A stretch of 64,000 nt of DNA from Colwellia sp. BRX10-3 (GTDB lineage: Bacteria > Pseudomonadota > Gammaproteobacteria > Enterobacterales > Alteromonadaceae). Below the pieces are notes generated by a model, which saw only the letters and a program-made list of their open reading frames with translations, was not told the origin of the DNA and made no database searches. The stretch covers positions 186,001 through 250,000 of the forward strand of contig NZ_JACGWA010000002.1 of assembly GCF_014077505.1 (NCBI RefSeq). Reading direction: 5' to 3'. A program made the position numbers and the translations under genes. Below, in pieces: positions 1 through 64,000 of the stretch; the first letter of the stretch is position 1, and each line of letters begins with the position of its first letter.

Positions 1-377
1 TACATTCGTCACTTGAAAATGCAGCTAAGTTAACTAAAGCGGGCGTGACGGTAGTTTTGACGGTTAACGGCGATACCCATAATCTCTATCAACTGCGTTT
101 CCATGCCGGTAATGCAATTGCGAATGGTTTATCACCTGATGCTGCACTTGCTTCGGTAACGGCTAATGTTGCACAAGCATTTAACCTTGATAGTGGCACA
201 ATTTCGGTCGGTAAAACGGCAGATTTAGTGTTGTGGAGTGCTGATCCATTTGAGCTCAGTACTAAGGTTAGTCAAATGTGGATTGGGGGTAAAGAATATT
301 CGACCCGCAGCCGCCAAGACGCCTTGCGTGATCGTTATACAACGCCAAGTGATATGCCGAAAGCTTACGTAAAGTAA
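1..377 (+). CDS. Amidohydrolase family protein, C-terminal part (5' end outside window)
   Basis: The reading frame is open from the first bases of the window (frame starting at base 3) and ends at the TAA at 375-377, so this is the last ~124 residues of a longer protein. The segment has the typical C-terminus of imidazolonepropionase-like metal-dependent amidohydrolases: an NGDTHN-type turn, a helix of the 'LSPDAALASVTANVAQAF' kind, then the GTISVGKTADLVLWSADPFE motif that closes the composite beta-domain. Metal ligands and substrate pocket lie upstream, so the substrate cannot be stated. The GTG at 45 is internal and not the real start. A terminator follows at 426-457. Confidence 0.85.
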   Translation, partial: HSSLENAAKLTKAGVTVVLTVNGDTHNLYQLRFHAGNAIANGLSPDAALASVTANVAQAFNLDSGTISVGKTADLVLWSADPFELSTKVSQMWIGGKEYSTRSRQDALRDRYTTPSDMPKAYVK

Positions 378-425
378 TGTGAAAATTATTGGTTACATCC
401 GCGTCTAAAACCCCGTAATAAGTTT

Positions 426-457
426 AAAGCTTGTCAGTAACTACTGATGGGCTTTTT
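426..457 (+). terminator. Rho-independent terminator after the amidohydrolase gene
   Basis: A 14-bp stem (426-439 with 442-455, three G-U wobbles) encloses AC and runs into TTTTT. It sits about 50 nt after the amidohydrolase stop codon. Confidence 0.65.
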
Positions 458-579
458 CCCTTTCTTTTTTACCCATCAGAACCCTAGACCAAGTTAATTA
501 TTCTCTGTTCATTTTTTAAATGATTATAATGAATACCTACAGCATTATAAATTTTATAAGTCGAATACTACTGACTACA

Positions 580-983
580 TTTAATTTGCATACTTGGCTT
601 CCTTAGAGCGAGTCTAAGTGGATACACAATAGTAGCTGTTATTGGGACCGACTCTTTTTGGGGAGGATAAATAAGCATACTGACACAATAAAAGAAAAAG
701 GATGATAAGGGCGCTTGGGCTATTCTTGCATTGCGTCTAACTCCTACTTTACCTTCTACTATAACAAGTATTTTAGCAGGCAGACTTGAGATAAACATTT
801 TCAAATTTATGTTAGGCTCGACAATAGGCATTGCTCCCATAGACTTGCTTAAGCACAGCATTTTTTTGCAAGGGCGCACTGGAATTTATTAAAGAGCCCT
901 CGAGTTTGGCAATAACATCCATTGTAGCCGCCATCATTCTGTTTGTTATTTATTATGTTATTAAGAAAAAACAGATGGATTGA
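580..983 (+). pseudogene. Decayed VTT-domain (TVP38/TMEM64/DedA-like) membrane protein
   Basis: No intact gene lies here, but the plus strand gives pieces of a membrane protein in successive frames. The frame through 701-892 reads as a VTT core: GAWAILALRLTPTLPSTI, then SILAGRLEINIFKFMLGSTIG and IAPIDLL. This matches the family pattern of an 'LRL.P.LPS' loop, 'AG...I....F..G..IG..P'. It stops at TAA 890-892. The next frame (882-983) continues with a hydrophobic helix (LAITSIVAAIILFVIYYVI) and a basic KKKQMD end at TGA 981-983, the usual last helix. A preceding piece at ~592-670 is broken by a TAA. At least one frameshift and one stop are needed, and no start codon or RBS is evident. The family assignment is by eye. 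A 103-codon minus-strand frame over 568-879 is its shadow. Confidence 0.6.
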
Positions 984-1143
984 TAATTAGAACAGCTATA
1001 TTTAAGATCTAGGGCAAAGATCTTATCTTTACGGTTTTTGTAGACTCAAGATTTTTGCTGTAAAAATATGGCTTGAATTACGATGAGTAATCGCTCAATA
1101 AGTTACCTTAAAAAAGGCCGGCAACGGTCAAAAGGAGAGTAAA

Positions 1144-3855
1144 GTGGCATTTTTAAATAAGCATATATCGACACTAAAGGTACGAGGCAAAGATTATAAC
1201 TACTTTGACCTATCGACATTAAAAGCTAATACCAAAAGGCTACCGCTGACGGCAAAAATATTATTAGAAAACTTGCTCCGCCACAGTGATGAAAAATATG
1301 TTCAGCTAGACGATATTCAAAACTTAGCTAAATGGGACACAAGTTCCTCTTCTGATACCGAAATAGCATTTGTACCTTCTAGAGTCATACTGCAAGACTT
1401 TACCGGTGTTCCCGCGGTTGTTGATTTAGCTGCTATGCGCAATGCGATGTTGGACTTAGGCGGCGATCCAAATAAAATTAATCCGCTTAAACCGGTAGAT
1501 TTAGTTATTGATCATTCAATTATGGTAGACGAATTCGGTAAGGCTGATTCGTTTAAGCGTAATACTGAAATTGAGGTTGAGCGTAATAAAGAGCGCTATC
1601 AGTTTTTGAAGTGGGGGCAAAGTGCATTTGATAATTTCAAAGTAGTGCCACCAGGAAAAGGCATTGTACATCAAGTCAATTTGGAGTATTTAGCCCGTGT
1701 GACCTTTGTCGATGAACAGCAAGACACACCGTTACTTTACCCAGACACCCTAGTCGGTACCGATTCACACACCACAATGATCAATGGCTTAGGTGTGCTT
1801 GGTTGGGGCGTAGGCGGTATTGAAGCCGAAGCGGCCATGTTAGGTCAGCCCGTGACTATGTTAATACCTGAAGTGGTGGGAATGGAATTAAAAGGCAAGT
1901 TACCCCCAGGAGCAACTGCGACCGACTTAGTATTAGCGGTTACAGAACAGTTGCGTGCATTTGGCGTAGTGGGTAAATTTGTCGAGTTTTTTGGTGCTGG
2001 TGTAAAACACTTAACCGTGGCCGATCGGGCAACACTTGCCAATATGTCGCCTGAGTATGGTGCAACGTGTGGCTTGTTCCCTATCGATGAACAAACGACA
2101 AAATATTTGGCGTTAACTGGTCGAAGTGAGCTACAGATCGAAATTATTGAAGCTTATTCAAAAGCACAAGGTATGTGGGGCAGTGAAGCTCAAGAACATG
2201 CCGAGTATCATGCAACACTCGCTTTGGATTTAGACACTGTTGTTCCTGCCATCGCTGGACCGAAACGCCCACAAGACAGGATCAATCTGGATCAAGCAGC
2301 GACTGCGTTTCAGAATTGGATAACAGAACAAAACGAATTAGTTATTTCGACTAACGACAAGCAGGAATCTAACTTTGATGATGAAGGTGGTGCAGAAAAT
2401 ATTGGTTCAAAAACCACCGTATCTTATCGTCATAATGAACAAGACTTTGATCTTCATGAAGGTGCGGTTGTAATTGCTGCGATTACCAGTTGTACTAATA
2501 CTTCGAATCCATCTGTGTTGGTTGCTGCTGCGCTGTTGGCAAAAAAAGCCAATGAATTAGGACTTACGGTTAAACCTTGGGTTAAAACAAGTTTTGCCCC
2601 AGGTTCACAAGTGGTGACTGAATATCTAAACAAAGCAGGGTTATCTAAAGAGCTAGATAAAATGGGATTTAACTTGGTAGGTTATGGTTGTACCACCTGT
2701 ATTGGTAATTCAGGCCCATTACCCAAGGCCATTTCTAATGCGATTAGGGAAGGTGATTTAACCGTAACATCGGTTTTATCAGGTAATCGCAACTTTGAAG
2801 GCAGAATACATTCAGATGTTAAAGCGAATTACTTAGCGTCACCACCGCTAGTGGTCGCCTATGCGCTGGCGGGTAATATGAAAATTGATATTACTAAAGA
2901 GCCACTTGGTATCAGCAGTGCTGGCAAGCCAGTTTATTTAAAAGACTTATGGCCAAGCCAACAAGAAATACAAGAGATTGTCACTCGTGTGGTCAATAAG
3001 TCGATGTTCTCAGAGAAATATGGCTCTGTTTATGACGGCGGTGATATATGGGAAAATCTCGAAACTGTTGACGCCGATATTTACAACTGGCCAGACAGTA
3101 CTTATGTGAAAAAACCGACATTTTTTGCAAATATGCCAGCTGAGCCTGAGCCAATTAAAGTTATTGAAAATGCGCGTTGTTTATTGAAATTGGCAGACAG
3201 TGTTACCACTGACCATATTTCTCCTGCAGGTTCCATCGGCAAAGATACTCCAGCTGCTGATTATCTTCGTGCTAATCACGTTGAGCAAAAAGACTTTAAC
3301 TCTTATGGCTCTAGACGAGGTAACCATGAAGTAATGATGCGCGGTACTTTCGCAAACGTTAGACTAAAAAATCAGCTTGCCCCCGGTACTGAAGGTGGTT
3401 TTACACGTAAACAACCTAACGGTGAACAGATGACGGTATTTGAGGCTGCGCATCAATATATAGCTGAAAATATTCCCACTATTGTTATTGCTGGCAAAGA
3501 GTACGGTACCGGTAGTTCTCGAGATTGGGCTGCCAAAGGGCCGCTGTTATTAGGTGTGAAAGCGGTTATTGCTGAGACCTATGAGCGTATCCATCGCTCT
3601 AACCTTATCGGAATGGGCATATTACCCCTGCAGTTTAAACAAGGTGAAGGGGCAAGCACTTACGATTTAGATGGTACAGAGCAATTTTCTATTCAAGCGG
3701 TTGAGGCTGGCCAGAAACAAGTGAAAGTAGAGGTGCTAAAAGCTGACGGTGGAAGCCTTAGTTTTGAAACAGACATACGTATTGATACACCAAATGAGTT
3801 CGAATATTTTCGCCATGGCGGCATTCTTCAATATGTTATCAGATCATTGCTTTAG
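1144..3855 (+). CDS. acnA: Aconitate hydratase AcnA
   Basis: Cytosolic aconitase of the IRP1/AcnA type, which isomerises citrate to isocitrate in the TCA cycle. It has 903 residues, against about 890 for E. coli AcnA. The [4Fe-4S] ligands are visible as [10 protein letters not shown] (Cys near residue 450) and [12 protein letters not shown] (Cys near 515 and 518). The substrate loops DSHTTM and GIGGIEAEA-type [11 protein letters not shown] are present, and the C-terminal swivelling domain has [14 protein letters not shown]. The start is GTG at 1144, preceded by AAAGGAG at 1131-1137. It is monocistronic, with a large non-coding region after it. In many gammaproteobacteria acnA responds to stress and iron, but no Fur or SoxS site is obvious here. 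Confidence 0.97.
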
Positions 3856-4461
3856 AAAAAATAAGTAGTCAGGATCAGATTAGCCAGATAGGCCTAGTAT
3901 GACTATCTGGCTAATCGCATTGTAGTTGCATGTAATTTTTAAATTATGTGATGAATATGTCGAAATTTGAATGTTCAAATAACGAACCATAGTTTTTTTT
4001 CAGATTTTTCAGATAAAAGTGATACTAAGTGAATTAACTATGTCACTAAAGTTCTAGCAGCTAACTTAGAACAAGCAAAGTCTTTAGGTGATTTTTTTAT
4101 GTTTTATAAGTTTTTTTATGTGAAATTTATTGTGACTTAACCTCCGAAGGCATAATTTAAAACTTATGGTTCGTGTGCTTTAATTCAATGATTTTGCTGC
4201 AAATAAGTGAGTTTTTAGGGCTGTGGTCGAACATTAATTTAAAATACTAATTTTTAAATTACTAGCTTACCTGTAAGTATTTTTGATTTCGCTAAGTGAT
4301 AAAATCATTAAGTTATTTGGTATTACTGACACTTTATTTCTGATGTGATGAAAGTCGATCGGAATACTTTAACGCTTTCATCCACCCGAACAATTACCTA
4401 GAATGACTTTATAAAAGTGTGGCGTTCGATATATGCACTATAAAATAAAGAGAGCTGATAA
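3856..4461. other. 606-bp intergenic region with nested inverted repeats
   Basis: No open frame of substance is present. Three structures are visible. A perfect 14-bp inverted repeat (3878-3891 / 3903-3916, 11-nt loop) just after acnA has no T-run. An outer inverted repeat pairs 3982-3996 with 4159-4174 (ACGAACCATAGTTTT against AAAACTTATGGTTCGT, one extra base). Inside it, 4043-4091 folds through TCACTAAAG/CTTTAGGTGA and TTCTA/TAGAA and ends in seven T at 4092-4098. The region may hold a small RNA or a MITE-like remnant; neither can be proven from sequence alone. Confidence 0.4.
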
Positions 4462-5352
4462 ATGCTAGAAATATTGTTAGAAAATGAATTTGGCCGTATT
4501 GAGTTATATCAACTTGCCAATGGCTTGCAAGCTTTGCGGTTTTTTCATCAAAAAGGTCAAGGCTCGGTAAGCTTGTATGGCGGCCAAGTGCTTAGTTGGC
4601 AGCCTAATGGGCAACAACCCGTGTTTTGGCTCAGTGATACAAGTCATTATAGTGTGGGCAAAGCTATTCGTGGTGGTGTGCCGCTATGCTGGCCATGGTT
4701 TGGCGGTGAGGTTAAGTTACCTAATGGCGAGTTAAGTAAAGTCAGTAACCACGGTTTTGCTAGGCAAAGTCAATGGGAAGTTGCTGATACACTAATGTCA
4801 GCGTCGGCTGTTACAATAACCTTATCGCTAAAGGCTGAGCAATGCTCACCACATTGGCCTACAGCATTTGAATTAACACAGACTTTGGTGTTTGATGAAT
4901 CATTTCAACAAAGTTTAGTCATGACCAACTTATCTGAAAAAACGGTAGAATATACTGGCGCCTTACACAGTTACTTTTGTGTTGGCGATCCGCAGCAAAC
5001 TGAAATTTCGGCATTAAATAATGTGCTTTATGATGACAAACTAAAAGGGAGTAATGATCAAAAATCAACACTAAAAAGTTGTTTAGGCCCAATTGACCGT
5101 ATTTATCACAGTAGCGATAAGATGGTTATTGTTGATCATAAATGGCAAAGAGAGATTGAGGTTTTGAGTCAAGGATGTCAGCAGTGGGTGTTATGGAATC
5201 CGGGTAAAGATGCTCAAGCCATGATTGACTTACATAGCCATGGTGAAAATGAATTTGTTTGTTTAGAAGCGGCAAATACTGACTGGCAAAAAATAGCTAG
5301 CCAAAGTAGTGTCAGTATAAGCCAAACAGTTAAATTACATACTAAACGATAA
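4462..5352 (+). CDS. yeaD: D-hexose-6-phosphate mutarotase (YeaD family)
   Basis: An aldose-1-epimerase-superfamily protein of 296 residues, close to the ~294 of E. coli YeaD, expected to interconvert the anomers of glucose-6-phosphate in the cytosol. Family signatures are QVLSWQPNGQQPVFWLSD, IRGGVPLCWPWFG, the catalytic-site NHGFAR motif (His), LHSYFCVGD (second His region) and a C-terminal glutamate in FVCLEAAN that corresponds to the catalytic base. The start is ATG 4462 with an AGAG-type RBS at 4450-4453. It stands alone between a long intergenic region and a convergent GGDEF gene. The stop codon is part of a 10-bp inverted repeat. Confidence 0.9.
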   Translation: MLEILLENEFGRIELYQLANGLQALRFFHQKGQGSVSLYGGQVLSWQPNGQQPVFWLSDTSHYSVGKAIRGGVPLCWPWFGGEVKLPNGELSKVSNHGFARQSQWEVADTLMSASAVTITLSLKAEQCSPHWPTAFELTQTLVFDESFQQSLVMTNLSEKTVEYTGALHSYFCVGDPQQTEISALNNVLYDDKLKGSNDQKSTLKSCLGPIDRIYHSSDKMVIVDHKWQREIEVLSQGCQQWVLWNPGKDAQAMIDLHSHGENEFVCLEAANTDWQKIASQSSVSISQTVKLHTKR

Positions 5353-5374
5353 CTTATTCTAAGCTATCGTTTAG
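5342..5374. terminator. Terminator-like hairpin between converging genes
   Basis: A perfect 10-bp inverted repeat (CTAAACGATA 5342-5351 / TATCGTTTAG 5365-5374) overlaps the mutarotase stop codon and lies between two convergent genes. There is no long T-run, so it may act as a stabilising 3' hairpin rather than a strong terminator. Confidence 0.4.
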
Positions 5375-5495
5375 CTGTTTATATTACTTAACTGGTAGAT
5401 TTCTAAGTGTTTTTAAAACTATGCTTAAAGGTGCTATAAGAGCCTTATAAGCCCAATGCGCTTACCTGGATTTCACTTAGCGGGAATATGACCAT

Positions 5496-6932
5496 TTAAT
5501 TAAAAATCACACTTTGATTTCTACCATTAGCTTTCGCTTGGTATAAAGCTTTGTCCGCGCCTTTTATATAATCTTCTATCGTTTTATTTTTTAAAGGTAG
5601 TTCACAAATACCAAAGCTAATGGTGGTAGTAAAGGTTCCACTAGTTGTTGATATAGGGAAAGAAATAGCCGCTATGTTTTTTCTAATACGCTCAACAATA
5701 ATAAGAGTTTGGCTTGCTGTTGTTTCTGGTAACAACATAACAAATTCTTCGCCACCCCATCGGCCAACAACGTCAATTTTTCGTAACGTTTGTGACAATT
5801 GTTCAGAAATAATACGCAGTACATCATCACCGACTAAATGCCCGTAAGTGTCATTAATATGTTTGAAGTTGTCGATGTCAGCAATAACCAGACAAAGGTT
5901 TTCATTAGTTTTAGCTATACTATCAAAGCGCCAATGCACATGACTACGATTAGGTAGTTGAGTTAAGTGATCTGTTTCAGCGTGCTTAATTAAACGCGAT
6001 TTTAAATAATTAATGCTATTTAAAAGTATCAGATAAAAAATTATAGCAACGATGAAAAATAGGATAAAACGGCCAATAAATATTTTCCAATACTCACTTT
6101 GTTGAGCCGCAGGTGGTGAGACAATAAACATACGCCAATTAAGCTCTTGTATTGGCATTTGGGAAATTAGCAAACCCTCGTCAGAGGTATACATGACCTC
6201 TGAACTTAAGTTTTTATCAGCGGCGTTATTTTTGATAAGTGATTGGTGCCAAGGCAAATCACTCAAGCGAGTCATTAATTCTTGGCGATGATGGCTTTCG
6301 GTTTTTATAATTTTATTTGAAGATAAGGTGATAATATTATTACTATCAACAAAGTATAATTCAAAGCCAAAACGTTCGTTGTATTCTTGAAATTTGCTAG
6401 CAAAATACTTTAGGTCAATGGCTACACCGGTAAAGCCTATGAACTCACCGTTACTATTACGAATTTTATTATCAAAGTATAAATGTGGGTTCTGTGAATT
6501 GCCTATGTCGGTAAATTGGTCGCCTGGTAAATCTTTAAGGCGGCTGTACCACTCAGTTTCTTTGCTGCTTAACATGGATTCTTTAGCGTTTGAGTCGATC
6601 ATTAGGTTGTGTTTTTCTAACGCTATAAACGCAATCATATTATATGATTTGGCAACTTTATTTAAGTAAGAGACAATATAGTCTTTTTCAATTTTTTCTT
6701 GGCTGGCATAATCGATAACAAACTGATTTTTAGCCATAAAATTTGCCACATTTAATGGTCGCAGTATTTCACTAGTGACTAAGGAAAATAGGGGAGTTAT
6801 CGCACTTTGTACTTGTTTATTGTGGCTATTTATTACATCTTTTAGGGTAAAATAAGATGTCAAAATAACCGTGACAATTGTCATGAAAAATATTACTGCG
6901 ATGTAGCGATCAAATTTATTGCCGAACTTCAT
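5496..6932 (-). CDS. Membrane diguanylate cyclase with periplasmic Cache sensor
   Basis: A 478-residue protein. It has one membrane helix near residues 12-30 (IAVIFFMTIVTVILTSYFTL), a ~250-residue periplasmic region, a second helix near 285-305 (FILFFIVAIIFYLILL) and a C-terminal GGDEF domain (~315-475). The cyclase active site is RWGGEEFVMLLPE, preceded by DIDNFKHINDTYGH (substrate and metal binding) and followed by the ISFGI strand, so c-di-GMP synthesis is likely. The periplasmic part has a dCache-like layout, including GEFIGFTGVAIDLKYF; its ligand is unknown. No RxxD inhibitory site is evident before GGEEF. It is a single gene, convergent with the mutarotase gene and separated from mutH by ~125 nt. 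Confidence 0.9.
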   Translation of the reverse strand: MKFGNKFDRYIAVIFFMTIVTVILTSYFTLKDVINSHNKQVQSAITPLFSLVTSEILRPLNVANFMAKNQFVIDYASQEKIEKDYIVSYLNKVAKSYNMIAFIALEKHNLMIDSNAKESMLSSKETEWYSRLKDLPGDQFTDIGNSQNPHLYFDNKIRNSNGEFIGFTGVAIDLKYFASKFQEYNERFGFELYFVDSNNIITLSSNKIIKTESHHRQELMTRLSDLPWHQSLIKNNAADKNLSSEVMYTSDEGLLISQMPIQELNWRMFIVSPPAAQQSEYWKIFIGRFILFFIVAIIFYLILLNSINYLKSRLIKHAETDHLTQLPNRSHVHWRFDSIAKTNENLCLVIADIDNFKHINDTYGHLVGDDVLRIISEQLSQTLRKIDVVGRWGGEEFVMLLPETTASQTLIIVERIRKNIAAISFPISTTSGTFTTTISFGICELPLKNKTIEDYIKGADKALYQAKANGRNQSVIFN

Positions 6933-7057
6933 GGGAAAATAACAGTGCCTTGTATTAATATATATTAATTTATAACGCGGTTGGTTAATTTTAGCTATGG
7001 TTTTTATAATTATAATTATAATTTACTTTTATTTCAATGACTTTAAAATTTGACTCG

Positions 7058-7756
7058 CTATAAGTTTATACGCAGATACCTATTAAGCAGTGCCTGTGTA
7101 AAGCTCGTTTTTAAATAAAACCCTCTAGGTAAGGTCATAAATGGTTGACCAAGACGATTAAATGCTTGGGTTTTTGCTTGGCTGTTTGCTGCTTTAGGTC
7201 GAAGTTGTAAAACTTGGCCATGCTTACCGTGAATATTCTCCACATCACCTAGTACTATCATGTCAGTGAGCTCTTGCCAGTCAAGAGCAAGTAGATGCTC
7301 TTCTTCTTTTGAAGGTGACCAAATAAAAGCCGTGCCGACCATGCGTTCAGCAACCGGAATGCTTCGCTCAGAAATAACAGGTACCCATAATACACGAGCC
7401 ATTTTATTGCGAATATGACTGGTTTTCCATTGGGCGCCAACTAAACCTGTAAGCGGGGCAACGCATACAAAGGTCGTTTCCAAAGGCTTGCCTTGATAAT
7501 TAATCGGTAATGACTTTAGCTCGATGCCTAAATGCGGGAAGTCAGGTTCAGGTCGAGAGCCTGCGCTAGCACCTAATACTTGCTCCAGCAATAATCCGAT
7601 CCAGCCTTTTTCACGTTTTAGGTCCTTAGGTACAGCAACATTAATAGATTTTGCAATTTCACCTAGCGACATACCGGCAAGATTTTGTGCTCGTGCCAAT
7701 AATTCTGCTTCGTTTTTAGGGCTTTTTGTACTGCTCAATACTGACTCTTGAATCAA
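7058..7756 (-). CDS. mutH: DNA mismatch repair endonuclease MutH
   Basis: A 232-residue protein (229 in E. coli) that nicks the unmethylated strand at hemimethylated GATC sites in methyl-directed mismatch repair, after activation by MutS-MutL. The catalytic D-(X)n-E-X-K set is visible as D72, E79 and K81 in [11 protein letters not shown], two residues later than in E. coli. Other family blocks present are [34 protein letters not shown] and LRPKAANS. The likely start is TTG at 7756 with only a weak AAAGA RBS; a downstream TTG (codon 7) is possible. It is divergent from rppH with ~200 nt between. Its presence implies Dam methylation in this organism. Confidence 0.96.
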
Positions 7757-7954
7757 TTTTCTTTAGCTTATTATTATTCAGCTTTACGGCTTTGAGCAAG
7801 GCAATTATTTTTTGTTATGTTTGAAACTTTTAAATGTTATGGGTAAACAATCACTAATACCGACATATTGTGATGGTTTCTGATAATAAATGTTTGCCCA
7901 AAAGTCCAGAGTGTGGAAGAATCAAAGCATTATTTAATGCTGTCAGGAGTTCCT

Positions 7955-8461
7955 GTGATAGATGCCGAAGGCTATCGAGCCAACGTCGGCATAGTAATAA
8001 TCAATGACAGGGGACAAGTATTTTGGGCAAGGCGTTTTGGTCAGCATTCTTGGCAATATCCACAAGGTGGCGTTGACGAGGGTGAATCTGCAGAGCAAAC
8101 CATGTACCGGGAATTAGACGAAGAAGTCGGTTTAAAACCTGAACATGTTAAAATTGTAGCGACCACTAAGCATTGGTTAAGATATAAATTACCAAAAAGG
8201 TTAATTAGGCACGAAAGTTTACCCGTATGTATTGGTCAAAAGCAGAAATGGTTTTTACTGCAATTGACAGCACCAGAGTCAGCGGTTGATTTGTTACATT
8301 CAAGTCATCCAGAGTTTGATGACTGGCGTTGGGTTTCTTACTGGTATCCAGTAAGACAAGTTGTGTCATTTAAACGCGAGGTTTATCGCAAAGTGATGAA
8401 AGAATTTGCTCTAGCGGCAATGCCTAGTTTTCGTCAAGAGCGTCGCCGACGTCGTGCTTAA
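7955..8461 (+). CDS. rppH: RNA 5'-pyrophosphohydrolase RppH
   Basis: A Nudix hydrolase that removes pyrophosphate from 5'-triphosphorylated mRNA and so triggers RNase E decay. The Nudix box is intact at residues 38-60 ([20 protein letters not shown], then VGL), with E53, E56 and E57 as metal ligands. The protein starts [13 protein letters not shown] as in other RppH proteins. The GTG at 7955 is chosen because AGGAG lies at 7945-7949 and the family begins here; a longer frame back to 7913 adds 14 residues unlike the family. This gives 168 residues against 176 in E. coli. The usual partner ptsP follows, but a strong terminator separates the two. Confidence 0.95.
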
Positions 8462-8496
8462 CTATTAATCAACCTAGATTATTATTATGTCTTGTA

Positions 8497-8522
8497 AAAT
8501 AGCTCACTTCGGTGAGCTATTT
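8497..8522 (+). terminator. Terminator after rppH
   Basis: A perfect 11-bp stem (8497-8507 / 8512-8522) is closed by a stable TTCG tetraloop, 36 nt after the rppH stop. It makes ptsP a separate transcription unit, at least in part. Confidence 0.75.
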
Positions 8523-8659
8523 AGTTTAACGTTATTGAATTATCATAGATAATATATCTAACATCATTAAGTTGTGCTGAGTTAGCACTTGTCATTTCAA
8601 TCATACTAGTTTGTATGATGTCTACATGCACAAAAAAGAACTAACCTAAAGGGACGGTA

Positions 8660-10939
8660 ATGCTTACTATTTTGCGCCGAATTGTTCTAGAGTTTAGTCA
8701 AGCATCAGAGCTTGACCAGGCGCTATTGCGCTTAGTTAGCCAGATTAAAGACGCACTTTCTACCCAATGTTGTTCAGTATATTTAGCTGATCATCAGAAA
8801 CAACACTTCATTTTAATGGCGTCTAACGGCTTAGCAACAAATGCCTTTGGCCGCACCAGCGTTGGTTTTACCGAAGGACTTGTTGGTCTAGTTGGGCAAC
8901 GTGAAGAACCCATCAATATTGCCAACGCCCAGCAACATCCTGATTTTATTCATGCACCAGAAGTAGAAGAAGAAAATTTTAAAGCCTTTTTAGGTACGCC
9001 AATTATTCATCAACGTAAAGTCTTGGGCATATTAACTGTGCAGCAAGAACAAGCCCGTGTTTTTAATGAAAACGAAGAAGCATTTCTGGTGACACTGTCG
9101 GCTCAGCTTGCAACCGCATTGGCCAGTGTTGAAGCACAAGGAATGATTGAGTTATGTCATGGTAATCAAAGCCTAGGTAAGAACCTTATAGGTATAGGTG
9201 GTGCGCCTGGAGTTGCGATTGGTGAAATGATTGTCGTGCATCCCAAAGCAGACCTATCCACTATTGCGGTTGACAAAACCTATGATAGCCAACAGCAGTT
9301 AATAATTTTTAATGATGCGGCAAGTCGTACAATTGCTGAATTCTCTCAGATGAGTGAAAAGTTAAAAGCAATAATTTCAGACAACAGTCTCGATATTTTT
9401 GATGTGTATAAGCAATTGCTTGAGAGTGATAATTTCAAAGCCGAAGTTATCGCTAAAATAACGCAAGGTTGGAATGCACAAAGTGCTCTCAAATTGGTTG
9501 TTGATCATTATGTTATGAAATTTGAAGCTTTAGATGATGAATACTTGCGTGAGCGTGCCTATGATATTAAAGATTTAGGTAATCGATTATTAAATAATAT
9601 TCAAAACTTGGCCGAACAGGACCAAAAATTACCTGAGCAATTCATATTGGTTGCAGAAGATGTGAGTGCAACCATGCTCGCTGAATATCAGCACCTTGGG
9701 TTGTTGGGAATTGTTTCAATCACAGGTTCAAATAACTCTCACACTGCCATTTTAGCTAAAGCTTTAAATATTCCAGCGATTATGGGCGTTGACTATTTTG
9801 CTATTCGTCAGTTGCATAAAAAGCATGCCATTTTAGATGGGTACGCTTATCAGCTTTATGTAAATCCAGGTGAGGCACTGATTAATGAATATCAACATAT
9901 TCTAGCGGCAGAAAATTTACTCAATTTACAAGTAAAAGAAGCTGAACATTTACCTGCGTCGACAAAAGACGCCCACAGCGTCAGCTTATTAATTAATGCT
10001 GGTTTATCGGCAGGGTTTGAATACTCACAAAATGTCGGTGCTGATGGCGTTGGCTTGTATCGTACTGAAATTCCATTCATGAATCGCAGTTGTTTTCCAT
10101 CTGAGTCAGAACAAACGGTGTTATATCGTCAAGTGTTAGCGTCATTCGAGGGCAAGCCGGTCACCATGCGAACCTTAGATGTGGGTGGCGATAAATCACT
10201 CCCTTATTTTCCCATTATTGAAGCTAACCCATTTTTAGGTTGGCGTGGTATTCGTATTACACTCGATCACCCCGAGATATTTTTAGTGCAAATTCGAGCC
10301 ATGATGAAGGCAAATCATGGCATTGGTAACTTAGCTATCATGTTACCGATGATTTCCAGTATCACGGAAGTAGATGAAGCTATTAGGCTGATTAATCAGG
10401 CATATTTTGAGCTTACAACAGAATTATTTTGTGAAGAAGGTCACACGTTAGAACGACCAAAAATAGGGGTGATGATTGAAGTGCCGGGCATTATTTTTCA
10501 GTTAGAAGATTTAGCAGCGAAAGTTGACTTTTTCTCTGTTGGCAGCAATGACTTAACGCAATATTTATTAGCCGTTGATCGTAATAATAGCCGTGTAGCA
10601 AGTTTATATGACTTTTATCATCCCGCGGTTTTACGTGCACTGAACTATATCGCGCAAAAAAGCCAAGAAAAAAGTGTGCCATTAAGCATTTGTGGTGAAT
10701 TGGCAAATGAACCTACCGGTGCGCTTTTACTTATCGCTATGGGATATGAAAACTTAAGTATGAGTGCACATAGTCTTGCAAAAGTTAAATGGGTGATTCG
10801 TCATGTAAAATATCACGAGTTAACACAAATTTTAACTCAGGTATTGAGCTTAACGAATACCCAAGAAGTACATAGTTATATGCATGAGCAATTAGTTAAA
10901 TTAGGGTTAGGAGACTTTGTTCATGCAAGATTACAATAA
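8660..10939 (+). CDS. ptsP: Phosphoenolpyruvate-protein phosphotransferase PtsP (EI-Ntr)
   Basis: The first enzyme of the nitrogen PTS. It autophosphorylates with PEP and passes phosphate to NPr and EIIA-Ntr, a regulatory relay rather than sugar uptake. It has 759 residues (748 in E. coli). An N-terminal GAF domain (~15-160) is followed by the PEP-utiliser mobile domain with the phosphorylated His in GSNNSHTAILAKAL (near residue 363), then the C-terminal PEP-binding TIM barrel with GADGVGLYRTEIPFM, RTLDVGGDK, GSNDLTQY and the catalytic Cys in SICGELAN. The start ATG 8660 has AAAGGGA upstream. It is followed after ~40 nt by a TSUP gene, probably co-transcribed. Confidence 0.96.
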   Translation: MLTILRRIVLEFSQASELDQALLRLVSQIKDALSTQCCSVYLADHQKQHFILMASNGLATNAFGRTSVGFTEGLVGLVGQREEPINIANAQQHPDFIHAPEVEEENFKAFLGTPIIHQRKVLGILTVQQEQARVFNENEEAFLVTLSAQLATALASVEAQGMIELCHGNQSLGKNLIGIGGAPGVAIGEMIVVHPKADLSTIAVDKTYDSQQQLIIFNDAASRTIAEFSQMSEKLKAIISDNSLDIFDVYKQLLESDNFKAEVIAKITQGWNAQSALKLVVDHYVMKFEALDDEYLRERAYDIKDLGNRLLNNIQNLAEQDQKLPEQFILVAEDVSATMLAEYQHLGLLGIVSITGSNNSHTAILAKALNIPAIMGVDYFAIRQLHKKHAILDGYAYQLYVNPGEALINEYQHILAAENLLNLQVKEAEHLPASTKDAHSVSLLINAGLSAGFEYSQNVGADGVGLYRTEIPFMNRSCFPSESEQTVLYRQVLASFEGKPVTMRTLDVGGDKSLPYFPIIEANPFLGWRGIRITLDHPEIFLVQIRAMMKANHGIGNLAIMLPMISSITEVDEAIRLINQAYFELTTELFCEEGHTLERPKIGVMIEVPGIIFQLEDLAAKVDFFSVGSNDLTQYLLAVDRNNSRVASLYDFYHPAVLRALNYIAQKSQEKSVPLSICGELANEPTGALLLIAMGYENLSMSAHSLAKVKWVIRHVKYHELTQILTQVLSLTNTQEVHSYMHEQLVKLGLGDFVHARLQ

Positions 10940-10977
10940 GTGCTTTACAGCACCTTTATTACGCCATTATAAGTTAA

Positions 10978-11781
10978 GTGATTTCGATGTTTATTAGTGT
11001 TTTTGCAGCTTGTGCCCTGCTGGGCGCAGTGGTTGGTTTTTTTGCCGGTTTACTGGGTATTGGTGGCGGGCTAATTATTGTGCCCGTATTGGTATATTTA
11101 TTACCATTATTAGGTATAAGTGCCGAGCTAGCTTTTCCTATGGCGCTTGCAACGTCTTTGGCTTCGATTATGTTTACTTCCACCTCTGCCGCTTTTGCCC
11201 ATCATAAAAATGGTAATATTCCTTGGCCGCTGGCAAAAAGCCTAGTAATAACGGTAGCCATTGGTGCTGTACTTGGCGCTATTATCGCTGGGTTACTGTC
11301 ATTAAAAGCTTTAACAACTATATTTGGTAGCGCGGTACTTATTTTAGCGCTCTACATGTTCTTATCGATTAAAATCGAGCGCAGTGTGCCATTACCCACG
11401 AAATGGTGGTTACAATTTATTGGGCTGTTTACTGGCGTTTTAGCAAGCTTAATGGGTATTGCTGGTGGGGCGATATTGGTACCTATTTTAATGTATTGCT
11501 CATTGTCTATGCGACAAGCTATTGGTGTTGCTACCGCTTGTGGCATTATTGTCGCGTTATTTGGTACTTTGGGCTATGTCTTTGTCGGTTTGGGACGAAG
11601 TGACCTGCCGCCTTGGAGTATCGGTTATATCTATTTGCCTGCTTTATTAGGCATAGTATTAACGTCATCATTATTTGCGCCACTTGGTGTTAAAGCAGGT
11701 GCTAAATTGTCATTACCTTATTTGAAAAAAGGCTTCGCACTATTTTTGATGTTAGTAGCAATTAAAATGATGTGGTATTAG
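10978..11781 (+). CDS. TSUP (TauE/SafE) family membrane transporter
   Basis: A 267-residue integral membrane protein with about eight predicted helices and the two internal family repeats: FFAGLLGIGGGLIIVPVLVY (residues ~20-40) and ASLMGIAGGAILVPILMY in the second half. TSUP proteins export sulfite, sulfoacetate or other organosulfur anions; the substrate here is not deducible. The start could be GTG 10978 or ATG 10987, and neither has a strong RBS. It lies between ptsP and thyA. In many gammaproteobacteria lgt precedes thyA, but the 209 nt between the TSUP stop and the thyA start cannot hold it. Confidence 0.88.
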   Translation: MISMFISVFAACALLGAVVGFFAGLLGIGGGLIIVPVLVYLLPLLGISAELAFPMALATSLASIMFTSTSAAFAHHKNGNIPWPLAKSLVITVAIGAVLGAIIAGLLSLKALTTIFGSAVLILALYMFLSIKIERSVPLPTKWWLQFIGLFTGVLASLMGIAGGAILVPILMYCSLSMRQAIGVATACGIIVALFGTLGYVFVGLGRSDLPPWSIGYIYLPALLGIVLTSSLFAPLGVKAGAKLSLPYLKKGFALFLMLVAIKMMWY

Positions 11782-11990
11782 GCACAGCGTTGTTCACTTT
11801 TATCATAATAATGTTGCCTAGTAGCTGACAATTTCATGCCAAAAAATGCTAAGTACTGATAAACTGCAAGTATTGTAAATCAGTCGTTATCATTATCGCG
11901 CTGATATTACGTATTTGGCAGCAACTAATCCCATGTTAATTAATTAACTTGGTTCAATTGTTCTTATTAATAACGTTAAAGGAAAACCTA

Positions 11991-12824
11991 GTGAAAGCAT
12001 ATCTTGATTTAATGCGCCATGTTAGAGACGAAGGGGTTGAAAAATCTGATCGTACCGGCACGGGTACTAAAAGTATATTTGGTCATCAAATGCGTTTTGA
12101 TCTTGCAAAAGGTTTTCCGTTAGTAACCACGAAAAAGTGTCACCTTAAGTCGATAATTCATGAGTTATTATGGTTTATAAAGGGCGAGTCTAATATCGCT
12201 TATTTACAGCAAAACGGCGTAAAAATTTGGGATGCTTGGGCAACCGAAGAAGGTGAACTCGGTCCAGTATATGGCGTGCAATGGCGTAACTGGCCAGCAA
12301 TAAATGGGGCAACCATTGACCAATTAGCGCAACTAATTGATGATTTAAAAAATAATCCTGACTCGCGCAGACATATTATAACTGCTTGGAATCCTGCGTT
12401 ACTGCCTGATACCTCAATAAGTCCATCTGCAAATGCAGCATTAGGTAAACAAGCCTTGCCGCCATGTCATACGCTGTTTCAGTTTTATGTTTTAAATGGC
12501 AAGTTGAGCTGTCAGTTATATCAAAGAAGTGCTGATATTTTCCTTGGGGTGCCCTTTAATATCGCCAGTTATGCTTTATTTACCATGATGATTGCGCAAG
12601 TTTGTGATTTAGAACTTGGTGACTTTGTACATACTTTTGGTGACGCACATTTATACTTAAATCATCTTGAGCAAGTAGACGAGCAATTAACACGTGAGCC
12701 TTTAGCGTTACCCAATATGTGGATTAATCCTGAAGTTAAAAGTATTTTTGATTTTACTTTTGAAGATTTTGAATTACAAAACTATCAAGCTCATCCTCAT
12801 ATTAAAGCGGCTATTTCAGTTTAA
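11991..12824 (+). CDS. thyA: Thymidylate synthase ThyA
   Basis: Makes dTMP from dUMP with methylene-tetrahydrofolate as carbon donor. Visible signatures are [17 protein letters not shown] (Arg21 region), the catalytic cysteine in [12 protein letters not shown] (near residue 159), the [20 protein letters not shown] dUMP site, and [12 protein letters not shown]. The start GTG 11991 has AAAGGA at 11978-11983 and aligns with the family N-terminus ([11 protein letters not shown]). An upstream in-frame start at 11949 would add 14 atypical residues. Length is 277 against 264 in E. coli. The extra ~13 residues fall in one place just before the active-site Cys (around [13 protein letters not shown]). 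Confidence 0.96.
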
Positions 12825-13221
12825 TGCTGGGCTTATAAAAATAGAAATAAACGAATAGTTATTAAATAAAGAGTGCTAAGGCGCTCCTTATTTATGCCAT
12901 AAAATGATTTCAGTAGATAGCTACATCTATCAAAGTATACCTCACCAGATCACCATTAATTTATTTACTTTCCATAGCTAGAGCCAAGCTTATTGCCCCT
13001 TATTTTCTGTTTATGGCTAGCATATGGCATCGCTACTTTTAGATAACGCTTAACACTACCTAGCGATAAGTTAGCACCACAACAAGGTATTAACTTATCT
13101 ATATAGATCAAACTTTCGACTAAAAATTATAAAACCATCAATAGCAGGCTTTTAATTACTAAAATTTAAATGTATGGTGGTAAATTGGAGAATTAATAAA
13201 CGTTGATAGCAAGGAGATTTC
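12825..13221. other. 397-bp gap between thyA and the HDOD gene
   Basis: Apart from a terminator-like hairpin at 12865-12892 near its start and the HDOD ribosome-binding site (AAGGAG, 13211-13216) at its end, nothing recognisable is seen: no frame of useful length and no tRNA. Confidence 0.5.
12865..12892 (+). terminator. Terminator-like hairpin after thyA
   Basis: A 12-bp stem with one mismatch and one G-T pair (12865-12876 / 12881-12892) closes on a TAAG loop, 40 nt after the thyA stop. It is followed by TATG rather than a T-run. Confidence 0.5.
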
Positions 13222-14061
13222 ATGGGCGCAGAAAACGCACTTTATATAATATTGATCGAAAAAATAAGACAAGATGCGTTAGTGTTACCTACCTTACCCG
13301 AAATAGCGTTAAAAGTGAGACAAGCTACAGATGACCCAAATATTAATTTAGGGCAAATGAGCGACATTATTGCCCACGATGCGGCATTATCTTTAGGGAT
13401 GTTAAAAGTAGCAAATAGCGTTGCATTCGGTCGAGAAGTTAAGGTTGAGTCAGTCGCTAAAGCTGTAACTCGTATCGGCTTAAGACAAATTAAAAGTATT
13501 GCAACGGCAATGGCTGTTGAGCAAATGTTTGTCTCTAATAATCAAGTTGTTGCAGAGTATATGCAAAGGTCGTGGCGTAAAACCGTTGATGTTGCCTCGG
13601 TTGCTATCGCACTCATGACCTTATATGTACAAAAAAATAAACAAACCACACTCACGCTTGATAGCTTAACATTAGCTGCGCTGATTCATAATATTGGTAT
13701 TTTACCAATATTAACAGAAGCAGAAGGTCATCCTGAAGTATTTGCTAATCCAACATTTTTAAACAAAGCCATTATAAAATTTTCTAATGAGATTGGTGGT
13801 GAAGTGACAAAATCTTGGGGTTTTTCTGAAGAGTTTACTGAATTAGTGATGTCTTGGAGTGATTTAACTCTGTTGCCAAAAGAGGCTCATTACCTTGACT
13901 TTATTCGGGCAGGGGCGGTTTATCATGAAATATTTAAAAGTGAGTCAACACGAGACTTTTTACTTAAAAGCTATGTAGCTAAAGGTATTTTACCTAAAGT
14001 AAAGTTTATGGACTCAGATGAATTCAGTGAAATGTTAGCAAAAGCTAGAGCTATGTTTTAG
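13222..14061 (+). CDS. HDOD domain signalling protein
   Basis: A single-domain HDOD protein of 279 residues, HD-related but without the metal-binding HD pair. Signatures are LPTLPEIALKVRQATDDPNINL (residues ~20-42), the DAALSLGMLKVANSVAFG helix, AVTRIGLRQIKSIATAMAVE and LAALIHNIGILPIL. HDOD proteins act as regulatory scaffolds in motility, stress and c-di-GMP pathways; the target here is unknown. The start ATG 13222 has a strong AAGGAG 5 nt upstream. It is a lone gene, convergent with rdgC across a shared terminator. Confidence 0.88.
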   Translation: MGAENALYIILIEKIRQDALVLPTLPEIALKVRQATDDPNINLGQMSDIIAHDAALSLGMLKVANSVAFGREVKVESVAKAVTRIGLRQIKSIATAMAVEQMFVSNNQVVAEYMQRSWRKTVDVASVAIALMTLYVQKNKQTTLTLDSLTLAALIHNIGILPILTEAEGHPEVFANPTFLNKAIIKFSNEIGGEVTKSWGFSEEFTELVMSWSDLTLLPKEAHYLDFIRAGAVYHEIFKSESTRDFLLKSYVAKGILPKVKFMDSDEFSEMLAKARAMF

Positions 14062-14162
14062 TTGAATTAATAGTGAGTTGATTTACTTTGTTGTCCCTTG
14101 AGTTGTTATTATTTAGCTATTAATCCTATTAATTTAAGTCGATTGCTATAAATTGAAAGTAT

Positions 14163-14190
14163 AAAAAAAAGCGCTGGTTAGCGCCTTTTT
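14163..14190. terminator. Bidirectional terminator between HDOD gene and rdgC
   Basis: GCGCT (14171-14175), GGTT loop, AGCGC (14180-14184), flanked by eight A on the left and five T on the right. It can end transcription from both converging genes. Confidence 0.7.
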
Positions 14191-14267
14191 CATCATTATT
14201 AAACTTTAGAAGTACTTTTAACTGTTAATTAGGCTTCTAAATTGTTTATCTAACCTATTCTTCTAAC

Positions 14268-15188
14268 TTATGCTTCTAAGTAATCGCTAGCTTTTAGTGA
14301 AAACTCAGCTAATAGATTATCTATAAAACGATTTAACTCGCCTGCCATTAAGGCAAAGTCAGCATCGAGCTTAGCTACTACGTCATCACCATCTATATCG
14401 TCGTTTTGCTCTTGAATAACGTCATAGAATTTAAGGCGTTTGATAGCCAAATCGTCACATAATATAAACGATAAGGATTCGTCCCATTCTAGGGCAATTT
14501 TTACGACGTATTTATCAGCGTCTAAGTGTGCTTTAATTTCTTCGCTAGTGAGATCTTGGTTTTTAACTCTTACCACTGCGCCGTCATCGCCTAAAGCATT
14601 AAATTCTGCTTCCATACCCAATTGAAAGTTAGTACCTAAGTTACTTTCCACTAACCATTCAGTCATGACTTCATCTGGAGCTTTTTCTGGTGACGGAGTC
14701 GTTACTGGCAATGTGCCAAGTGACTTACGCAAAAGTGCTAAAAAGTCTTCAGCTTTACCTCTACTACTAGTATCGATAACAATAATGTTATGAACCGGGT
14801 TGATGTAAGCACGGGTGTCACTAAAGCGAGAAAATGCGCGAGGTAATAACTCAAAAATAATATCTTCTTTAAATTGCTCTTTTTCTTTTTTAGTGGCGCC
14901 GCGTGATTGTTCTGCTTCTAATTGCGCTACTTTTTGTTCGATCATATCTTTAACAACAGGAGCAGGTAGAATTTTTTCTTCTTTGCGGGCACATAATAAA
15001 TAATTACCGTTTACCGCGTGTACGGTTGTATCGCCGTGCTTGCCTAATGCATTGACCCAACCAAAATGTGATTGCTCAGTCGAAGCACAAGGAGTAAATA
15101 AATTTTCAGATAATTGCTTTTCTAAATCTTCTTCAGAACATTCAAAAGGGCTAGTAAAGGCAAAAAAGTAAAGGTTTTTAAACCACAT
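14268..15188 (-). CDS. rdgC: Recombination-associated protein RdgC
   Basis: A 306-residue protein (303 in E. coli). RdgC forms a ring-shaped dimer around duplex DNA and restrains RecA. Family blocks visible are MWFKNLYFFAFTSPF at the N-terminus, FGWVNALG, KEKEQFKEDIIFELLPRAFS, INPVHNIIVIDTSSRGKAEDF and a C-terminal acidic-helical region ending FSLKASDYLEA. The start ATG 15188 is at the family position. It is a single gene between a convergent HDOD gene and a codirectional histidine kinase ~110 nt upstream. Confidence 0.95.
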   Translation of the reverse strand: MWFKNLYFFAFTSPFECSEEDLEKQLSENLFTPCASTEQSHFGWVNALGKHGDTTVHAVNGNYLLCARKEEKILPAPVVKDMIEQKVAQLEAEQSRGATKKEKEQFKEDIIFELLPRAFSRFSDTRAYINPVHNIIVIDTSSRGKAEDFLALLRKSLGTLPVTTPSPEKAPDEVMTEWLVESNLGTNFQLGMEAEFNALGDDGAVVRVKNQDLTSEEIKAHLDADKYVVKIALEWDESLSFILCDDLAIKRLKFYDVIQEQNDDIDGDDVVAKLDADFALMAGELNRFIDNLLAEFSLKASDYLEA

Positions 15189-15302
15189 TAAGATAATCCT
15201 ATGCCCGATAACAGTGGGCGAATAATTGAAAAACGACGGCTATATTACCGTACTTATTTGTATCACGCACGACTTAGATTATTCTCGCTTGTTAACTAGT
15301 GT

Positions 15303-17054
15303 TCATCGCATATTATCAAACTTAATATCGTAAGTGAGACCTTCTCCAAGGACAGAACTTGCATTAACACTGCCATTTAATGTGTCGTTTACAAGATTAT
15401 GGACTATGTGGGTGCCTAAGCCTGTGCCACCTCTATTTCCTGCTGTAGTATAAAATGGGTCAAAGAGGTGTTCTAATTGTTCGCTAGTTAAACCCTGGCC
15501 ATTGTCTTTATAGGTGATATGAACGTGCTCACCGTTAAATTGCACTAAAATGTTAATGACACCGCGATTTTTATCTTTAAAACCATGGATGACTGAATTA
15601 ATGATTAAGTTAGTAAATATTTGAGAAATAGCGCCAGCATGACAATATATTTCAGAATCTTTAGGGCAATCTACCTTAATTGAGTGGTTGGTTTTTTTCA
15701 ATTTAGGGTGTAATGAATGAATAATTTCATCAATATATTTGCCAAGATTAACATGACGAATTTTTTCACTTATCTGATCAACCGCCACTTGTTTATAACT
15801 AGTGATTAATTCAGATGCACGTTCTAGGTTTTTTAATAATAAGGTCAGGCCTTGTTCTGAATTCTCTGTAAAATCATTAAGCACGCGTTTTGACAGTTTA
15901 TTGTTATCTATGTCTGATTTAAGCTCAGTGAGTAAGTCTGCCAGATAAGATGTCGACGTTATGCTGACACCTATTGGAGTATTAATTTCATGGGTAACTT
16001 CTGCAGACATACTGCCAAGAACAGCCATTTTTTCAGCATCAAGTAAACGCTCTTGCGCTTTTTTTAATTCGATAATAGAACTTTTTAATTCGTGATTTGT
16101 ACCCAGTAGGGTTTTTTCTGTGATGCTTCTGCGGCTATTTTCAGCTTGTAGCTTTTTCTGCTGTTCGAGTAGCTCACGCTGCTGCATTTCCATTTTTAAC
16201 ATGGTGGTACTCAGTGAAGATGTTTTACGCGCCACCTCTTGCTCAAGCATCAGGTTTTGCTCATCAAGCTTACTGTTAGCAGATATAATTTTACTTTGTG
16301 CAAGGGTGAGCTTCTCTTTGTAGACCACCAGTTCATCAATTAAATTATTGTAGGCATTTTGGAGAATATTTAATTCGTTATTTTCGTAGTTAATTATGTG
16401 CAGTTTAGATGCCTCTGGATCGTCTATATCAAACTGGTTAATTTGTTCGGTTAATTCGTTCAGTGGGTTGGTTAAAAGGCTTGAGAAAGCCAAAGAAAAT
16501 AATATCACCAGAGCTGCTGTTTTAACCATGGCATTACCGATTAAAAAATAGATACCGACCTGTATTCGGTTAAAAATCACTTCGTTGCTTGATAATAAAG
16601 TTACTGAGCCAACTTGGGTCGTACGTCCTGAAAACTCAAAAATTAATGGAAAGGCATGACCAAACAAACCACTGTTGTGGGAGGAAACATTAAAATATTT
16701 ACGGTTATCAGTGTCATCGTCAACCGACTCAATATAAAGGGTTTCTTCATCAGGGGCTAAGCCTAATTGTGCGATGATCTTGTTGTTTTCATCAGTAACC
16801 GCTATGCCTTTAATCATTGGTATAGCGACTAAGCCTTCCGCGATAGATATCGCTTGCTGGGTATTAAGCTCCCATACAGCGCGAGTTAAACTGCCACTAA
16901 AGGTTTTCTCTAGCGTTAATAGTTCATTGGCAATATGGTTTTTAGTATTGATGTATTCTGCACCAATCTGCACACAAGTAACGATAAATGTCAGGACGAA
17001 GTAAAACGACAACACTCGTGTAAGTAATTTTCGTGACAGGCTAGTTGCTTTCAT
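15303..17054 (-). CDS. Orphan membrane sensor histidine kinase
   Basis: A 583-residue kinase. One helix (~12-32) and a second (~165-190) bracket a ~130-residue periplasmic sensor. A HAMP-like stretch, a long coiled coil (~240-345) rich in Q/E/L/K, a HisKA dimerisation helix with the phospho-acceptor His in EVTHEINTPIGVS, and a HATPase domain follow. The ATPase domain has the N-box (TNLIINSVIHGF), DNGQGL and GNRGGTGLGTHIV. No response regulator is next to it, so its partner is unknown. The divergent neighbour is the Pho-box porin, and phoB-phoR follow. The EINTP H-box and C-terminal layout resemble hybrid or orphan kinases rather than PhoR. No receiver domain is present. Confidence 0.85.
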   Translation of the reverse strand: MKATSLSRKLLTRVLSFYFVLTFIVTCVQIGAEYINTKNHIANELLTLEKTFSGSLTRAVWELNTQQAISIAEGLVAIPMIKGIAVTDENNKIIAQLGLAPDEETLYIESVDDDTDNRKYFNVSSHNSGLFGHAFPLIFEFSGRTTQVGSVTLLSSNEVIFNRIQVGIYFLIGNAMVKTAALVILFSLAFSSLLTNPLNELTEQINQFDIDDPEASKLHIINYENNELNILQNAYNNLIDELVVYKEKLTLAQSKIISANSKLDEQNLMLEQEVARKTSSLSTTMLKMEMQQRELLEQQKKLQAENSRRSITEKTLLGTNHELKSSIIELKKAQERLLDAEKMAVLGSMSAEVTHEINTPIGVSITSTSYLADLLTELKSDIDNNKLSKRVLNDFTENSEQGLTLLLKNLERASELITSYKQVAVDQISEKIRHVNLGKYIDEIIHSLHPKLKKTNHSIKVDCPKDSEIYCHAGAISQIFTNLIINSVIHGFKDKNRGVINILVQFNGEHVHITYKDNGQGLTSEQLEHLFDPFYTTAGNRGGTGLGTHIVHNLVNDTLNGSVNASSVLGEGLTYDIKFDNMR

Positions 17055-17294
17055 TAAATATTTCTTTTATTTAGTATTTCTTGATTCTAGCTGTTTTAGA
17101 TAAGGTTAAAAGTTTTTTTTAAAATTTAATGACTTTTAATTAATAATCTGGAGTTTAGATAAAAGCAGTTACTTCAGCCCAACGTATTAAAAATGACGGT
17201 ATGTCATTAATTTACTGAAAAAAATAATAAAAGTTTGATGTCGATGTTATTAAAAATTGTAATTTTTGTTAAAATTGTGGAAAATTATTTCTAG

Positions 17295-17328
17295 ATGTCA
17301 CAAAAATGTCATAAAGGTTAGGCAAAAT
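17295..17328 (+). promoter_or_regulatory. Pho box and -10 of the porin gene
   Basis: Two TGTCA half-sites at 17296 and 17307, exactly 11 nt apart (ATGTCACAAAAATGTCATA), match the PhoB box pattern. Eleven nt after the second lies CAAAAT (17323-17328) as a possible -10. PhoB normally replaces the -35 element in this geometry. Confidence 0.75.
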
Positions 17329-17374
17329 GAACGCAATTATTTTTTAGCCATAATCAATTCTTAAAGGTATCAAC

Positions 17375-18301
17375 ATGAAACATACTTACAACAAAATCGC
17401 TGTCGTTTTATTGTCTTCTTTATCATTGTCGGCATTTGCAGCTGATGTTGAAGTTTACGGTAAAGCAAATCTTTCTTTGCAATCTTCAGATGAAGGAGAA
17501 GGGTCATTCACCGAAGTCAAAAGTAACGCTTCGCGCATTGGGCTTAAAGGAACACATGAACTCAGCGATGGCTTAACGGTTATCTATAAAGCAGAGTTTC
17601 AGGTTGACTTAGATGGTGATAGTGCAAAAGGTGATAGCATTACTGATCGTAACCAGTATGTTGGCTTAGCCGGTAGTTTTGGTGAGGTTTTATTGGGTAA
17701 AAATGACACTATGCTTAAGCAATCACAAGGCAAAGTTGATTTGTTTAGTGATTTAAATGGTGATATCAAAAGTTTATGGAAAGGTGAAAACCGCATGGCG
17801 GACACACTTTCTTATAAATCACCTAAATTTAATAATTTTCAAGTAGGTGTTACTTATATCGCTGAAGATGCCGTTGACGAAGAAGATGGTGTTTCTGTAG
17901 CGGTATTTTACGGTGACGCTAAATTGAAAAAATCAAAAATATTCGCCTCAGTTGCTGTTGATGCAGAAGTTAATGGCTATGATATCACTCGTGCAACGGT
18001 GCAAGGTAAAGTGTCAGGTGTTGTTTTAGGTGCTATGTTGCAAATTCAAGAAAAAGTTGACGGTAGCGATGAAATGGATGGTTTCATGGTATCGGCTAAA
18101 TATAAAATGGATAAAATAACCTTTAAAGGCCAATATCAAGCGGCTGACTTTAAAGATGGCGATGATAAATCTGGTATTACTATTGGTGCAGATTATTCAT
18201 TAGCCAAAAGCACTAAGTTATACACTTTCTATACTACCTTTGATATGGACAGTGGCGAAGACCAAGACTACTTAGCTGCGGGTATTGAATATAACTTTTA
18301 A
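17375..18301 (+). CDS. Phosphate-regulated outer-membrane porin
   Basis: A 308-residue general porin of the Gram-negative OmpC/OmpU-like family. It has a signal peptide ending SAFA-ADVEVYGKANLSLQSS, the KSNASRIGLKGTHEL block, FQVDLDGDSAKGDSITDRNQYVGLAG (constriction-loop region), repeated amphipathic strands, and a C-terminal aromatic (GIEYNF) for Bam insertion. It is probably a trimeric 16-strand barrel. A Pho box lies 60-80 nt upstream and phoB-phoR follow downstream. By analogy with PhoE/OprP it probably admits phosphate or other anions during phosphate starvation; this role is inferred from the promoter, not from pore residues. A terminator follows at 18369. Confidence 0.87.
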   Translation: MKHTYNKIAVVLLSSLSLSAFAADVEVYGKANLSLQSSDEGEGSFTEVKSNASRIGLKGTHELSDGLTVIYKAEFQVDLDGDSAKGDSITDRNQYVGLAGSFGEVLLGKNDTMLKQSQGKVDLFSDLNGDIKSLWKGENRMADTLSYKSPKFNNFQVGVTYIAEDAVDEEDGVSVAVFYGDAKLKKSKIFASVAVDAEVNGYDITRATVQGKVSGVVLGAMLQIQEKVDGSDEMDGFMVSAKYKMDKITFKGQYQAADFKDGDDKSGITIGADYSLAKSTKLYTFYTTFDMDSGEDQDYLAAGIEYNF

Positions 18302-18368
18302 TATCGATGGTAGGTTTTTGTCATCAAAAGATATAAGGGTAAACAGCTTTTAGTCATATCTAATTATT

Positions 18369-18392
18369 AAGCCGCATTATGCGGCTTTTTTC
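18369..18392 (+). terminator. Terminator after the porin gene
   Basis: AAGCCGCA / TGCGGCTT stem (18369-18376 / 18380-18387) with a TTA loop followed by a T-run. It separates the porin from phoB. Confidence 0.8.
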
Positions 18393-18491
18393 TTGCCTAA
18401 TTGTTTGGTATCGATGATCATAACAACAATAACAAACAGATTGATTTTGCTAAGGGCTTAATAAATTAACCCAATGGTAATAATTCTATCG

Positions 18492-18525
18492 TTGTCATGA
18501 AACTGTCACAATAATTTATCACAAT
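18492..18525 (+). promoter_or_regulatory. Pho box of phoB-phoR
   Basis: TGTCA half-sites at 18493 and 18504, 11 nt apart (TTGTCATGAAACTGTCACA), and a weak -10 candidate CACAAT at 18520-18525, again 11 nt on. This implies autoregulation of phoBR. Confidence 0.78.
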
Positions 18526-18559
18526 GTTTACTATACGATTAGGCGATTAGGAAGGATAC

Positions 18560-19261
18560 ATGAGTAGACAGATTTTGGTTGTTGAAGACGAAGCTCCAAT
18601 AAGAGAAATGATCACCTTTGTTTTAGAGCAAAATGGTTTCAATGCCATAGAAGCTGAAACGATAGAGCAAGCACAAGCTAAAATTAAAGAACCTTATCCC
18701 GATTTAATTTTGCTTGATTGGATGTTACCTGGTGGCACGGGCGTAAAGTTAGCCAAATCATTAAAACAAAATGAGTATACCCGTACTATTCCAATTATCA
18801 TGTTAACAGCAAGAGCAGACGAAGATGATAAAGTTAAAGGTTTTGATGCGGGTATCGATGACTATGTAACTAAACCTTTTTCACCGAAAGAATTAATTGC
18901 TCGTATTAAAGCGGTTATTCGTCGAGTATCGCCTACCGCGTTGGAAGAGGCGATTGATTTTCACGGCATTAATCTTGATCCGGTAGCGCACCGGGTGTCA
19001 ATTAATGATAAAAGTTTAGATCTTGGGCCAACGGAGTTTCGTTTGTTACATTTTTTCCTGACCCACACTGAACGGGTTTATAGCCGAGAGCAGTTACTTG
19101 ATAACGTATGGGGCACAAACGTTTATGTTGAAGATAGAACGGTTGATGTGCATATTCGACGTTTGCGTAAAGCTATTTCTGGTGAAGGTCACGAAGACTT
19201 TATTCAGACTGTACGGGGTTCTGGTTATCGCTTTTCGGGCAAGATTCAAACCTCAGGTTAA
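18560..19261 (+). CDS. phoB: Phosphate regulon response regulator PhoB
   Basis: An OmpR-family transcriptional activator of 233 residues. The receiver domain (1-120) has acidic residues E9-D10, the phospho-acceptor D53 ([10 protein letters not shown]) and the lysine in [11 protein letters not shown]. The C-terminal winged helix ends with [25 protein letters not shown]-type [12 protein letters not shown] and TVRGSGYRF. When phosphorylated by PhoR it binds TGTCA repeats such as those in front of this gene, the porin, pstS and pstC. The start ATG 18560 has AGGA at 18550-18553. phoR begins 10 nt after the stop. Confidence 0.96.
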
Positions 19262-19271
19262 TCGTTAATTT

Positions 19272-20567
19272 ATGTATTTTCGCATCTCAGCCAGAACGCT
19301 TTTTACGCGTATTATTAGTTTACTGATTATCAGTGGTTTTGTTGGCTATTTATTTGACCAAACATTTCTCGTTGTAAGTCTTGTATCACTATGTCTGCTT
19401 GCCTGGCATTACAACCACTTATTCAAATTGATAAAGTGGTTGTGGCTAGGTAAATCTATAGCACCACCACAAGCTAATGGAATTTGGGGCCGTATATACG
19501 ATGGTCTTTATCGCCGAATTCGCAAACAACGTTTAAAACAAAAGCAATTGAATGAACGTATTCGCAAGTTTCGTGATGGTGCTGAAGCACTGCCAGATGC
19601 GGCATTAGTGCTGTCAACTGAACTGATTATTTTGTGGGGAAACAAAAAAGCATCACAACTTTTGGGTGTGCGTTGGCCTGAAGATGTTGGTTTACGTATC
19701 AATAATTTGATTCGATTTCCTGAATTTTCTAAATATTTAGACGATGGTGACTTTGATAGCCCTTGTTTAATTATTTCACCAATAAATAATGAGTTACAGC
19801 TTGAGCTACGTATGATGGCTTACGGCAGTGATCAAATTTTATTATTAGCGCGAGATATTAGTAAAATACAACGGCTAGAAGAAATGCGTCGTGATTTTGT
19901 TGCTAATGTTTCTCATGAGCTAAAAACTCCATTAACTGTGGTGCGCGGTTATGTTGAAATGGTACAAGCTAGCGATGCTGCGCTGGAGCCTCATTGGCAA
20001 AAAGCTTTCACCACAATAGAAACACAAGTATCACGAATGGATAGGCTAGTTGAGCAACTGTTGGTGTTATCAAGGGTTGAGAATAATGTCGATGCTGATA
20101 ATCATCAACAAATCGACTTATCGCGTTTGATCCTAACAATACTTGAAGAAGTGAAGTGGTTAAATCAAGATAAAAACCATGCTATTCACGAAAACATTTC
20201 GCCTAATATAAGCATTAATGGCAATGAACACGAACTAAAAAGTGCTTGCTTGAATTTAATTTCAAATGCCATTGCTTATACTCCTGCAAATGGTGTTATT
20301 GCTGTGACGCTTCGAAATGATGGCAATAAAATACGTTTTAGTGTTAAAGATAATGGCTCTGGTATTAAACCTGAACATGTTAATCGTTTAACTGAACGTT
20401 TTTTCCGTGTCGATAAGTCAAGGTCACGCAATACCGGTGGCTCTGGGTTAGGTTTAGCGATAGTTAAGCACGTGTTGAATCACCATCATGGTGAGCTTTC
20501 AATTGAGAGTGAATGGCAAAAAGGTAGTGAGTTTATTATCTGTTTCAGTCCTGAAATAGCTAAATAA
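19272..20567 (+). CDS. phoR: Phosphate regulon sensor kinase PhoR
   Basis: A 431-residue protein (E. coli 431). Two adjacent N-terminal helices (~10-50) have almost no periplasmic loop, as expected for PhoR. A basic linker (RRIRKQRLKQKQ) and a PAS domain (~95-195) lead to HisKA with the His in FVANVSHELKTPLTVVRGY and a HATPase domain with NLISNAIAYTP, DNGSGI and GGSGLGLAIVKHV. It senses phosphate status through the PstSCAB-PhoU complex rather than directly. The start ATG 19272 is 10 nt after phoB, so the two are one operon. Confidence 0.95.
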   Translation: MYFRISARTLFTRIISLLIISGFVGYLFDQTFLVVSLVSLCLLAWHYNHLFKLIKWLWLGKSIAPPQANGIWGRIYDGLYRRIRKQRLKQKQLNERIRKFRDGAEALPDAALVLSTELIILWGNKKASQLLGVRWPEDVGLRINNLIRFPEFSKYLDDGDFDSPCLIISPINNELQLELRMMAYGSDQILLLARDISKIQRLEEMRRDFVANVSHELKTPLTVVRGYVEMVQASDAALEPHWQKAFTTIETQVSRMDRLVEQLLVLSRVENNVDADNHQQIDLSRLILTILEEVKWLNQDKNHAIHENISPNISINGNEHELKSACLNLISNAIAYTPANGVIAVTLRNDGNKIRFSVKDNGSGIKPEHVNRLTERFFRVDKSRSRNTGGSGLGLAIVKHVLNHHHGELSIESEWQKGSEFIICFSPEIAK

Positions 20568-20896
20568 TAGGCTTGTTAATATGCTTACCCACATTACTAA
20601 ATCTCATTGTCGGGTTATTTTTCTATCTTAAGATTTAAATAACATATCTAAGAATAATAAAAGTCATTTGCAATTAATTTTACCTTTATTGTCTGTATAG
20701 TTTTGACTACCCAATCTATCACTTAGCAACGTTAAAACGCTATATACTTTGTGCCTATAAACTTGGTCAGCAAGTCAGCTTTAAATATAAAGCTCACTAG
20801 GGCTTTGGTATTTGTACTTTAAAATAAAATGCTTAACCTGGTACTCAAAAATCCAGCCTTCTACAAGTAAACTTAAAACTGACAGCTTTTTTAGGT

Positions 20897-20952
20897 TTGT
20901 CATACAAGTGTCACAAACTTTACTTATTATTGTCATATTCACTTTCTATAGT
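20897..20952 (+). promoter_or_regulatory. Extended Pho-box array and -10 of pstS
   Basis: TGTCA copies occur at 20898, 20909 and 20931; the position in phase between them (20920) reads TTACT. All four thus fall on an 11-nt register. The -10 TATAGT (20947-20952) is 11 nt after the last copy. This suggests two tandem PhoB dimers. Confidence 0.75.
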
Positions 20953-20989
20953 GTTCTCAAATTAATTACATTTCTCATCGGAGAGTAAC

Positions 20990-21949
20990 ATGAGTTTAAA
21001 ACGTACATTAGGCGTTATTGGTTTATCAAGTCTTATCAGTTTTTCTGCATTTGCAGTTGATAATGATTTACCAATCTATAAAAAAGTAAGTGGTGTTTCA
21101 GGCAATGTTTCGTCTGTTGGCTCAGATACATTAGCCAATATGATGACATTTTGGGCGGAAGAGTTTAAACGTACTTATCCGAATGTTAACGTGCAAATTC
21201 AAGCAGCAGGTTCATCTACCGCGCCACCGGCATTAACAGAAGCAACGTCTAATCTTGGGCCTATGAGCCGTAAGATGAAGTCAAGTGAAATTGAAGCATT
21301 TGAGAAGCGTTATGGTTACAAACCAACGGCTGTTCGTGTTGCAATTGATGCTTTAGCTGTATTTGTGCACAAAGACAACCCGATAAAAGGTCTTCGTATT
21401 GATCAAGTTGATGCTATTTTTTCAAATAACCGTAAATGTGGCGCCGTAAAAGATGTTGACCGCTGGGGAGATTTAGGCTTAACAGGTGATTGGACTGGTA
21501 AAGATGTGCAATTGTATGGCCGTAATTCTGTATCAGGTACTTATGGTTACTTCAAAAAGAAAGCGCTATGCAAAGGAGACTTTAAAAACAGTGTTAACGA
21601 ACAACCAGGTTCAGCGTCGGTTGTACAATCGGTTTCGGCATCGCTAAACGGCATTGGTTATTCAGGTATTGGTTATAAAACCTCGGGTGTACGTGCATTA
21701 CCACTGGCTAAAAAAGGTGAGGATTTTATCGAGGCTAACATGGAAAATGCCGTTTCTAAAAAATACCCATTATCGCGATTTTTGTATGTTTATGTTAACA
21801 AACACCCAAACAAACCTTTAGCACCTATGGAAGCTGAGTTTTTGAAAATGGTGTTATCAAAATCAGGACAAGCCATTGTAGAGAAAGATGGCTATATTCC
21901 ATTACCCGCTTCGGTTGTTGCCAAAGAGTTTAAAAAGTTAGACTTATAA
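20990..21949 (+). CDS. pstS: Periplasmic phosphate-binding protein PstS
   Basis: The substrate-binding protein of the high-affinity Pst ABC transporter, 319 residues. A signal peptide ends [12 protein letters not shown]. The binding site is seen in [34 protein letters not shown] (phosphate P-loop-like turns) and [12 protein letters not shown]. It belongs to the 'PstS-like' branch common in Vibrio and Shewanella rather than the E. coli PstS branch. The start ATG 20990 has GGAGAG upstream. It is monocistronic, ended by a strong hairpin; the permease genes lie 7 kb downstream under their own Pho box. Confidence 0.94.
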
Positions 21950-21973
21950 GCTCAAACGGAAAAATTAACACAT

Positions 21974-22011
21974 AAAAAAGTCCGTAATCAGAAATGATTA
22001 TGGACTTTTTT
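21974..22011 (+). terminator. Strong terminator after pstS
   Basis: A 17-bp stem (one G-T pair; 21974-21990 / 21995-22011) closes on a GAAA tetraloop and ends in six T, 25 nt after the pstS stop. Confidence 0.9.
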
Positions 22012-22013
22012 AT

Positions 22014-22122
22014 GTTCAGGACGAACGGTATGCTGCGGTCACATGGATGTGAAAGAGCAGCGCTGTTCAGGACGAACGGTATGCTGCGGTCTCATGGATG
22101 TGAAAGAGCAGCGCTGTTCAGG
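22014..22122. repeat. Two tandem 51-bp repeats with internal palindrome
   Basis: Units 22014-22064 and 22065-22115 differ at one base (TCACAT versus TCTCAT), and the first 7 bases (GTTCAGG) recur at 22116-22122. Each unit contains TCACAT-GG-ATGTGA flanked by GCTGC and GCAGC, giving a nested hairpin. The composition is GC-richer than the surroundings. It is not coding. It lies between the pstS terminator and gcvR. Confidence 0.9.
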
Positions 22123-22222
22123 CAGTTCCTAGCCATTCTGGCTCCATGGTATTAGTATACCTCGGTAATTGCACCTGTATTACTGAAATGACTATACCTA
22201 GTCAGTCTGGTAGGCTTTTAAC

Positions 22223-22720
22223 TTAACGAGAAATATCTACCATCAAATCATCCGCGAGGTTTTCAAGCGCATCAATCATGGTATCGATATTATGTTTGTC
22301 TGCGGAAATAGTCACTTTTGCTTTAAATAATTTATGACCCGAATGCGGTGCGCTTTCTTGTTTACTGACCAGTTTAAGTAAGTTGCCACCATGATGATGA
22401 ATGGTTGAAGAAATTTCTTGCACTATACCGGCTCTATCGTTTGCTGTTAACTCTAAAACAAGCAAGGTTTCAGGTGCTATATCATTACTTTGCACATGCT
22501 CAATCTGCATTTTAAAATCAGCCAAGGCAGCAAGTTCTTTGGATAATGCTGCTGAGTTTTCAGGGGGGACGGCAATTTCAACTACGCCAGCAAAAACACC
22601 CGACATGTGGTGTAAACTCGATTTTTGCCAATTGGCTTTATGTGTGCTGAGTAAATCGGATAATACTTTTACTATGCCAGGTCGGTCAGCGGTGATGAAA
22701 GAAATAATAAGGTGATTCAT
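22223..22720 (-). CDS. gcvR: Glycine cleavage system transcriptional repressor GcvR
   Basis: A 165-residue protein with two ACT domains (LIISFITADRPGIVKVLSDLL at ~4-24; LVLELTANDRAGIVQEISSTIH at ~87-108). The E. coli protein is 190 residues. GcvR acts by contacting the DNA-bound regulator GcvA in response to glycine, and has no DNA-binding domain of its own. No gcv gene is nearby. A PilZ gene precedes it on the same strand with a ~40 nt gap, so the two are probably co-transcribed. The start ATG 22720 has AAGGAC (revcomp of 22726-22731) as RBS. Confidence 0.88.
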   Translation of the reverse strand: MNHLIISFITADRPGIVKVLSDLLSTHKANWQKSSLHHMSGVFAGVVEIAVPPENSAALSKELAALADFKMQIEHVQSNDIAPETLLVLELTANDRAGIVQEISSTIHHHGGNLLKLVSKQESAPHSGHKLFKAKVTISADKHNIDTMIDALENLADDLMVDISR

Positions 22721-22757
22721 AGTAAGTCCTTAGAAAATTCAGTTGAAATCAGAGGTT

Positions 22758-23153
22758 TTAAGCGCGGCTTAACTGCGAGAGTTCTTTATGAAATTGTTCA
22801 TCATCTGCGAGGTTAAGTTCAATCAAGCGACGTAATAAACTTATACTGTCAATATCAATACCATGGCATTGTACACCAATTTCATTTTTTTCTTGATGAA
22901 CAATCGCGACATTCATTATGATTTTAGCTTCAGAATTATCTAATTGAAATGACAGTAGACCGAGTTCTCGTTTTAGGGTTAGCCCCTTAGTATCTAAGGA
23001 AAGCAAAGCACCATTTAAAGATATATCCTGAATATTGACGCTAAACAAGTGTTGGCCTATTGCTAATTCTGCCGGCATAGAAAAAAGAATACGAGTAAAT
23101 TGACGTCTATTCTGCATTGGTTTAGTTATCCCCAAAAATGGTTTATTCAGCAT
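22758..23153 (-). CDS. PilZ domain c-di-GMP-binding protein
   Basis: A short one-domain PilZ protein. The c-di-GMP motif is RRQFTR (RxxxR, residues 16-21 of the long form) with the second motif DISLNGALL (D/NxSxxG). The rest is a six-strand barrel with a C-terminal helix, 131 residues if started at 23153. The Met at codon 13 (23117) is an equally good start because the conserved part begins there (MQNRRQFTRI). Its effector target is unknown. Two diguanylate cyclases are encoded in the window, but nothing ties them to this receptor. Confidence 0.85.
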   Translation of the reverse strand: MLNKPFLGITKPMQNRRQFTRILFSMPAELAIGQHLFSVNIQDISLNGALLSLDTKGLTLKRELGLLSFQLDNSEAKIIMNVAIVHQEKNEIGVQCHGIDIDSISLLRRLIELNLADDEQFHKELSQLSRA

Positions 23154-23164
23154 AGCTCGCTTTT

Positions 23165-23208
23165 AAGAAAAAGGCACCTTAATTAAGTTATTAAGGTGCC
23201 TTTTTCTT
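23165..23208. terminator. Perfect 18-bp hairpin between ettA and pilZ gene
   Basis: Arms 23165-23182 and 23191-23208 are exact complements (8-nt loop), with AAGAAAAA on one side and TTTTTCTT on the other. It acts as a minus-strand terminator for ettA (the T-run reads on either strand). Confidence 0.85.
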
Positions 23209-23209
23209 G

Positions 23210-23231
23210 AGGTTAACTAATTAGTTAACCT
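23210..23231. repeat. 22-bp perfect palindrome over the ettA stop codon
   Basis: AGGTTAACTAA / TTAGTTAACCT has no spacer. The ettA TAA stop lies inside it (23225-23227). It may form a second 3' hairpin or be a protein-binding site. Confidence 0.7.
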
Positions 23232-24904
23232 ATTTTTTTATACTTGATTCTATGTGGTTCAGCTGCTGCTGGGCCGTAAGTTTTCTTCAACCATTCTTCG
23301 TAGTCGGTATAGTTACCTTCATAGAAGTTGATTTGACCTTCATCACGGTAATCCAAAATATGAGTAGCGATGCGGTCAAGGAACCAGCGGTCATGAGAAA
23401 TAACCATGGCACAGCCCGGAAATTCTAATAGCGCTTCTTCAAGTGCACGCAAAGTTTCAACATCTAAATCATTGGTTGGCTCATCAAGCAGCAATACGTT
23501 ACCACCGGTTTGCACAAGTTTGGCTAAATGAACACGGTTACGCTCACCACCAGATAAGTCACCAATAATTTTTTGTTGATCATTACCTTTAAAGTTAAAA
23601 CGGCTAACATAAGCACGACTCGGAATTTCAAAAGTACCAATTTGCAATATTTCATGGCCTTGAGATATTTCTTGGTATACCGTTTTGCTGTTGTCCATGT
23701 CATCACGAAATTGGTCAACACTGGCAAGCTTAACCGTATCACCCAATTCTATAGTACCAGCGTCTGGTTTTTCAGCGCCTGACATTATTTTGAATAAGGT
23801 TGATTTACCCGCACCGTTTGGTCCGATAATACCGACGATTGCGCCTTTAGGCACACTAAAGCTTAAGTCATCAATCAGTACTCTATCGCCAAACGACTTT
23901 GTTAGGTTATTAACATCTAATACTTTATCGCCTAAACGAGGTCCAGGTGGAATGTACAATTCATTTGTTTCGTTACGCTTTTGATGATCTTGGTTATTAA
24001 GTTCTTCAAAGCGTGCCATACGGGCTTTGCTTTTTGATTGTCGGGCTTTAGGGTTTGAACGTACCCATTCAAGTTCTTGCTTAATGGTTTTTTGTAGCGC
24101 GCTTTCACTTTTACTTTCTTGCTCAAGACGGGCATTTTTTTGCTCTAACCATGCAGAGTAGTTGCCTTCATAAGGAATACCATGTCCTCTATCCAGTTCT
24201 AATATCCAGCCAGCTACATTATCTAAGAAGTATCTATCATGTGTAATAGCTACAACAGTGCCAGGGTAATCATGTAAAAAACGCTCTAACCAAGCAACTG
24301 ATTCAGCATCTAAATGGTTAGTGGGTTCATCAAGTAGCAACATGTCAGGTTTTTGTAATAACAAACGGCAAAGTGCAACACGACGACGTTCACCACCACT
24401 AAGTACACCAATTTTTTGTTCCCACTCGGGTAAACGTAAAGCGTCAGCTGCTCGCTCTAATACGTTTTCGATATTGTGACCGTCTTGGCTATTAATAATG
24501 TCTTCAAGTTGCCCTTGCTCTTTTGCTAAGGCGTCAAAATCTGCTTCTGGCTCAGCGTATTCTGCATAAACTTGGTCTAACCGTGCCATGGCATTTTTTA
24601 CTTCAGAAACTGCTTCTTCAACGATTTCACGAACGGTTTTTTCTTCATCTAAAATGGGCTCTTGTGGCAAATAACCAATCTTTGTGCCCGTAAGTGCTTT
24701 TGCTTCACCTTCAAACTCGGTATCAACACCGGCCATAATGCGTAATAAAGTTGATTTACCTGAGCCATTGAGACCTAGCACACCAATTTTTGCACCAGGA
24801 AAGAAAGAAAGAGAAATGTCTTTTAAAATTGTGCGTTTAGGAGGAACCACTTTTGAAACGCGGTTCATCGACATGATGAATTTATCTGGTAATGGTTGTG
24901 CCAT
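23225..24904 (-). CDS. ettA: Energy-dependent translational throttle protein EttA
   Basis: An ABC-F ATPase, 559 residues (555 in E. coli), that binds the ribosomal E site and gates the first elongation cycle according to ATP/ADP. Domain 1 has Walker A GLNGSGKST, signature LSGGERRRVALCRLL and Walker B MLLLDEPTNHLD; domain 2 has GPNGAGKST, LSGGERNRVHLAKLV and [12 protein letters not shown]. The arm insertion and the KSKARMARFEELN linker, with the EttA-type YIPPGPRLGDKVLD stretch, separate it from Uup and YheS. There are no membrane segments. The start ATG 24904 has AAAGGT upstream. Confidence 0.96.
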   Translation of the reverse strand: MAQPLPDKFIMSMNRVSKVVPPKRTILKDISLSFFPGAKIGVLGLNGSGKSTLLRIMAGVDTEFEGEAKALTGTKIGYLPQEPILDEEKTVREIVEEAVSEVKNAMARLDQVYAEYAEPEADFDALAKEQGQLEDIINSQDGHNIENVLERAADALRLPEWEQKIGVLSGGERRRVALCRLLLQKPDMLLLDEPTNHLDAESVAWLERFLHDYPGTVVAITHDRYFLDNVAGWILELDRGHGIPYEGNYSAWLEQKNARLEQESKSESALQKTIKQELEWVRSNPKARQSKSKARMARFEELNNQDHQKRNETNELYIPPGPRLGDKVLDVNNLTKSFGDRVLIDDLSFSVPKGAIVGIIGPNGAGKSTLFKIMSGAEKPDAGTIELGDTVKLASVDQFRDDMDNSKTVYQEISQGHEILQIGTFEIPSRAYVSRFNFKGNDQQKIIGDLSGGERNRVHLAKLVQTGGNVLLLDEPTNDLDVETLRALEEALLEFPGCAMVISHDRWFLDRIATHILDYRDEGQINFYEGNYTDYEEWLKKTYGPAAAEPHRIKYKKIG

Positions 24905-25031
24905 GGAAGACCTTTTGAAACAGTGTTAGTAATGCCGCTATTCTAGGTTAATAGCTACCTTGTTGGCAATGAGGTTTTATTTACTCAGTACAAATGCCGT
25001 GTCAATTTATGATGATAAAGCTACGACGGTG

Positions 25032-26324
25032 TTAATCAATGAGATATACGTGATTTCGTCCATGAGACTTCGCTTTATATAATGCCGTGTCAGAGCGAGC
25101 ATAGAGATCTTGAAAATAATTGTCGCTTGCTTTTATTACTGATACACCGAGACTAATTTTTATTGGCAACTTAATATTGTTGTGAATTAATATTGGGTTT
25201 TTATCTAATAATTCACGAAGCCTTTCGGCAGCTTGCAGGCTTTTATTTTTAGTGATGTTAGGCAGTAAGATTGAAAATTCTTCTCCGCCAATACGGGCGA
25301 AAATATCTTCGGTTCTTATTGTTGGGGTAATTAATTGCGCAATTTTGATTAACACTTGATCGCCAATAGGGTGGCCATATTGATCATTAACCGCTTTGAA
25401 GTGGTCAACATCTAGCGAGATAACAGCCAGTGACTGTTGGTGCCTTTTCGCACGTTTAAACTCTCGGTTAGCATTTTCAAAAAAATAACGGCGGTTGTAA
25501 ATACCGGTTAAGTCATCTGTATTGGCGAGTTGTTCAAATTTTTCTTTCAGTTGATAGAGTTCAGTTACGTCGGTGGAAAACGCTATCATCGTTTGCAGAT
25601 CACCCTTTAATTGGAAAGGGACTTTTGTACTGAGATAATGATGAATTTTTTCGTCAGAATCTTCCAATGTTTCGTTCATTACTACTTTTTCGTTGCGCTC
25701 AAAAACGACTTTGTCATTTTGCCAAAAGTGCTCTGCATATTTTTGTGGCACAACTTCAGAATCGAGTTTACCAATAATTTCTTCTGCAGGTAGGCCAATA
25801 AGCTCAGCTACACGGCTATTGACATAGCGGTATCGGCGTTTAGCGTCTTTCATATAAATGTAGGCATCAACATTATTTAAAACCACGTCGAGTAAATGCC
25901 TTTGATTCTGATTATCAGCTTCTAGTGCCTTTTGCGCAGTAATATCTGTCGATATCCCTGAAAGACCGATAATGTCGCCAGTATCGTTGAATATAGGATT
26001 TTTAATGACTTTATAGGTGTGAACTTTACCGGTAGATTTAATGAGGTTATTTTCTTCAAAAACTAAAGAAACCTTATCACTGATGACCTGTCTATCATTT
26101 ATAAGTAACTCATCAAGCACATTTAAATCAAAAAAATGGCTATCATCTTTACCTATAATATCTTGCGCTGGCATTTGAAATAACGCTGCAACATCGGCAT
26201 TAACGTAGGTATATTTACCTGTTAAATCTTTGCTGTAAACATAGGCGCCGATATTATCGAGCACACTAGACATTGCTTTTACATGTTGTAATAAAGTTTC
26301 TGTATTATTTTTTTTATCTGTCAT
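25032..26324 (-). CDS. Cytosolic PAS-PAS diguanylate cyclase
   Basis: About 430 residues without membrane helices. Two PAS domains (~15-130 and ~140-255; both contain the YVYSKDLTGKYTYVN / YIYMKDAKRRYRYVN pattern and a FFDLN or similar core) precede a GGDEF domain (~265-430). The cyclase motif is FARIGGEEFSILLPN, with DVDHFKAVNDQYGH and YKAKSHGRN, so it should be active. ATG 26324 is preferred over the in-frame TTG at 26336. PAS cofactors (heme, flavin) cannot be read. It is divergent from selO, with 355 nt between. Confidence 0.9.
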   Translation of the reverse strand: MTDKKNNTETLLQHVKAMSSVLDNIGAYVYSKDLTGKYTYVNADVAALFQMPAQDIIGKDDSHFFDLNVLDELLINDRQVISDKVSLVFEENNLIKSTGKVHTYKVIKNPIFNDTGDIIGLSGISTDITAQKALEADNQNQRHLLDVVLNNVDAYIYMKDAKRRYRYVNSRVAELIGLPAEEIIGKLDSEVVPQKYAEHFWQNDKVVFERNEKVVMNETLEDSDEKIHHYLSTKVPFQLKGDLQTMIAFSTDVTELYQLKEKFEQLANTDDLTGIYNRRYFFENANREFKRAKRHQQSLAVISLDVDHFKAVNDQYGHPIGDQVLIKIAQLITPTIRTEDIFARIGGEEFSILLPNITKNKSLQAAERLRELLDKNPILIHNNIKLPIKISLGVSVIKASDNYFQDLYARSDTALYKAKSHGRNHVYLID

Positions 26325-26336
26325 ATATGCATCCAA

Positions 26337-26691
26337 TCACTGTTATTCGACCCAAGTTCCGTACTTCCCTTCGACACTTAATTTACAGGCTGTTTAACAA
26401 TCAGTGGCTTGTCATGAAAAAAACACTTCCCCTGAAGTTTTCAAGACAGATAAATAATATCTTCTTTCTGACATTAAATTGCAAATAAAATCTTTTATAT
26501 AGTCACTAAATACAAGCTAAAGGCTGCGCTGTGGTGTGACTTTAACTTTACTGATTGAAATACATTAATGGAAATTTGTTAAATTTTAAAAGGCAATTCA
26601 TCTTAGCTAGAGAAAAATCACTCCATGTTACGGCCCACATTTTATTAAGCCGATAGTTGAATTTGACACTCGTCCAGTTGATACTAGCGCA
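26337..26691. other. 355-bp divergent gap upstream of selO
   Basis: No separate gene is seen. The selO frame stays open upstream to 26611 (80 nt before the TTG start) but has no ATG, GTG or TTG in that stretch. Confidence 0.4.
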
Positions 26692-28347
26692 TTGCTTAAC
26701 TATAGAGTGCTCAGCCCCTTGTCCGATATTACATTTACCTTAGACAATCAATTTACTGCGACCTTTGTTGCTGATGAAGAGGCAACAAATTACCCACGAC
26801 AAGTCATGTGTGCCTATTCTTTTGTTCAGCCGAAAACTACAACAATGCCAAAGTTAATCGCGAGTAGCGAAAGTGTGGCAAAGCAAATAGGCTTGAATGA
26901 AGAGCAAGTCAATTCAGCCGAATTTTTACAGTTGTTTTCAGGCAATAGTTTGTTAGCTAATATGAAACCATTTGCCATGTGCTATGGCGGACATCAGTTT
27001 GGCCATTGGGCAGGGCAGTTAGGTGACGGGCGAGCCATTAATCTTGCTGAAATTGTTACTCAAAATAATGGTCATAAAACCTTGCAGCTTAAAGGTGCAG
27101 GGCCAACACCGTATTCACGCACCGCTGACGGTTTTGCGGTATTACGTTCTTCGGTCCGCGAGTTTCTTTGCTCTGAAGCTATGTTTCATTTAGGTATTGC
27201 GACAACGCGGGCATTAAGTTTATCTCTTACTGGCGATAAAGTGGTAAGGGATATGTTCTACGATGGCCATGCTAAGGCAGAACAAGGTGCGGTAGTTTGT
27301 CGGGTTTCATCATCTTTTATTCGTTTTGGCAGCTTTCAACTACCCGCATCTAGACAAGACCTTAGCCTGCTAACACAGCTGGTCGATTATGTTATCGGGC
27401 GAGACTTTGCACATTTAGGCGCGCCAAGCCCTGAGGTTTATTTAGCTTGGTTTAATGAAGTGTGTGACAGAACCTGCAAGCTCGTGGTTGATTGGATGCG
27501 AGTGGGATTTGTACACGGGGTAATGAATACCGACAATATGTCAATTATCGGTGAAACCATTGATTATGGTCCTTATGGTTGGATTGATAACTTTGATTTA
27601 AATTGGACGCCAAATACCACTGATGCTAATGGCAAACGTTATCGTTTTGGTGATCAAGGCGAAATTGCGCAATGGAATTTATTTCAACTCGCTAATGCCA
27701 TATTCCCTTTAATAAACGATGCCGAGCCATTACAAAAAGCACTGAATAAATTCTCCCAAAACTATCAACAGCAGTGGCAAAATATGATGGCAGCTAAGCT
27801 TGGCATTGAACTATCCGCCAAAACATCTGCAAAACTCCCCACAGAGCCCTCAACAGAATTAACAACGGCACTTGCAAGTGAAGCAGAGATAAAGCTGTTT
27901 GTTGATCTTGAAGATATATTGATGAGTGTTGAAACCGATATGACCATTTTTTATCGACGTTTAGCTGATTTACCTGATGATAAATCTCTTTGGTTAAGTC
28001 ATTTGAATGTATGTTTTTATGATGAAAATGAAATTTCCGTGACCTATCAAGATACTTTATCTAGTTGGCTTGAGCGTTATAGTAAACTTCGTGATAGTGG
28101 CAATAAAAGTCGAGGAGAAATCAGCAAAAAAATGAATGCGACTAACCCTAAGTATGTATTGCGAAATTATTTAGCCCAGCAAGCCATTGAGTTGGCTGAG
28201 CAGGAAGATTATTCTTTGCTTCATCAATTACAGCAAGTGTTAACTAAACCTTATGATGAACAGCCAGAGTTTGAAAGGTTTGCTGAAAAACGCCCTGCTT
28301 GGGCAAAGCATAAAGCTGGTTGTTCGATGTTATCTTGTAGCTCTTAA
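26692..28347 (+). CDS. selO: Protein adenylyltransferase SelO (YdiU family)
   Basis: A pseudokinase-fold enzyme that transfers AMP to Ser/Thr/Tyr of redox proteins. About 551 residues, nearer the longer human-type SelO than the 478 of E. coli. Visible motifs are NYPRQV, YGGHQFGHWAGQLGDGRAI (glycine-rich ATP loop), LQLKGAGPTPYSRTADG (catalytic Lys), LRSSVREFLCSEAM, NTDNMSIIGETIDYGPYGW (metal and catalytic Asp), and a C-terminus ending SCSS, where eukaryotic SelO has Sec. The start is uncertain: TTG 26692 or GTG 26707, both without a good RBS, while homologous-looking sequence continues upstream. A 25-residue Thr/Ser/Ala/Glu-rich insert lies near residues 370-395. Confidence 0.9.
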   Translation: MLNYRVLSPLSDITFTLDNQFTATFVADEEATNYPRQVMCAYSFVQPKTTTMPKLIASSESVAKQIGLNEEQVNSAEFLQLFSGNSLLANMKPFAMCYGGHQFGHWAGQLGDGRAINLAEIVTQNNGHKTLQLKGAGPTPYSRTADGFAVLRSSVREFLCSEAMFHLGIATTRALSLSLTGDKVVRDMFYDGHAKAEQGAVVCRVSSSFIRFGSFQLPASRQDLSLLTQLVDYVIGRDFAHLGAPSPEVYLAWFNEVCDRTCKLVVDWMRVGFVHGVMNTDNMSIIGETIDYGPYGWIDNFDLNWTPNTTDANGKRYRFGDQGEIAQWNLFQLANAIFPLINDAEPLQKALNKFSQNYQQQWQNMMAAKLGIELSAKTSAKLPTEPSTELTTALASEAEIKLFVDLEDILMSVETDMTIFYRRLADLPDDKSLWLSHLNVCFYDENEISVTYQDTLSSWLERYSKLRDSGNKSRGEISKKMNATNPKYVLRNYLAQQAIELAEQEDYSLLHQLQQVLTKPYDEQPEFERFAEKRPAWAKHKAGCSMLSCSS

Positions 28348-28350
28348 GTT

Positions 28351-28869
28351 TTATTTATTATTGTCGCCTTTAGTGCTTTGTGAAGTGCTCTCACTTTCGA
28401 GATCACTTTTACTTTCAACCTGACTATCGTTATGGGTAGTTAAATTGTCATTTGTTTTTCGGCGATATTGTACGGCAATAACCTTGATGATATCGCGCCA
28501 AGTAATGATACCAATTGGACATTGGTTTTTATCGACAATAGGAAGACAAGAAATTTTGTGGTCATGAAATAGCAGTATCGCTTCAGTTAAGCTTACTTCT
28601 TCTGTTGCGGTAATTGGATCGCGAGCCATGATCAAATGCACTTTTTTATTCAGAATAAAACTGTCTTGCGGGGTTTCTTTTCGCGTACCTACCGTAGTAC
28701 TTAAGTTTTTCCATAAATCACGGTCGGTAATAACACCAGCTAATGTCGCTTGATCTTTGATCAAAATATGATGCACATTGTGCTGTTCAAGCAGCTTTTT
28801 AGCATTCGCTAAAGTGTCATCCATATCTAAGGTTATTAAATCACGACACATTATTTTACTAATATTCAT
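28351..28869 (-). CDS. CBS-domain pair protein
   Basis: A 172-residue soluble protein. Two CBS motifs (ITLDMDDTLANAKKLLEQHNVHHILI, ~11-36; ITATEEVSLTEAILLFHDHKISCLPI, ~84-109) each end in a GVITDRDLWK or GIITWRDIIK turn typical of nucleotide-binding Bateman modules. The last ~35 residues are a Ser/Glu/Asp/Lys-rich tail of low complexity. No catalytic domain is attached, so its role is unknown; such proteins often sense adenylate charge. It ends 4 nt from the convergent selO stop, with no visible terminator between them. Confidence 0.85.
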   Translation of the reverse strand: MNISKIMCRDLITLDMDDTLANAKKLLEQHNVHHILIKDQATLAGVITDRDLWKNLSTTVGTRKETPQDSFILNKKVHLIMARDPITATEEVSLTEAILLFHDHKISCLPIVDKNQCPIGIITWRDIIKVIAVQYRRKTNDNLTTHNDSQVESKSDLESESTSQSTKGDNNK

Positions 28870-29021
28870 GCCTTTATCCTTTTCAATAATGCATTGTTAT
28901 TTTTATAGATACGGTTACTTAAAATAAGTACGCGTTAATAAATCATAACATAACAATAAACTAGCACCTTGTTTCTTATAAATTTAAGTCATTCAAATTT
29001 GTTATTTGAGATAACAGCGCC

Positions 29022-29055
29022 TTGTCACAAAACTGTCATGTTGCTGTCTTATAAT
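29022..29055 (+). promoter_or_regulatory. Triple Pho box and -10 of the pstCAB-phoU operon
   Basis: TGTCA at 29023 and 29034 and TGTCT at 29045, all 11 nt apart, run directly into a consensus TATAAT (29050-29055). The operon start codon is 44 nt downstream. Confidence 0.82.
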
Positions 29056-29098
29056 CGCTGCAGTTATAAAAAATCATCATAGTTGAAGGTATTTTTAA

Positions 29099-31339
29099 GT
29101 GGCCATAGCTTCTAAATCAGCAAACTATCGCAAGGTGAAAAATTCATTAGCAAAATGGATTATCACCTTAGGCGGTATCAGTGTTTTATTTACTTTAGTG
29201 TTAATATTCATGTATTTACTCTATGTAATTAAACCTATTTTTGAATCTGCAAAAGTTGATGTAACAGCTAAATTTGTTATCAACGAAGAATATAAAGTGT
29301 TAGCAACAGGTGTTGATGAATTAAAGGAAGTTGCTTATAGCATTACAGAGCAGGGCAATATTAACTTTTATCAATTAGTTGATGGCGCAGGTTATAAAGC
29401 CGGCGATAAAATACTTTCAAAGCAGCTAACCGCTGACGGTGAAAGTATAAAGCAGCTAGTTAATATCGGCCAAGAGCAAAAGTTATTGCTTGATAGTGCG
29501 GGTAACGTACAGCTTGTTGTACCAAGTTTTACTGCTAATTTTGACAGTGGTGAAAGGGTCATAATTCCAAGTCTTCGTTATCCATTAGGTGAAGAATATT
29601 TACCTATCGATGAAAATAACGCCGCATTGACTAAACTGTCCTTTGCCATGGATGATGAAAAAGCAGTTTTCGTTGGTTTTACCGATGATAACCGCTTGAT
29701 CAAAACAACCCTTCTAGCCGAAGACGATTTTAGTTATGACATTGCCTATGAAGCGCAATATGAAGAAATTGACTACGCGGCAAAACAAATTAACGATATT
29801 TTAGTTTCGCCCGATTTAGCCATGGTGTTTGTTCGCCAAGGTGATCAAGTCGCCGTGTTTTCATTAGATGACGATGAAGTTGAGCTCAAAGCGACCATTA
29901 TCCCGCAACTGGCACAAAACAAATCGACACCGAATCATATTACCGCCATGGCGTTACTTTCTGGTGGTAGCTCGGTTCTATTGGGTGACGACAAGGGGTC
30001 TGTAAGTCAGTGGTTTGAAGTGGCAACAGAGCAAGGGCGTGAGTTTAAAGAAATTCGCCGTTTTAATGTTAGCGACCATGAACCTGTAGTCGCCATATAT
30101 ACTGAACAATTTCGTAAAAGTTTTTATACCGAAACACCGTCAGGTGAAATGGGTATGTTTTATACCACTAGTGAAGCAGATTTATGGCGTGGTAAATTAC
30201 ATCAAGGTAATGCTCAAGCTTTCGCTATTGCGCCTCGTGCCGATGGTTTGGTGATGTTTACGAATAACGAATTAGCGATTTTCTCTGTTGAAAATGAGCA
30301 TCCGGAAGTTACCTGGCAAGCACTTTGGGAAGAAGTTTGGTATGAAGGTTACCCAGAACCTGAGTTTATTTGGCAATCGACTTCTGGCTCTGATGACTTT
30401 GAAGCAAAGTTCTCTTTAGTACCTATTTCATTCGGTACGATTAAAGCGGCATCTTACGCCATGATGTTTGCCGTACCTATTGCTTTAACGGCTGCAATAT
30501 ACACTGCTTATTTTATGACGCCAGGTATGCGCCGAAAAGTTAAGCCAACGATTGAAATGATGGAAGCGTTGCCAACCGTAATTTTAGGTTTCTTGGCTGG
30601 GCTTTGGCTCGCGCCAATTATTGAAATTTACTTACCTGCTATCTGTTTATTGCTGATATTTATTCCATCATCGGTATTTATTACCGCTTTTGCGTGGCAT
30701 AAATTACCGCGAGAATATAAAACACTTATTCCTGAAACATGGGCGCCAATCATTCTAATACCCGCCATTTTAGTGGCAGCTTATGCGTCATTCGCATTAT
30801 CTCCTGTACTTGAATTACATTTGTTTGGTGGCGACGTTAGACAGTTTATAACCAATGATTTAGGCATTGATTTTGACCAACGAAATGCTTTAGTTGTTGG
30901 TATAGCCATGGGGTTTGCAGTTATTCCAACCATATTCTCTATGGCTGAAGATGCCATATTTAGTGTGCCTAAACATTTAACTAGCGGCTCATTGGCCTTA
31001 GGTGCTACTCAATGGCAAACCCTAATTAAAGTGGTGTTACTGACCGCCAGCCCAGGCATATTTTCTGCCGTTATGATGGGGCTAGGACGCGCTGTTGGAG
31101 AAACCATGATTGTGCTAATGGCAACGGGTAATACGCCTATTCTTGATTGGAGCATTTTCCAAGGCATGAGAACACTTGCAGCAAATATTGCGGTTGAAAT
31201 GCCAGAATCGGAAGTGGGTAGTTCTCATTATCGAATTTTGTTCTTGGCCGCATTTGTTTTATTTGTATTTACTTTTGTAGTCAATACGCTAGCTGAATTT
31301 GTACGTCAGCGTTTGCGTGAAAAATATAGCTCATTGTAA
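29099..31339 (+). CDS. pstC: Phosphate ABC transporter permease PstC, extended form
   Basis: Inner-membrane permease of the Pst system, 746 residues against 319 in E. coli. One N-terminal helix (~18-42) is followed by a large extracytoplasmic domain (~45-440) rich in beta-strand and resembling a repeated-sheet (propeller-like) fold. The usual six-helix permease core follows (~450-740), with an EAA-type cytoplasmic loop (SGSLALGATQWQTLIKVVLL) and GRAVGETMIVLMATGN. This long form is known in marine gammaproteobacteria. The start is GTG 29099, with GAAGG upstream. pstA begins 15 nt after the stop. Confidence 0.92.
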   Translation: MAIASKSANYRKVKNSLAKWIITLGGISVLFTLVLIFMYLLYVIKPIFESAKVDVTAKFVINEEYKVLATGVDELKEVAYSITEQGNINFYQLVDGAGYKAGDKILSKQLTADGESIKQLVNIGQEQKLLLDSAGNVQLVVPSFTANFDSGERVIIPSLRYPLGEEYLPIDENNAALTKLSFAMDDEKAVFVGFTDDNRLIKTTLLAEDDFSYDIAYEAQYEEIDYAAKQINDILVSPDLAMVFVRQGDQVAVFSLDDDEVELKATIIPQLAQNKSTPNHITAMALLSGGSSVLLGDDKGSVSQWFEVATEQGREFKEIRRFNVSDHEPVVAIYTEQFRKSFYTETPSGEMGMFYTTSEADLWRGKLHQGNAQAFAIAPRADGLVMFTNNELAIFSVENEHPEVTWQALWEEVWYEGYPEPEFIWQSTSGSDDFEAKFSLVPISFGTIKAASYAMMFAVPIALTAAIYTAYFMTPGMRRKVKPTIEMMEALPTVILGFLAGLWLAPIIEIYLPAICLLLIFIPSSVFITAFAWHKLPREYKTLIPETWAPIILIPAILVAAYASFALSPVLELHLFGGDVRQFITNDLGIDFDQRNALVVGIAMGFAVIPTIFSMAEDAIFSVPKHLTSGSLALGATQWQTLIKVVLLTASPGIFSAVMMGLGRAVGETMIVLMATGNTPILDWSIFQGMRTLAANIAVEMPESEVGSSHYRILFLAAFVLFVFTFVVNTLAEFVRQRLREKYSSL

Positions 31340-31354
31340 GGAAGGCGACATAGC

Positions 31355-32992
31355 ATGAATAATTGGTTTAAGTCTGGCTCTCCTTGGGTGTGGTTGTCAG
31401 CAGGTGGTGTTAGCATCAGCCTGATATCGGTTTTAGGTTTACTGGGGTTAATAGCCTGGCGCGGGTTAAGTTATTTTTGGCCAGCAGATATTTATCAGTT
31501 TGAAATGACTGATGAGCAAGGTAAAAATTTAACAGTTATTGGTGAAATTTACGAAAGAGAAAGTATACCTGCATCACAGTTGGTACATCTAAATCTTAAT
31601 ATTGACGAGTCAGCGGAAACTATTGAGCGACTATTAATTAAAACCGGTAACCGTGAATTAGTCAGTTTAGACTTTCGCTGGATTTTAGTACCACAAATTA
31701 ATAAAACCTCATTGCCTGAAGAACTTGTGGTTATTGAGCGTCGCACCAATGGTAATTTTTATGGTTATATCGAGGAAGTTATTCTAGATGGTCAGGCTGT
31801 AGAACAAAATAAAATGTTACAGCTCGTTGAGCGAGTTAGTGACTTTCAAACTGAAATGGAAGACTTACAAAAGTCTGATATTGGCGCCATTAACTATCAA
31901 ATTGAACGCACACGTTTAAAAGAGCGCAAGCATATACTTGATGACACGCTTACTACGCAATTGCAGCAAGAGTTTAAAGATAAAGTGTCGGGTTTAAAGA
32001 CTGAATATCAAGTGCTTGAAAAACAATTAATGGCTTTACGTGAGAAAATATCTCGTGATCAAATTGTTATGCGCGCTATGGATGGACAAAAAGTTACCAT
32101 TAACTTTGAAGATGTATTACAGGTTACCTTTAATAATAAACTCAACGTGTTTGAAAAACTGAAAATGTTTTTTAGTCAAATTGGGACATTTGTTAGCGAA
32201 GATCCGCGTGAGGCGAACACCGAAGGTGGCGTATTTCCTGCGATATTCGGTACGGTATTAATGGTGTTGTTGATGACGGTGATTGTTTCACCACTCGGCG
32301 TGGTTGCCGCAATTTATTTACACGAATATGCCGGTAATAATGCGCTTACTAAGCTATTACGTATCGCGGTAATTAACCTTGCGGGTGTGCCATCTATTGT
32401 TTATGGCGTATTTGGTTTAGGATTTTTTGTTTATATGGTAGGTGGTAGCTTAGACCAATTATTTTATACTGAAACCTTGCCTAGCCCAACATTTGGTACA
32501 CCAGGTGTAATGTGGTCAGCGCTTACTTTGGCTATTTTAACCTTACCTGTGGTTATTGTATCAACCGAAGAAGGGCTATCGCGTATTCCTTCTGCTATGA
32601 GGCATGGTAGCTTGGCGTTAGGTGCAACCAAAGCTGAAACCTTATGGCGTATTATTCTCCCTATTGCCAGTCCGGCAATTATGACAGGTATAATTTTAGC
32701 CATAGCGCGTGCTGCCGGTGAAGTTGCGCCATTGATGTTAGTTGGTGTTGTGAAAATGGCGCCGAATTTACCACTTGATGGTAATTTCCCCTTTTTACAT
32801 TTAGACCGTAAATTTATGCACTTAGGCTTTCACATCTACGATGTAGGCTTTCAAAGCCCAAATGTTGAAGCGGCGAGACCTTTGGTTTATGCCACAGCCT
32901 TGTTATTAGTGACTATTATTGTTGCGTTGAATATTACCGCGGTATCAATTCGTAATCGCCTGCGCGAAAAGTATCGTATGTTAGAACATTAA
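31355..32992 (+). CDS. pstA: Phosphate ABC transporter permease PstA, extended form
   Basis: The second Pst permease, 545 residues against 296 in E. coli. An N-terminal helix (~15-38) precedes an extracytoplasmic insert (~40-275) containing a charged coiled-coil-like segment (EQEFKDKVSGLKTEYQVLEK region). The core permease follows, with VVAAIYLHEYAG, the EAA loop HGSLALGATKAETLWRIILP, and AIARAAGEVAPLMLVG. It pairs with PstC; the two enlarged outer domains probably meet in the periplasm. The start ATG 31355 has AAGGAAGG upstream. Confidence 0.92.
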   Translation: MNNWFKSGSPWVWLSAGGVSISLISVLGLLGLIAWRGLSYFWPADIYQFEMTDEQGKNLTVIGEIYERESIPASQLVHLNLNIDESAETIERLLIKTGNRELVSLDFRWILVPQINKTSLPEELVVIERRTNGNFYGYIEEVILDGQAVEQNKMLQLVERVSDFQTEMEDLQKSDIGAINYQIERTRLKERKHILDDTLTTQLQQEFKDKVSGLKTEYQVLEKQLMALREKISRDQIVMRAMDGQKVTINFEDVLQVTFNNKLNVFEKLKMFFSQIGTFVSEDPREANTEGGVFPAIFGTVLMVLLMTVIVSPLGVVAAIYLHEYAGNNALTKLLRIAVINLAGVPSIVYGVFGLGFFVYMVGGSLDQLFYTETLPSPTFGTPGVMWSALTLAILTLPVVIVSTEEGLSRIPSAMRHGSLALGATKAETLWRIILPIASPAIMTGIILAIARAAGEVAPLMLVGVVKMAPNLPLDGNFPFLHLDRKFMHLGFHIYDVGFQSPNVEAARPLVYATALLLVTIIVALNITAVSIRNRLREKYRMLEH

Positions 32993-33091
32993 TATTCGCC
33001 GATAAAACAAAGCGATTTTAAGACAATTTAGAAAGTTAAAGATGAATGGGAAGAAATTCCCCTCTATTGAATAAGATTTAAAGAGAACATT

Positions 33092-33928
33092 ATGATTTCT
33101 GTTACACCAAAAAATTTATCAGTTCCATTATCACAACAGCGAGTTAAGCTCGATCTTAATAACCTTTCGCCAGAGCAAGTAGCGTTAGAGATTAAGAACC
33201 TAGATTTATATTATGGTGACAAACAGGCATTGCAAAATATCTCAATGTCGATCCCTAAAGGTCAAGTAACGGCGTTTATCGGGCCAAGTGGTTGTGGTAA
33301 ATCAACCTTGCTGCGTTGTATTAACCGGATGAATGATCTGGTTGATATTTGTAAAATTACCGGTCAGATAAATCTGAATGGCGAAAATATTTATGACCGT
33401 CATACCGATGTAGCTGCATTACGACGAAAAGTGGGGATGGTGTTTCAACGCCCTAATCCATTTCCTAAATCAATTTATGAAAATGTGGTTTATGGTTTGC
33501 GTATTACCGGTGAAAATAATCGCCGAGTATTAGACGAAGCAGCAGAAAATGCACTGCGCAGCGCAGCGTTGTGGAATGAAGTAAAAGATAGATTACATGA
33601 AAGTGCTTTAGGGCTTTCTGGTGGTCAGCAGCAGCGTTTGGTGATTGCCCGTGCAATAGCGATTGAACCTGAAGTATTACTGCTTGATGAGCCAACATCG
33701 GCATTGGATCCTATTTCAACATTAACCATTGAAGAATTAATCAATGATTTAAAGAAACAATTTACCGTGGTTATTGTTACCCATAACATGCAACAAGCGG
33801 CACGTGTTTCAGACCAAACTGCCTTTATGTATATGGGCGACCTTATTGAGTATAGTGATACAAATACTTTGTTCACCACACCAATGAAGAAGAAAACGGA
33901 AGACTACATTACTGGCCGTTACGGTTAA
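33092..33928 (+). CDS. pstB: Phosphate ABC transporter ATPase PstB
   Basis: A 278-residue ATPase that drives phosphate import through PstCA. Walker A is GPSGCGKST, the signature [16 protein letters not shown], Walker [14 protein letters not shown], and the H-loop [28 protein letters not shown] and the C-terminal GRYG ending are PstB-specific. The first ~30 residues form a short extension before the ABC core. The start ATG 33092 has AAAGAGAA upstream. It lies 100 nt after pstA and 45 nt before phoU. Confidence 0.96.
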
Positions 33929-33973
33929 TACAATTGGTATAAGCTAAATTGACGATAAACAGAGGATTTTACC

Positions 33974-34678
33974 GTGGATAATTTAAATATTGGTCGTCAT
34001 ATTTCTGGCCAGTTTAACGAAGACTTAGAACGCATTATTAATCATGTTATGCATATGGGGGGGTTAGTTGAAAAGCAATTAGCCGAGGCATTAACATCGG
34101 TTTGTGATGCTGATGAAGCCTTAGCAAAAAAAGTGCTCAGTAATGACTACCTCATTAATAATGCAGAAGTAAGTATTGATGATGAGTGTACGCGTATTAT
34201 TGCAAAGCGACAGCCCGCAGCTGGTGATTTACGATTAGTGATGGCGATTGTAAAAACCATTACTGACCTGGAACGTATTGGTGATGAAGCCGGTAAAATT
34301 GCTAATGTTACTTTAGAGAGTTTATCAGGTAAGCACAAAGACCTGTTGTCTAACTTAGATAACTTGGGTCGTCATGTGTTAACTTTTTTACAAGCGACTT
34401 TAGACGCATTTACCCGCATGGATGTTGATGCGGCGATTAAAGTTCATAAAAGTGATGATAAAATTGATCGCGAATATGAAGCATTAATGCGTCAACTAAT
34501 GACCTACATGATGGAAGACCCACGTTCTATTCCACAGATCATGAGTGTTATATGGTCAGCACGTGCATTGGAGCGAATTGGCGACCGTTGTCAAAATATT
34601 TGTGAGTACATCATATATTTTGTCAAAGGTAAGTCTGTCCGCCACACCACACCAGAAGATTTAGAATCATTATCTTAA
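33974..34678 (+). CDS. phoU: Phosphate signalling regulator PhoU
   Basis: A 234-residue all-helical protein with two three-helix PhoU repeats. Metal-cluster motifs appear in each: E-x3-D type EVSIDDECTRIIAKRQPAAGDLR (written in parts: VSIDDECTRI, RQPAAGDLRLV) and KIDREYEALMRQLMTYM, with DLERIGDEAGKIAN and ALERIGDRCQNICEY. It relays Pst occupancy to PhoR and prevents PhoB phosphorylation when phosphate is ample. The start GTG 33974 has AGAGGA at 33961-33966. It is the last gene of the Pho-box operon. Confidence 0.95.
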   Translation: MDNLNIGRHISGQFNEDLERIINHVMHMGGLVEKQLAEALTSVCDADEALAKKVLSNDYLINNAEVSIDDECTRIIAKRQPAAGDLRLVMAIVKTITDLERIGDEAGKIANVTLESLSGKHKDLLSNLDNLGRHVLTFLQATLDAFTRMDVDAAIKVHKSDDKIDREYEALMRQLMTYMMEDPRSIPQIMSVIWSARALERIGDRCQNICEYIIYFVKGKSVRHTTPEDLESLS

Positions 34679-34863
34679 AAGTAAATACGTTACTAAATTA
34701 GCTTTTACTTAGTTAATAAGGTATATACTTTTAAGTGAACTGATAATAGCTAATCATTCTATAAACAGCCGTTATCTTGCTATAAAGCCTTTGAAATAAT
34801 TTTCAAATGCTTTAATATTCGCGGCGAATAACAATAAAGAGCATAAGCTCCTGGAAATTAATT

Positions 34864-35544
34864 ATGGCCAGAAATTCAATCATTGGCATTTTTGCAAAGT
34901 CGCCAATTAAACCCTTAGAAAAACACATTAGAATAGTACATAAGTGTTGTAGTCAACTTGTACCTTTCTTTGCCGCAGTTACTGAAGAAGATTGGAGTGC
35001 CGCAGGAAAAATGCGTACAAAAATCTCAAAATTAGAACGTGATGCGGATGACTTAAAACGTCAAATTCGTTTAGAACTTCCGGGTGGTTTATTTATGCCC
35101 GTTGATCGCGCTGATTTACTAGAGTTATTATCTCAACAAGATAAAATTGCCAATCGCGCAAAAGATATTGCCGGACGTATCTTTGGACGCAAATTAACCA
35201 TTCCCACCGAACTGCAAGAACAGTTTATAGCTTATGTAGCACGTAGCATAGATGCTGCTGAAAAAGCCGCTGATGCAATAAACGAATTGGATGACTTATT
35301 AGAAACTGGATTTCGTGGTCGTGAAGTTCAATTGGTCACTAAAATGATCAGTCAACTTGACGAAATTGAAGATGAAACTGATGGTATGCAAGTTAAACTG
35401 CGTAAAGATCTTTTGAATATTGAAAAAGATTTAAATTGCATAGACGTGATGTTTTTATATCAGATCATTGATTGGGTTGGCGACTTAGCTGATCTTGCCG
35501 AACGTGTTGGTGCACGTTTAGAAATTCTTTTGGCTAGAAAATAA
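34864..35544 (+). CDS. DUF47/TIGR00153 PhoU-like protein
   Basis: A 226-residue helical protein of the PhoU-like DUF47 family, usually encoded directly upstream of a Pit phosphate transporter and thought to regulate it. Family features are PLEKHIRIVHKCCSQLVPFF at the N-terminus, KISKLERDADDLKRQIRLELPGGLFMPVDRADLLELLSQQD and a C-terminal helix with IDWVGDLADLAERVGARL. The start is ATG 34864. pit starts 9 nt after its stop, so the two are one operon. No TGTCA repeat pair is visible upstream, so it is probably outside direct PhoB control, unlike pstCAB-phoU. Confidence 0.9.
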   Translation: MARNSIIGIFAKSPIKPLEKHIRIVHKCCSQLVPFFAAVTEEDWSAAGKMRTKISKLERDADDLKRQIRLELPGGLFMPVDRADLLELLSQQDKIANRAKDIAGRIFGRKLTIPTELQEQFIAYVARSIDAAEKAADAINELDDLLETGFRGREVQLVTKMISQLDEIEDETDGMQVKLRKDLLNIEKDLNCIDVMFLYQIIDWVGDLADLAERVGARLEILLARK

Positions 35545-35553
35545 GGCTTACTC

Positions 35554-36849
35554 ATGGAAATAATACTCTCTCATGGCTCAACGTTAGTCATGATCGCCGC
35601 TGCCGTTGGTTTTTTTATGGCATGGGGCATAGGTGCAAACGATGTTGCTAATGCAATGGGAACTTCAGTTGGTTCAAAAGCACTAACGATTAAGCAAGCC
35701 ATAATCATTGCAATGATTTTTGAATTTGCTGGCGCATATTTAGCGGGTGGTGAGGTTACATCAACCATACGTAAGGGCATTATTGACCCGGCGTTGTTTG
35801 TCGATATTCCTGAACTCTTAGTCTTTGGTATGATTTCAGCCCTATTAGCAGCAGCAACTTGGTTGTTAGTGGCGTCTATCTTAGGCTGGCCCGTATCAAC
35901 TACGCATTCAATTGTTGGTGCTATTATTGGCTTTGCCGCAATCGGCATAAGCCCTGATACAGTAGCTTGGGGCAAAGTAGGCGGAATTGTTGGTAGTTGG
36001 GTTATTACACCGTTAATTTCAGGTGTTATTGCTTTTATTATATTTAATAGCGCACAAAAGCTTATTTTTGATACTGACAAACCATTAGAACAAGCGAAAC
36101 GTTATGTACCGTTTTACATGTTTTTAGCCGGTTTTGTATTGTCGTTAGTTACGATTAAAAAGGGCTTGAAGCATATTGGTTTAGACAATATCAATTTAGG
36201 TTTCTATAACTTTGAAATTGCTGGTGCTGGTGGCTATTACCTCGCCATTATTGTTGCAATCATTGTGGCTTTTATCGGTAAGTATTTTATTACTCGCCTC
36301 AAGTTTGATGATAAAGCTGATAAAACTACCCATTACGCTAATGTTGAAAAAGTGTTTGCAGTTTTAATGGTAGTAACGGCTTGTTGTATGGCATTTGCCC
36401 ACGGTTCAAATGACGTTGCCAATGCTATTGGGCCATTAGCGGCTGTAGTGAGTATTGTTGATAACGGCGGTGAAATTGCTAAGAAAGCTACGCTAGTTTG
36501 GTGGATTTTACCGCTAGGTGGTTTAGGTATTGTTGCAGGTCTTGCGTTGTTCGGTCATCGTGTTATTGCCACTATTGGTAATGGTATTACGCATTTAACA
36601 CCAAGTCGTGGTTTTGCCGCAGAGTTAGCTGCAGCATGTACGGTTGTTATTGCTTCAGGTGCAGGCTTACCGATTTCAACTACACAAACCTTAGTGGGTG
36701 CTGTGTTAGGTGTAGGTATGGCGCGTGGCATTGCAGCAATTAACTTAGGTGTAGTACGTAATATTGTTATCTCTTGGGTGATTACATTACCAATAGGTGC
36801 AGGTCTTTCAATTATCTTCTTCTGGATAATGAAAGCGATATTTAGTTAA
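35554..36849 (+). CDS. pit: Low-affinity inorganic phosphate transporter (PiT family)
   Basis: A 431-residue integral membrane protein of about ten helices, moving phosphate (often as metal-phosphate) with H+ or Na+. Both PiT signature repeats are present: AWGIGANDVANAMGTSVGSKAL near residue 25 and AFAHGSNDVANAIGPLAAV near 285, together with GWPVSTTHSIVGAIIG and GLPISTTQTLVGAVLG. The start ATG 35554 has AAGG upstream. A second, Pho-independent phosphate importer next to Pst is a common pairing. A terminator follows 27 nt after the stop. Confidence 0.94.
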   Translation: MEIILSHGSTLVMIAAAVGFFMAWGIGANDVANAMGTSVGSKALTIKQAIIIAMIFEFAGAYLAGGEVTSTIRKGIIDPALFVDIPELLVFGMISALLAAATWLLVASILGWPVSTTHSIVGAIIGFAAIGISPDTVAWGKVGGIVGSWVITPLISGVIAFIIFNSAQKLIFDTDKPLEQAKRYVPFYMFLAGFVLSLVTIKKGLKHIGLDNINLGFYNFEIAGAGGYYLAIIVAIIVAFIGKYFITRLKFDDKADKTTHYANVEKVFAVLMVVTACCMAFAHGSNDVANAIGPLAAVVSIVDNGGEIAKKATLVWWILPLGGLGIVAGLALFGHRVIATIGNGITHLTPSRGFAAELAAACTVVIASGAGLPISTTQTLVGAVLGVGMARGIAAINLGVVRNIVISWVITLPIGAGLSIIFFWIMKAIFS

Positions 36850-36875
36850 TAGACTCGCTCAATAGACTTTAAAGT

Positions 36876-36902
36876 AAGCCAGTATTTATACTGGCTTTTT
36901 TA
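36876..36902 (+). terminator. Terminator after pit
   Basis: AAGCCAGTA / TACTGGCTT (36876-36884 / 36889-36897), TTTA loop, then a T-run. Confidence 0.88.
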
Positions 36903-37543
36903 TGGCTGTAGTTCTGGGAAATATCAGCAATTGCTGTTGGATTATCTCCTTATAAAAATATGACTTACGATTTTAATACTAATCTAAATAAATAGTCGAT
37001 TATCCTAATGTACTCTGAACCTGTAAAATCTGCTTTGCCTGCAGATTCTTATGTTTATTTAGCCAGGAACAATATGTGCTCTTGAATATTTAATTACTTC
37101 TCCCGCTGTCCTCAGGCTTTTCTCCCTGTGAATTATTTTATTATTTATTACGGGAAGGGCATCATGAGTAGGAAATGAGGAGACTTCAAAATTTCAGAGC
37201 AAGTTGTGTTAATAGCAAGTTGATTCAATACCGCTCATTTTAATAGCTATGATGAACACTATCGCGTGCTAAAATTAATAATACCAATTGAAATTAATAT
37301 CAAGTTATTCAAAGATGATCTAAATCTGTGTATCTGCAAGTATGAACATCAACTTAACTCAATAGGTATAAGTTTGGTAGGGCAATACTCTAACTGTTGG
37401 TTTTTTATGCTATCTCAATCCATTATCTACGCTAGTAGAGGTTAACTAACAAAATGGCTTGCGAGTGAGGTTAAATCTAGATATTATGTCGCTTCTTTCG
37501 AAATGAATACGATACTTTTCTAGTTTATTTCAGTAAAGATAGT
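36903..37543. other. ~640-bp non-coding gap before tRNA-Phe
   Basis: No frame of useful length and no recognisable domain are seen. A small hairpin (AATCTGC / GCAGATT near 37028-37048) is the only structure noticed. Confidence 0.5.
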
Positions 37544-37619
37544 GCCTTGATAGCTCAGTCGGTAGAGCAGAGGATTGAAAATCCTCGTGTCCCTGGTTCG
37601 ATTCCGGGTCAAGGCACCA
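37544..37619 (+). tRNA. tRNA-Phe (anticodon GAA)
   Basis: A 76-nt cloverleaf with acceptor GCCTTGA/TCAAGGC, D-arm AGCTCAGTCGGTAGAGC, anticodon stem AGGATTGAAAATCCT giving GAA, T-arm GGTTCGATTCC and an encoded CCA at 37617-37619. It is nearly identical to E. coli tRNA-Phe outside the acceptor stem. Confidence 0.97.
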
Positions 37620-37699
37620 TATTTTCTTTTAGTAACACCAGACAAAAACTAATTTCTCCTTATAAAATAAGCTTCTTATTTACACTATTAGATAAGTAG

Positions 37700-38455
37700 T
37701 TACATACCACTCATTTCCTTATTAACTTCGATAACTTCTTGCCATTGATTTTTAAAAGTATGGTCATAACTCGCTCTAAACGCTTTGTAACTCCCTTTTC
37801 CGTATAAGGCTTCAAAATGTTTACTAAACTCCCAATCATCATCTAGCTCAGCCCAAGAGTTCATGGATGAAATAGCCATGAGATGGCGTCCATTTGTATT
37901 TCCTTGAATGAATTGGTTTGACATAACTGACCAATAATTAACTTTACCAGTTTTGTTGAGAGTAGCTTTTATTTGGTTCAGTAAATAGTGGATAACCTCC
38001 TCTTCTTGATCTGAGTTAACCGTAAGATATCTCGCTATATACTTTTCTGGATCAGCGGCTTTTTCGTCAATATTGTTAATCATTAATCCGTCCATGATGC
38101 GCCAAATTTCACTTTGATTATAAGAGATAATATATGGATTGATGTTATCAGCCCAATCATCATCGTGTTTTTTATCATCAGGTCGAGAGTCAAACTCAGC
38201 ATAACTTATAGGACCCATAACCCAAATCAATTCATTAGTATTGGCGCCATAGGTAACGTTATAAATCTTGGTTTTAAGCGCACCTGTGACATGGTATTTT
38301 TTTATATGACTTCGCATGTTACTGGTTAGTTTCTTAGCGTCTTTATTGTTTACAGTGAAGCGAAATGTGTCAAATTGCGTATAAGCTTTAGTCTCTTCAG
38401 CTAGCACAGAAGATGTAAAAATAAGTGCTACCAGTATAGTTATTATTTTGTTCAT
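37700..38455 (-). CDS. Secreted protein of unknown function
   Basis: Not recognised. 251 residues from ATG 38455, chosen because AAAGGA lies just upstream and a signal peptide starts there (MNKIITILVALIFTSSVLA-EETKA); a start at 38476 adds seven residues. The mature part seems to hold two similar halves. Each has a strand-rich start (TQFDTFRFTVNN / KYIARYLTVNS), a long helix, a second strand (NELIWVMGPIS / GRHLMAISSMN) and a W/D/E-rich segment (DDDWADNINPY / DDDWEFSKHFE). This suggests a duplicated dimeric alpha-beta-barrel (ABM/NIPSNAP-like) fold, by inference only. There are no cysteines after the signal, no metal motif, no operon partner, and empty flanks on both sides. Confidence 0.7.
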   Translation of the reverse strand: MNKIITILVALIFTSSVLAEETKAYTQFDTFRFTVNNKDAKKLTSNMRSHIKKYHVTGALKTKIYNVTYGANTNELIWVMGPISYAEFDSRPDDKKHDDDWADNINPYIISYNQSEIWRIMDGLMINNIDEKAADPEKYIARYLTVNSDQEEEVIHYLLNQIKATLNKTGKVNYWSVMSNQFIQGNTNGRHLMAISSMNSWAELDDDWEFSKHFEALYGKGSYKAFRASYDHTFKNQWQEVIEVNKEMSGM

Positions 38456-38476
38456 AATAGTTCCTTTATTTTTCAT

Positions 38477-39128
38477 TATTGAATTATTATTAGACCTTTA
38501 AGTTTTAGAGTTAAAGATTACATCAATAATTTTGGTTGTTTAATCACCGATTTCAGTATAGTTATCGTACTGTTTATTTCCAGTTATCATCTTTCAGGCA
38601 AATAATTAACTTAGGCAATGGTAAATATATTCAGTATCTTTATATAAGCATTATGTTTGAATTGAGAAGCTATATTTCACTTAGCTAATTACAGGTGAAA
38701 AAGAAAACTACGGAAAGTCGAATTATGTATGCTTTAAAAAGCTGCTAGTGCGGAAGTTAGAAAGCCAGTTTTTTTTGGATACCTCAGGTTTATCTAACCC
38801 AATTATTGTATTAACCTAAATATACACATCAAGGTTGCCAACCAATCTTAGGAGATTATTTGAGTAACGCTATATTTGATTACTTTCATCAAGGTAGTTA
38901 AGCAAGAAGCTTAAAGTCATTAAGGCCGCTGGACAAATGTTAGGAGAATACCTGTAACCATAACTAAAAACATTTTATTGTTCTAAGAGCGCTATTGAAA
39001 CGCTAAGTTGAACAATAACTACATTTGTTAGGTATACAGGTGTTAGTGCATATAGTCTTTCAATTTTTAATAGGTATACAGCCCATGTTTTAGGGCTTTA
39101 TCGAGTTATTTAATTTGTGGGCTATTAG
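38477..39128. other. 650-bp gap without a gene
   Basis: Very AT-rich with stops in all frames. I see no RNA structure, repeat or remnant I can name. Confidence 0.5.
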
Positions 39129-40109
39129 CTAACTTATCTTATTTTGTGCTTGCTTAACGGCACTTTTAGTTGCTCGACGCTCAGCAATAACTTGCTTTAT
39201 CTCGCCGCCAATATGCTCTTCACCGCGAGCTTTAGCTAGGTTGATTTGTTTTTCACGTTCTTGAAAGCTACTTTTTTGCTCGTCAGTGTATTTATCATAA
39301 CAACGTGGGCAACTTACACCTTGAATATAATGTTCGCTGGTTTTGTCTGCGTCAGTAATAGGATAGCGACAGGCGAAGCATTGGTCATATTTACCACGTT
39401 CTAAACTATGATTAACGGCGACTCTAGCGTCAAACACAAAGCATTCGCCTTGCCACATTGTTTCTTGCTCTGGCACGTCTTCAAGATATTTTAAAACCCC
39501 ACCTTCTAAATGATAAACCTCTTCAAAGCCTTGCTCTTTTAGATAGGCTGTTGATTTTTCACAACGTATGCCTCCGGTGCAGAACATAGCAACTTTTTTG
39601 TGTTTGGTTTTATCTAAATTTTTCGCAACATAATCAGGAAATTCACGGAAAGTTTCGGTGTTAGGATTAATGGCATTTTTAAAGGTACCAATTTCTACTT
39701 CGTAATCATTACGCGTATCTATCAATAGCACTTCGGGATCAGAAATAAGCGCATTCCAATCTTTAGGTTTAACGTAGGTGCCAACGGTTAATGTTGGATC
39801 AATACCTTCGATACCCATGGTGACAATTTCTTTTTTTAATTTAACTTTAGTGCGTTGAAAAGGGTTTTCTTGATGAAAGGAGCATTTAGTTGACACACCT
39901 GAGAGGCGACTATCACTATTAATAAATTCGAGCACGGCGTCTATGCCAACTTGTGAGCCTGCGATAGTGCCATTAATACCTTCAAGTGCTAAAAGTAAGG
40001 TGCCTTTAACAGCATTATCTTCCATCACTGCTAACAATAATGGCTTAATTGCGTCGAAGTTTTCTAAGCGAACGAATTTATATAATGCACAAACGGTAAT
40101 GTTATTCAT
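39129..40109 (-). CDS. trhO: tRNA uridine(34) hydroxylase TrhO
   Basis: A rhodanese-family enzyme (formerly YceA), 326 residues. It makes 5-hydroxyuridine at tRNA position 34 in an O2-dependent way, the first step to cmo5U/mo5U. An N-terminal acylphosphatase-like domain (~1-95: [21 protein letters not shown]) is followed by the rhodanese domain (~120-215) with catalytic Cys177 in [12 protein letters not shown]; Cys183 is also conserved. A C-terminal Zn-ribbon-like segment (CFACRYP...VSCPRCYD) ends in a charged helix. It is divergent from fahA with a 340-nt gap. Confidence 0.95.
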
Positions 40110-40451
40110 ATTTTATTGACCCATTGAGCGAGCCCGATAGTAAGTCAGGAGCTATAGATTGAATGTAACCCCACTAACAAAGCAGGGATGCTAATTTTTT
40201 ATCAATTGATAAAGCGGCAGCATTCTAGCAAATGTGTAATACAGAGAATAGTGCTGTGGTTAATATTTTTGAAAACGTTAAACTAAAGTGTTTGTAAACT
40301 TGTTCCTGCAACATATTGTTGACAGTTGTTTATCAAGTATATTTTATTGGCATAGCCTTTATAGGATCGCTTGTTATAATATCGCGCTATTACATATTTA
40401 TTAACGTGTATTTCAAACACGTATTTCACATTTTTCTGGAGTTTTTAGCCC
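40110..40451. promoter_or_regulatory. Divergent promoter region trhO / fahA
   Basis: 342 nt without a gene. It contains a perfect 14-bp palindrome TTATCAATTGATAA (40199-40212) and a TATAAT at 40375-40380 oriented toward fahA. The regulator is unknown. Confidence 0.4.
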
Positions 40452-41774
40452 ATGTCGAACACCAACCTACTTAATGAAACGCATAATCCGGCTTTAACCA
40501 GTTGGGTAGAGTCTGCCAATATGGAAGATTGTGATTTTCCAATTCAAAACTTACCCTTTGCTACTTTTAAACGAAAAGGCAGCAAAGAGGACTTTCGAGC
40601 AGGTGTTGCTATTGGTGATCAGGTTATAGATTTAAAAGCATTATTCGCCTCAAATGTTTTTCAAGGTGATGCACAATTGGCCTTAGAACAATGTTGTCAT
40701 TTTCAACTTAATGATTTTATGTCGATGGGTAAGCGTTATTGGAGTGCCTTACGTCAAGCTTTGTCACAAGCATTAACACAAGGTTCAGAACAGCAAGCTG
40801 CATTAGCATCATGTTTAGTCGCCCAAACGGATGTTGAATACGCTTTGCCATGTCAAATTGGTGATTACACTGACTTTTACACTTCTATTCATCATGCCAC
40901 ATCGGTTGGCAGCAAGTTTCGTCCAGATAATCCATTATTACCAAATTATAAATGGGTGCCTATTGGTTACCATGGCCGTTCTTCTTCAATTGAGGTTTCT
41001 GGTAATGATTTCAAGCGCCCTAAAGGACAAACTAAGGCACCAACTGCAACCGAACCTTCTTTTGGCCCATGTAAGCGTTTAGATTATGAAATGGAAGTGG
41101 GTATATTTATTGGTAAGGGTAATGATTTAGGTGAGCCAATAAGTATTGAGAACGCTGAGGAACACGTCTTTGGTATGTGCTTATTTAATGACTGGTCGGC
41201 ACGCGATATTCAAGGTTGGGAATATCAGCCATTAGGGCCATTTTTGTCGAAAAGTTTTGCTTCAACAGTTTCACCTTGGATAGTTACGTCAGAAGCACTA
41301 GCGCCTTATCGCTCTTCGTGGACACGTGACGTGGCCGACCCTCAGCCATTGCCATACTTGGAGTCAAAACAGAATCGTGACCTTGGCTCTTTAGATTTAA
41401 GTTTACAGGTATTAATTGAAACTGAATCTATGCGTAAATCAAAGCAACCAGCAGTACAGTTGTCGCAATCAAACTTTAAAGATTCATACTGGACAGTAGC
41501 GCAGATGGTAGCGCATCATACCGTTAATGGTTGTAACCTTCGTTCAGGTGATATGTTTGGTAGTGGTACGCAATCAGGTCCTAATCCTGAAGAAGCTGGC
41601 TCTATGCTTGAATTGTCAAATGCAGGCGCTGAGCCTATTCAATTACCTAATGGTGAAACGCGTACTTTCTTGGAAGATGGTGATTGTGTGATCATGAAAG
41701 GTTGGTGTAAAAAAGCGGGCGCTGCACGCATAGGTTTTGGTGAAGTTAGCGCGACTATTTTAGCTGCTGATTAA
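40452..41774 (+). CDS. fahA: Fumarylacetoacetase
   Basis: The last enzyme of tyrosine/phenylalanine breakdown: it splits fumarylacetoacetate into fumarate and acetoacetate. 440 residues, as in the eukaryotic-type FAH. An SH3-like N-terminal domain (~35-130) leads to a catalytic barrel with DYTDFYTSIHHATSVG (metal Asp and general-base His), PIGYHGRSSSIEVSG, LDYEMEVGIFIG (Glu ligands), LFNDWSARDIQGWEYQPLGPF (Asp ligand) and SGTQSGPNPEEAGSMLEL. Homogentisate dioxygenase is not in the window. It is monocistronic with a strong terminator. Confidence 0.95.
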   Translation: MSNTNLLNETHNPALTSWVESANMEDCDFPIQNLPFATFKRKGSKEDFRAGVAIGDQVIDLKALFASNVFQGDAQLALEQCCHFQLNDFMSMGKRYWSALRQALSQALTQGSEQQAALASCLVAQTDVEYALPCQIGDYTDFYTSIHHATSVGSKFRPDNPLLPNYKWVPIGYHGRSSSIEVSGNDFKRPKGQTKAPTATEPSFGPCKRLDYEMEVGIFIGKGNDLGEPISIENAEEHVFGMCLFNDWSARDIQGWEYQPLGPFLSKSFASTVSPWIVTSEALAPYRSSWTRDVADPQPLPYLESKQNRDLGSLDLSLQVLIETESMRKSKQPAVQLSQSNFKDSYWTVAQMVAHHTVNGCNLRSGDMFGSGTQSGPNPEEAGSMLELSNAGAEPIQLPNGETRTFLEDGDCVIMKGWCKKAGAARIGFGEVSATILAAD

Positions 41775-41796
41775 AAATATCGTTTTATGAACTTAT

Positions 41797-41824
41797 AAAG
41801 CTCCACATTTGTGGAGCTTTTTTG
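41797..41824 (+). terminator. Terminator after fahA
   Basis: A 10-bp stem AAAGCTCCAC / GTGGAGCTTT (41797-41806 / 41811-41820), ATTT loop, then a T-run to 41824. Confidence 0.9.
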
Positions 41825-42342
41825 TTTTTAGTCCATCCAATGATATTTTTGCATATACTGCAAAAAATAAAGACTTGCCCCAGACCTCGCTGTTAACAAG
41901 CTATTAACCTTGGTAACTAATATTTAACTCTACCTTACGTAAAGGTAAATAAGACTTTTGAAAAAGTTCATTTTTATTTACATTTTTTTAAATTATTTTT
42001 TATTGATTAAATATGCAGAGACTATTTGATTTAATACGAACAATTTCGCACATTGTTTGTTTGAATATTTTTCTACAACGCAGATGCGCTGTAGGGTGCA
42101 GGTTAATTACCTATACCAATGTAGTATTGCATATATTTTGTATACATTTGCATATCAATTCTTTTTATCCTCCTAATACTAAATGTTGAAGTAAATCAGT
42201 GCTTGTAAAGCATTTCTAGCTGTTTTATAAAGAATGAAGCCTTTTAGACTATCCGCACCAATATCTGTTGCGATAATCGCAATAGGTAAAAATAAAATTA
42301 AAACTATAAAAAGCATATTCATATATTTAGGAAGGAAATAAC
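41825..42342. promoter_or_regulatory. Upstream region of the TonB receptor with palindromic operator
   Basis: There is no gene. A perfect 15-nt palindrome TTGCGAT-A-ATCGCAA (42268-42282) sits 60 nt before the receptor ATG, a usual place for a repressor or activator site. A further inverted repeat, TTTTTGCA / TGCAAAAA, is at 41846-41866. I see no Fur box. Confidence 0.5.
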
Positions 42343-44910
42343 ATGTCTACAACATTTCGTACCGGTACATTAGCCTTAGCTGTTGGTATCGCATTAGGAA
42401 CAGCTCCTAGTTTTGCTGCAGGTTTTGCAGAAGACGCAGCAAAAAAAGAAAGTGTTGAACGTATCGCCGTCATTGGTTCACGTTCAGCTCCACGTTCAGT
42501 AGCTGAATCGCCAGTACCAATTGATATTATTGGTGGTGATGAGCTAGGTAAGAATGCTTCAAGTGACATGCTAGACATGTTAGTTGGTGCTATTCCATCA
42601 TTGAATGCACGCGCACAACCTATTAGTGATGCTGCATCACTAATTCGCCCAGTTAACTTACGTGGTTTGCCATCTGATTCAACGTTAGTACTTTTAAACG
42701 GCAAACGTCGTCACCGTGCATCAGTTATTGCTTTCCAAGGTGGTGGTATTAATGATGGTGCTCAAGGTCCTGATATTTCAGTAATCCCAAGTGTTGCTAT
42801 CAAGCAGGTTGAAGTATTACGAGATGGTGCTGCAGCACAATACGGCTCTGATGCGATTGCCGGTGTAATGAACTTTGTACTGAAAGATGATTCAGACGGC
42901 GGTTCAATGTCTGTGAAAAAAGGTTCATATTACGAAGGTGATGGTGACCAAACTATTATAGACGGTAATGTCGGTTTACCATTTACGAAAGATGGCTTTG
43001 TAAACTTAAGCTTTCAATTAAAAAATGCTGATGCAACTAGCCGAAGTGTACAACGTCCTGATGCACAAGGTATCGCAGACGCAGGCAATACTTCAATTCA
43101 AAATCCAGCGCAAATTTGGGGTAATCCTGAAGTTAAAGATGATATTACTTTGTTTGGTAATGTTGGTTTAGATTTAGGCGATGATAAAGAATTCTACATG
43201 TTCGGTAACTATTCTGAACGTGATGTTACTGGTGGTTTTTACTACCGTAATCCACATAACCGTGGCAATGTTTATTCTATTGATGGCGGTGATACATTGC
43301 TTGTTGGTGATATTGCACAATCACAAGGCGCAGCTCGCACGTGTGATGTAGTACCTGCTAATGTTGGTAATGTTCTGAATACTCCTGAATATCAAGCAAT
43401 GGTTGCTGATCCTAACTGTTTCTCAATGAACCAAATATTCCCAGGTGGTTATACCCCACAATTTGGTGGCAATATTACTGATACTTCATTAACTGTTGGC
43501 ACCAAAGGTGATATTAACAGTGGCATGCTTGAAGGTTGGTACTATGATGTAAGTGGTACAGTAGGTCGTAACGAATCTAAATTTAATTTAAAAAATACGT
43601 TAAACCCGTCACTTGGTTTAGATACCCCTGTTGATTTTCAAACGGGTAGCTACATCCAAATGGAAAAAACCTTCAACTTTGATTTAGTTAAAGGTTTTGA
43701 AATGGGGCTTGAAGAACCAGTAAATGTTGCGACAGGCCTAGAATGGCGTGAAGAGAGTTTTGAAATTGTTTCTGGTGATAAAGCTTCATGGGAAGCAGGT
43801 GCATTTGCTGACCAAGGTTTCAACATTGGTTCACATGGTTTTAAAGGTTTTGGTCCTGAAACTCAAGGCCGTAATGACCGTCGTAACATTGCCGCGTATG
43901 TGGATGTTGAAGCTCAGTTAACTGAAGACTTTTTACTTGGTGCAGCTGTACGTTATGAAGACTTCACTACTTTTGGTAACACAACTAACTATAAGCTAAC
44001 CGCACAGTATACGGTTAACGATGAAATCTCATTACGTGCTTCTCACAGCACAGGTTTTAGAGCACCAACGGTTGGTCAAGCAAACGTAGTAAATACTCAA
44101 ACATCATTAGTGATGGGTGAATTAATTCAAACGTTCCTTGCTCCACCAACTAATCCACTTTCTGCGTTTTATGGCGGTAAAGAATTAACACCTGAAGAAT
44201 CACGCAGCTTTGCTGGTGGTATGGTTTATCAAGAGGGTGATTTCTTCTTTACACTTGATTACTACAATATTGAAGTAACTGATCGTTTAGCACAGTCTAG
44301 CCAAATTGACGTTCAAGCGGCTGACTATGCTCAACTTGAAGCGCTTGGTGTAGTGAATCCAGAGTTGATTTCTGCAGTAACATACTTTGCTAACGATTTT
44401 GATACCACTACTCAAGGTGTTGATGTTGTTGCTAACTATTCAATGGAGTTATTAGACGGTGATACATTGTTATCATTAGCATATAACTGGAATGAAACGA
44501 CAGTTGATAAATTTAATCCAGCTACTACCGATGAAGGTAAAGTACATCGTTTAGAAGAAGGTATGCCTGATCATCGTGCTACTTTCACTATTTCACAAAC
44601 TTGGGATAGTGTAACGAGCTTTGTACGTGTTAACTACTTTGGTGAGTACTTTGCAACACACGCTGATGATACTTGTGCAATCGGTTGTTGGAATGAAATT
44701 GCTGATTCAGCAATCACTATTGATGCAGAAGTAAGTTACTTCGTAAATGACAGTATTACATTGTCTGCTGGTGCGAATAACCTTTTCGACCAAGAAGCTC
44801 AAAAGTTACCTGAAGAATCATACGGTGTACTTGGTGCTCAATATTACGAAAGTGGTCCATTTGATTACAACGGTGGTTTCTACTACGTAAAAGCAACTTA
44901 TAACTTTTAA
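42343..44910 (+). CDS. TonB-dependent outer-membrane receptor
   Basis: 855 residues. A signal peptide ends APSFA-AGFAED. A TonB-box-like segment (VERIAVIGSRSAPRS, ~35-50) precedes the plug domain (~55-180: DMLDMLVGAIPSLNARAQP, LRGLPSDSTLVLLNGKRRH, VEVLRDGAAAQYGSDAIAGVMN). A ~22-strand barrel follows, with RASHSTGFRAPTVGQ and a terminal aromatic (YVKATYNF). The plug and barrel resemble the large Alteromonadales receptors for organic substrates (sugars, peptides), but the ligand is unknown. The palindrome upstream suggests induction by a specific compound. RBS AAGGAAG at 42331-42337. A strong terminator follows. Confidence 0.93.
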   Translation: MSTTFRTGTLALAVGIALGTAPSFAAGFAEDAAKKESVERIAVIGSRSAPRSVAESPVPIDIIGGDELGKNASSDMLDMLVGAIPSLNARAQPISDAASLIRPVNLRGLPSDSTLVLLNGKRRHRASVIAFQGGGINDGAQGPDISVIPSVAIKQVEVLRDGAAAQYGSDAIAGVMNFVLKDDSDGGSMSVKKGSYYEGDGDQTIIDGNVGLPFTKDGFVNLSFQLKNADATSRSVQRPDAQGIADAGNTSIQNPAQIWGNPEVKDDITLFGNVGLDLGDDKEFYMFGNYSERDVTGGFYYRNPHNRGNVYSIDGGDTLLVGDIAQSQGAARTCDVVPANVGNVLNTPEYQAMVADPNCFSMNQIFPGGYTPQFGGNITDTSLTVGTKGDINSGMLEGWYYDVSGTVGRNESKFNLKNTLNPSLGLDTPVDFQTGSYIQMEKTFNFDLVKGFEMGLEEPVNVATGLEWREESFEIVSGDKASWEAGAFADQGFNIGSHGFKGFGPETQGRNDRRNIAAYVDVEAQLTEDFLLGAAVRYEDFTTFGNTTNYKLTAQYTVNDEISLRASHSTGFRAPTVGQANVVNTQTSLVMGELIQTFLAPPTNPLSAFYGGKELTPEESRSFAGGMVYQEGDFFFTLDYYNIEVTDRLAQSSQIDVQAADYAQLEALGVVNPELISAVTYFANDFDTTTQGVDVVANYSMELLDGDTLLSLAYNWNETTVDKFNPATTDEGKVHRLEEGMPDHRATFTISQTWDSVTSFVRVNYFGEYFATHADDTCAIGCWNEIADSAITIDAEVSYFVNDSITLSAGANNLFDQEAQKLPEESYGVLGAQYYESGPFDYNGGFYYVKATYNF

Positions 44911-44930
44911 TGTAAAAGTGAATTAAGTCT

Positions 44931-44962
44931 AAAAAGCCATATCATTTGATATGGCTTTTTTA
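44931..44962. terminator. Bidirectional terminator after the TonB receptor gene
   Basis: A 13-bp stem (44931-44943 / 44948-44960), ATTT loop, A-run on the left and T-run on the right; lies between the receptor gene and convergent cca. Confidence 0.92.
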
Positions 44963-45015
44963 TGCCTAGCGATTTTTATTGGGATAGGCCTTTACCGTGA
45001 GAAATGTTTGATCAA

Positions 45016-46281
45016 TTAAGTAATATTGTGTTGGTGCATATAGTGTTGTTTGTATTGTTTTAATTTTTCAAGCCTTTGCTGTGATATCGCTGCTTTAATC
45101 TCGAGCCCTTTTAAACCCTTTTCAACAAATGGCTTAGCCGTTACTTGGCTTAGTCTTTCAAATGCATTATAAAGAAATTCTTTTTGTCGGTATTTACGGG
45201 TTTCAAAACCTAAGCGACCAGTAAAGTCTGCTTGGCAACAAAGTAGAAAATCAAGAAACTCTTCTGGCTTGCGCCAAACATCTAGCTGGTTATAAAGTTT
45301 TAAAATAGTACTGGCTTCTAATTCAAATATTTTATGTACATGCAGATGAAATTGGCAAACTTTTAACGCTAAATTTTTGTGTGCTGTTGGTACCCGCAAA
45401 CGTTCACACAGTTCCTCTATTAAAGGTAAACCTGCTGTTTCATGACCAGGATGAGAAGGTAACTGTTCATTTTCAGTTAACGATTTACCTAAATCATGGC
45501 AAACACTGGCGAACCTAACGCTAGTTTTTGCTGAAAGTAACACTGCTTGCTTTAATACCATCATGGTATGTATTCCAGAACAAATCTCTGGATGCCATTT
45601 CTCAGGATTAGGAATACCCCATAAATTATGTAGCTCAGGCCAAAGTGATTTCAACGCTTGGCATTGATATAGCATTTGAAAAAACACTTCTGGATTAGCA
45701 TCGGCTAAGCTTCGCTCCATCTCTTGCCATATTCGTTCACCAGAAAGGCTTAATAATTCGCCACTTTCGCTGAGCTTTGTCATCAAGGTCATTGTTTCTG
45801 CCGCTATGGTAAAACCATACTCATGGTAGCGAGCGGCAAAACGAGCAACGCGTAAAACTCGAAGTGGGTCTTCAATAAAAGCGGCTGAAACGTGACGCAA
45901 TTTGCGATTGTTGAGATCTATTTGGCCGTTGTAAGGGTCAATTATTTTACCGTTTTTATCCATCGCCATCGCATTAATGGTGAGATCTCTTCGCATTAAG
46001 TCTTCTTCGAGGGTAACGCTCGTTGATGCATTGCAATTAAAACCGGTGTAGCCTTGGCCAGCTTTTTTTTCTGTGCGTGCTAATGCGTATTCTTGTTTGC
46101 TTTTTGGATGAATAAATACTGGAAAATCTTTGCCTACTTGTATAAAACCAAGGCTGAGCATTTCGTCGACACTGGAGCCAACAACTACATAGTCATTGTC
46201 AACAACGGCGCGATTGAGTAGAGAATCGCGCACGGCGCCCCCGACAAGAAAAGTGTTTAGTTGCTGCATTTTATTTGCCAT
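45016..46281 (-). CDS. cca: CCA tRNA nucleotidyltransferase with HD domain
   Basis: 421 residues (412 in E. coli). It adds or repairs the 3' CCA of tRNAs. The class II nucleotidyltransferase head has GGAVRDSLL, the catalytic DNDYVVVG (usually DxD) and the RRDLTINAMAMD motif. A neck/body domain follows with EDPLRVLRVARFAARY and GERIWQEMERSL, then an HD phosphohydrolase domain (ICSGIHTMMVLK...VCHDLGK, two His, HD pair), which marks the multifunctional gammaproteobacterial type. ygiM and ygiF, its neighbours in E. coli, are 11 kb away here. Confidence 0.95.
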   Translation of the reverse strand: MANKMQQLNTFLVGGAVRDSLLNRAVVDNDYVVVGSSVDEMLSLGFIQVGKDFPVFIHPKSKQEYALARTEKKAGQGYTGFNCNASTSVTLEEDLMRRDLTINAMAMDKNGKIIDPYNGQIDLNNRKLRHVSAAFIEDPLRVLRVARFAARYHEYGFTIAAETMTLMTKLSESGELLSLSGERIWQEMERSLADANPEVFFQMLYQCQALKSLWPELHNLWGIPNPEKWHPEICSGIHTMMVLKQAVLLSAKTSVRFASVCHDLGKSLTENEQLPSHPGHETAGLPLIEELCERLRVPTAHKNLALKVCQFHLHVHKIFELEASTILKLYNQLDVWRKPEEFLDFLLCCQADFTGRLGFETRKYRQKEFLYNAFERLSQVTAKPFVEKGLKGLEIKAAISQQRLEKLKQYKQHYMHQHNIT

Positions 46282-46366
46282 TAAACGCTATAAACCTCTG
46301 AAAAATAAATAATATCGAATAATTAAATTGTTATAAAATAAATTTTAACACAATTGCACGTGATTT

Positions 46367-46395
46367 TTGACATATGATCGCGTTCAGGGTAATTT
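46367..46395 (+). promoter_or_regulatory. Sigma-70 promoter candidate for the gspA-gspB fusion
   Basis: TTGACA (46367-46372), 17-nt spacer, TAATTT (46390-46395), 32 nt before the ATG at 46427. Confidence 0.5.
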
Positions 46396-46426
46396 CACAG
46401 GGTCGTTTCATCAGTTAAGATTTACT

Positions 46427-48085
46427 ATGTATACAAGCTATTTTGGTTTAGAAGAAAAGCCATTTTCAATTGCGCCAAACCCTGATTATTTGTTTATGAG
46501 TGATCGTCATCGCGAAGCGCTTAATCACTTAACTTATGGTCTAGGTGATACCGGCGGATTTGTTTTGCTTACCGGTGAAGTAGGGACTGGCAAAACCACG
46601 CTAAGTCGTCGCTTAATGGAAAACTTGCCTGAAAATACGCAAGCCGCTTTTATTCTTAATCCAACCCTTTCTAGCCAAGAATTGTTAGCGACCCTTTGTG
46701 ATGAATTAAAAATTCGTTATCGTAAAACTGGTGCAACCCTAAAAACGCTCACTGATAAAATCCAACAGAAGTTACTTAAAAATCATAGTGATGATATTAA
46801 TACTCTGTTGATTATTGATGAAGCGCAGCATTTACAACCAGAAGTGTTAGAACAGCTTCGCTTGTTAACAAACTTAGAAACCAATACAAAAAAACTATTA
46901 CAAGTTATTTTAATTGGTCAACCTGAGCTACAGCAGTTATTGCAGCGTCGAGATTTACGCCAATTAGCGCAAAGAATAACTGCGCGTTATCATTTATTGC
47001 CGTTGAATAAGCAAGAAGTTGCTCAATATCTGAAACACCGTTTGTCAGTGGCAAAATGTTTTCGCAATATTTTTGATAAGAGCGCGGTCAATGCCATCCA
47101 TAAAACCTGCAAAGGTATCCCTCGCTTAATGAACCTGTTAGCAGAACGCTCTTTGATGAACGCCTATAACAGTAACAATGCCGTGGTTAATCGTAAAATT
47201 GTACTACAAGCGGCTCACGATGCCTTAGGTGATGAATTTCAAGTGAATCCGTGGTGGAGAAACTCGTGGATCAAAGCGGGTGGCCTAATGGGGGCATTAT
47301 GTTTAGTTTTAGTTGCAGGCGTTTGGTGGGGTGCTTATCAATCACGCGACATTGGCCAGTACACTCAAGTAACCGATGCTACTAAAAGTCAGGCTGATAC
47401 TATCGTTGAGCAAAAACAGCTAACTCATCAAGAAATACCTGCAACAGTAAGTAGCGCGGATGGCGTTAGTGGTGAGAGTAGTAATGCGATTAACAGTACC
47501 ACGAATCAACTTAGCTCTGTTGTTGATAAAAATAACACACAGTCGAAGCAAAACAAGGTCAACCCTGGAAATTCTGTCACTGAAACTACCCATGTTAAAA
47601 CTTCTAGCGACAATACTGTGATAGCGGATGATAAAAATGAATTTATTGCGAGTGAAAAAAAGTTAGCAGACTCACAAACCACAATGCAAAAAATTGTACC
47701 AGCGGTTAAAAAAGCAACGTCTAATAATTTCGTTGTTAAAGCTGAAGAAGGGGTGTCTGACGCGTTATTGGCAAGCTTTAAATCTGCCATCGAACAAACT
47801 CAGCAAAGTAACGAGCCGAGAGATAATTTCGCCGTGGAGAATAGTGAGCTAATTCCGCTGACACAAATGCCAACTTGGGTACAAGACGGTGTGCCTTCGC
47901 TTGCGTTTGAAATGCACATTTATGCGAGTGATGGTCAAGGTTGGGTCAGGGTGAATGGTCGTGATCGTTATGAAGGAGATTATATTGGTCGTGAATTACT
48001 ACTCAGTGAAATACTGCCACAGCAGGTTGTTCTTAGCTTTAGAGGTGAAAAGTTCACCATGGCAGCGCTATCTTCTTGGAATTAG
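46427..48085 (+). CDS. Fused type II secretion GspA-like ATPase and GspB-like domain
   Basis: 552 residues from ATG 46427, where the family start (MYTSYFGLEEKPFSIAPNPD) lies; an in-frame TTG at 46367 coincides with a -35 box. The cytosolic AAA domain (1-~275) has Walker A GEVGTGKTT (50-58) and Walker B LLIIDEAQHL, as in ExeA/GspA. A membrane helix (~284-303) and a 180-residue Ser/Thr/Asn/Lys-rich linker follow. The last ~65 residues (VPSLAFEMHIYASDGQGWVR, RYEGDYIG, LSEILPQQVVLSFRGEKF) match the periplasmic GspB (T2SSB) domain. In Aeromonas ExeA and ExeB are separate proteins and ExeA ends in a peptidoglycan-binding domain, absent here. It probably helps insert the GspD secretin. No other gsp gene is in the window. 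Confidence 0.85.
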   Translation: MYTSYFGLEEKPFSIAPNPDYLFMSDRHREALNHLTYGLGDTGGFVLLTGEVGTGKTTLSRRLMENLPENTQAAFILNPTLSSQELLATLCDELKIRYRKTGATLKTLTDKIQQKLLKNHSDDINTLLIIDEAQHLQPEVLEQLRLLTNLETNTKKLLQVILIGQPELQQLLQRRDLRQLAQRITARYHLLPLNKQEVAQYLKHRLSVAKCFRNIFDKSAVNAIHKTCKGIPRLMNLLAERSLMNAYNSNNAVVNRKIVLQAAHDALGDEFQVNPWWRNSWIKAGGLMGALCLVLVAGVWWGAYQSRDIGQYTQVTDATKSQADTIVEQKQLTHQEIPATVSSADGVSGESSNAINSTTNQLSSVVDKNNTQSKQNKVNPGNSVTETTHVKTSSDNTVIADDKNEFIASEKKLADSQTTMQKIVPAVKKATSNNFVVKAEEGVSDALLASFKSAIEQTQQSNEPRDNFAVENSELIPLTQMPTWVQDGVPSLAFEMHIYASDGQGWVRVNGRDRYEGDYIGRELLLSEILPQQVVLSFRGEKFTMAALSSWN

Positions 48086-48152
48086 TTAAAATCGTTTGGA
48101 GTATTTTTAAAATAATTTCGAAGTGAGTAAATATATATTTATTAAATAGCGC

Positions 48153-48185
48153 TTTAACCACCAGCCTTTGCGACTGATGGTTAAA
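48153..48185. terminator. Bidirectional terminator between gspAB fusion and leuD
   Basis: TTTAACCACCAG / CTGATGGTTAAA (48153-48164 / 48174-48185), 11 of 12 bases paired, between convergent genes. Confidence 0.65.
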
Positions 48186-48194
48186 ATATTTCGC

Positions 48195-48791
48195 TTACTG
48201 CCAAGCGGGCATTTTGGCTTCGTAATCTTCTATTTTTGTAAGTTTATTTAGCGTCCAACCGACACTATCAACACCGTTTTCTAAGCAATATTTATGAAAA
48301 GGTGCAATGTTAAAACTATATTGCGCACTTTCTGTTTTAACCGTGCTTGCTGTTAAATCAACAGTAATATGCTGCAGACCCTTCTCTGATTGCTGGAATA
48401 GTGTCGCTATTTCTGCTTCTGTTAAAGTAACCGGCAAAATGCCAATATTGATACAGTTAGCATAGAAAATATCGGCAAAGCTAGAGGCGATAATCACTTT
48501 AAAACCATATTCTTGTAGTGCCCAAGGTGCATGTTCTCGACTTGAACCACAACCAAAGTTTTCACCCGTAAGTAAAATGCTAGCGCCTTGATATTTTAGC
48601 TCATTAAGAATAAATTCAGGGTTATCTTCTTTGCCTGCATTATCTAAATAGCGCCAATCGTTAAATAAATGTTGGCCAAAACCTGTTCGAGTAGTTTTTT
48701 GTAAAAATTGTTTTGGGATGATTTGGTCAGTATCAACATTCGCTGCGTCCAATGGCACAACTAAACCATAATGTTGGGTAAAATTTTCCAT
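48195..48791 (-). CDS. leuD: 3-isopropylmalate dehydratase small subunit LeuD
   Basis: 198 residues (201 in E. coli). The swivel domain of isopropylmalate isomerase, with [34 protein letters not shown] (substrate-binding serine loop) and [17 protein letters not shown]. It forms a heterodimer with LeuC and converts 2- to 3-isopropylmalate. Last gene of the leuABCD operon; its start codon follows the leuC stop with one base between. Confidence 0.97.
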
Positions 48792-48792
48792 G

Positions 48793-50211
48793 TTATGCTC
48801 CTTGAACTTTTGAGTTGATAGTGGTTAAGTCGACAAAATGTCCGGCAATAGCAGAGGCGGCAGCTAACTCGGGGCTAACTAAGTGCGTACGACTACCGCG
48901 GCCTTGTCGGCCTTCAAAATTACGGTTACTGGTTGAAGCACAACGGTCGCCTTCGGTTAATACATCATCATTCATACCTAAACACATTGAACAACCCGGT
49001 AAGCGCCATTCAAAGCCAGCATCTATAAAGGTTTGTGCTAAGCCTTCAGCTTCTGCTTGTGCTTTAACACGATAAGAGCCCGGTACTACAATCGCATCAA
49101 CCGTTGGTGAAACTTTTTTGCCTTTAGCAATTGCCGCTGCAGCGCGTAAATCTTCTATTCTAGAGTTTGTACATGAGCCAATAAAAACTTTATTAATAGT
49201 TATGTCGGTAATTTTTGTACCAGCCGTTAAGCCCATGTATTTTAAAGCTGCAATACAAGAATCTCGCTCAACAGGGTCAGAGAAATCTTCCGGTGAAGGC
49301 ACAACATTATCAATTTGGGTAACTTGCCCTGGTGTTGTTCCCCACGTTACTTGAGTTTTAATATCTTTTGCTTCAAGCGTTAAGTAACTATCGAAAGTTG
49401 CACCAGTGTCTGATTTTAGTTGCTGCCAATCACTAACAGCTTGCTGCCATACTTCGCCTTTTGGCGAGTAGTCTTTGCCTTTTAAGTATTCAAACGTGGT
49501 TGCATCTGGCGCGATAAGGCCAGCTTTAGCACCAAATTCAATGCTCATATTGCACACTGTCATACGCTCTTCCATGGTTAAGCGTTCAATGGCATCTCCA
49601 CAATATTCAACTACATAACCTGTTGCGCCAGCACTGCCTGTTTTACCAATAATGGCTAAAATAATGTCTTTAGCACTAATACCGGGAGCCACTTGGCCTT
49701 TAACTTCAATTCTCATGGTTTTAGCTTTAGTTTGACGTAACGTTTGTGTTGCAAATACATGTTCAACTTCAGACGTGCCAATACCAAATGCTAATGCGCC
49801 AAAAGCGCCATGTGTAGAGGTGTGTGAATCTCCACATACAATTACGGTGCCGGGTAAGGTTAAGCCTAGTTCTGGACCAATAACGTGCACAACCCCTTGG
49901 TTTTTATGGCCCATGTTAAACAACTCTACGCCAAACTCTTTACAGTTTTTTTCAAGCGTTCGCAATTGATTTGCTGCGCCTTCTCCTGCGGCATTAATTT
50001 CAATAAAGCGGGTAGAAATATTATGATCCATGGTCGCGATTGTACGTTCAGGGTGGCGCAACACACGATTATGAAATTTTAAATTGGCAAAAGCTTGTGG
50101 AGAGGTAACTTCGTGGATCAAGTGACGATCAACAAAGATCAACGGTGTTTCGTCGGCTTTTTCTTCAATAATATGACTTTGCCATAATTTTTCGTATAAC
50201 GTGGTTGCCAT
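48793..50211 (-). CDS. leuC: 3-isopropylmalate dehydratase large subunit LeuC
   Basis: 472 residues (466 in E. coli); carries the [4Fe-4S] cluster. Cluster ligands are in [14 protein letters not shown] (Cys near 350) and [10 protein letters not shown] (Cys near 410 and 413). [26 protein letters not shown] and [12 protein letters not shown] are further family markers. Translation is probably coupled to leuB: one base separates the leuB stop from the leuC ATG. Confidence 0.97.
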
Positions 50212-50212
50212 G

Positions 50213-51334
<1,122 letters not shown>

Positions 51335-51421
51335 TTAAACCTATAAATATACTTAATAAATGAATCTGATTTACGGCTAACTCGGTTATCGTTAGCCTTA
51401 TTTTGTTTAATCGTCGTGCTA

Positions 51422-53017
51422 CTAAATTTGGCTTTGGCCGTCGATAGCTGCTTCTTGTTTAAAATCGGTTTTGAGTTCGGTTTTTAACTCGGCAATGGTG
51501 ATGGCACGATGAATACCATTAAGTGCATTAACTAAGGCGTGCCCTGATGCCTTAATTACATCGGTATCTAAGCCGTAACCATGGAAGTTTCGGCCTTGCC
51601 AAGACACAACGATGTCGGCCTTACCTAAGCCATCTTCACCTTCACCTTTGTTTGAGATTTTGTAATCGCTTACTTCAAATTCAATATCAATGGCTTTTTT
51701 AATCGCTCGATAAAGTGCGTCGACAGGGCCATTACCGGTTGCTGAGACAATTTTATCTTCATCACCTATGGCAAGTTTGATACTTGAAGTCGCAAACTCA
51801 CTGCCACCACTTTGAACATTTAGCGTTAGTAAACGATAAAAGTCTTGCTGGTCTTGCTGTTGAATATTAAAAAGTAATGCTTCTAAATCGTCATCGAAGA
51901 CTTGGCCTTTTTTATCCGCTAAGGCTAGAAAATCAGCGTAAAGGGTTTCAATTTCATAATCAGATTCTTGATAACCTAAGCTCTCCATGCGATGTTTAAT
52001 AACATGACGACCGCTGCGTGAGGTTAAATTTAACTTGGTTTTACTGATGCCGACGCTTTCTGGTGTCATAATTTCGTAGGTGTTACTAGCCTTAAGCATG
52101 CCGTCTTGATGAATGCCCGATGAATGACTAAAGGCATTGCCACCTACAATCGCTTTGTTTAATTGCACTGGCATATTACAAAGCTGACTGACTAATTTTG
52201 ACGTACGGGCAATTTCTTGATGATTAATTCGAGTATGCACGCCTAAGAATTCTTGGCGAGTTTTCATGATCATGGCCACTTCTTCAAGTGAACAATTACC
52301 TGCACGCTCACCAATACCGTTGATGGTACATTCAATTTGTCTTGCACCCGCTTGTACTGCCGACATTGAGTTAGCTACGGCTAAGCCTAAGTCGTTATGA
52401 CAATGTACAGAAATAACCGCTTGGTCGATATTAGGTACACGATTAAATAAAGTATCGATAATACCGCCAAATTCGTTAGGTAACGTATAACCAACAGTAT
52501 CTGGAATATTGACCGTGGTCGCACCCGCTATAATGGCTTGTTCAACCATGCGGCATAAATTATCAATCGGGGTTCTCCCCGCATCTTCGCATGAGAACTC
52601 GACATCATCGGTAAAACGTCGGGCATATTTAATCGCATGTACTGCCATGGCTTGCACGTCAGCAAAGCTTTTTTTCAATTTTTGTTGTACATGAACATCA
52701 GAAGTAGAAATAAAGGTATGAATACGAAATTGATCAGCGGGCTTTAATGCATCAGCACAGGCTTTAATATCGCCTTCTACTGCTCGAGCTAACGCACAGA
52801 CTCGTGAGTTTTTAACTGTGCGAGCTATTTCTTGAACTGATTCAAAATCACCTGGTGATGAAACTGGAAAACCCACTTCCATAATATCGACACCTAAGCG
52901 TTCAATAGCCAGAGCTATTTGTAATTTTTCGTGAACCGATAAACTCGCGTTTAACGCCTGTTCGCCATCACGCAAAGTGGTGTCGAAAATAATAACTTTA
53001 TCGTTAGAAATGCCCAT
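51422..53017 (-). CDS. leuA: 2-isopropylmalate synthase LeuA
   Basis: 531 residues (523 in E. coli). The first committed step to leucine: acetyl-CoA plus 2-oxoisovalerate. The HMGL-like TIM barrel has [17 protein letters not shown] (metal Asp, catalytic Arg), [14 protein letters not shown] (metal His pair), [14 protein letters not shown], and the linker [17 protein letters not shown]. The C-terminal LeuA regulatory dimer domain (~395-510), which binds leucine for feedback control, is intact. The operon is preceded by a leader peptide and attenuator. Confidence 0.97.
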
Positions 53018-53063
53018 GTGTGTCCCTGATTAAAAGTGTTTACGCTAGATGACGAGCATAAAA

Positions 53064-53089
53064 AAACCCGCGGTAATTAGCGCGGGTTT
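53064..53089 (-). terminator. leu operon attenuator
   Basis: On the minus strand AAACCCGCG (53089-53081), CTAATTAC loop, CGCGGGTTT (53072-53064), then T-run: an intrinsic terminator 45 nt after the leader stop and 47 nt before leuA. Its 5' arm contains CCGCGC (53085-53080), complementary to GCGCGG (53143-53138) at the 3' end of the leader reading frame, giving an alternative antiterminator. Confidence 0.9.
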
Positions 53090-53133
53090 AGTGTTTTATT
53101 ATGTTGTCTATTTATTTTTCAAGCAATAAAAAC

Positions 53134-53196
53134 CTATCCGCGCGTAGATAATGTGAGGAGGAGGTTAATTCGAATCATGTTTGTGAATTTATTCAT
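53134..53196 (-). CDS. leuL: leu operon leader peptide
   Basis: A 20-codon frame upstream of leuA reading MNKFTNMIRINLLLTLSTRG and then TAG. Three consecutive CTC leucine codons plus a TTA sit in the second half, followed by the antiterminator segment (GCGCGG) that ends at the stop codon, and then by a hairpin with a T-run. CTC is an uncommon leucine codon in this AT-rich DNA, which would sharpen sensing of Leu-tRNA. The RBS is weak; a start at the internal ATG (53178) would still keep all leucine codons. The arrangement matches classical ribosome-mediated attenuation as in E. coli leuL, although the peptide sequence differs. Confidence 0.88.
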   Translation of the reverse strand: MNKFTNMIRINLLLTLSTRG

Positions 53197-53421
53197 TTAT
53201 GATTTAGCTTAAAGTTTTTGATTTAATAAATAGTTAGTAAGTTATTAATAGCGTACTTACTACTGTAATGTCAATTGTGATTTTGTTATATATTATAAGT
53301 GATGTGGTTTTTCTACTTTCATTAAGCCAAATTATCTCTATTGATTTATCGGAGGCTGATTTTTAACATATAACTTGTTAATATCTGCTGTCTATAACTT
53401 ACACTATTTCATGAGTTCAAA

Positions 53422-54465
53422 ATGCCAGCGAAAAGGTTTCTTTTAAATATTTCTCAAAATTATAGTTTTGCTATTTTAAGACCATTACAAGAAGCGATTC
53501 GTGATAGCAACAGAGAAGTTTATTGGTTCGTACAAGGTGATTCAGTTAATTTAACTTACTTTAGGGCGGACGATAAAGTATTAAATACTGTAGATGATGT
53601 TATGAAATATGATCCTGATGCTGTAATTTTTCCTGCCAATATAGCGCCAACATTTTTCCCTGGAATCAATGTCGCTGTTTTTCATGGCTTTGATGCCGGA
53701 AAAGTAGATAAAAAAGGCCTTAATGATCATTACAAAGTGCGTCATTGTTTTGATTTATATTGTACTCAGGGACCAGATTCGACTGTTGAATTTCAACGTT
53801 TAGCAGAGAAGCATCAGACCTTTACAGTGATTGAAACCGGTTGGTGTGCATTAGACCCTTTATTCTCAAACAACATGCTTGATAAAGTAGCTGCAAAGCC
53901 GACAATATTAATGTGTTCAACATTTTCTAAAAAATTAACTTGCGCCCCTCACCTTTTTGATAAGGTAAAGTCTTTAAGTGAGACAGGGAAATGGCATTGG
54001 TTAATTCAGTTTCATCCTAAAATGGATAAAAGCATTGTTGATAAATATAAATCAATTCAAAGTGAACACTTAACTTTTGTTGAAACTGATGATGTTATTC
54101 CACTGTTGAAGCAGGCAGATGTTATGGTTTGTGATACATCTTCAGTGCTTATTATGTTTTTATTACAAGGTAAGCCAGTTGTTACTTATAATAATATTTC
54201 ACCAGATGAATATTTAATTGACATTGATTCACCCGATAAGCTTGAGGAGTCAATAGAGTATGCGCTGCAAAAACCTCAATGTTTAATGGATAACATCCAA
54301 AAGTTTATTGATAGCACACACCCCTACATTGATGGAAAATCATCTTATCGCGTACTAGATGCGATTGATAAAGCTATTGAAGAAAAACCAAGTCTTAAAC
54401 CTAAGCCCCTTGATTTATTTAGACAATTTAAAATGCGTAAGCAATTACAGTACTGGAAATTTTAA
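53422..54465 (+). CDS. CDP-glycerol glycerophosphotransferase-like protein
   Basis: 347 residues, cytosolic, no membrane helix. Its layout is GT-B like and matches the CDP-glycerol:polyglycerol-phosphate transferase (TagB/TagF, PF04464) group: an early VFHGFDAGKVDKKG turn (the His-Gly loop), FQRLAEK, then IQFHPKMDKS (conserved His/Lys before the second domain) and DVMVCDTSSVLIMFLLQGKP, the 'D.S......KP' donor motif. In Gram-negatives such proteins add glycerol-phosphate or similar groups to surface glycans. The start is ATG 53422. It is a single gene on the plus strand facing the GT25 and Wzi-like genes, probably part of one surface-glycan locus. Confidence 0.8.
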   Translation: MPAKRFLLNISQNYSFAILRPLQEAIRDSNREVYWFVQGDSVNLTYFRADDKVLNTVDDVMKYDPDAVIFPANIAPTFFPGINVAVFHGFDAGKVDKKGLNDHYKVRHCFDLYCTQGPDSTVEFQRLAEKHQTFTVIETGWCALDPLFSNNMLDKVAAKPTILMCSTFSKKLTCAPHLFDKVKSLSETGKWHWLIQFHPKMDKSIVDKYKSIQSEHLTFVETDDVIPLLKQADVMVCDTSSVLIMFLLQGKPVVTYNNISPDEYLIDIDSPDKLEESIEYALQKPQCLMDNIQKFIDSTHPYIDGKSSYRVLDAIDKAIEEKPSLKPKPLDLFRQFKMRKQLQYWKF

Positions 54466-54497
54466 TCTTACGCACTAAAAATAGCGTTAGTAAGATA

Positions 54498-55241
54498 TTA
54501 AAACTCACCTGATATGTGCGTTTTTCTTAAGTACCATAAGTGTATTCTGTATTTGATATTACGAATGAAACTGGTGCTTTTAGTGCCATGAAACCCACCA
54601 TTTAATAGTGTTATATCACTGGCGAAGCTTTTATTTTCACTGATCGGATAAGGGCGTAAACCAAATACAGATAAGTCTAGTTCTTGGCAAAACTGCATAT
54701 CAATATCAACAGGACGATAGAACTTATCTCTTGAAAGCAGTTTTTTAGCACCGGCTAGGTTGAGCGTATAACCTGTTGCACAGTTAGGAATTTTTGTAAA
54801 ATTAATTAATTCAAACCGTTGATCTAATGAGCTGATTTGCTTTGGTTTATGATTTCTATTATCGGCTAGTTTAATTAGGTCGTATTTTTTTAAAGTATCG
54901 GTAAGTGAAAGCAATTCAATAAAATTTTTTTCGATAATCATGTCGTCTTCAAGAATTACTGCAAACTCTATATTTTCGGCGACCATTTTTCGCCAGACAT
55001 TTTTATGACTGATGTAACAGCCAATTTCACCTAAACTTAAATCAGCTCTGAAATACTTTCTATTGAGTATTGCTGAATACTCAATATTGATTTCTGTCTT
55101 CGTTAAATTATTACCCTTTACTGCAGGGATTCTTTCGTAGTTAATTTCGTTCCTTGAAAGTTGTTCGTCCATACTCAACATTCGTTCCTGTGCACAGTCT
55201 AAATTGATGACATATACAGGACAGTGGTTGGCTAATGACAT
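54498..55241 (-). CDS. Glycosyltransferase family 25 protein
   Basis: 247 residues from ATG 55241 (GAGGAAG RBS just upstream; the longer frame to 55310 runs into the Wzi-like gene and adds an atypical N-terminus). GT25 proteins (LOS galactosyltransferases) share CPVYVINLDCAQERMLSMD at the start, IPAVKGNNL, SLGEIGCYISHKNVWRKM, AVILEDDMIIEKNF (the DxD-like EDD) and the C-terminal YGTAGY-like NCATGYTLNLAGAKKLL. It probably adds a sugar to LPS or a capsule. It lies 50 nt after the Wzi-like gene on the same strand. Confidence 0.87.
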   Translation of the reverse strand: MSLANHCPVYVINLDCAQERMLSMDEQLSRNEINYERIPAVKGNNLTKTEINIEYSAILNRKYFRADLSLGEIGCYISHKNVWRKMVAENIEFAVILEDDMIIEKNFIELLSLTDTLKKYDLIKLADNRNHKPKQISSLDQRFELINFTKIPNCATGYTLNLAGAKKLLSRDKFYRPVDIDMQFCQELDLSVFGLRPYPISENKSFASDITLLNGGFHGTKSTSFIRNIKYRIHLWYLRKTHISGEF

Positions 55242-55293
55242 GTTAACTTCCTCTGACTTTATTTGTTTTTTAGTAAATGAAAATAACTTTAAC

Positions 55294-56802
55294 TTAAAGG
55301 TTATATTCAATTTTTAAAAAAAAGTTGGCACTGTTTGTACTTTTATCTATAGCTTTAAATGTAGACTTACTTAGATCTACGCCAGCAGTATAACGCCAGT
55401 TTTTATAACTATGCTGAACTTTAGTCGAAACCATTATCATGTTTTCGGCAACTTTTGTCAGTGGATTTCCAATAATGGCATTACCAGGAGCTTTATCGTT
55501 ATTATCTTTATTGAGTTGTAAATGACGAATTTTGGTAGTCATATTTGTATTTTGGTTTATGGTGGAAATAAAACCTAACACTACGCTTGTAGCATCATTA
55601 TCGTACAAATTACCTAATGTTCTTTGTTGATAGCGCATGCCTGTTTGGTAAATGCTATGTTCATAAAAGCAATTGCCGATACTACTGTTATTTGTGTCTG
55701 AACAGTCAGCATAGGTATCTGTGTATTCTAAATATAAGGTTGTTGGCGCAGAAAAAATTGTTACGTGAGTATCTATACCTACTTGAACTTTGGGTTCTGT
55801 TAAAAAACTTATAGCAGAGCCGCTATTATCGCCATCTTCTGCAAAATACTGACCATACAGACTCATAGGGGTATTGAGGATACTAAATGAATACCGTAAA
55901 TCGTATCCTGCTTGCTGGTTACCTGGTTCGTTTTCTTTATTCTCACCGCAGACTAATCCTGAAGCACCACAATTATCTTTGCCTAATAACAAATCTGCAA
56001 AGGTTCCAAAGCTTTTTGGACGATCTTTACCGCCCCATTGTGCTAGCCGAGTTAGCCCTATTTCTAGTCCATCCAAAGGTTTAAAGTTAAGTCTAAAACC
56101 CCACAATAAGGTGTTATCAATAACGCGGTTATCGTCCATAACGCCCATAAAGGATGTTACGGTCCACGGGATTGCAATTTCAGTAAATGGAATTGCTAAT
56201 GGTGTTGCTGATCTTCGTGATAATGAAATCGCTGGAATTGGTCTAGCGTTATTGGTTAAGCTTAAGTTGCTGTCCCAACCTGGCCCCCACCATCGGTCTT
56301 GTTTTCCTAATGAGAACACCCAATTACCAATGAAACCTGCGACATAGCTACCATCTAAACGGGTTTTGTCATTATCTCGTGGTGAAAAGGTATAACTTGA
56401 TGAAAGGCCGACAGCAAATGAGTCTGTCATATAGCTTGCTTGAATTTTTATGTTGTTTTTGTCTCTGAAATCTTCACCAAAACTTGTGAAACGTTTATCT
56501 TTAGTTGCCGTATTGAACTCTAATTTTTTATTATTTTTTTTGGCCATTCTAAATTGATGATTGATATAGTCAAACGCTTGCTTTTCTGAACTGTTTAATG
56601 AGGAATAGTCAACCTGTTTTAAATCACGCCCAATATCAAGCCACATCAGAGGAAATGTTGTTACTGGGGTTTTTATATGGCCGGCATCAGCAAGCTGTTG
56701 AATACCGGCTCTAAGATATATATTCGAGGTGTCTATCCAAGGTTCAGCAGAGGTTAAAAAGCAAAATAAAAATAAAGTGTATGATAAATTATGTAATTTC
56801 AA
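55294..56802 (-). CDS. Wzi-like capsule assembly outer-membrane protein
   Basis: 502 residues (Wzi of E. coli 479). Signal peptide ending LTSA-EPWIDTSN, then an N-terminal helical segment (LRAGIQQLADAGHIKTPVTT) and an 18-strand-like barrel with FSLGKQDRWWGPGWDSNLSL, the best-conserved Wzi block, PAISLSRRSATP and a terminal aromatic-leucine end (FFLKIEYNL). Wzi is a lectin that anchors group 1 capsule; Wzi-like proteins in marine bacteria accompany exopolysaccharide loci. No Wza/Wzb/Wzc genes are near, so its polymer is unknown. Confidence 0.88.
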   Translation of the reverse strand: MKLHNLSYTLFLFCFLTSAEPWIDTSNIYLRAGIQQLADAGHIKTPVTTFPLMWLDIGRDLKQVDYSSLNSSEKQAFDYINHQFRMAKKNNKKLEFNTATKDKRFTSFGEDFRDKNNIKIQASYMTDSFAVGLSSSYTFSPRDNDKTRLDGSYVAGFIGNWVFSLGKQDRWWGPGWDSNLSLTNNARPIPAISLSRRSATPLAIPFTEIAIPWTVTSFMGVMDDNRVIDNTLLWGFRLNFKPLDGLEIGLTRLAQWGGKDRPKSFGTFADLLLGKDNCGASGLVCGENKENEPGNQQAGYDLRYSFSILNTPMSLYGQYFAEDGDNSGSAISFLTEPKVQVGIDTHVTIFSAPTTLYLEYTDTYADCSDTNNSSIGNCFYEHSIYQTGMRYQQRTLGNLYDNDATSVVLGFISTINQNTNMTTKIRHLQLNKDNNDKAPGNAIIGNPLTKVAENMIMVSTKVQHSYKNWRYTAGVDLSKSTFKAIDKSTNSANFFLKIEYNL

Positions 56803-56863
56803 AATATTAGTTTCAATTCTATGTGTGATTTGTTGCGTAACTTTTTAATAAATAAGTAAAAAG

Positions 56864-57463
56864 TTAACCCCAGTTTTCCATGCCTGATTTACGTTTTGAA
56901 AATAAACGTGGCAAGATTAAGCCCAATAAAAGCCCCACACCTAAGACGATTGCGCCATTAAAAAACCATTGTTTTTTAATGCTAGTATCTTGGTTTTTCA
57001 ATTGTGATTTAGTTTGTGTTAAGTCCATATTAAGTGCTGAAATACTATTTTGTAAGTCACTACGTTCAGATTTTAAAGAGTCAATTTCGCTTATTGCTTC
57101 GTTAAATTGCTGAGTAATATCACTTTTACCTGCTTGAAATATGGCTAGTTTTTCATTGAGATCGGCAATAACATAACGCATGCCTGGTTTTGTTGAAACA
57201 TGCTTGCTTTCAATCCAGCCGGTACGATCTTTATCCGTAATTATCTCGCTGTACTCGTTATTTGATTCACCAGTTAATTGTACTTTTTCACCAGAGTTTA
57301 CCGTACCTTGTATACGATAATTTTTGCCTGCACCCGAGTGCATATAAACAATTAAATCTTCAGAAATATAACCAGCAGTTGTTGATGTATTAGCTTCTTC
57401 GGCAAAAGAAAGTAAGGAAGTAAAGAATAGTAGAGTAACGAATGTTTGTTTTATGTTTATCAT
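56864..57463 (-). CDS. SH3-domain membrane protein (YgiM/TIGR04211 type)
   Basis: 199 residues from ATG 57463, where a signal peptide begins (MINIKQTFVTLLFFTSLLSFA-EE); a frame to 57532 adds 23 codons of no family character. An SH3b domain (~25-90: AGYISEDLIVYMHSGAGKNYRIQG, GWIESKHVS), then a coiled coil (~95-160) and a single C-terminal helix (~170-190, FFNGAIVLGVGLLLGLILP) anchor it in the inner membrane with a KRKSG tail. YgiM-type proteins are linked to envelope functions; the ligand is not known. It is divergent from ygiF, as in E. coli. Confidence 0.88.
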   Translation of the reverse strand: MINIKQTFVTLLFFTSLLSFAEEANTSTTAGYISEDLIVYMHSGAGKNYRIQGTVNSGEKVQLTGESNNEYSEIITDKDRTGWIESKHVSTKPGMRYVIADLNEKLAIFQAGKSDITQQFNEAISEIDSLKSERSDLQNSISALNMDLTQTKSQLKNQDTSIKKQWFFNGAIVLGVGLLLGLILPRLFSKRKSGMENWG

Positions 57464-57669
57464 GAAATAACCAATAGCGCCATTTAAACAGAGAATGGCA
57501 AAGATAGTAGGACTTTGAAGGGATGATAGCAAGTGATGTCGCTTAGATTTCTAAGATTTTTGATATAAATTATTAATCATGTAAGATTGACACTATTATT
57601 TTCTGTAATTGTACAAAAATATTGTTGTTACAGTTAATAAGCTTGATTTATAACTAATATTGGAAAAAT

Positions 57670-59181
57670 ATGACGACCGAAATAGAGCTTAAATATTTAG
57701 TTTTAGGCGATAACACCGTAGACAAAATCACCAAGACATTTAACCGTAAAAACATTCACTTTAGCTATCAGGAAAAGCAACTCGCTAATTGCTATTTTGA
57801 TACGCCAGAGTTGAATTTACGGCAACATGACATGGGGTTGAGAGTTCGCCGCAATAATAATCATATTGAGCAAACGATTAAAACGGCAGGGCAAGTTGTT
57901 GGTGGCTTACATAGTCGTCCTGAATATAATGTTGATATTGATTGTGACTTTCCGATTTTAACGCTTTTTCCAAATAAAATTTGGCAACAAGGGCAATCGG
58001 TAAGTAATATTCAACATGACCTGATAGTTTTGTTCAATACAGATTTTAAACGTTGTACGTGGTTAGTTAACGATGTAGATGGAAATGTGGTTGAATTGGC
58101 TTTTGATCAAGGTACTATTGCCAGTTCAGGCAAAAATAATATCATCCACGAATTAGAATTCGAATTAGTTCAAGGCGATAAATCGGCACTATTTAATTTA
58201 GCATCGTTACTTTTTAAAGACCTAGCACTGCGCCCAGGATTAAAAAGTAAAGCAGCAAGAGGTTATGCGCTCTGGCGAACAGAGCCAATAAAAGAGCGAG
58301 CTGAACAGCAAGTTTTTATTTGTGAAAAAAGTAGTGACTCAATTGCTGATGCCTTTACTTATGGACTTAGTCACGGACTGACCAGCTTGCAGAATAACAT
58401 TGAGCAATATTTAACAACTGAAACTTTGCATGAATTAGTTCAAGTAAAAGACAGTTTAGCGGTTATTCGCCATGGCTTTTGGTTGTTTTCGGAATATTTA
58501 ACGCCGGATGAATTACGTATAAGAGATGAATTGAGTTATTTTGTGCATTTACTCGCTTGGGTTGATAACGCGATACACTTAAAAGAACTCACCAATAAAA
58601 CCGGTAATTATCGTAAAAAACTTGATTTTAGCAAGCAACTAATCAAGCAGCTTAAAATAGAAAAACAACGTTTCCCTAATAGCGACGAAATTTGCCAGCT
58701 TTTACATAGTAGCCGTTTTAATCAGCTGCAACTTTCAATTCTTCAACTCTATTTATCACGTAGTGAAAATAAAGCGATTGAAAATAATATAAACGACCAT
58801 GCGCTTATTGAATTTGCTCAAAATAAAATTCAATTTAGCTTAAGTGAAATTAGTGCAGAGCTAAAGAAAACGACTAATTTAAACTGTCAGCAATATATTG
58901 CACAAAGCAAACTCTTATATCGCAGTTCATTAACCGGCACTTGGCTTGCGGGATTATTCGATAACGACTTACGTGATAAATTTCGCCACCCATGGTTAGA
59001 TTTACAGCAAGGTATAAGCGAGTTAAAGTCACTATGGATTATTCAACTGCAACTAGAAAAACTCTCTGAGCCGCCTCAGAAAATCGTACAGTGGCAACAC
59101 AGTAAAGTGGAAGGCTTGTTATCGGCACTAGATAATACTAAAGCTATCGCAATTGCCATGGAGCCTTACTGGCTTGAGTAA
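57670..59181 (+). CDS. ygiF: CYTH-CHAD inorganic triphosphatase (YgiF-like)
   Basis: 503 residues (433 in E. coli). The CYTH domain (~1-200) begins with the metal-binding EIELKYLVL (ExExK) and contains the substrate-tunnel residues RRNNNHIEQTIKT and RPEYNVDID; the CHAD domain (~215-500) is helical with His-containing helices (LSHGLTSLQ, VIRHGFWLF). YgiF hydrolyses tripolyphosphate; CHAD domains bind polyphosphate. This may matter in a window rich in phosphate-uptake genes, but no Pho box precedes it. The start ATG 57670 lacks a strong RBS. Confidence 0.93.
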   Translation: MTTEIELKYLVLGDNTVDKITKTFNRKNIHFSYQEKQLANCYFDTPELNLRQHDMGLRVRRNNNHIEQTIKTAGQVVGGLHSRPEYNVDIDCDFPILTLFPNKIWQQGQSVSNIQHDLIVLFNTDFKRCTWLVNDVDGNVVELAFDQGTIASSGKNNIIHELEFELVQGDKSALFNLASLLFKDLALRPGLKSKAARGYALWRTEPIKERAEQQVFICEKSSDSIADAFTYGLSHGLTSLQNNIEQYLTTETLHELVQVKDSLAVIRHGFWLFSEYLTPDELRIRDELSYFVHLLAWVDNAIHLKELTNKTGNYRKKLDFSKQLIKQLKIEKQRFPNSDEICQLLHSSRFNQLQLSILQLYLSRSENKAIENNINDHALIEFAQNKIQFSLSEISAELKKTTNLNCQQYIAQSKLLYRSSLTGTWLAGLFDNDLRDKFRHPWLDLQQGISELKSLWIIQLQLEKLSEPPQKIVQWQHSKVEGLLSALDNTKAIAIAMEPYWLE

Positions 59182-59273
59182 CAATAGAGCCAAAACATCG
59201 GATTAAAAATTTTATTATAAAATAATAGGCTACTTAATCATTAGCTTATTATTAATATTATGTAACCAATAGA

Positions 59274-60215
59274 GTGACTATCGTTATTTGTATTAAAAGT
59301 TTTTTCTTAAGCAAACTCATTAATAAGACTTTAATCTGCAGCTTATTACTCTCTAGTTTAATGGCGACAGTAAGTTTTGCGAAAGCATATTCGTTGCCAG
59401 TGGAAGGTTCGCGATTAATTGGTGAGAAACAATATCATGAAGTGGTCAAGGGTGATTACTTTCAACGGATTGCTGAAAAATATGACGTTGGCTTTCTTGC
59501 GCTAATGTCTGCCAACCCAGGTGTTGATCCTTTTTTACCCGCTCTTGGCCAACAACTAATTATTCCAAGTCAGATGTTACTTCCCTTTGGTAAGCGCGAG
59601 GGCATTATTATTAATTTGCCCGAATTACGTTTGTATTATTTCCCCGAAAATAGCGATCAAGTTCATGTTTTCCCTGTTGGTATTGGCAGGCAAGGGTTAG
59701 CAACACCAAAAACAGTGAGCTATATAGGAGAAAAACGAAAAGATCCTGTTTGGCGTCCAACGGTTGAAATGAAACAGCGTTATTTTATTGAGCATGGTAG
59801 GCAATTGGCTGATGAAGTGCCTGCGGGACCCAATAATCCTTTTGGAAAATATGCCTTACGTTTAGGTACAAGTGTTTATTTATTGCATGGTTCAAATCAA
59901 CGATTTGGCATTGGCATGCGAGCAAGCTCAGGCTGTATTCGATTGTATGATGATGATATTAAATGGTTATATCAGCATGTTGAAATTAACACACCGGTAC
60001 GTATTGTTGATCAAACCATAAAACTATCCTATGAGCCAAATAAAAAATTAATAGAGATACATAGCCCACTAACTGGTGATGATGGGGTAGCGAATAAGCC
60101 TGAAGTTACTCATGCTGTAGCCACCTTTGTTGGTAATTCAGTCGATAATAAAAAACTACTATTGCAGCAAGTGGAAAGCCCCAAAGGGTTGGTAACTGAA
60201 CTGCTTATGCAATAA
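59274..60215 (+). CDS. LysM L,D-transpeptidase (YbiS/ErfK-type)
   Basis: 313 residues; signal peptide around residues 18-38 (CSLLLSSLMATVSFA). A LysM module (~54-98, EVVKGDYFQRIAEKYDVGFL...LPALGQQLIIP) precedes the YkuD catalytic domain (~110-245), with His205 in LLHGSN and the catalytic Cys221 in ASSGCIRLYDDD. Enzymes of this architecture (ErfK, YbiS, YcfS, LdtABC) attach Lpp to meso-DAP of peptidoglycan or form 3-3 crosslinks. The Lpp-like gene is immediately downstream in convergent orientation, so Lpp anchoring is the likely role. The GTG start at 59274 has no good RBS; the true start may differ by a few codons. Confidence 0.93.
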   Translation: MTIVICIKSFFLSKLINKTLICSLLLSSLMATVSFAKAYSLPVEGSRLIGEKQYHEVVKGDYFQRIAEKYDVGFLALMSANPGVDPFLPALGQQLIIPSQMLLPFGKREGIIINLPELRLYYFPENSDQVHVFPVGIGRQGLATPKTVSYIGEKRKDPVWRPTVEMKQRYFIEHGRQLADEVPAGPNNPFGKYALRLGTSVYLLHGSNQRFGIGMRASSGCIRLYDDDIKWLYQHVEINTPVRIVDQTIKLSYEPNKKLIEIHSPLTGDDGVANKPEVTHAVATFVGNSVDNKKLLLQQVESPKGLVTELLMQ

Positions 60216-60237
60216 AAAAGTTAGCGGCCTGAATAGC

Positions 60238-60272
60238 AAAAAAGCACATAAACCAAGGTTTAGTGCTTTTTT
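60238..60272. terminator. Bidirectional terminator between ldt and lpp
   Basis: AAAAAAGCACATAAACC / GGTTTAGTGCTTTTTT with one bulged base; A-run on one side, T-run on the other. Confidence 0.85.
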
Positions 60273-60307
60273 AAGTCAGTTATCTTTTTAAACAAACTGC
60301 AGGTGTA

Positions 60308-60568
60308 TTATTTTTTGTAGCTAGCCACTACATTATCAATACGTTCATTTGTGTCTTTAACTGCTTGGTTGGTCAGTTCTTGCGCCATACCTAATTCGTT
60401 TACTTCAGCCGAAATTGCCTTCGTCTGAGAAGACAAACTGTTAACTTTTTCTGTTAAATTATCGACTTTTTGGTTTAATTGAGAAATATTTGCTTCCAAT
60501 GCCGAGTTGTTGGCACAGCCGCTAATAACGGCAACTAAAGCCACTAGAGTTAATTTTTTTAATAGCAT
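60308..60568 (-). CDS. lpp: Major outer-membrane (Braun-type) lipoprotein Lpp
   Basis: 86 residues (78 in E. coli). Lipobox VISGC, lipidated Cys18. The mature part is one heptad coiled coil (ISQLNQKVDNLTEKVNSLSS...) and the C-terminus is ERIDNVVASYKK, the Lpp 'Y(R/K)K' ending whose last lysine is linked to peptidoglycan. The convergent L,D-transpeptidase gene next door could make that bond. RBS AAAGGGAA upstream. A few extra heptads relative to E. coli would slightly widen the outer-membrane spacing. Confidence 0.93.
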   Translation of the reverse strand: MLLKKLTLVALVAVISGCANNSALEANISQLNQKVDNLTEKVNSLSSQTKAISAEVNELGMAQELTNQAVKDTNERIDNVVASYKK

Positions 60569-60815
60569 AATGGGTTCCCTTTGTTTTTATTAAGTTTTTA
60601 AGTTTCTAAAAATAACAATGTTATTCGTATGAGCTAGTATGGCACAAAATTATTACACTTCCTAAAAACAGCTGAATAGCCATTATTTAGTATTATCATT
60701 CTAGCGTGATATGTTGATTTATGGGGTTATTTTTGGTGCACAAAGTGTTTTGAATACAGCTTGTATTTTTAGCAGTATTTATTTCAATTAAGACTATGTA
60801 TTAATTTTTGACGAG

Positions 60816-61301
60816 CTATTTATCCGTTTTAGTTAACGAGTCTAACTTCTCTTCTAATTTTATTAGCTTTTTAGTTATTTCTATATTTTGAGTGATGATT
60901 TGTGAATTTTGCATTCTAAGCTCTCGGTTTTTAATGTTTGTATCAGCAAAGCCAAATATTTTATTAACAAATACCGCACCCATACCACCGAGTAGGCCTA
61001 TGCCTAAAATAAACATAATAAAAACAGAGGCTCGACCAACAAAACTTATTGGATAAACATCACCAAAGCCAATAGTAGTGGAAGACATAACCATCAGCCA
61101 AATAGCATCTGCATAGCTTTTAACCGGTGAGGTCTCTAGCCCAATTTCGGCTTGATAGGTAATGTAACCTAATGATAAATTTAAGGTTATAAATAAAAAT
61201 AAAGATATACTGCCAATAAAACCGTAATTATAATTTTTTACCCCAAAGTCATCGACACGGTATAAATTACTTTTTTCCATTACTTTTTGAACGACTATCA
61301 T
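60816..61301 (-). CDS. Two-helix potassium-type ion channel
   Basis: 161 residues. Helix 1 at ~28-48, a pore loop with the selectivity filter TTIGFGDVYP (75-84), helix 2 at ~91-113, then a 40-residue coiled coil (~124-157) ending KLDSLTKTDK. The TxxTxGFGD pattern is diagnostic of K+ channels; a tetramer is expected. It lacks an RCK/KTN domain, so gating would come from the coiled coil or partners. It is the last gene of the PspA-type cluster, 55 nt after the RHH-like gene. Start ATG 61301 with AAGAGA upstream; Met8 is an alternative. Confidence 0.88.
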   Translation of the reverse strand: MIVVQKVMEKSNLYRVDDFGVKNYNYGFIGSISLFLFITLNLSLGYITYQAEIGLETSPVKSYADAIWLMVMSSTTIGFGDVYPISFVGRASVFIMFILGIGLLGGMGAVFVNKIFGFADTNIKNRELRMQNSQIITQNIEITKKLIKLEEKLDSLTKTDK

Positions 61302-61356
61302 TTTAATCTCTTATTGCATTAGCTGCTGGCTACTCATAAACGAGTTAAGCCGAGTT

Positions 61357-61686
61357 TCAGTTGATAAGTGTATCATCAACATAATTGATTAAATCATCCA
61401 TTAATTTTTTTTTAATTTCAAGTTGTTGTTCTGCTGACAAGCTATATTTTTCACCTAGTAATGCGTAGTCTTCAGCAGACAGACTCACCGTTAATCTTGG
61501 GCGTTTAGGGCGCTTATTGGTCGGTAGCCCTAAAATATCTCTAATTTGCTCTGACGGGCTAATGCCTGCTTCTAAGGCTTGTTTTCTAATGGCTAGTTGA
61601 ATTTTTTCATCCATATCAAAAGCAACTTGTACTGCTTTTACTGCTTTGACTGATGATTGCCATTTTTCGGGGATTTTTCGCGACAT
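61357..61686 (-). CDS. Small protein with tandem ribbon-helix-helix-like segments
   Basis: Not a named family to me. 109 residues. Residues ~18-54 read as a ribbon-helix-helix unit: strand AVQVAFDMDEK, helix IQLAIRKQALEAG, turn, helix SPSEQIRDILGL. A basic linker (NKRPKRPR) leads to a second, similar strand-helix-helix (RLTVSLSAEDYALLGEKY, AEQQLEIKKKLMDDL). This suggests a DNA-binding protein in which two RHH units form one fold. The start ATG 61686 lies 2 nt after the upstream stop, with AGGAAG inside that gene's end: translational coupling. Candidate regulator of its own operon. Confidence 0.65.
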   Translation of the reverse strand: MSRKIPEKWQSSVKAVKAVQVAFDMDEKIQLAIRKQALEAGISPSEQIRDILGLPTNKRPKRPRLTVSLSAEDYALLGEKYSLSAEQQLEIKKKLMDDLINYVDDTLIN

Positions 61687-61688
61687 AA

Positions 61689-62327
61689 TTAACTTCCTGG
61701 ATACATATCAACAATATCTGTGGTGGGCCTAAATAAAGTTAAAAACACTTCGGTATCACCGTCTTGCCAAACTTCAATATCAAGTCCTTTGTCTTGTTCT
61801 TCATCAAAAAGTGCATAAAGTTCAAACTGTTCTCCGCTGTCTTTACCTTCATAGGCTGAAAGTGCATCTTTGCGGTAATCTTTACGATGAAAGTATCCAA
61901 CTTCGGCATAGCTGCTCTGTTGGTATAATTCGCTGCTCCAGCCTGATGTAGTATTACTGTCTGCTATGCGTGTTAACTGAGCTTGTCCGGGTTCATCAAA
62001 AACTTCAGCAAATTTTTCTAGATCGAAAAGCGTCTCAACATCTTGATGGAGTATTTTCAGTGAAAATTTTAAAAAGGTTTTATCGTCAACGTCCAAGGTT
62101 AAATATAGCTCTATATTATCATTGCCTTGTAAAACCCATTCAGCTTGGGTTTTATGTTCAAATTCATAGCTATTAACCGCAGTTACTTGAAATTCTTGCG
62201 CTCGCAGTGCTGCAGGCAAACCAAAACTGTCAGACATGACAATAATGTCACCTAAGGTGAGCTCTTTAACATTATCGAGTTTGCGCTCTTGCGTTGGTTT
62301 TTTGAATATATTTTTAAAAAAACTCAC
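61689..62327 (-). CDS. yjfK: DUF2491-like (YjfK-like) protein
   Basis: 212 residues, soluble. The N-terminus MSFFKNIFKKP, LTLGDIIVMSDSFGLPAALRAQ, YEFEHKTQAEWVLQG, FDLEKFAEVFDEPGQAQLTRI and the SYAEVGYFHRKDYRKDAL stretch resemble E. coli YjfK (DUF2491), whose function is unknown. The position in the order YjfI-YjfJ(PspA)-YjfK supports the call. It lies ~95 nt after pspA, beyond a strong terminator, so it may need readthrough or its own promoter. The identification is by eye and by synteny. Confidence 0.75.
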   Translation of the reverse strand: MSFFKNIFKKPTQERKLDNVKELTLGDIIVMSDSFGLPAALRAQEFQVTAVNSYEFEHKTQAEWVLQGNDNIELYLTLDVDDKTFLKFSLKILHQDVETLFDLEKFAEVFDEPGQAQLTRIADSNTTSGWSSELYQQSSYAEVGYFHRKDYRKDALSAYEGKDSGEQFELYALFDEEQDKGLDIEVWQDGDTEVFLTLFRPTTDIVDMYPGS

Positions 62328-62373
62328 TGTCTGCTCCGAATAATAATGGCTAAAAATGGCAATAAATTAAGCT

Positions 62374-62407
62374 AAAAAACCGCTTTGTATCATAGATACA
62401 AAGCGGT
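62374..62407 (-). terminator. Strong terminator between pspA and yjfK
   Basis: Read on the minus strand: ACCGCTTTGTATC, TAT loop, GATACAAAGCGGT (62407-62395 / 62391-62379), then six T (62379-62374). A perfect 13-bp stem. It lies 17 nt after the pspA stop, inside an otherwise codirectional cluster. Confidence 0.9.
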
Positions 62408-62423
62408 AATAGTAATTTTTGAG

Positions 62424-63113
62424 CTATTTTTGTTTAGCTTTTAAGCGCTCTAATACTGAATTTGCATTGTTGTCATTAGCACCAATGCCGGCTTCTTTAA
62501 GCTTAGCTTCTAGTGAGTTATCTGAATTTTCAGACTCAAGTACTTCAGCTGCTTTCATTCGGTCATCAAATTTTTGTTGCTTAGCTTTAATACGCTCTAA
62601 TGAATCTTTAGCGTTTAATAACTTAGAGTTGCTTGATGAGAAGTTATCGGTTATTGCTGACGTCGCTTTTTGTACGCTTTCAGTGGTTTTCACCATAGAC
62701 AATTGACGCTTGTATTCAGCAACATGGCGTTCACTCTTTTTCACTAACTCTTTCAAACGCTCAGCATTACCTTGAAAGCTGTCAAGCGCTTGTTGTTGAG
62801 TAGTTAATTCATTTTCAAGCGTGGAAATTTTTTCTGCAACAGCCATGGCAAGTTCATCATCACCTTTTTCAAGGGCTTGAACGGCATAGCCTTCATGTTC
62901 AACAACTTCACGTTTAATACGCTCAACGTCACGACTAGAAGACATTTGCTGTGCCATAACACCGGTTAAATCACGTTTAGCTTTGGTAAGGTGGTTTTCT
63001 GCGTCACGAATTTCTTGTTCAAAAATGCGCGTAGCATTTGAGTCAATAATTGATTCACCCACTTCACTTGCACCGCCGCGAATTGCGGTCATAATTTTTT
63101 TAAAAATACTCAT
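62424..63113 (-). CDS. yjfJ: PspA/IM30 family membrane-stress protein (YjfJ-like)
   Basis: 229 residues, predicted to be almost wholly coiled coil (PspA 222). The N-terminal amphipathic helix (MSIFKKIMTAIRGGASEVGE) binds membranes, as in PspA and Vipp1. Helices 2-3 (IRDAENHLTKAKRDLTGVMA, LENELTTQQQALDSFQG) form the hairpin of the ESCRT-III-like fold. The last ~25 residues are a Asn/Asp-rich tail with a helix LERLKAKQK. PspA proteins stabilise leaky inner membranes and assemble into rings or rods. It follows the DUF2170 gene by ~23 nt. No pspB, pspC or pspF is near. Confidence 0.9.
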   Translation of the reverse strand: MSIFKKIMTAIRGGASEVGESIIDSNATRIFEQEIRDAENHLTKAKRDLTGVMAQQMSSSRDVERIKREVVEHEGYAVQALEKGDDELAMAVAEKISTLENELTTQQQALDSFQGNAERLKELVKKSERHVAEYKRQLSMVKTTESVQKATSAITDNFSSSNSKLLNAKDSLERIKAKQQKFDDRMKAAEVLESENSDNSLEAKLKEAGIGANDNNANSVLERLKAKQK

Positions 63114-63136
63114 AATAATACTCCTAAGGTGGCTGC

Positions 63137-63550
63137 TTAAATTAAGTAATCACTCATGTCGTCAATAATTTCTAGCGCATTGTTACTTAATACGGCTAGT
63201 TCGTGTTCGATATCATCAAATGTTGAGCTAATAGCTAGCGCACCAAAAATGACATATTTATCACCAATTTTTGAAAATGAAGATAATGGCATAGGTATGT
63301 TCATCTCTAGCATACTGACATGCATCTCATTCATTTTACTTGATTTAACTTCTTCTTCACCCCAGAGGTAGGTGATACAAAGAATTTGATCATCAGTTAC
63401 CGAAACAAAAATTGGTAACTCTTCACGGCCAAATACCGTTATTTGTAGTACATCAACTTCACCTGAAATAGGTTGGCAATCAAAAACCATCCCGGTGTCT
63501 GAATTGTCGGCCAAAGTATTCAGGTAGTCAGCTATCTTATGAATATTCAT
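63137..63550 (-). CDS. yjfI: DUF2170 (YjfI-like) protein
   Basis: 137 residues from ATG 63550, chosen because GAGGAA lies 6 nt upstream; the in-frame ATG at 63562 overlaps that RBS. Acidic, soluble protein (IADYLNTLADNSDTGMVFDC, VLQITVFGREELPIFVSVTDDQIL, LEMNIPMPLSSFSKIGDKYVIFGALA, then an acidic helix). It resembles E. coli YjfI (DUF2170), the gene upstream of the PspA-like yjfJ, and has the same place here. Function unknown. It is the first gene after the paired palindromes. The family name is from memory and not checked. Confidence 0.75.
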   Translation of the reverse strand: MNIHKIADYLNTLADNSDTGMVFDCQPISGEVDVLQITVFGREELPIFVSVTDDQILCITYLWGEEEVKSSKMNEMHVSMLEMNIPMPLSSFSKIGDKYVIFGALAISSTFDDIEHELAVLSNNALEIIDDMSDYLI

Positions 63551-63608
63551 GTAATTCCTCATGCTCTAATAAGTAGCGTAAAAATCAGTGATACTGTTTT
63601 TACTTAAC

Positions 63609-63657
63609 GACATATTATGTCGTATTGGGTTAATTTAGCATTGTGACATATTATGTC
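63609..63657. promoter_or_regulatory. Paired palindromic operators and promoter of the YjfI-PspA cluster
   Basis: Two identical palindromes GACATATTATGTC occur at 63609-63621 and 63645-63657 (arms GACATA/TATGTC around one base; longer arms CGACATA/TATGTCG and TGACATA/TATGTCA), 36 bp start to start. On the minus strand TTGACA (63659-63654) of the upstream palindrome, a 16-nt spacer and TAAATT form a sigma-70 promoter. One palindrome thus overlaps the -35 region and the other lies just past the start point: a repressor arrangement. No sigma-54 motif, so no PspF-type control. Confidence 0.8.
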
Positions 63658-63704
63658 AAGTGCTAATTCATTTTATTTCTTAATTTATCTTAATTTAATT
63701 ATTA

Positions 63705-64000
63705 TCATTGTAAATGGGCATTATTTAATCCTTGCTGATCTTGCCATGCTTGCTGATGTAGCTGGTAAATGGCATGGCTACCAAGATAATTAATCGGTAC
63801 CGCTTCGCTATCTAGATAAAAATCGCGAGAAAATTCAAAGGCATTCATCACCATAGGTAAGGTTAACCAATGGTGTGAAACTGGCAGTTCTGGTAAGTTG
63901 TTAAGTCTCGTTAAAGGACCTGCGCCCATTTTACTCGCAATAGTCCAGCCCCATTCGCCAAAACTAGGTACGTTGTCATGATATTGCTGAACGGTTGAAT
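63705..64000 (-). CDS. Polyamine aminopropyltransferase-like protein, C-terminal part
   Basis: The minus-strand frame is open to the window edge, so only the last ~98 residues are seen; the internal ATG at 63929 is not the start. The segment reads TVQQYHDNVPSFGEWGWTIA, then NAFEFSRDFYLDSEAVPINYLGSHAIYQLHQQAW. This resembles the end of spermidine-synthase-like (SpeE) proteins, where a 'Y.D.VPSFG.WGF.LA' motif is followed by a 'VN.L....L...Y...W' helix. Family call by eye. Such genes are linked to PspA in several bacteria. It ends ~155 nt before the yjfI-like start, across the operator pair. Confidence 0.65.
   Translation of the reverse strand, partial: STVQQYHDNVPSFGEWGWTIASKMGAGPLTRLNNLPELPVSHHWLTLPMVMNAFEFSRDFYLDSEAVPINYLGSHAIYQLHQQAWQDQQGLNNAHLQ

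What the first reader, a model, noticed from the sequence alone, without database searches (positions are those of the whole stretch)
60816..64000. PspA-centred envelope-stress cluster with a K+ channel, an RHH-like protein and a polyamine enzyme
Seen: five codirectional genes (DUF2170-like, PspA, DUF2491-like, RHH-like, TTIGFGD channel) plus the end of an aminopropyltransferase-like gene. Known: PspA homologues in yjfI-yjfJ-yjfK operons, and PspA genes near polyamine and ATP-grasp genes, have been described, but pspF/B/C partners are absent here. Inferred: a membrane-integrity system that couples PspA repair with K+ flow and polyamine levels, with its own regulator rather than PspF. The channel at the end of the operon in place of YjfL-M-C looks like a variant.
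Basis: partly seen in the sequence, partly recalled or inferred. Interest (0 to 1): 0.68.

Follow-up and report, generated by a model that had tools for sequence, protein, structure and literature searches.

The report
Predicted repressor of membrane-stress genes
A known cluster of bacterial membrane-repair genes carries a small DNA-binding protein that probably switches off this cluster and several other membrane-protection genes through one shared 13-letter DNA sign, which gives the system a regulator that can be tested in the laboratory.

Summary
The five genes are there, but the "DUF2491-like" gene is DUF4178-like. Read past the window end, the operon is lipoprotein–DUF350–membrane spermidine synthase–DUF2170–PspA–DUF4178–RHH–K+ channel: the second CesT/Tir–PspA operon class of Ravi et al. 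2024, whose RHH gene is also described. The operon itself is not new.

What I did not find in print (10 searches) is its control. The 109-aa protein models as a tandem ribbon-helix-helix. A palindrome, GACATAWTATGTC, lies twice before the DUF2170 gene (63609-63621, 63645-63657): one copy overlaps the TTGACA of the best promoter-like site of the region, the other follows the expected start point, a repressor-like layout kept in 77 of 80 relatives. It tracks the RHH gene: 53 of 64 RHH+ genomes of the order have it, 9 of 133 without. This genome has six copies (reversed control none) at five promoters: DUF2170, lipoprotein–DUF350–spermidine synthase, another pspA–pspC, NfeD–SPFH–SPFH and NhaA; elsewhere also HtpX.

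Best reading: an RHH repressor of an inner-membrane and ion-homeostasis regulon, separate from PspF. Signal and channel role are inferred; no binding was measured. Exceptions (family f11; stand-alone synthase loci) are reported.

The parts
63705..64000 (-). 3' end of the membrane spermidine-synthase-like gene; whole gene is L004:3706-5418 (570 aa), with DUF350 (L004:5511-6413) and a lipoprotein-like gene (L004:6422-7450) before it
   Evidence: NF002956 589.6 bits, cut-off 472; PF01564 and PF03994 over cut-off
63645..63657 (.). operator O1, GACATATTATGTC, overlapping the -35 hexamer of the DUF2170 promoter
   Evidence: O1 completes TTGACA in 77 of 77 relatives that have both sites
63632..63659 (-). 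promoter-like site TTGACA-16-TAAATT with TG before the second hexamer (10 of 12 matches)
   Evidence: best of 12 in the region; the number of such sites is at chance, mean 12.6 in shuffles
63609..63621 (.). operator O2, GACATATTATGTC, 36 bp from O1, just after the expected transcription start
63137..63562 (-). DUF2170 (CesT/Tir-like, YjfI/BacA relative), 141 aa
   Evidence: PF09938 5e-36; NF050185 BacA 1.1e-12, below cut-off
62424..63113 (-). PspA/IM30, 229 aa
   Evidence: PF04012 4.4e-40
62379..62407 (-). intrinsic-terminator-like hairpin behind pspA, a likely attenuator
   Evidence: similar by a simple scan in 42 of 79 relatives
61689..62327 (-). DUF4178-like beta-rich protein, 212 aa
   Evidence: PF13785 1.4e-4, 22.5 bits, cut-off 25; model pLDDT 88.2
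61357..61686 (-). tandem ribbon-helix-helix protein, 109 aa, predicted repressor
   Evidence: AlphaFold2 model with two beta-alpha-alpha units; structural rows; co-occurrence with the palindrome
60816..61301 (-). two-TM K+ channel, 161 aa, filter TTIGFGD
   Evidence: PF07885 36.5 bits, cut-off 22.5; nearest solved Lmo2059 and KcsA

Best explanation
The operon is the published CesT/Tir(DUF2170)-PspA-spermidine-synthase class. Its 109-aa protein is a tandem ribbon-helix-helix repressor that binds the palindrome GACATAWTATGTC. Without stress it sits on O1 (over the -35 hexamer and spacer) and O2 (just after the expected start point) and shuts off DUF2170-PspA-DUF4178-RHH-channel, thereby also limiting itself. 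From other sites it controls the lipoprotein-DUF350-spermidine-synthase genes and, elsewhere in this genome, a second pspA-pspC operon, NfeD-SPFH-SPFH and the Na+/H+ antiporter NhaA (HtpX in several other families). Inner-membrane damage lifts repression, and the regulon supplies membrane coating and repair (PspA), membrane scaffolds (SPFH/NfeD), proteolysis (HtpX in some) and ion control (K+ channel, NhaA). Shown by computation: the genes, the tandem-RHH model, the palindromes, their promoter layout, their co-occurrence with the RHH gene, the target genes. Inferred: DNA binding, repression rather than activation, the inducing signal (perhaps relayed by DUF2170, PspA or DUF4178), and the tasks of channel and aminopropyltransferase.
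For: Palindrome in 53 of 64 RHH+ and 9 of 133 RHH- genomes of the order, 245 against 13 copies; outside, in 358 class genomes, 6 of 10 RHH+ against 4 of 348, in five of the six 1.25-2.0 kb upstream of RHH. Of 16 genomes with a DUF2170 match but no RHH match, 14 have none. Own family: 6 of 6 RHH+, 0 of 8 RHH-; six of those eight keep NhaA. Both sites exact in 77 of 80 relatives, O1 always completing TTGACA. 68 of 76 sites lie -20 to +250 from an ORF start, 25% of random positions do. Targets are coherent: 37 of 70 fetched loci are HtpX, NfeD-SPFH, NhaA, PspA or SPFH (hand count; names). Tandem-RHH model with single-chain Arc and AvtR among the top rows.
Against: No binding or expression data. 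11 of 12 RHH+ genomes of family f11 lack an exact copy; the one f11 locus read has two copies with 2 mismatches each. The three RHH- genomes with more than one site or no clear excuse aside, 9 RHH- genomes have a copy (G111, 4 copies, is a fragmented assembly with the operon start at a contig end; G083 has 2; seven have 1). Four stand-alone spermidine-synthase loci of f2, f11 and f12 have no site up to 2 mismatches. In 22 upstream stretches first read, 9 had it exactly, 2 with 1-2 mismatches, 11 not; six or seven of the 11 belong to RHH operons (L098, L100, L101, L102, L107, L109, L111), some through a misplaced start. 33 of 70 fetched loci are a mixed lot. Outside the order the paired sites are 15-46 bp apart, not 36. 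Model confidence is middling (pLDDT 76.6, pTM 0.62), Foldseek alone gave nothing firm, and RHH profiles stay below cut-off. Tests are not corrected for shared ancestry.
Confidence: 0.74

Rival explanations
1. The palindrome belongs to another regulator that occurs in the same genomes, and the RHH protein regulates something else or acts through protein contact.
For: No binding data; RHH protein has an acidic residue (D24) on the exposed face of its first strand, unusual for DNA contact (inference); family f11 keeps RHH but has only degenerate sites.
Against: The paired sites stand before the operon that encodes RHH in 77 of 80 relatives and in other orders; DUF2170 genomes without RHH lack it (14 of 16).
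Confidence: 0.15
2. RHH binds the palindrome but activates, or only sets the level of its own operon, and the other sites are of little weight.
For: In several families (e.g. f2) the genome holds only the two operon sites or one more; 33 of 70 other loci are a mixed lot.
Against: O1 lies between and over promoter elements and O2 after the start point, where an activator would block RNA polymerase (inference); NfeD-SPFH, NhaA, PspA and HtpX recur across families.
Confidence: 0.2
3. The K+ channel gene is a passenger behind the operon and not part of the response.
For: Only 39 of 80 close relatives carry it there; in G194, G006 and G160 a homologue lies on another contig than the RHH gene, with no site up to 2 mismatches in the two 10-kb loci scanned (G194, G006).
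Against: The slot behind RHH holds channels of different build: two-TM (f1, f16), Ion_trans type of about 265 aa (f6, f15, f12), two-TM with RCK (class loci); DUF4178-RHH-channel stand together in G023, DUF350-channel in G030.
Confidence: 0.25

Closest known systems
CesT/Tir-PspA operon, second major group of Ravi et al. 2024 (PMC11237479, passages of section 19)
   Same: DUF2170-PspA pair, 7TM spermidine synthase, DUF350, lipoprotein, DUF4178, sometimes a final RHH gene
   Different: The passages seen name no operator, no regulon and no K+ channel for this group
Third CesT/Tir-PspA group (ATP-grasp, K+ channel, DUF350, DUF1190, DUF2491; PMC11237479)
   Same: DUF2170-PspA with a K+ channel and a DUF350 protein
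   Different: Here spermidine synthase instead of ATP-grasp, DUF4178-like instead of DUF2491
bac operon of Pseudomonas aeruginosa (PMC10948618, abstract and passages)
   Same: Begins with DUF2170 (BacA) and a PspA homologue (BacB); negative control of the operon by BacA is proposed there
   Different: Authors propose sigma-54 and report no spermidine synthase; here a sigma-70-like promoter with RHH operators
pspA-ydjGHI of Bacillus subtilis (PMC8581546, abstract and passages)
   Same: PspA works with an SPFH protein (YdjI), and a Rho-independent terminator follows pspA; here SPFH/NfeD genes carry the same palindrome and a terminator-like hairpin follows pspA
   Different: SPFH genes are at a separate locus here; different regulator
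Tandem or single-chain RHH proteins: single-chain Arc (1u9p), AvtR (4hv0), an F-plasmid relaxosome chain (TraY, identity recalled)
   Same: Two RHH units in one chain; best structural rows for the model (Z 6.6, 5.9, 6.8)
   Different: No sequence relationship found; different genes and operator

Membership tests
CesT/Tir-PspA operon, second group (Ravi 2024) | DUF2170 gene next to pspA | tested here: met
   PF09938 and PF04012 over cut-off, adjacent
CesT/Tir-PspA operon, second group (Ravi 2024) | Spermidine synthase domain with N-terminal membrane part | tested here: met
   PF01564 at residues 305-499 of 570 and NF002956 over cut-off; hydrophobic N-terminal part seen in the sequence
CesT/Tir-PspA operon, second group (Ravi 2024) | DUF350 membrane protein | tested here: met
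   PF03994, 125 bits, two stretches
CesT/Tir-PspA operon, second group (Ravi 2024) | DUF4178 protein | tested here: inconclusive
   22.5 bits against a cut-off of 25; right size and place
CesT/Tir-PspA operon, second group (Ravi 2024) | Lipoprotein with Ctha_1186 domain | tested here: inconclusive
   342-aa protein with a lipobox-like LLLSAC in the sequence; no Pfam or NCBIfam family over cut-off
yjfIJK-type operon with DUF2491 | DUF2491 gene | tested here: not met
   No DUF2491 match among Pfam families up to E 0.1
Canonical Psp operon | pspB, pspC and pspF beside pspA | tested here: not met
   Not at this locus; they are beside another pspA on C50
Ribbon-helix-helix transcription factor | beta-alpha-alpha fold | tested here: met
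   Two units in the model, E19-22 H27-40 H44-52 and E66-69 H71-80 H88-107; RHH proteins lead the structural rows. Middling confidence
Ribbon-helix-helix transcription factor | Curated RHH profile over its cut-off | tested here: not met
   NikA-like 13.9 bits, cut-off 27; a relative has RHH_1 at 17.7, cut-off 20.5. The families' curators had no profile for this branch; the fold row is the stronger test
Ribbon-helix-helix transcription factor | DNA binding at the operator | not testable with these tools
   Only co-occurrence and promoter layout
K+ channel (PF07885) | Pore profile and filter sequence | tested here: met
   36.5 bits, cut-off 22.5; TTIGFGD
K+ channel (PF07885) | K+ conduction | not testable with these tools
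   needs electrophysiology or flux assay

The most novel reading that the evidence does not exclude
An inner-membrane stress response not described so far and distinct in control from Psp/PspF, Cpx, Rcs and sigma-E: a single-chain tandem-RHH repressor with a 13-bp operator co-ordinates PspA-type coating, SPFH/NfeD scaffolds, membrane proteolysis and K+/Na+/H+ flux in many gammaproteobacterial families, with DUF2170 or PspA as the likely link between membrane state and repressor.
Probability: 0.6. Interest if true: 0.82.

Novelty: new variant of a known kind. Interest (0 to 1): 0.72.

Why it matters
DUF2170-PspA operons are known from gene neighbourhoods and from biofilm work in P. aeruginosa, but how they are switched on is open. 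A named repressor gene, an exact operator and a target list make this directly testable. They also place orphan genes (DUF350, DUF4178, the membrane spermidine synthase, the small K+ channel) in one response with PspA, SPFH/NfeD, NhaA and HtpX, and suggest how one genome can keep three PspA paralogues under different control: one beside pspF, two under the RHH palindrome.

Tried and rejected
DUF2491 identity: not borne out. Sigma-54 control: strict pattern in 0 of 22 upstream stretches, 0 of 80 DUF2170 upstream stretches and not in our own; three loose matches were not pursued. Fold of DUF4178: confident model (pLDDT 88.2), but no Foldseek match below E 0.04 and best VIA-align Z 3.6 (thiamine triphosphatase), so no function is drawn. 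RHH by PDB sequence: one irrelevant row at E 0.39. RHH by Foldseek alone: nothing below E 0.7. Spermidine-synthase branch as a constant member of the regulon: not upheld in f2, f11 and f12 (4 loci). Own HtpX as a target: no site up to 2 mismatches in its 3-kb stretch. Own sites with one mismatch (6 listed) were read but not counted, because at up to 2 mismatches the reversed control is nearly as frequent (73 against 93).

Literature: ten searches; none listed a paper on this operator or regulon. The motif search gave one plant paper, listing only. PMC3223726 (Shewanella regulons) was searched for six terms, none found; PMC9239133 passages were seen. The library holds open-licence papers only, so absence there is not proof.
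Full report
What is there. The window's last 3.2 kb hold five minus-strand genes and the end of a sixth. The window is bases 186001-250000 of contig C53, so I read on. In order of transcription: a lipoprotein-like gene (342 aa), DUF350 (300 aa), a membrane spermidine-synthase-like gene (570 aa), DUF2170 (141 aa), PspA (229 aa), a DUF4178-like gene (212 aa), a 109-aa gene and a 161-aa K+ channel; glnE is divergent upstream (glnE named by reading the sequence). The genome has two more pspA genes: one with pspB, pspC and a divergent pspF on C50, and one with a pspC-domain gene on C28.

Known part. Ravi et al. 2024 (PMC11237479; passages of section 19 seen) describe this as the second group of CesT/Tir-PspA operons, with the 7TM spermidine synthase, DUF350, lipoprotein, DUF4178 and sometimes an RHH gene. 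The K+ channel is named there for the third group. The P. aeruginosa bac operon begins with the same pair; its authors propose negative control by BacA (DUF2170) and a sigma-54 promoter (PMC10948618, abstract and passages). So the operon is not new.

How constant the parts are. In 197 genomes of the order, matches were found for the spermidine synthase in 56, the RHH protein in 64, DUF2170 in 80 and the channel in 92 (thresholds 1e-20, 1e-3, 1e-3, 1e-5). All 64 RHH+ genomes have a DUF2170 match. The RHH proteins of 15 other genomes align over nearly the whole length at 63-79% identity to ours. In 80 named loci, the best of 287 relatives (mostly Colwellia and Thalassotalea, one Shewanella), RHH, DUF2170, PspA and DUF350 are in 80, lipoprotein and DUF4178 in 79, spermidine synthase in 76, a channel in 39 (the loci were chosen by RHH, and some are cut by contig ends).

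The channel. By hand count a channel lies within 3 kb of RHH in 27 of 64 RHH+ genomes: f16 8 of 8, f15 5 of 5, f6 10 of 12, f1 3 of 6, f12 1 of 4 (one gene between), none of the other 29 at that threshold; in one of these, G023, a more distant 365-aa channel follows RHH. The slot holds channels of different build: two-TM (window type), about 265 aa with the Ion_trans domain (L098, L099, L105, L106), and 349-378 aa with a pore and an RCK domain (L309, L314, L315, L318; L102 without an RCK match). In G023 DUF4178-RHH-channel form a block away from DUF2170-PspA; in G030 glnE is followed by DUF350 and a channel without the rest. This argues for a working part, though not an obligatory one.

The palindrome. 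I saw GACATAWTATGTC by eye in 22 upstream stretches. A recount gives 9 with an exact copy, 2 with one or two mismatches (L108 of f25, L110 of f11) and 11 without. Of the 11, four are contrasts (own canonical pspA, the ORF start of the third pspA, the lone channel of G160, RHH-less G030); the other seven belong to the RHH operon or its parts (L098, L100, L101, L102, L107, L109, L111), and at least in L098 a site lies further upstream than the stretch read. The third pspA also has a site, before a 116-aa ORF upstream of it. In a search of the same 197 genomes 62 have an exact copy: with RHH 53 of 64, without 9 of 133; 245 against 13 copies; Fisher 1.7e-27. The reversed pattern as control was found in two of the 197 listed genomes. 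Exceptions: the 11 RHH+ genomes without an exact copy are all of f11; the RHH- genomes with one are G019, G063, G080, G083 (2 copies), G086, G102, G111 (4 copies, a fragmented f16 genome whose sites lie before its DUF2170 gene), G145 and G188. Of 16 genomes with a DUF2170 match but no RHH match, 14 have none. In the window's own family 6 of 6 RHH+ have it and 0 of 8 RHH-. In the class sample of 360 (358 without G000 and G006; two of the 358 are of the own order), 10 RHH+ and 10 palindrome+ genomes share 6; Fisher 1.5e-8. In five of the six the sites lie 1.25-2.0 kb upstream of RHH on the same contig; in G374 they lie on another contig; where paired, they are 15-46 bp apart. These tests are not corrected for shared ancestry, and the order set contains the genomes in which I first saw the palindrome.

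Promoter layout. In the window the sites are 63645-63657 (O1) and 63609-63621 (O2), 36 bp apart. The best promoter-like site of the region, TTGACA-16-TAAATT with TG before the second hexamer, has its first hexamer overlapping O1; the number of promoter-like sites is at chance, so the argument rests on conservation. In 77 of 80 relatives both sites are exact, spaced 34-39 (36 in 48, 35 in 23); in 77 of 77 O1 completes TTGACA, and a -10-like hexamer stands at spacer 16 with 2 mismatches in 75 and 3 in 2. O1 is thus centred between the two hexamers, and O2 begins a few bases after the expected start point, a repressor layout (inference). A site also precedes the lipoprotein gene in 73 of 80 loci, never with the preceding TT (0 of 73); the called start of our lipoprotein gene overlaps it, but the true start may lie downstream. 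In f11 the one locus read keeps the layout with two mismatches in each copy.

The regulon. In this genome the six exact sites fall at five promoters: the DUF2170 operon (two sites), lipoprotein-DUF350-spermidine synthase, a 116-aa ORF with pspA-pspC on C28, NfeD-SPFH-SPFH on C28 and NhaA on C50. I read 70 loci with sites away from the main operon from 21 RHH+ genomes (three of them own; a part of all sites) and 4 loci from RHH- genomes. In the 70, 68 of 76 sites lie -20 to +250 from a called ORF start, against 25% of random positions. By hand count, 37 of 70 have HtpX (10: f6, f12, f25, f15, f16, f23), NfeD-SPFH-SPFH (10: f1, f6, f12), NhaA (7: f1, f16, f23), PspA (6: f1, f23) or SPFH alone (4: f1, f15, f16) next to the site; representatives were named by profiles, the rest by BLAST clusters. 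The other 33 are mixed: two unknown proteins in a row, M16 and M17 peptidases, AIM24, an esterase, a voltage-gated-type channel, HlyD and others. Of the 8 RHH- genomes of the family, 6 keep NhaA and none has the palindrome. An SPFH protein brings PspA to the membrane in B. subtilis (PMC8581546, abstract and passages), which fits.

The regulator. AlphaFold2 on 42 sequences gives a helix (7-16) and then beta-alpha-alpha twice (pLDDT 76.6, pTM 0.62). Foldseek finds nothing firm, but the second look ranks F-plasmid relaxosome chains (TraY, recalled), single-chain Arc and AvtR first (Z 6.8, 6.6, 5.9), with CopG, NikA and FitA among the lower rows (3.4, 2.9, 2.6). The second strand, R64-L-T-V-S-L69, is invariant in both alignments and resembles the DNA-contacting strand of CopG (recalled). 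A single-chain pseudo-dimer reading one GACATA half-site, two chains per palindrome, would fit the 13 bp (inference).

Mechanism and limits. The best model is a repressor of an inner-membrane and ion-homeostasis regulon, relieved by an unknown signal. DUF2170, PspA and DUF4178 are candidate relays because they share the operon with RHH. A terminator-like hairpin behind pspA (62379-62407; similar in 42 of 79 relatives) would keep RHH and channel below PspA. Binding, direction and signal have not been tested.

Noticed in passing
window 62379-62407: Intrinsic-terminator-like hairpin between pspA and the DUF4178-like gene, found by a simple scan in 42 of 79 relatives; may set PspA above RHH and channel.
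   Followed up: partly
L336:1590 and L339:1546 (own genome, C29 and C43): Palindromes with one mismatch stand just before a pgsA-like gene and about 125 bp before a yccA-like FtsH-modulator gene; suggestive membrane targets, but not above background in number.
   Followed up: partly
L108:4300-5760 (G025, family f25): Between DUF2170 and RHH there is no PspA match by phmmer; the sequence there encodes another, coiled-coil-looking protein.
   Followed up: no
L103 and L104 (G122, G017): DUF2170-PspA-RHH continue into other large genes; in L103 one is a DUF3686 ATPase, as in another published PspA operon class, so this RHH type is not bound to the spermidine-synthase class.
   Followed up: partly
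L113 (G030): glnE is followed by DUF350 and a two-TM channel alone, without DUF2170, PspA, RHH or palindrome.
   Followed up: partly
L151:3-2444, L162, L169, L178: A pair of about 210-aa and 560-aa proteins with no Pfam match at 1e-5 (L151 tested) lies behind the palindrome in f1, f15, f16 and f23.
   Followed up: no
window 57670-60568: Neighbours: a CYTH-domain protein, an LdtE-like L,D-transpeptidase and an Lpp/OprI-like lipoprotein; the last two recur near the operon in 46 and 49 of 80 relatives.
   Followed up: no
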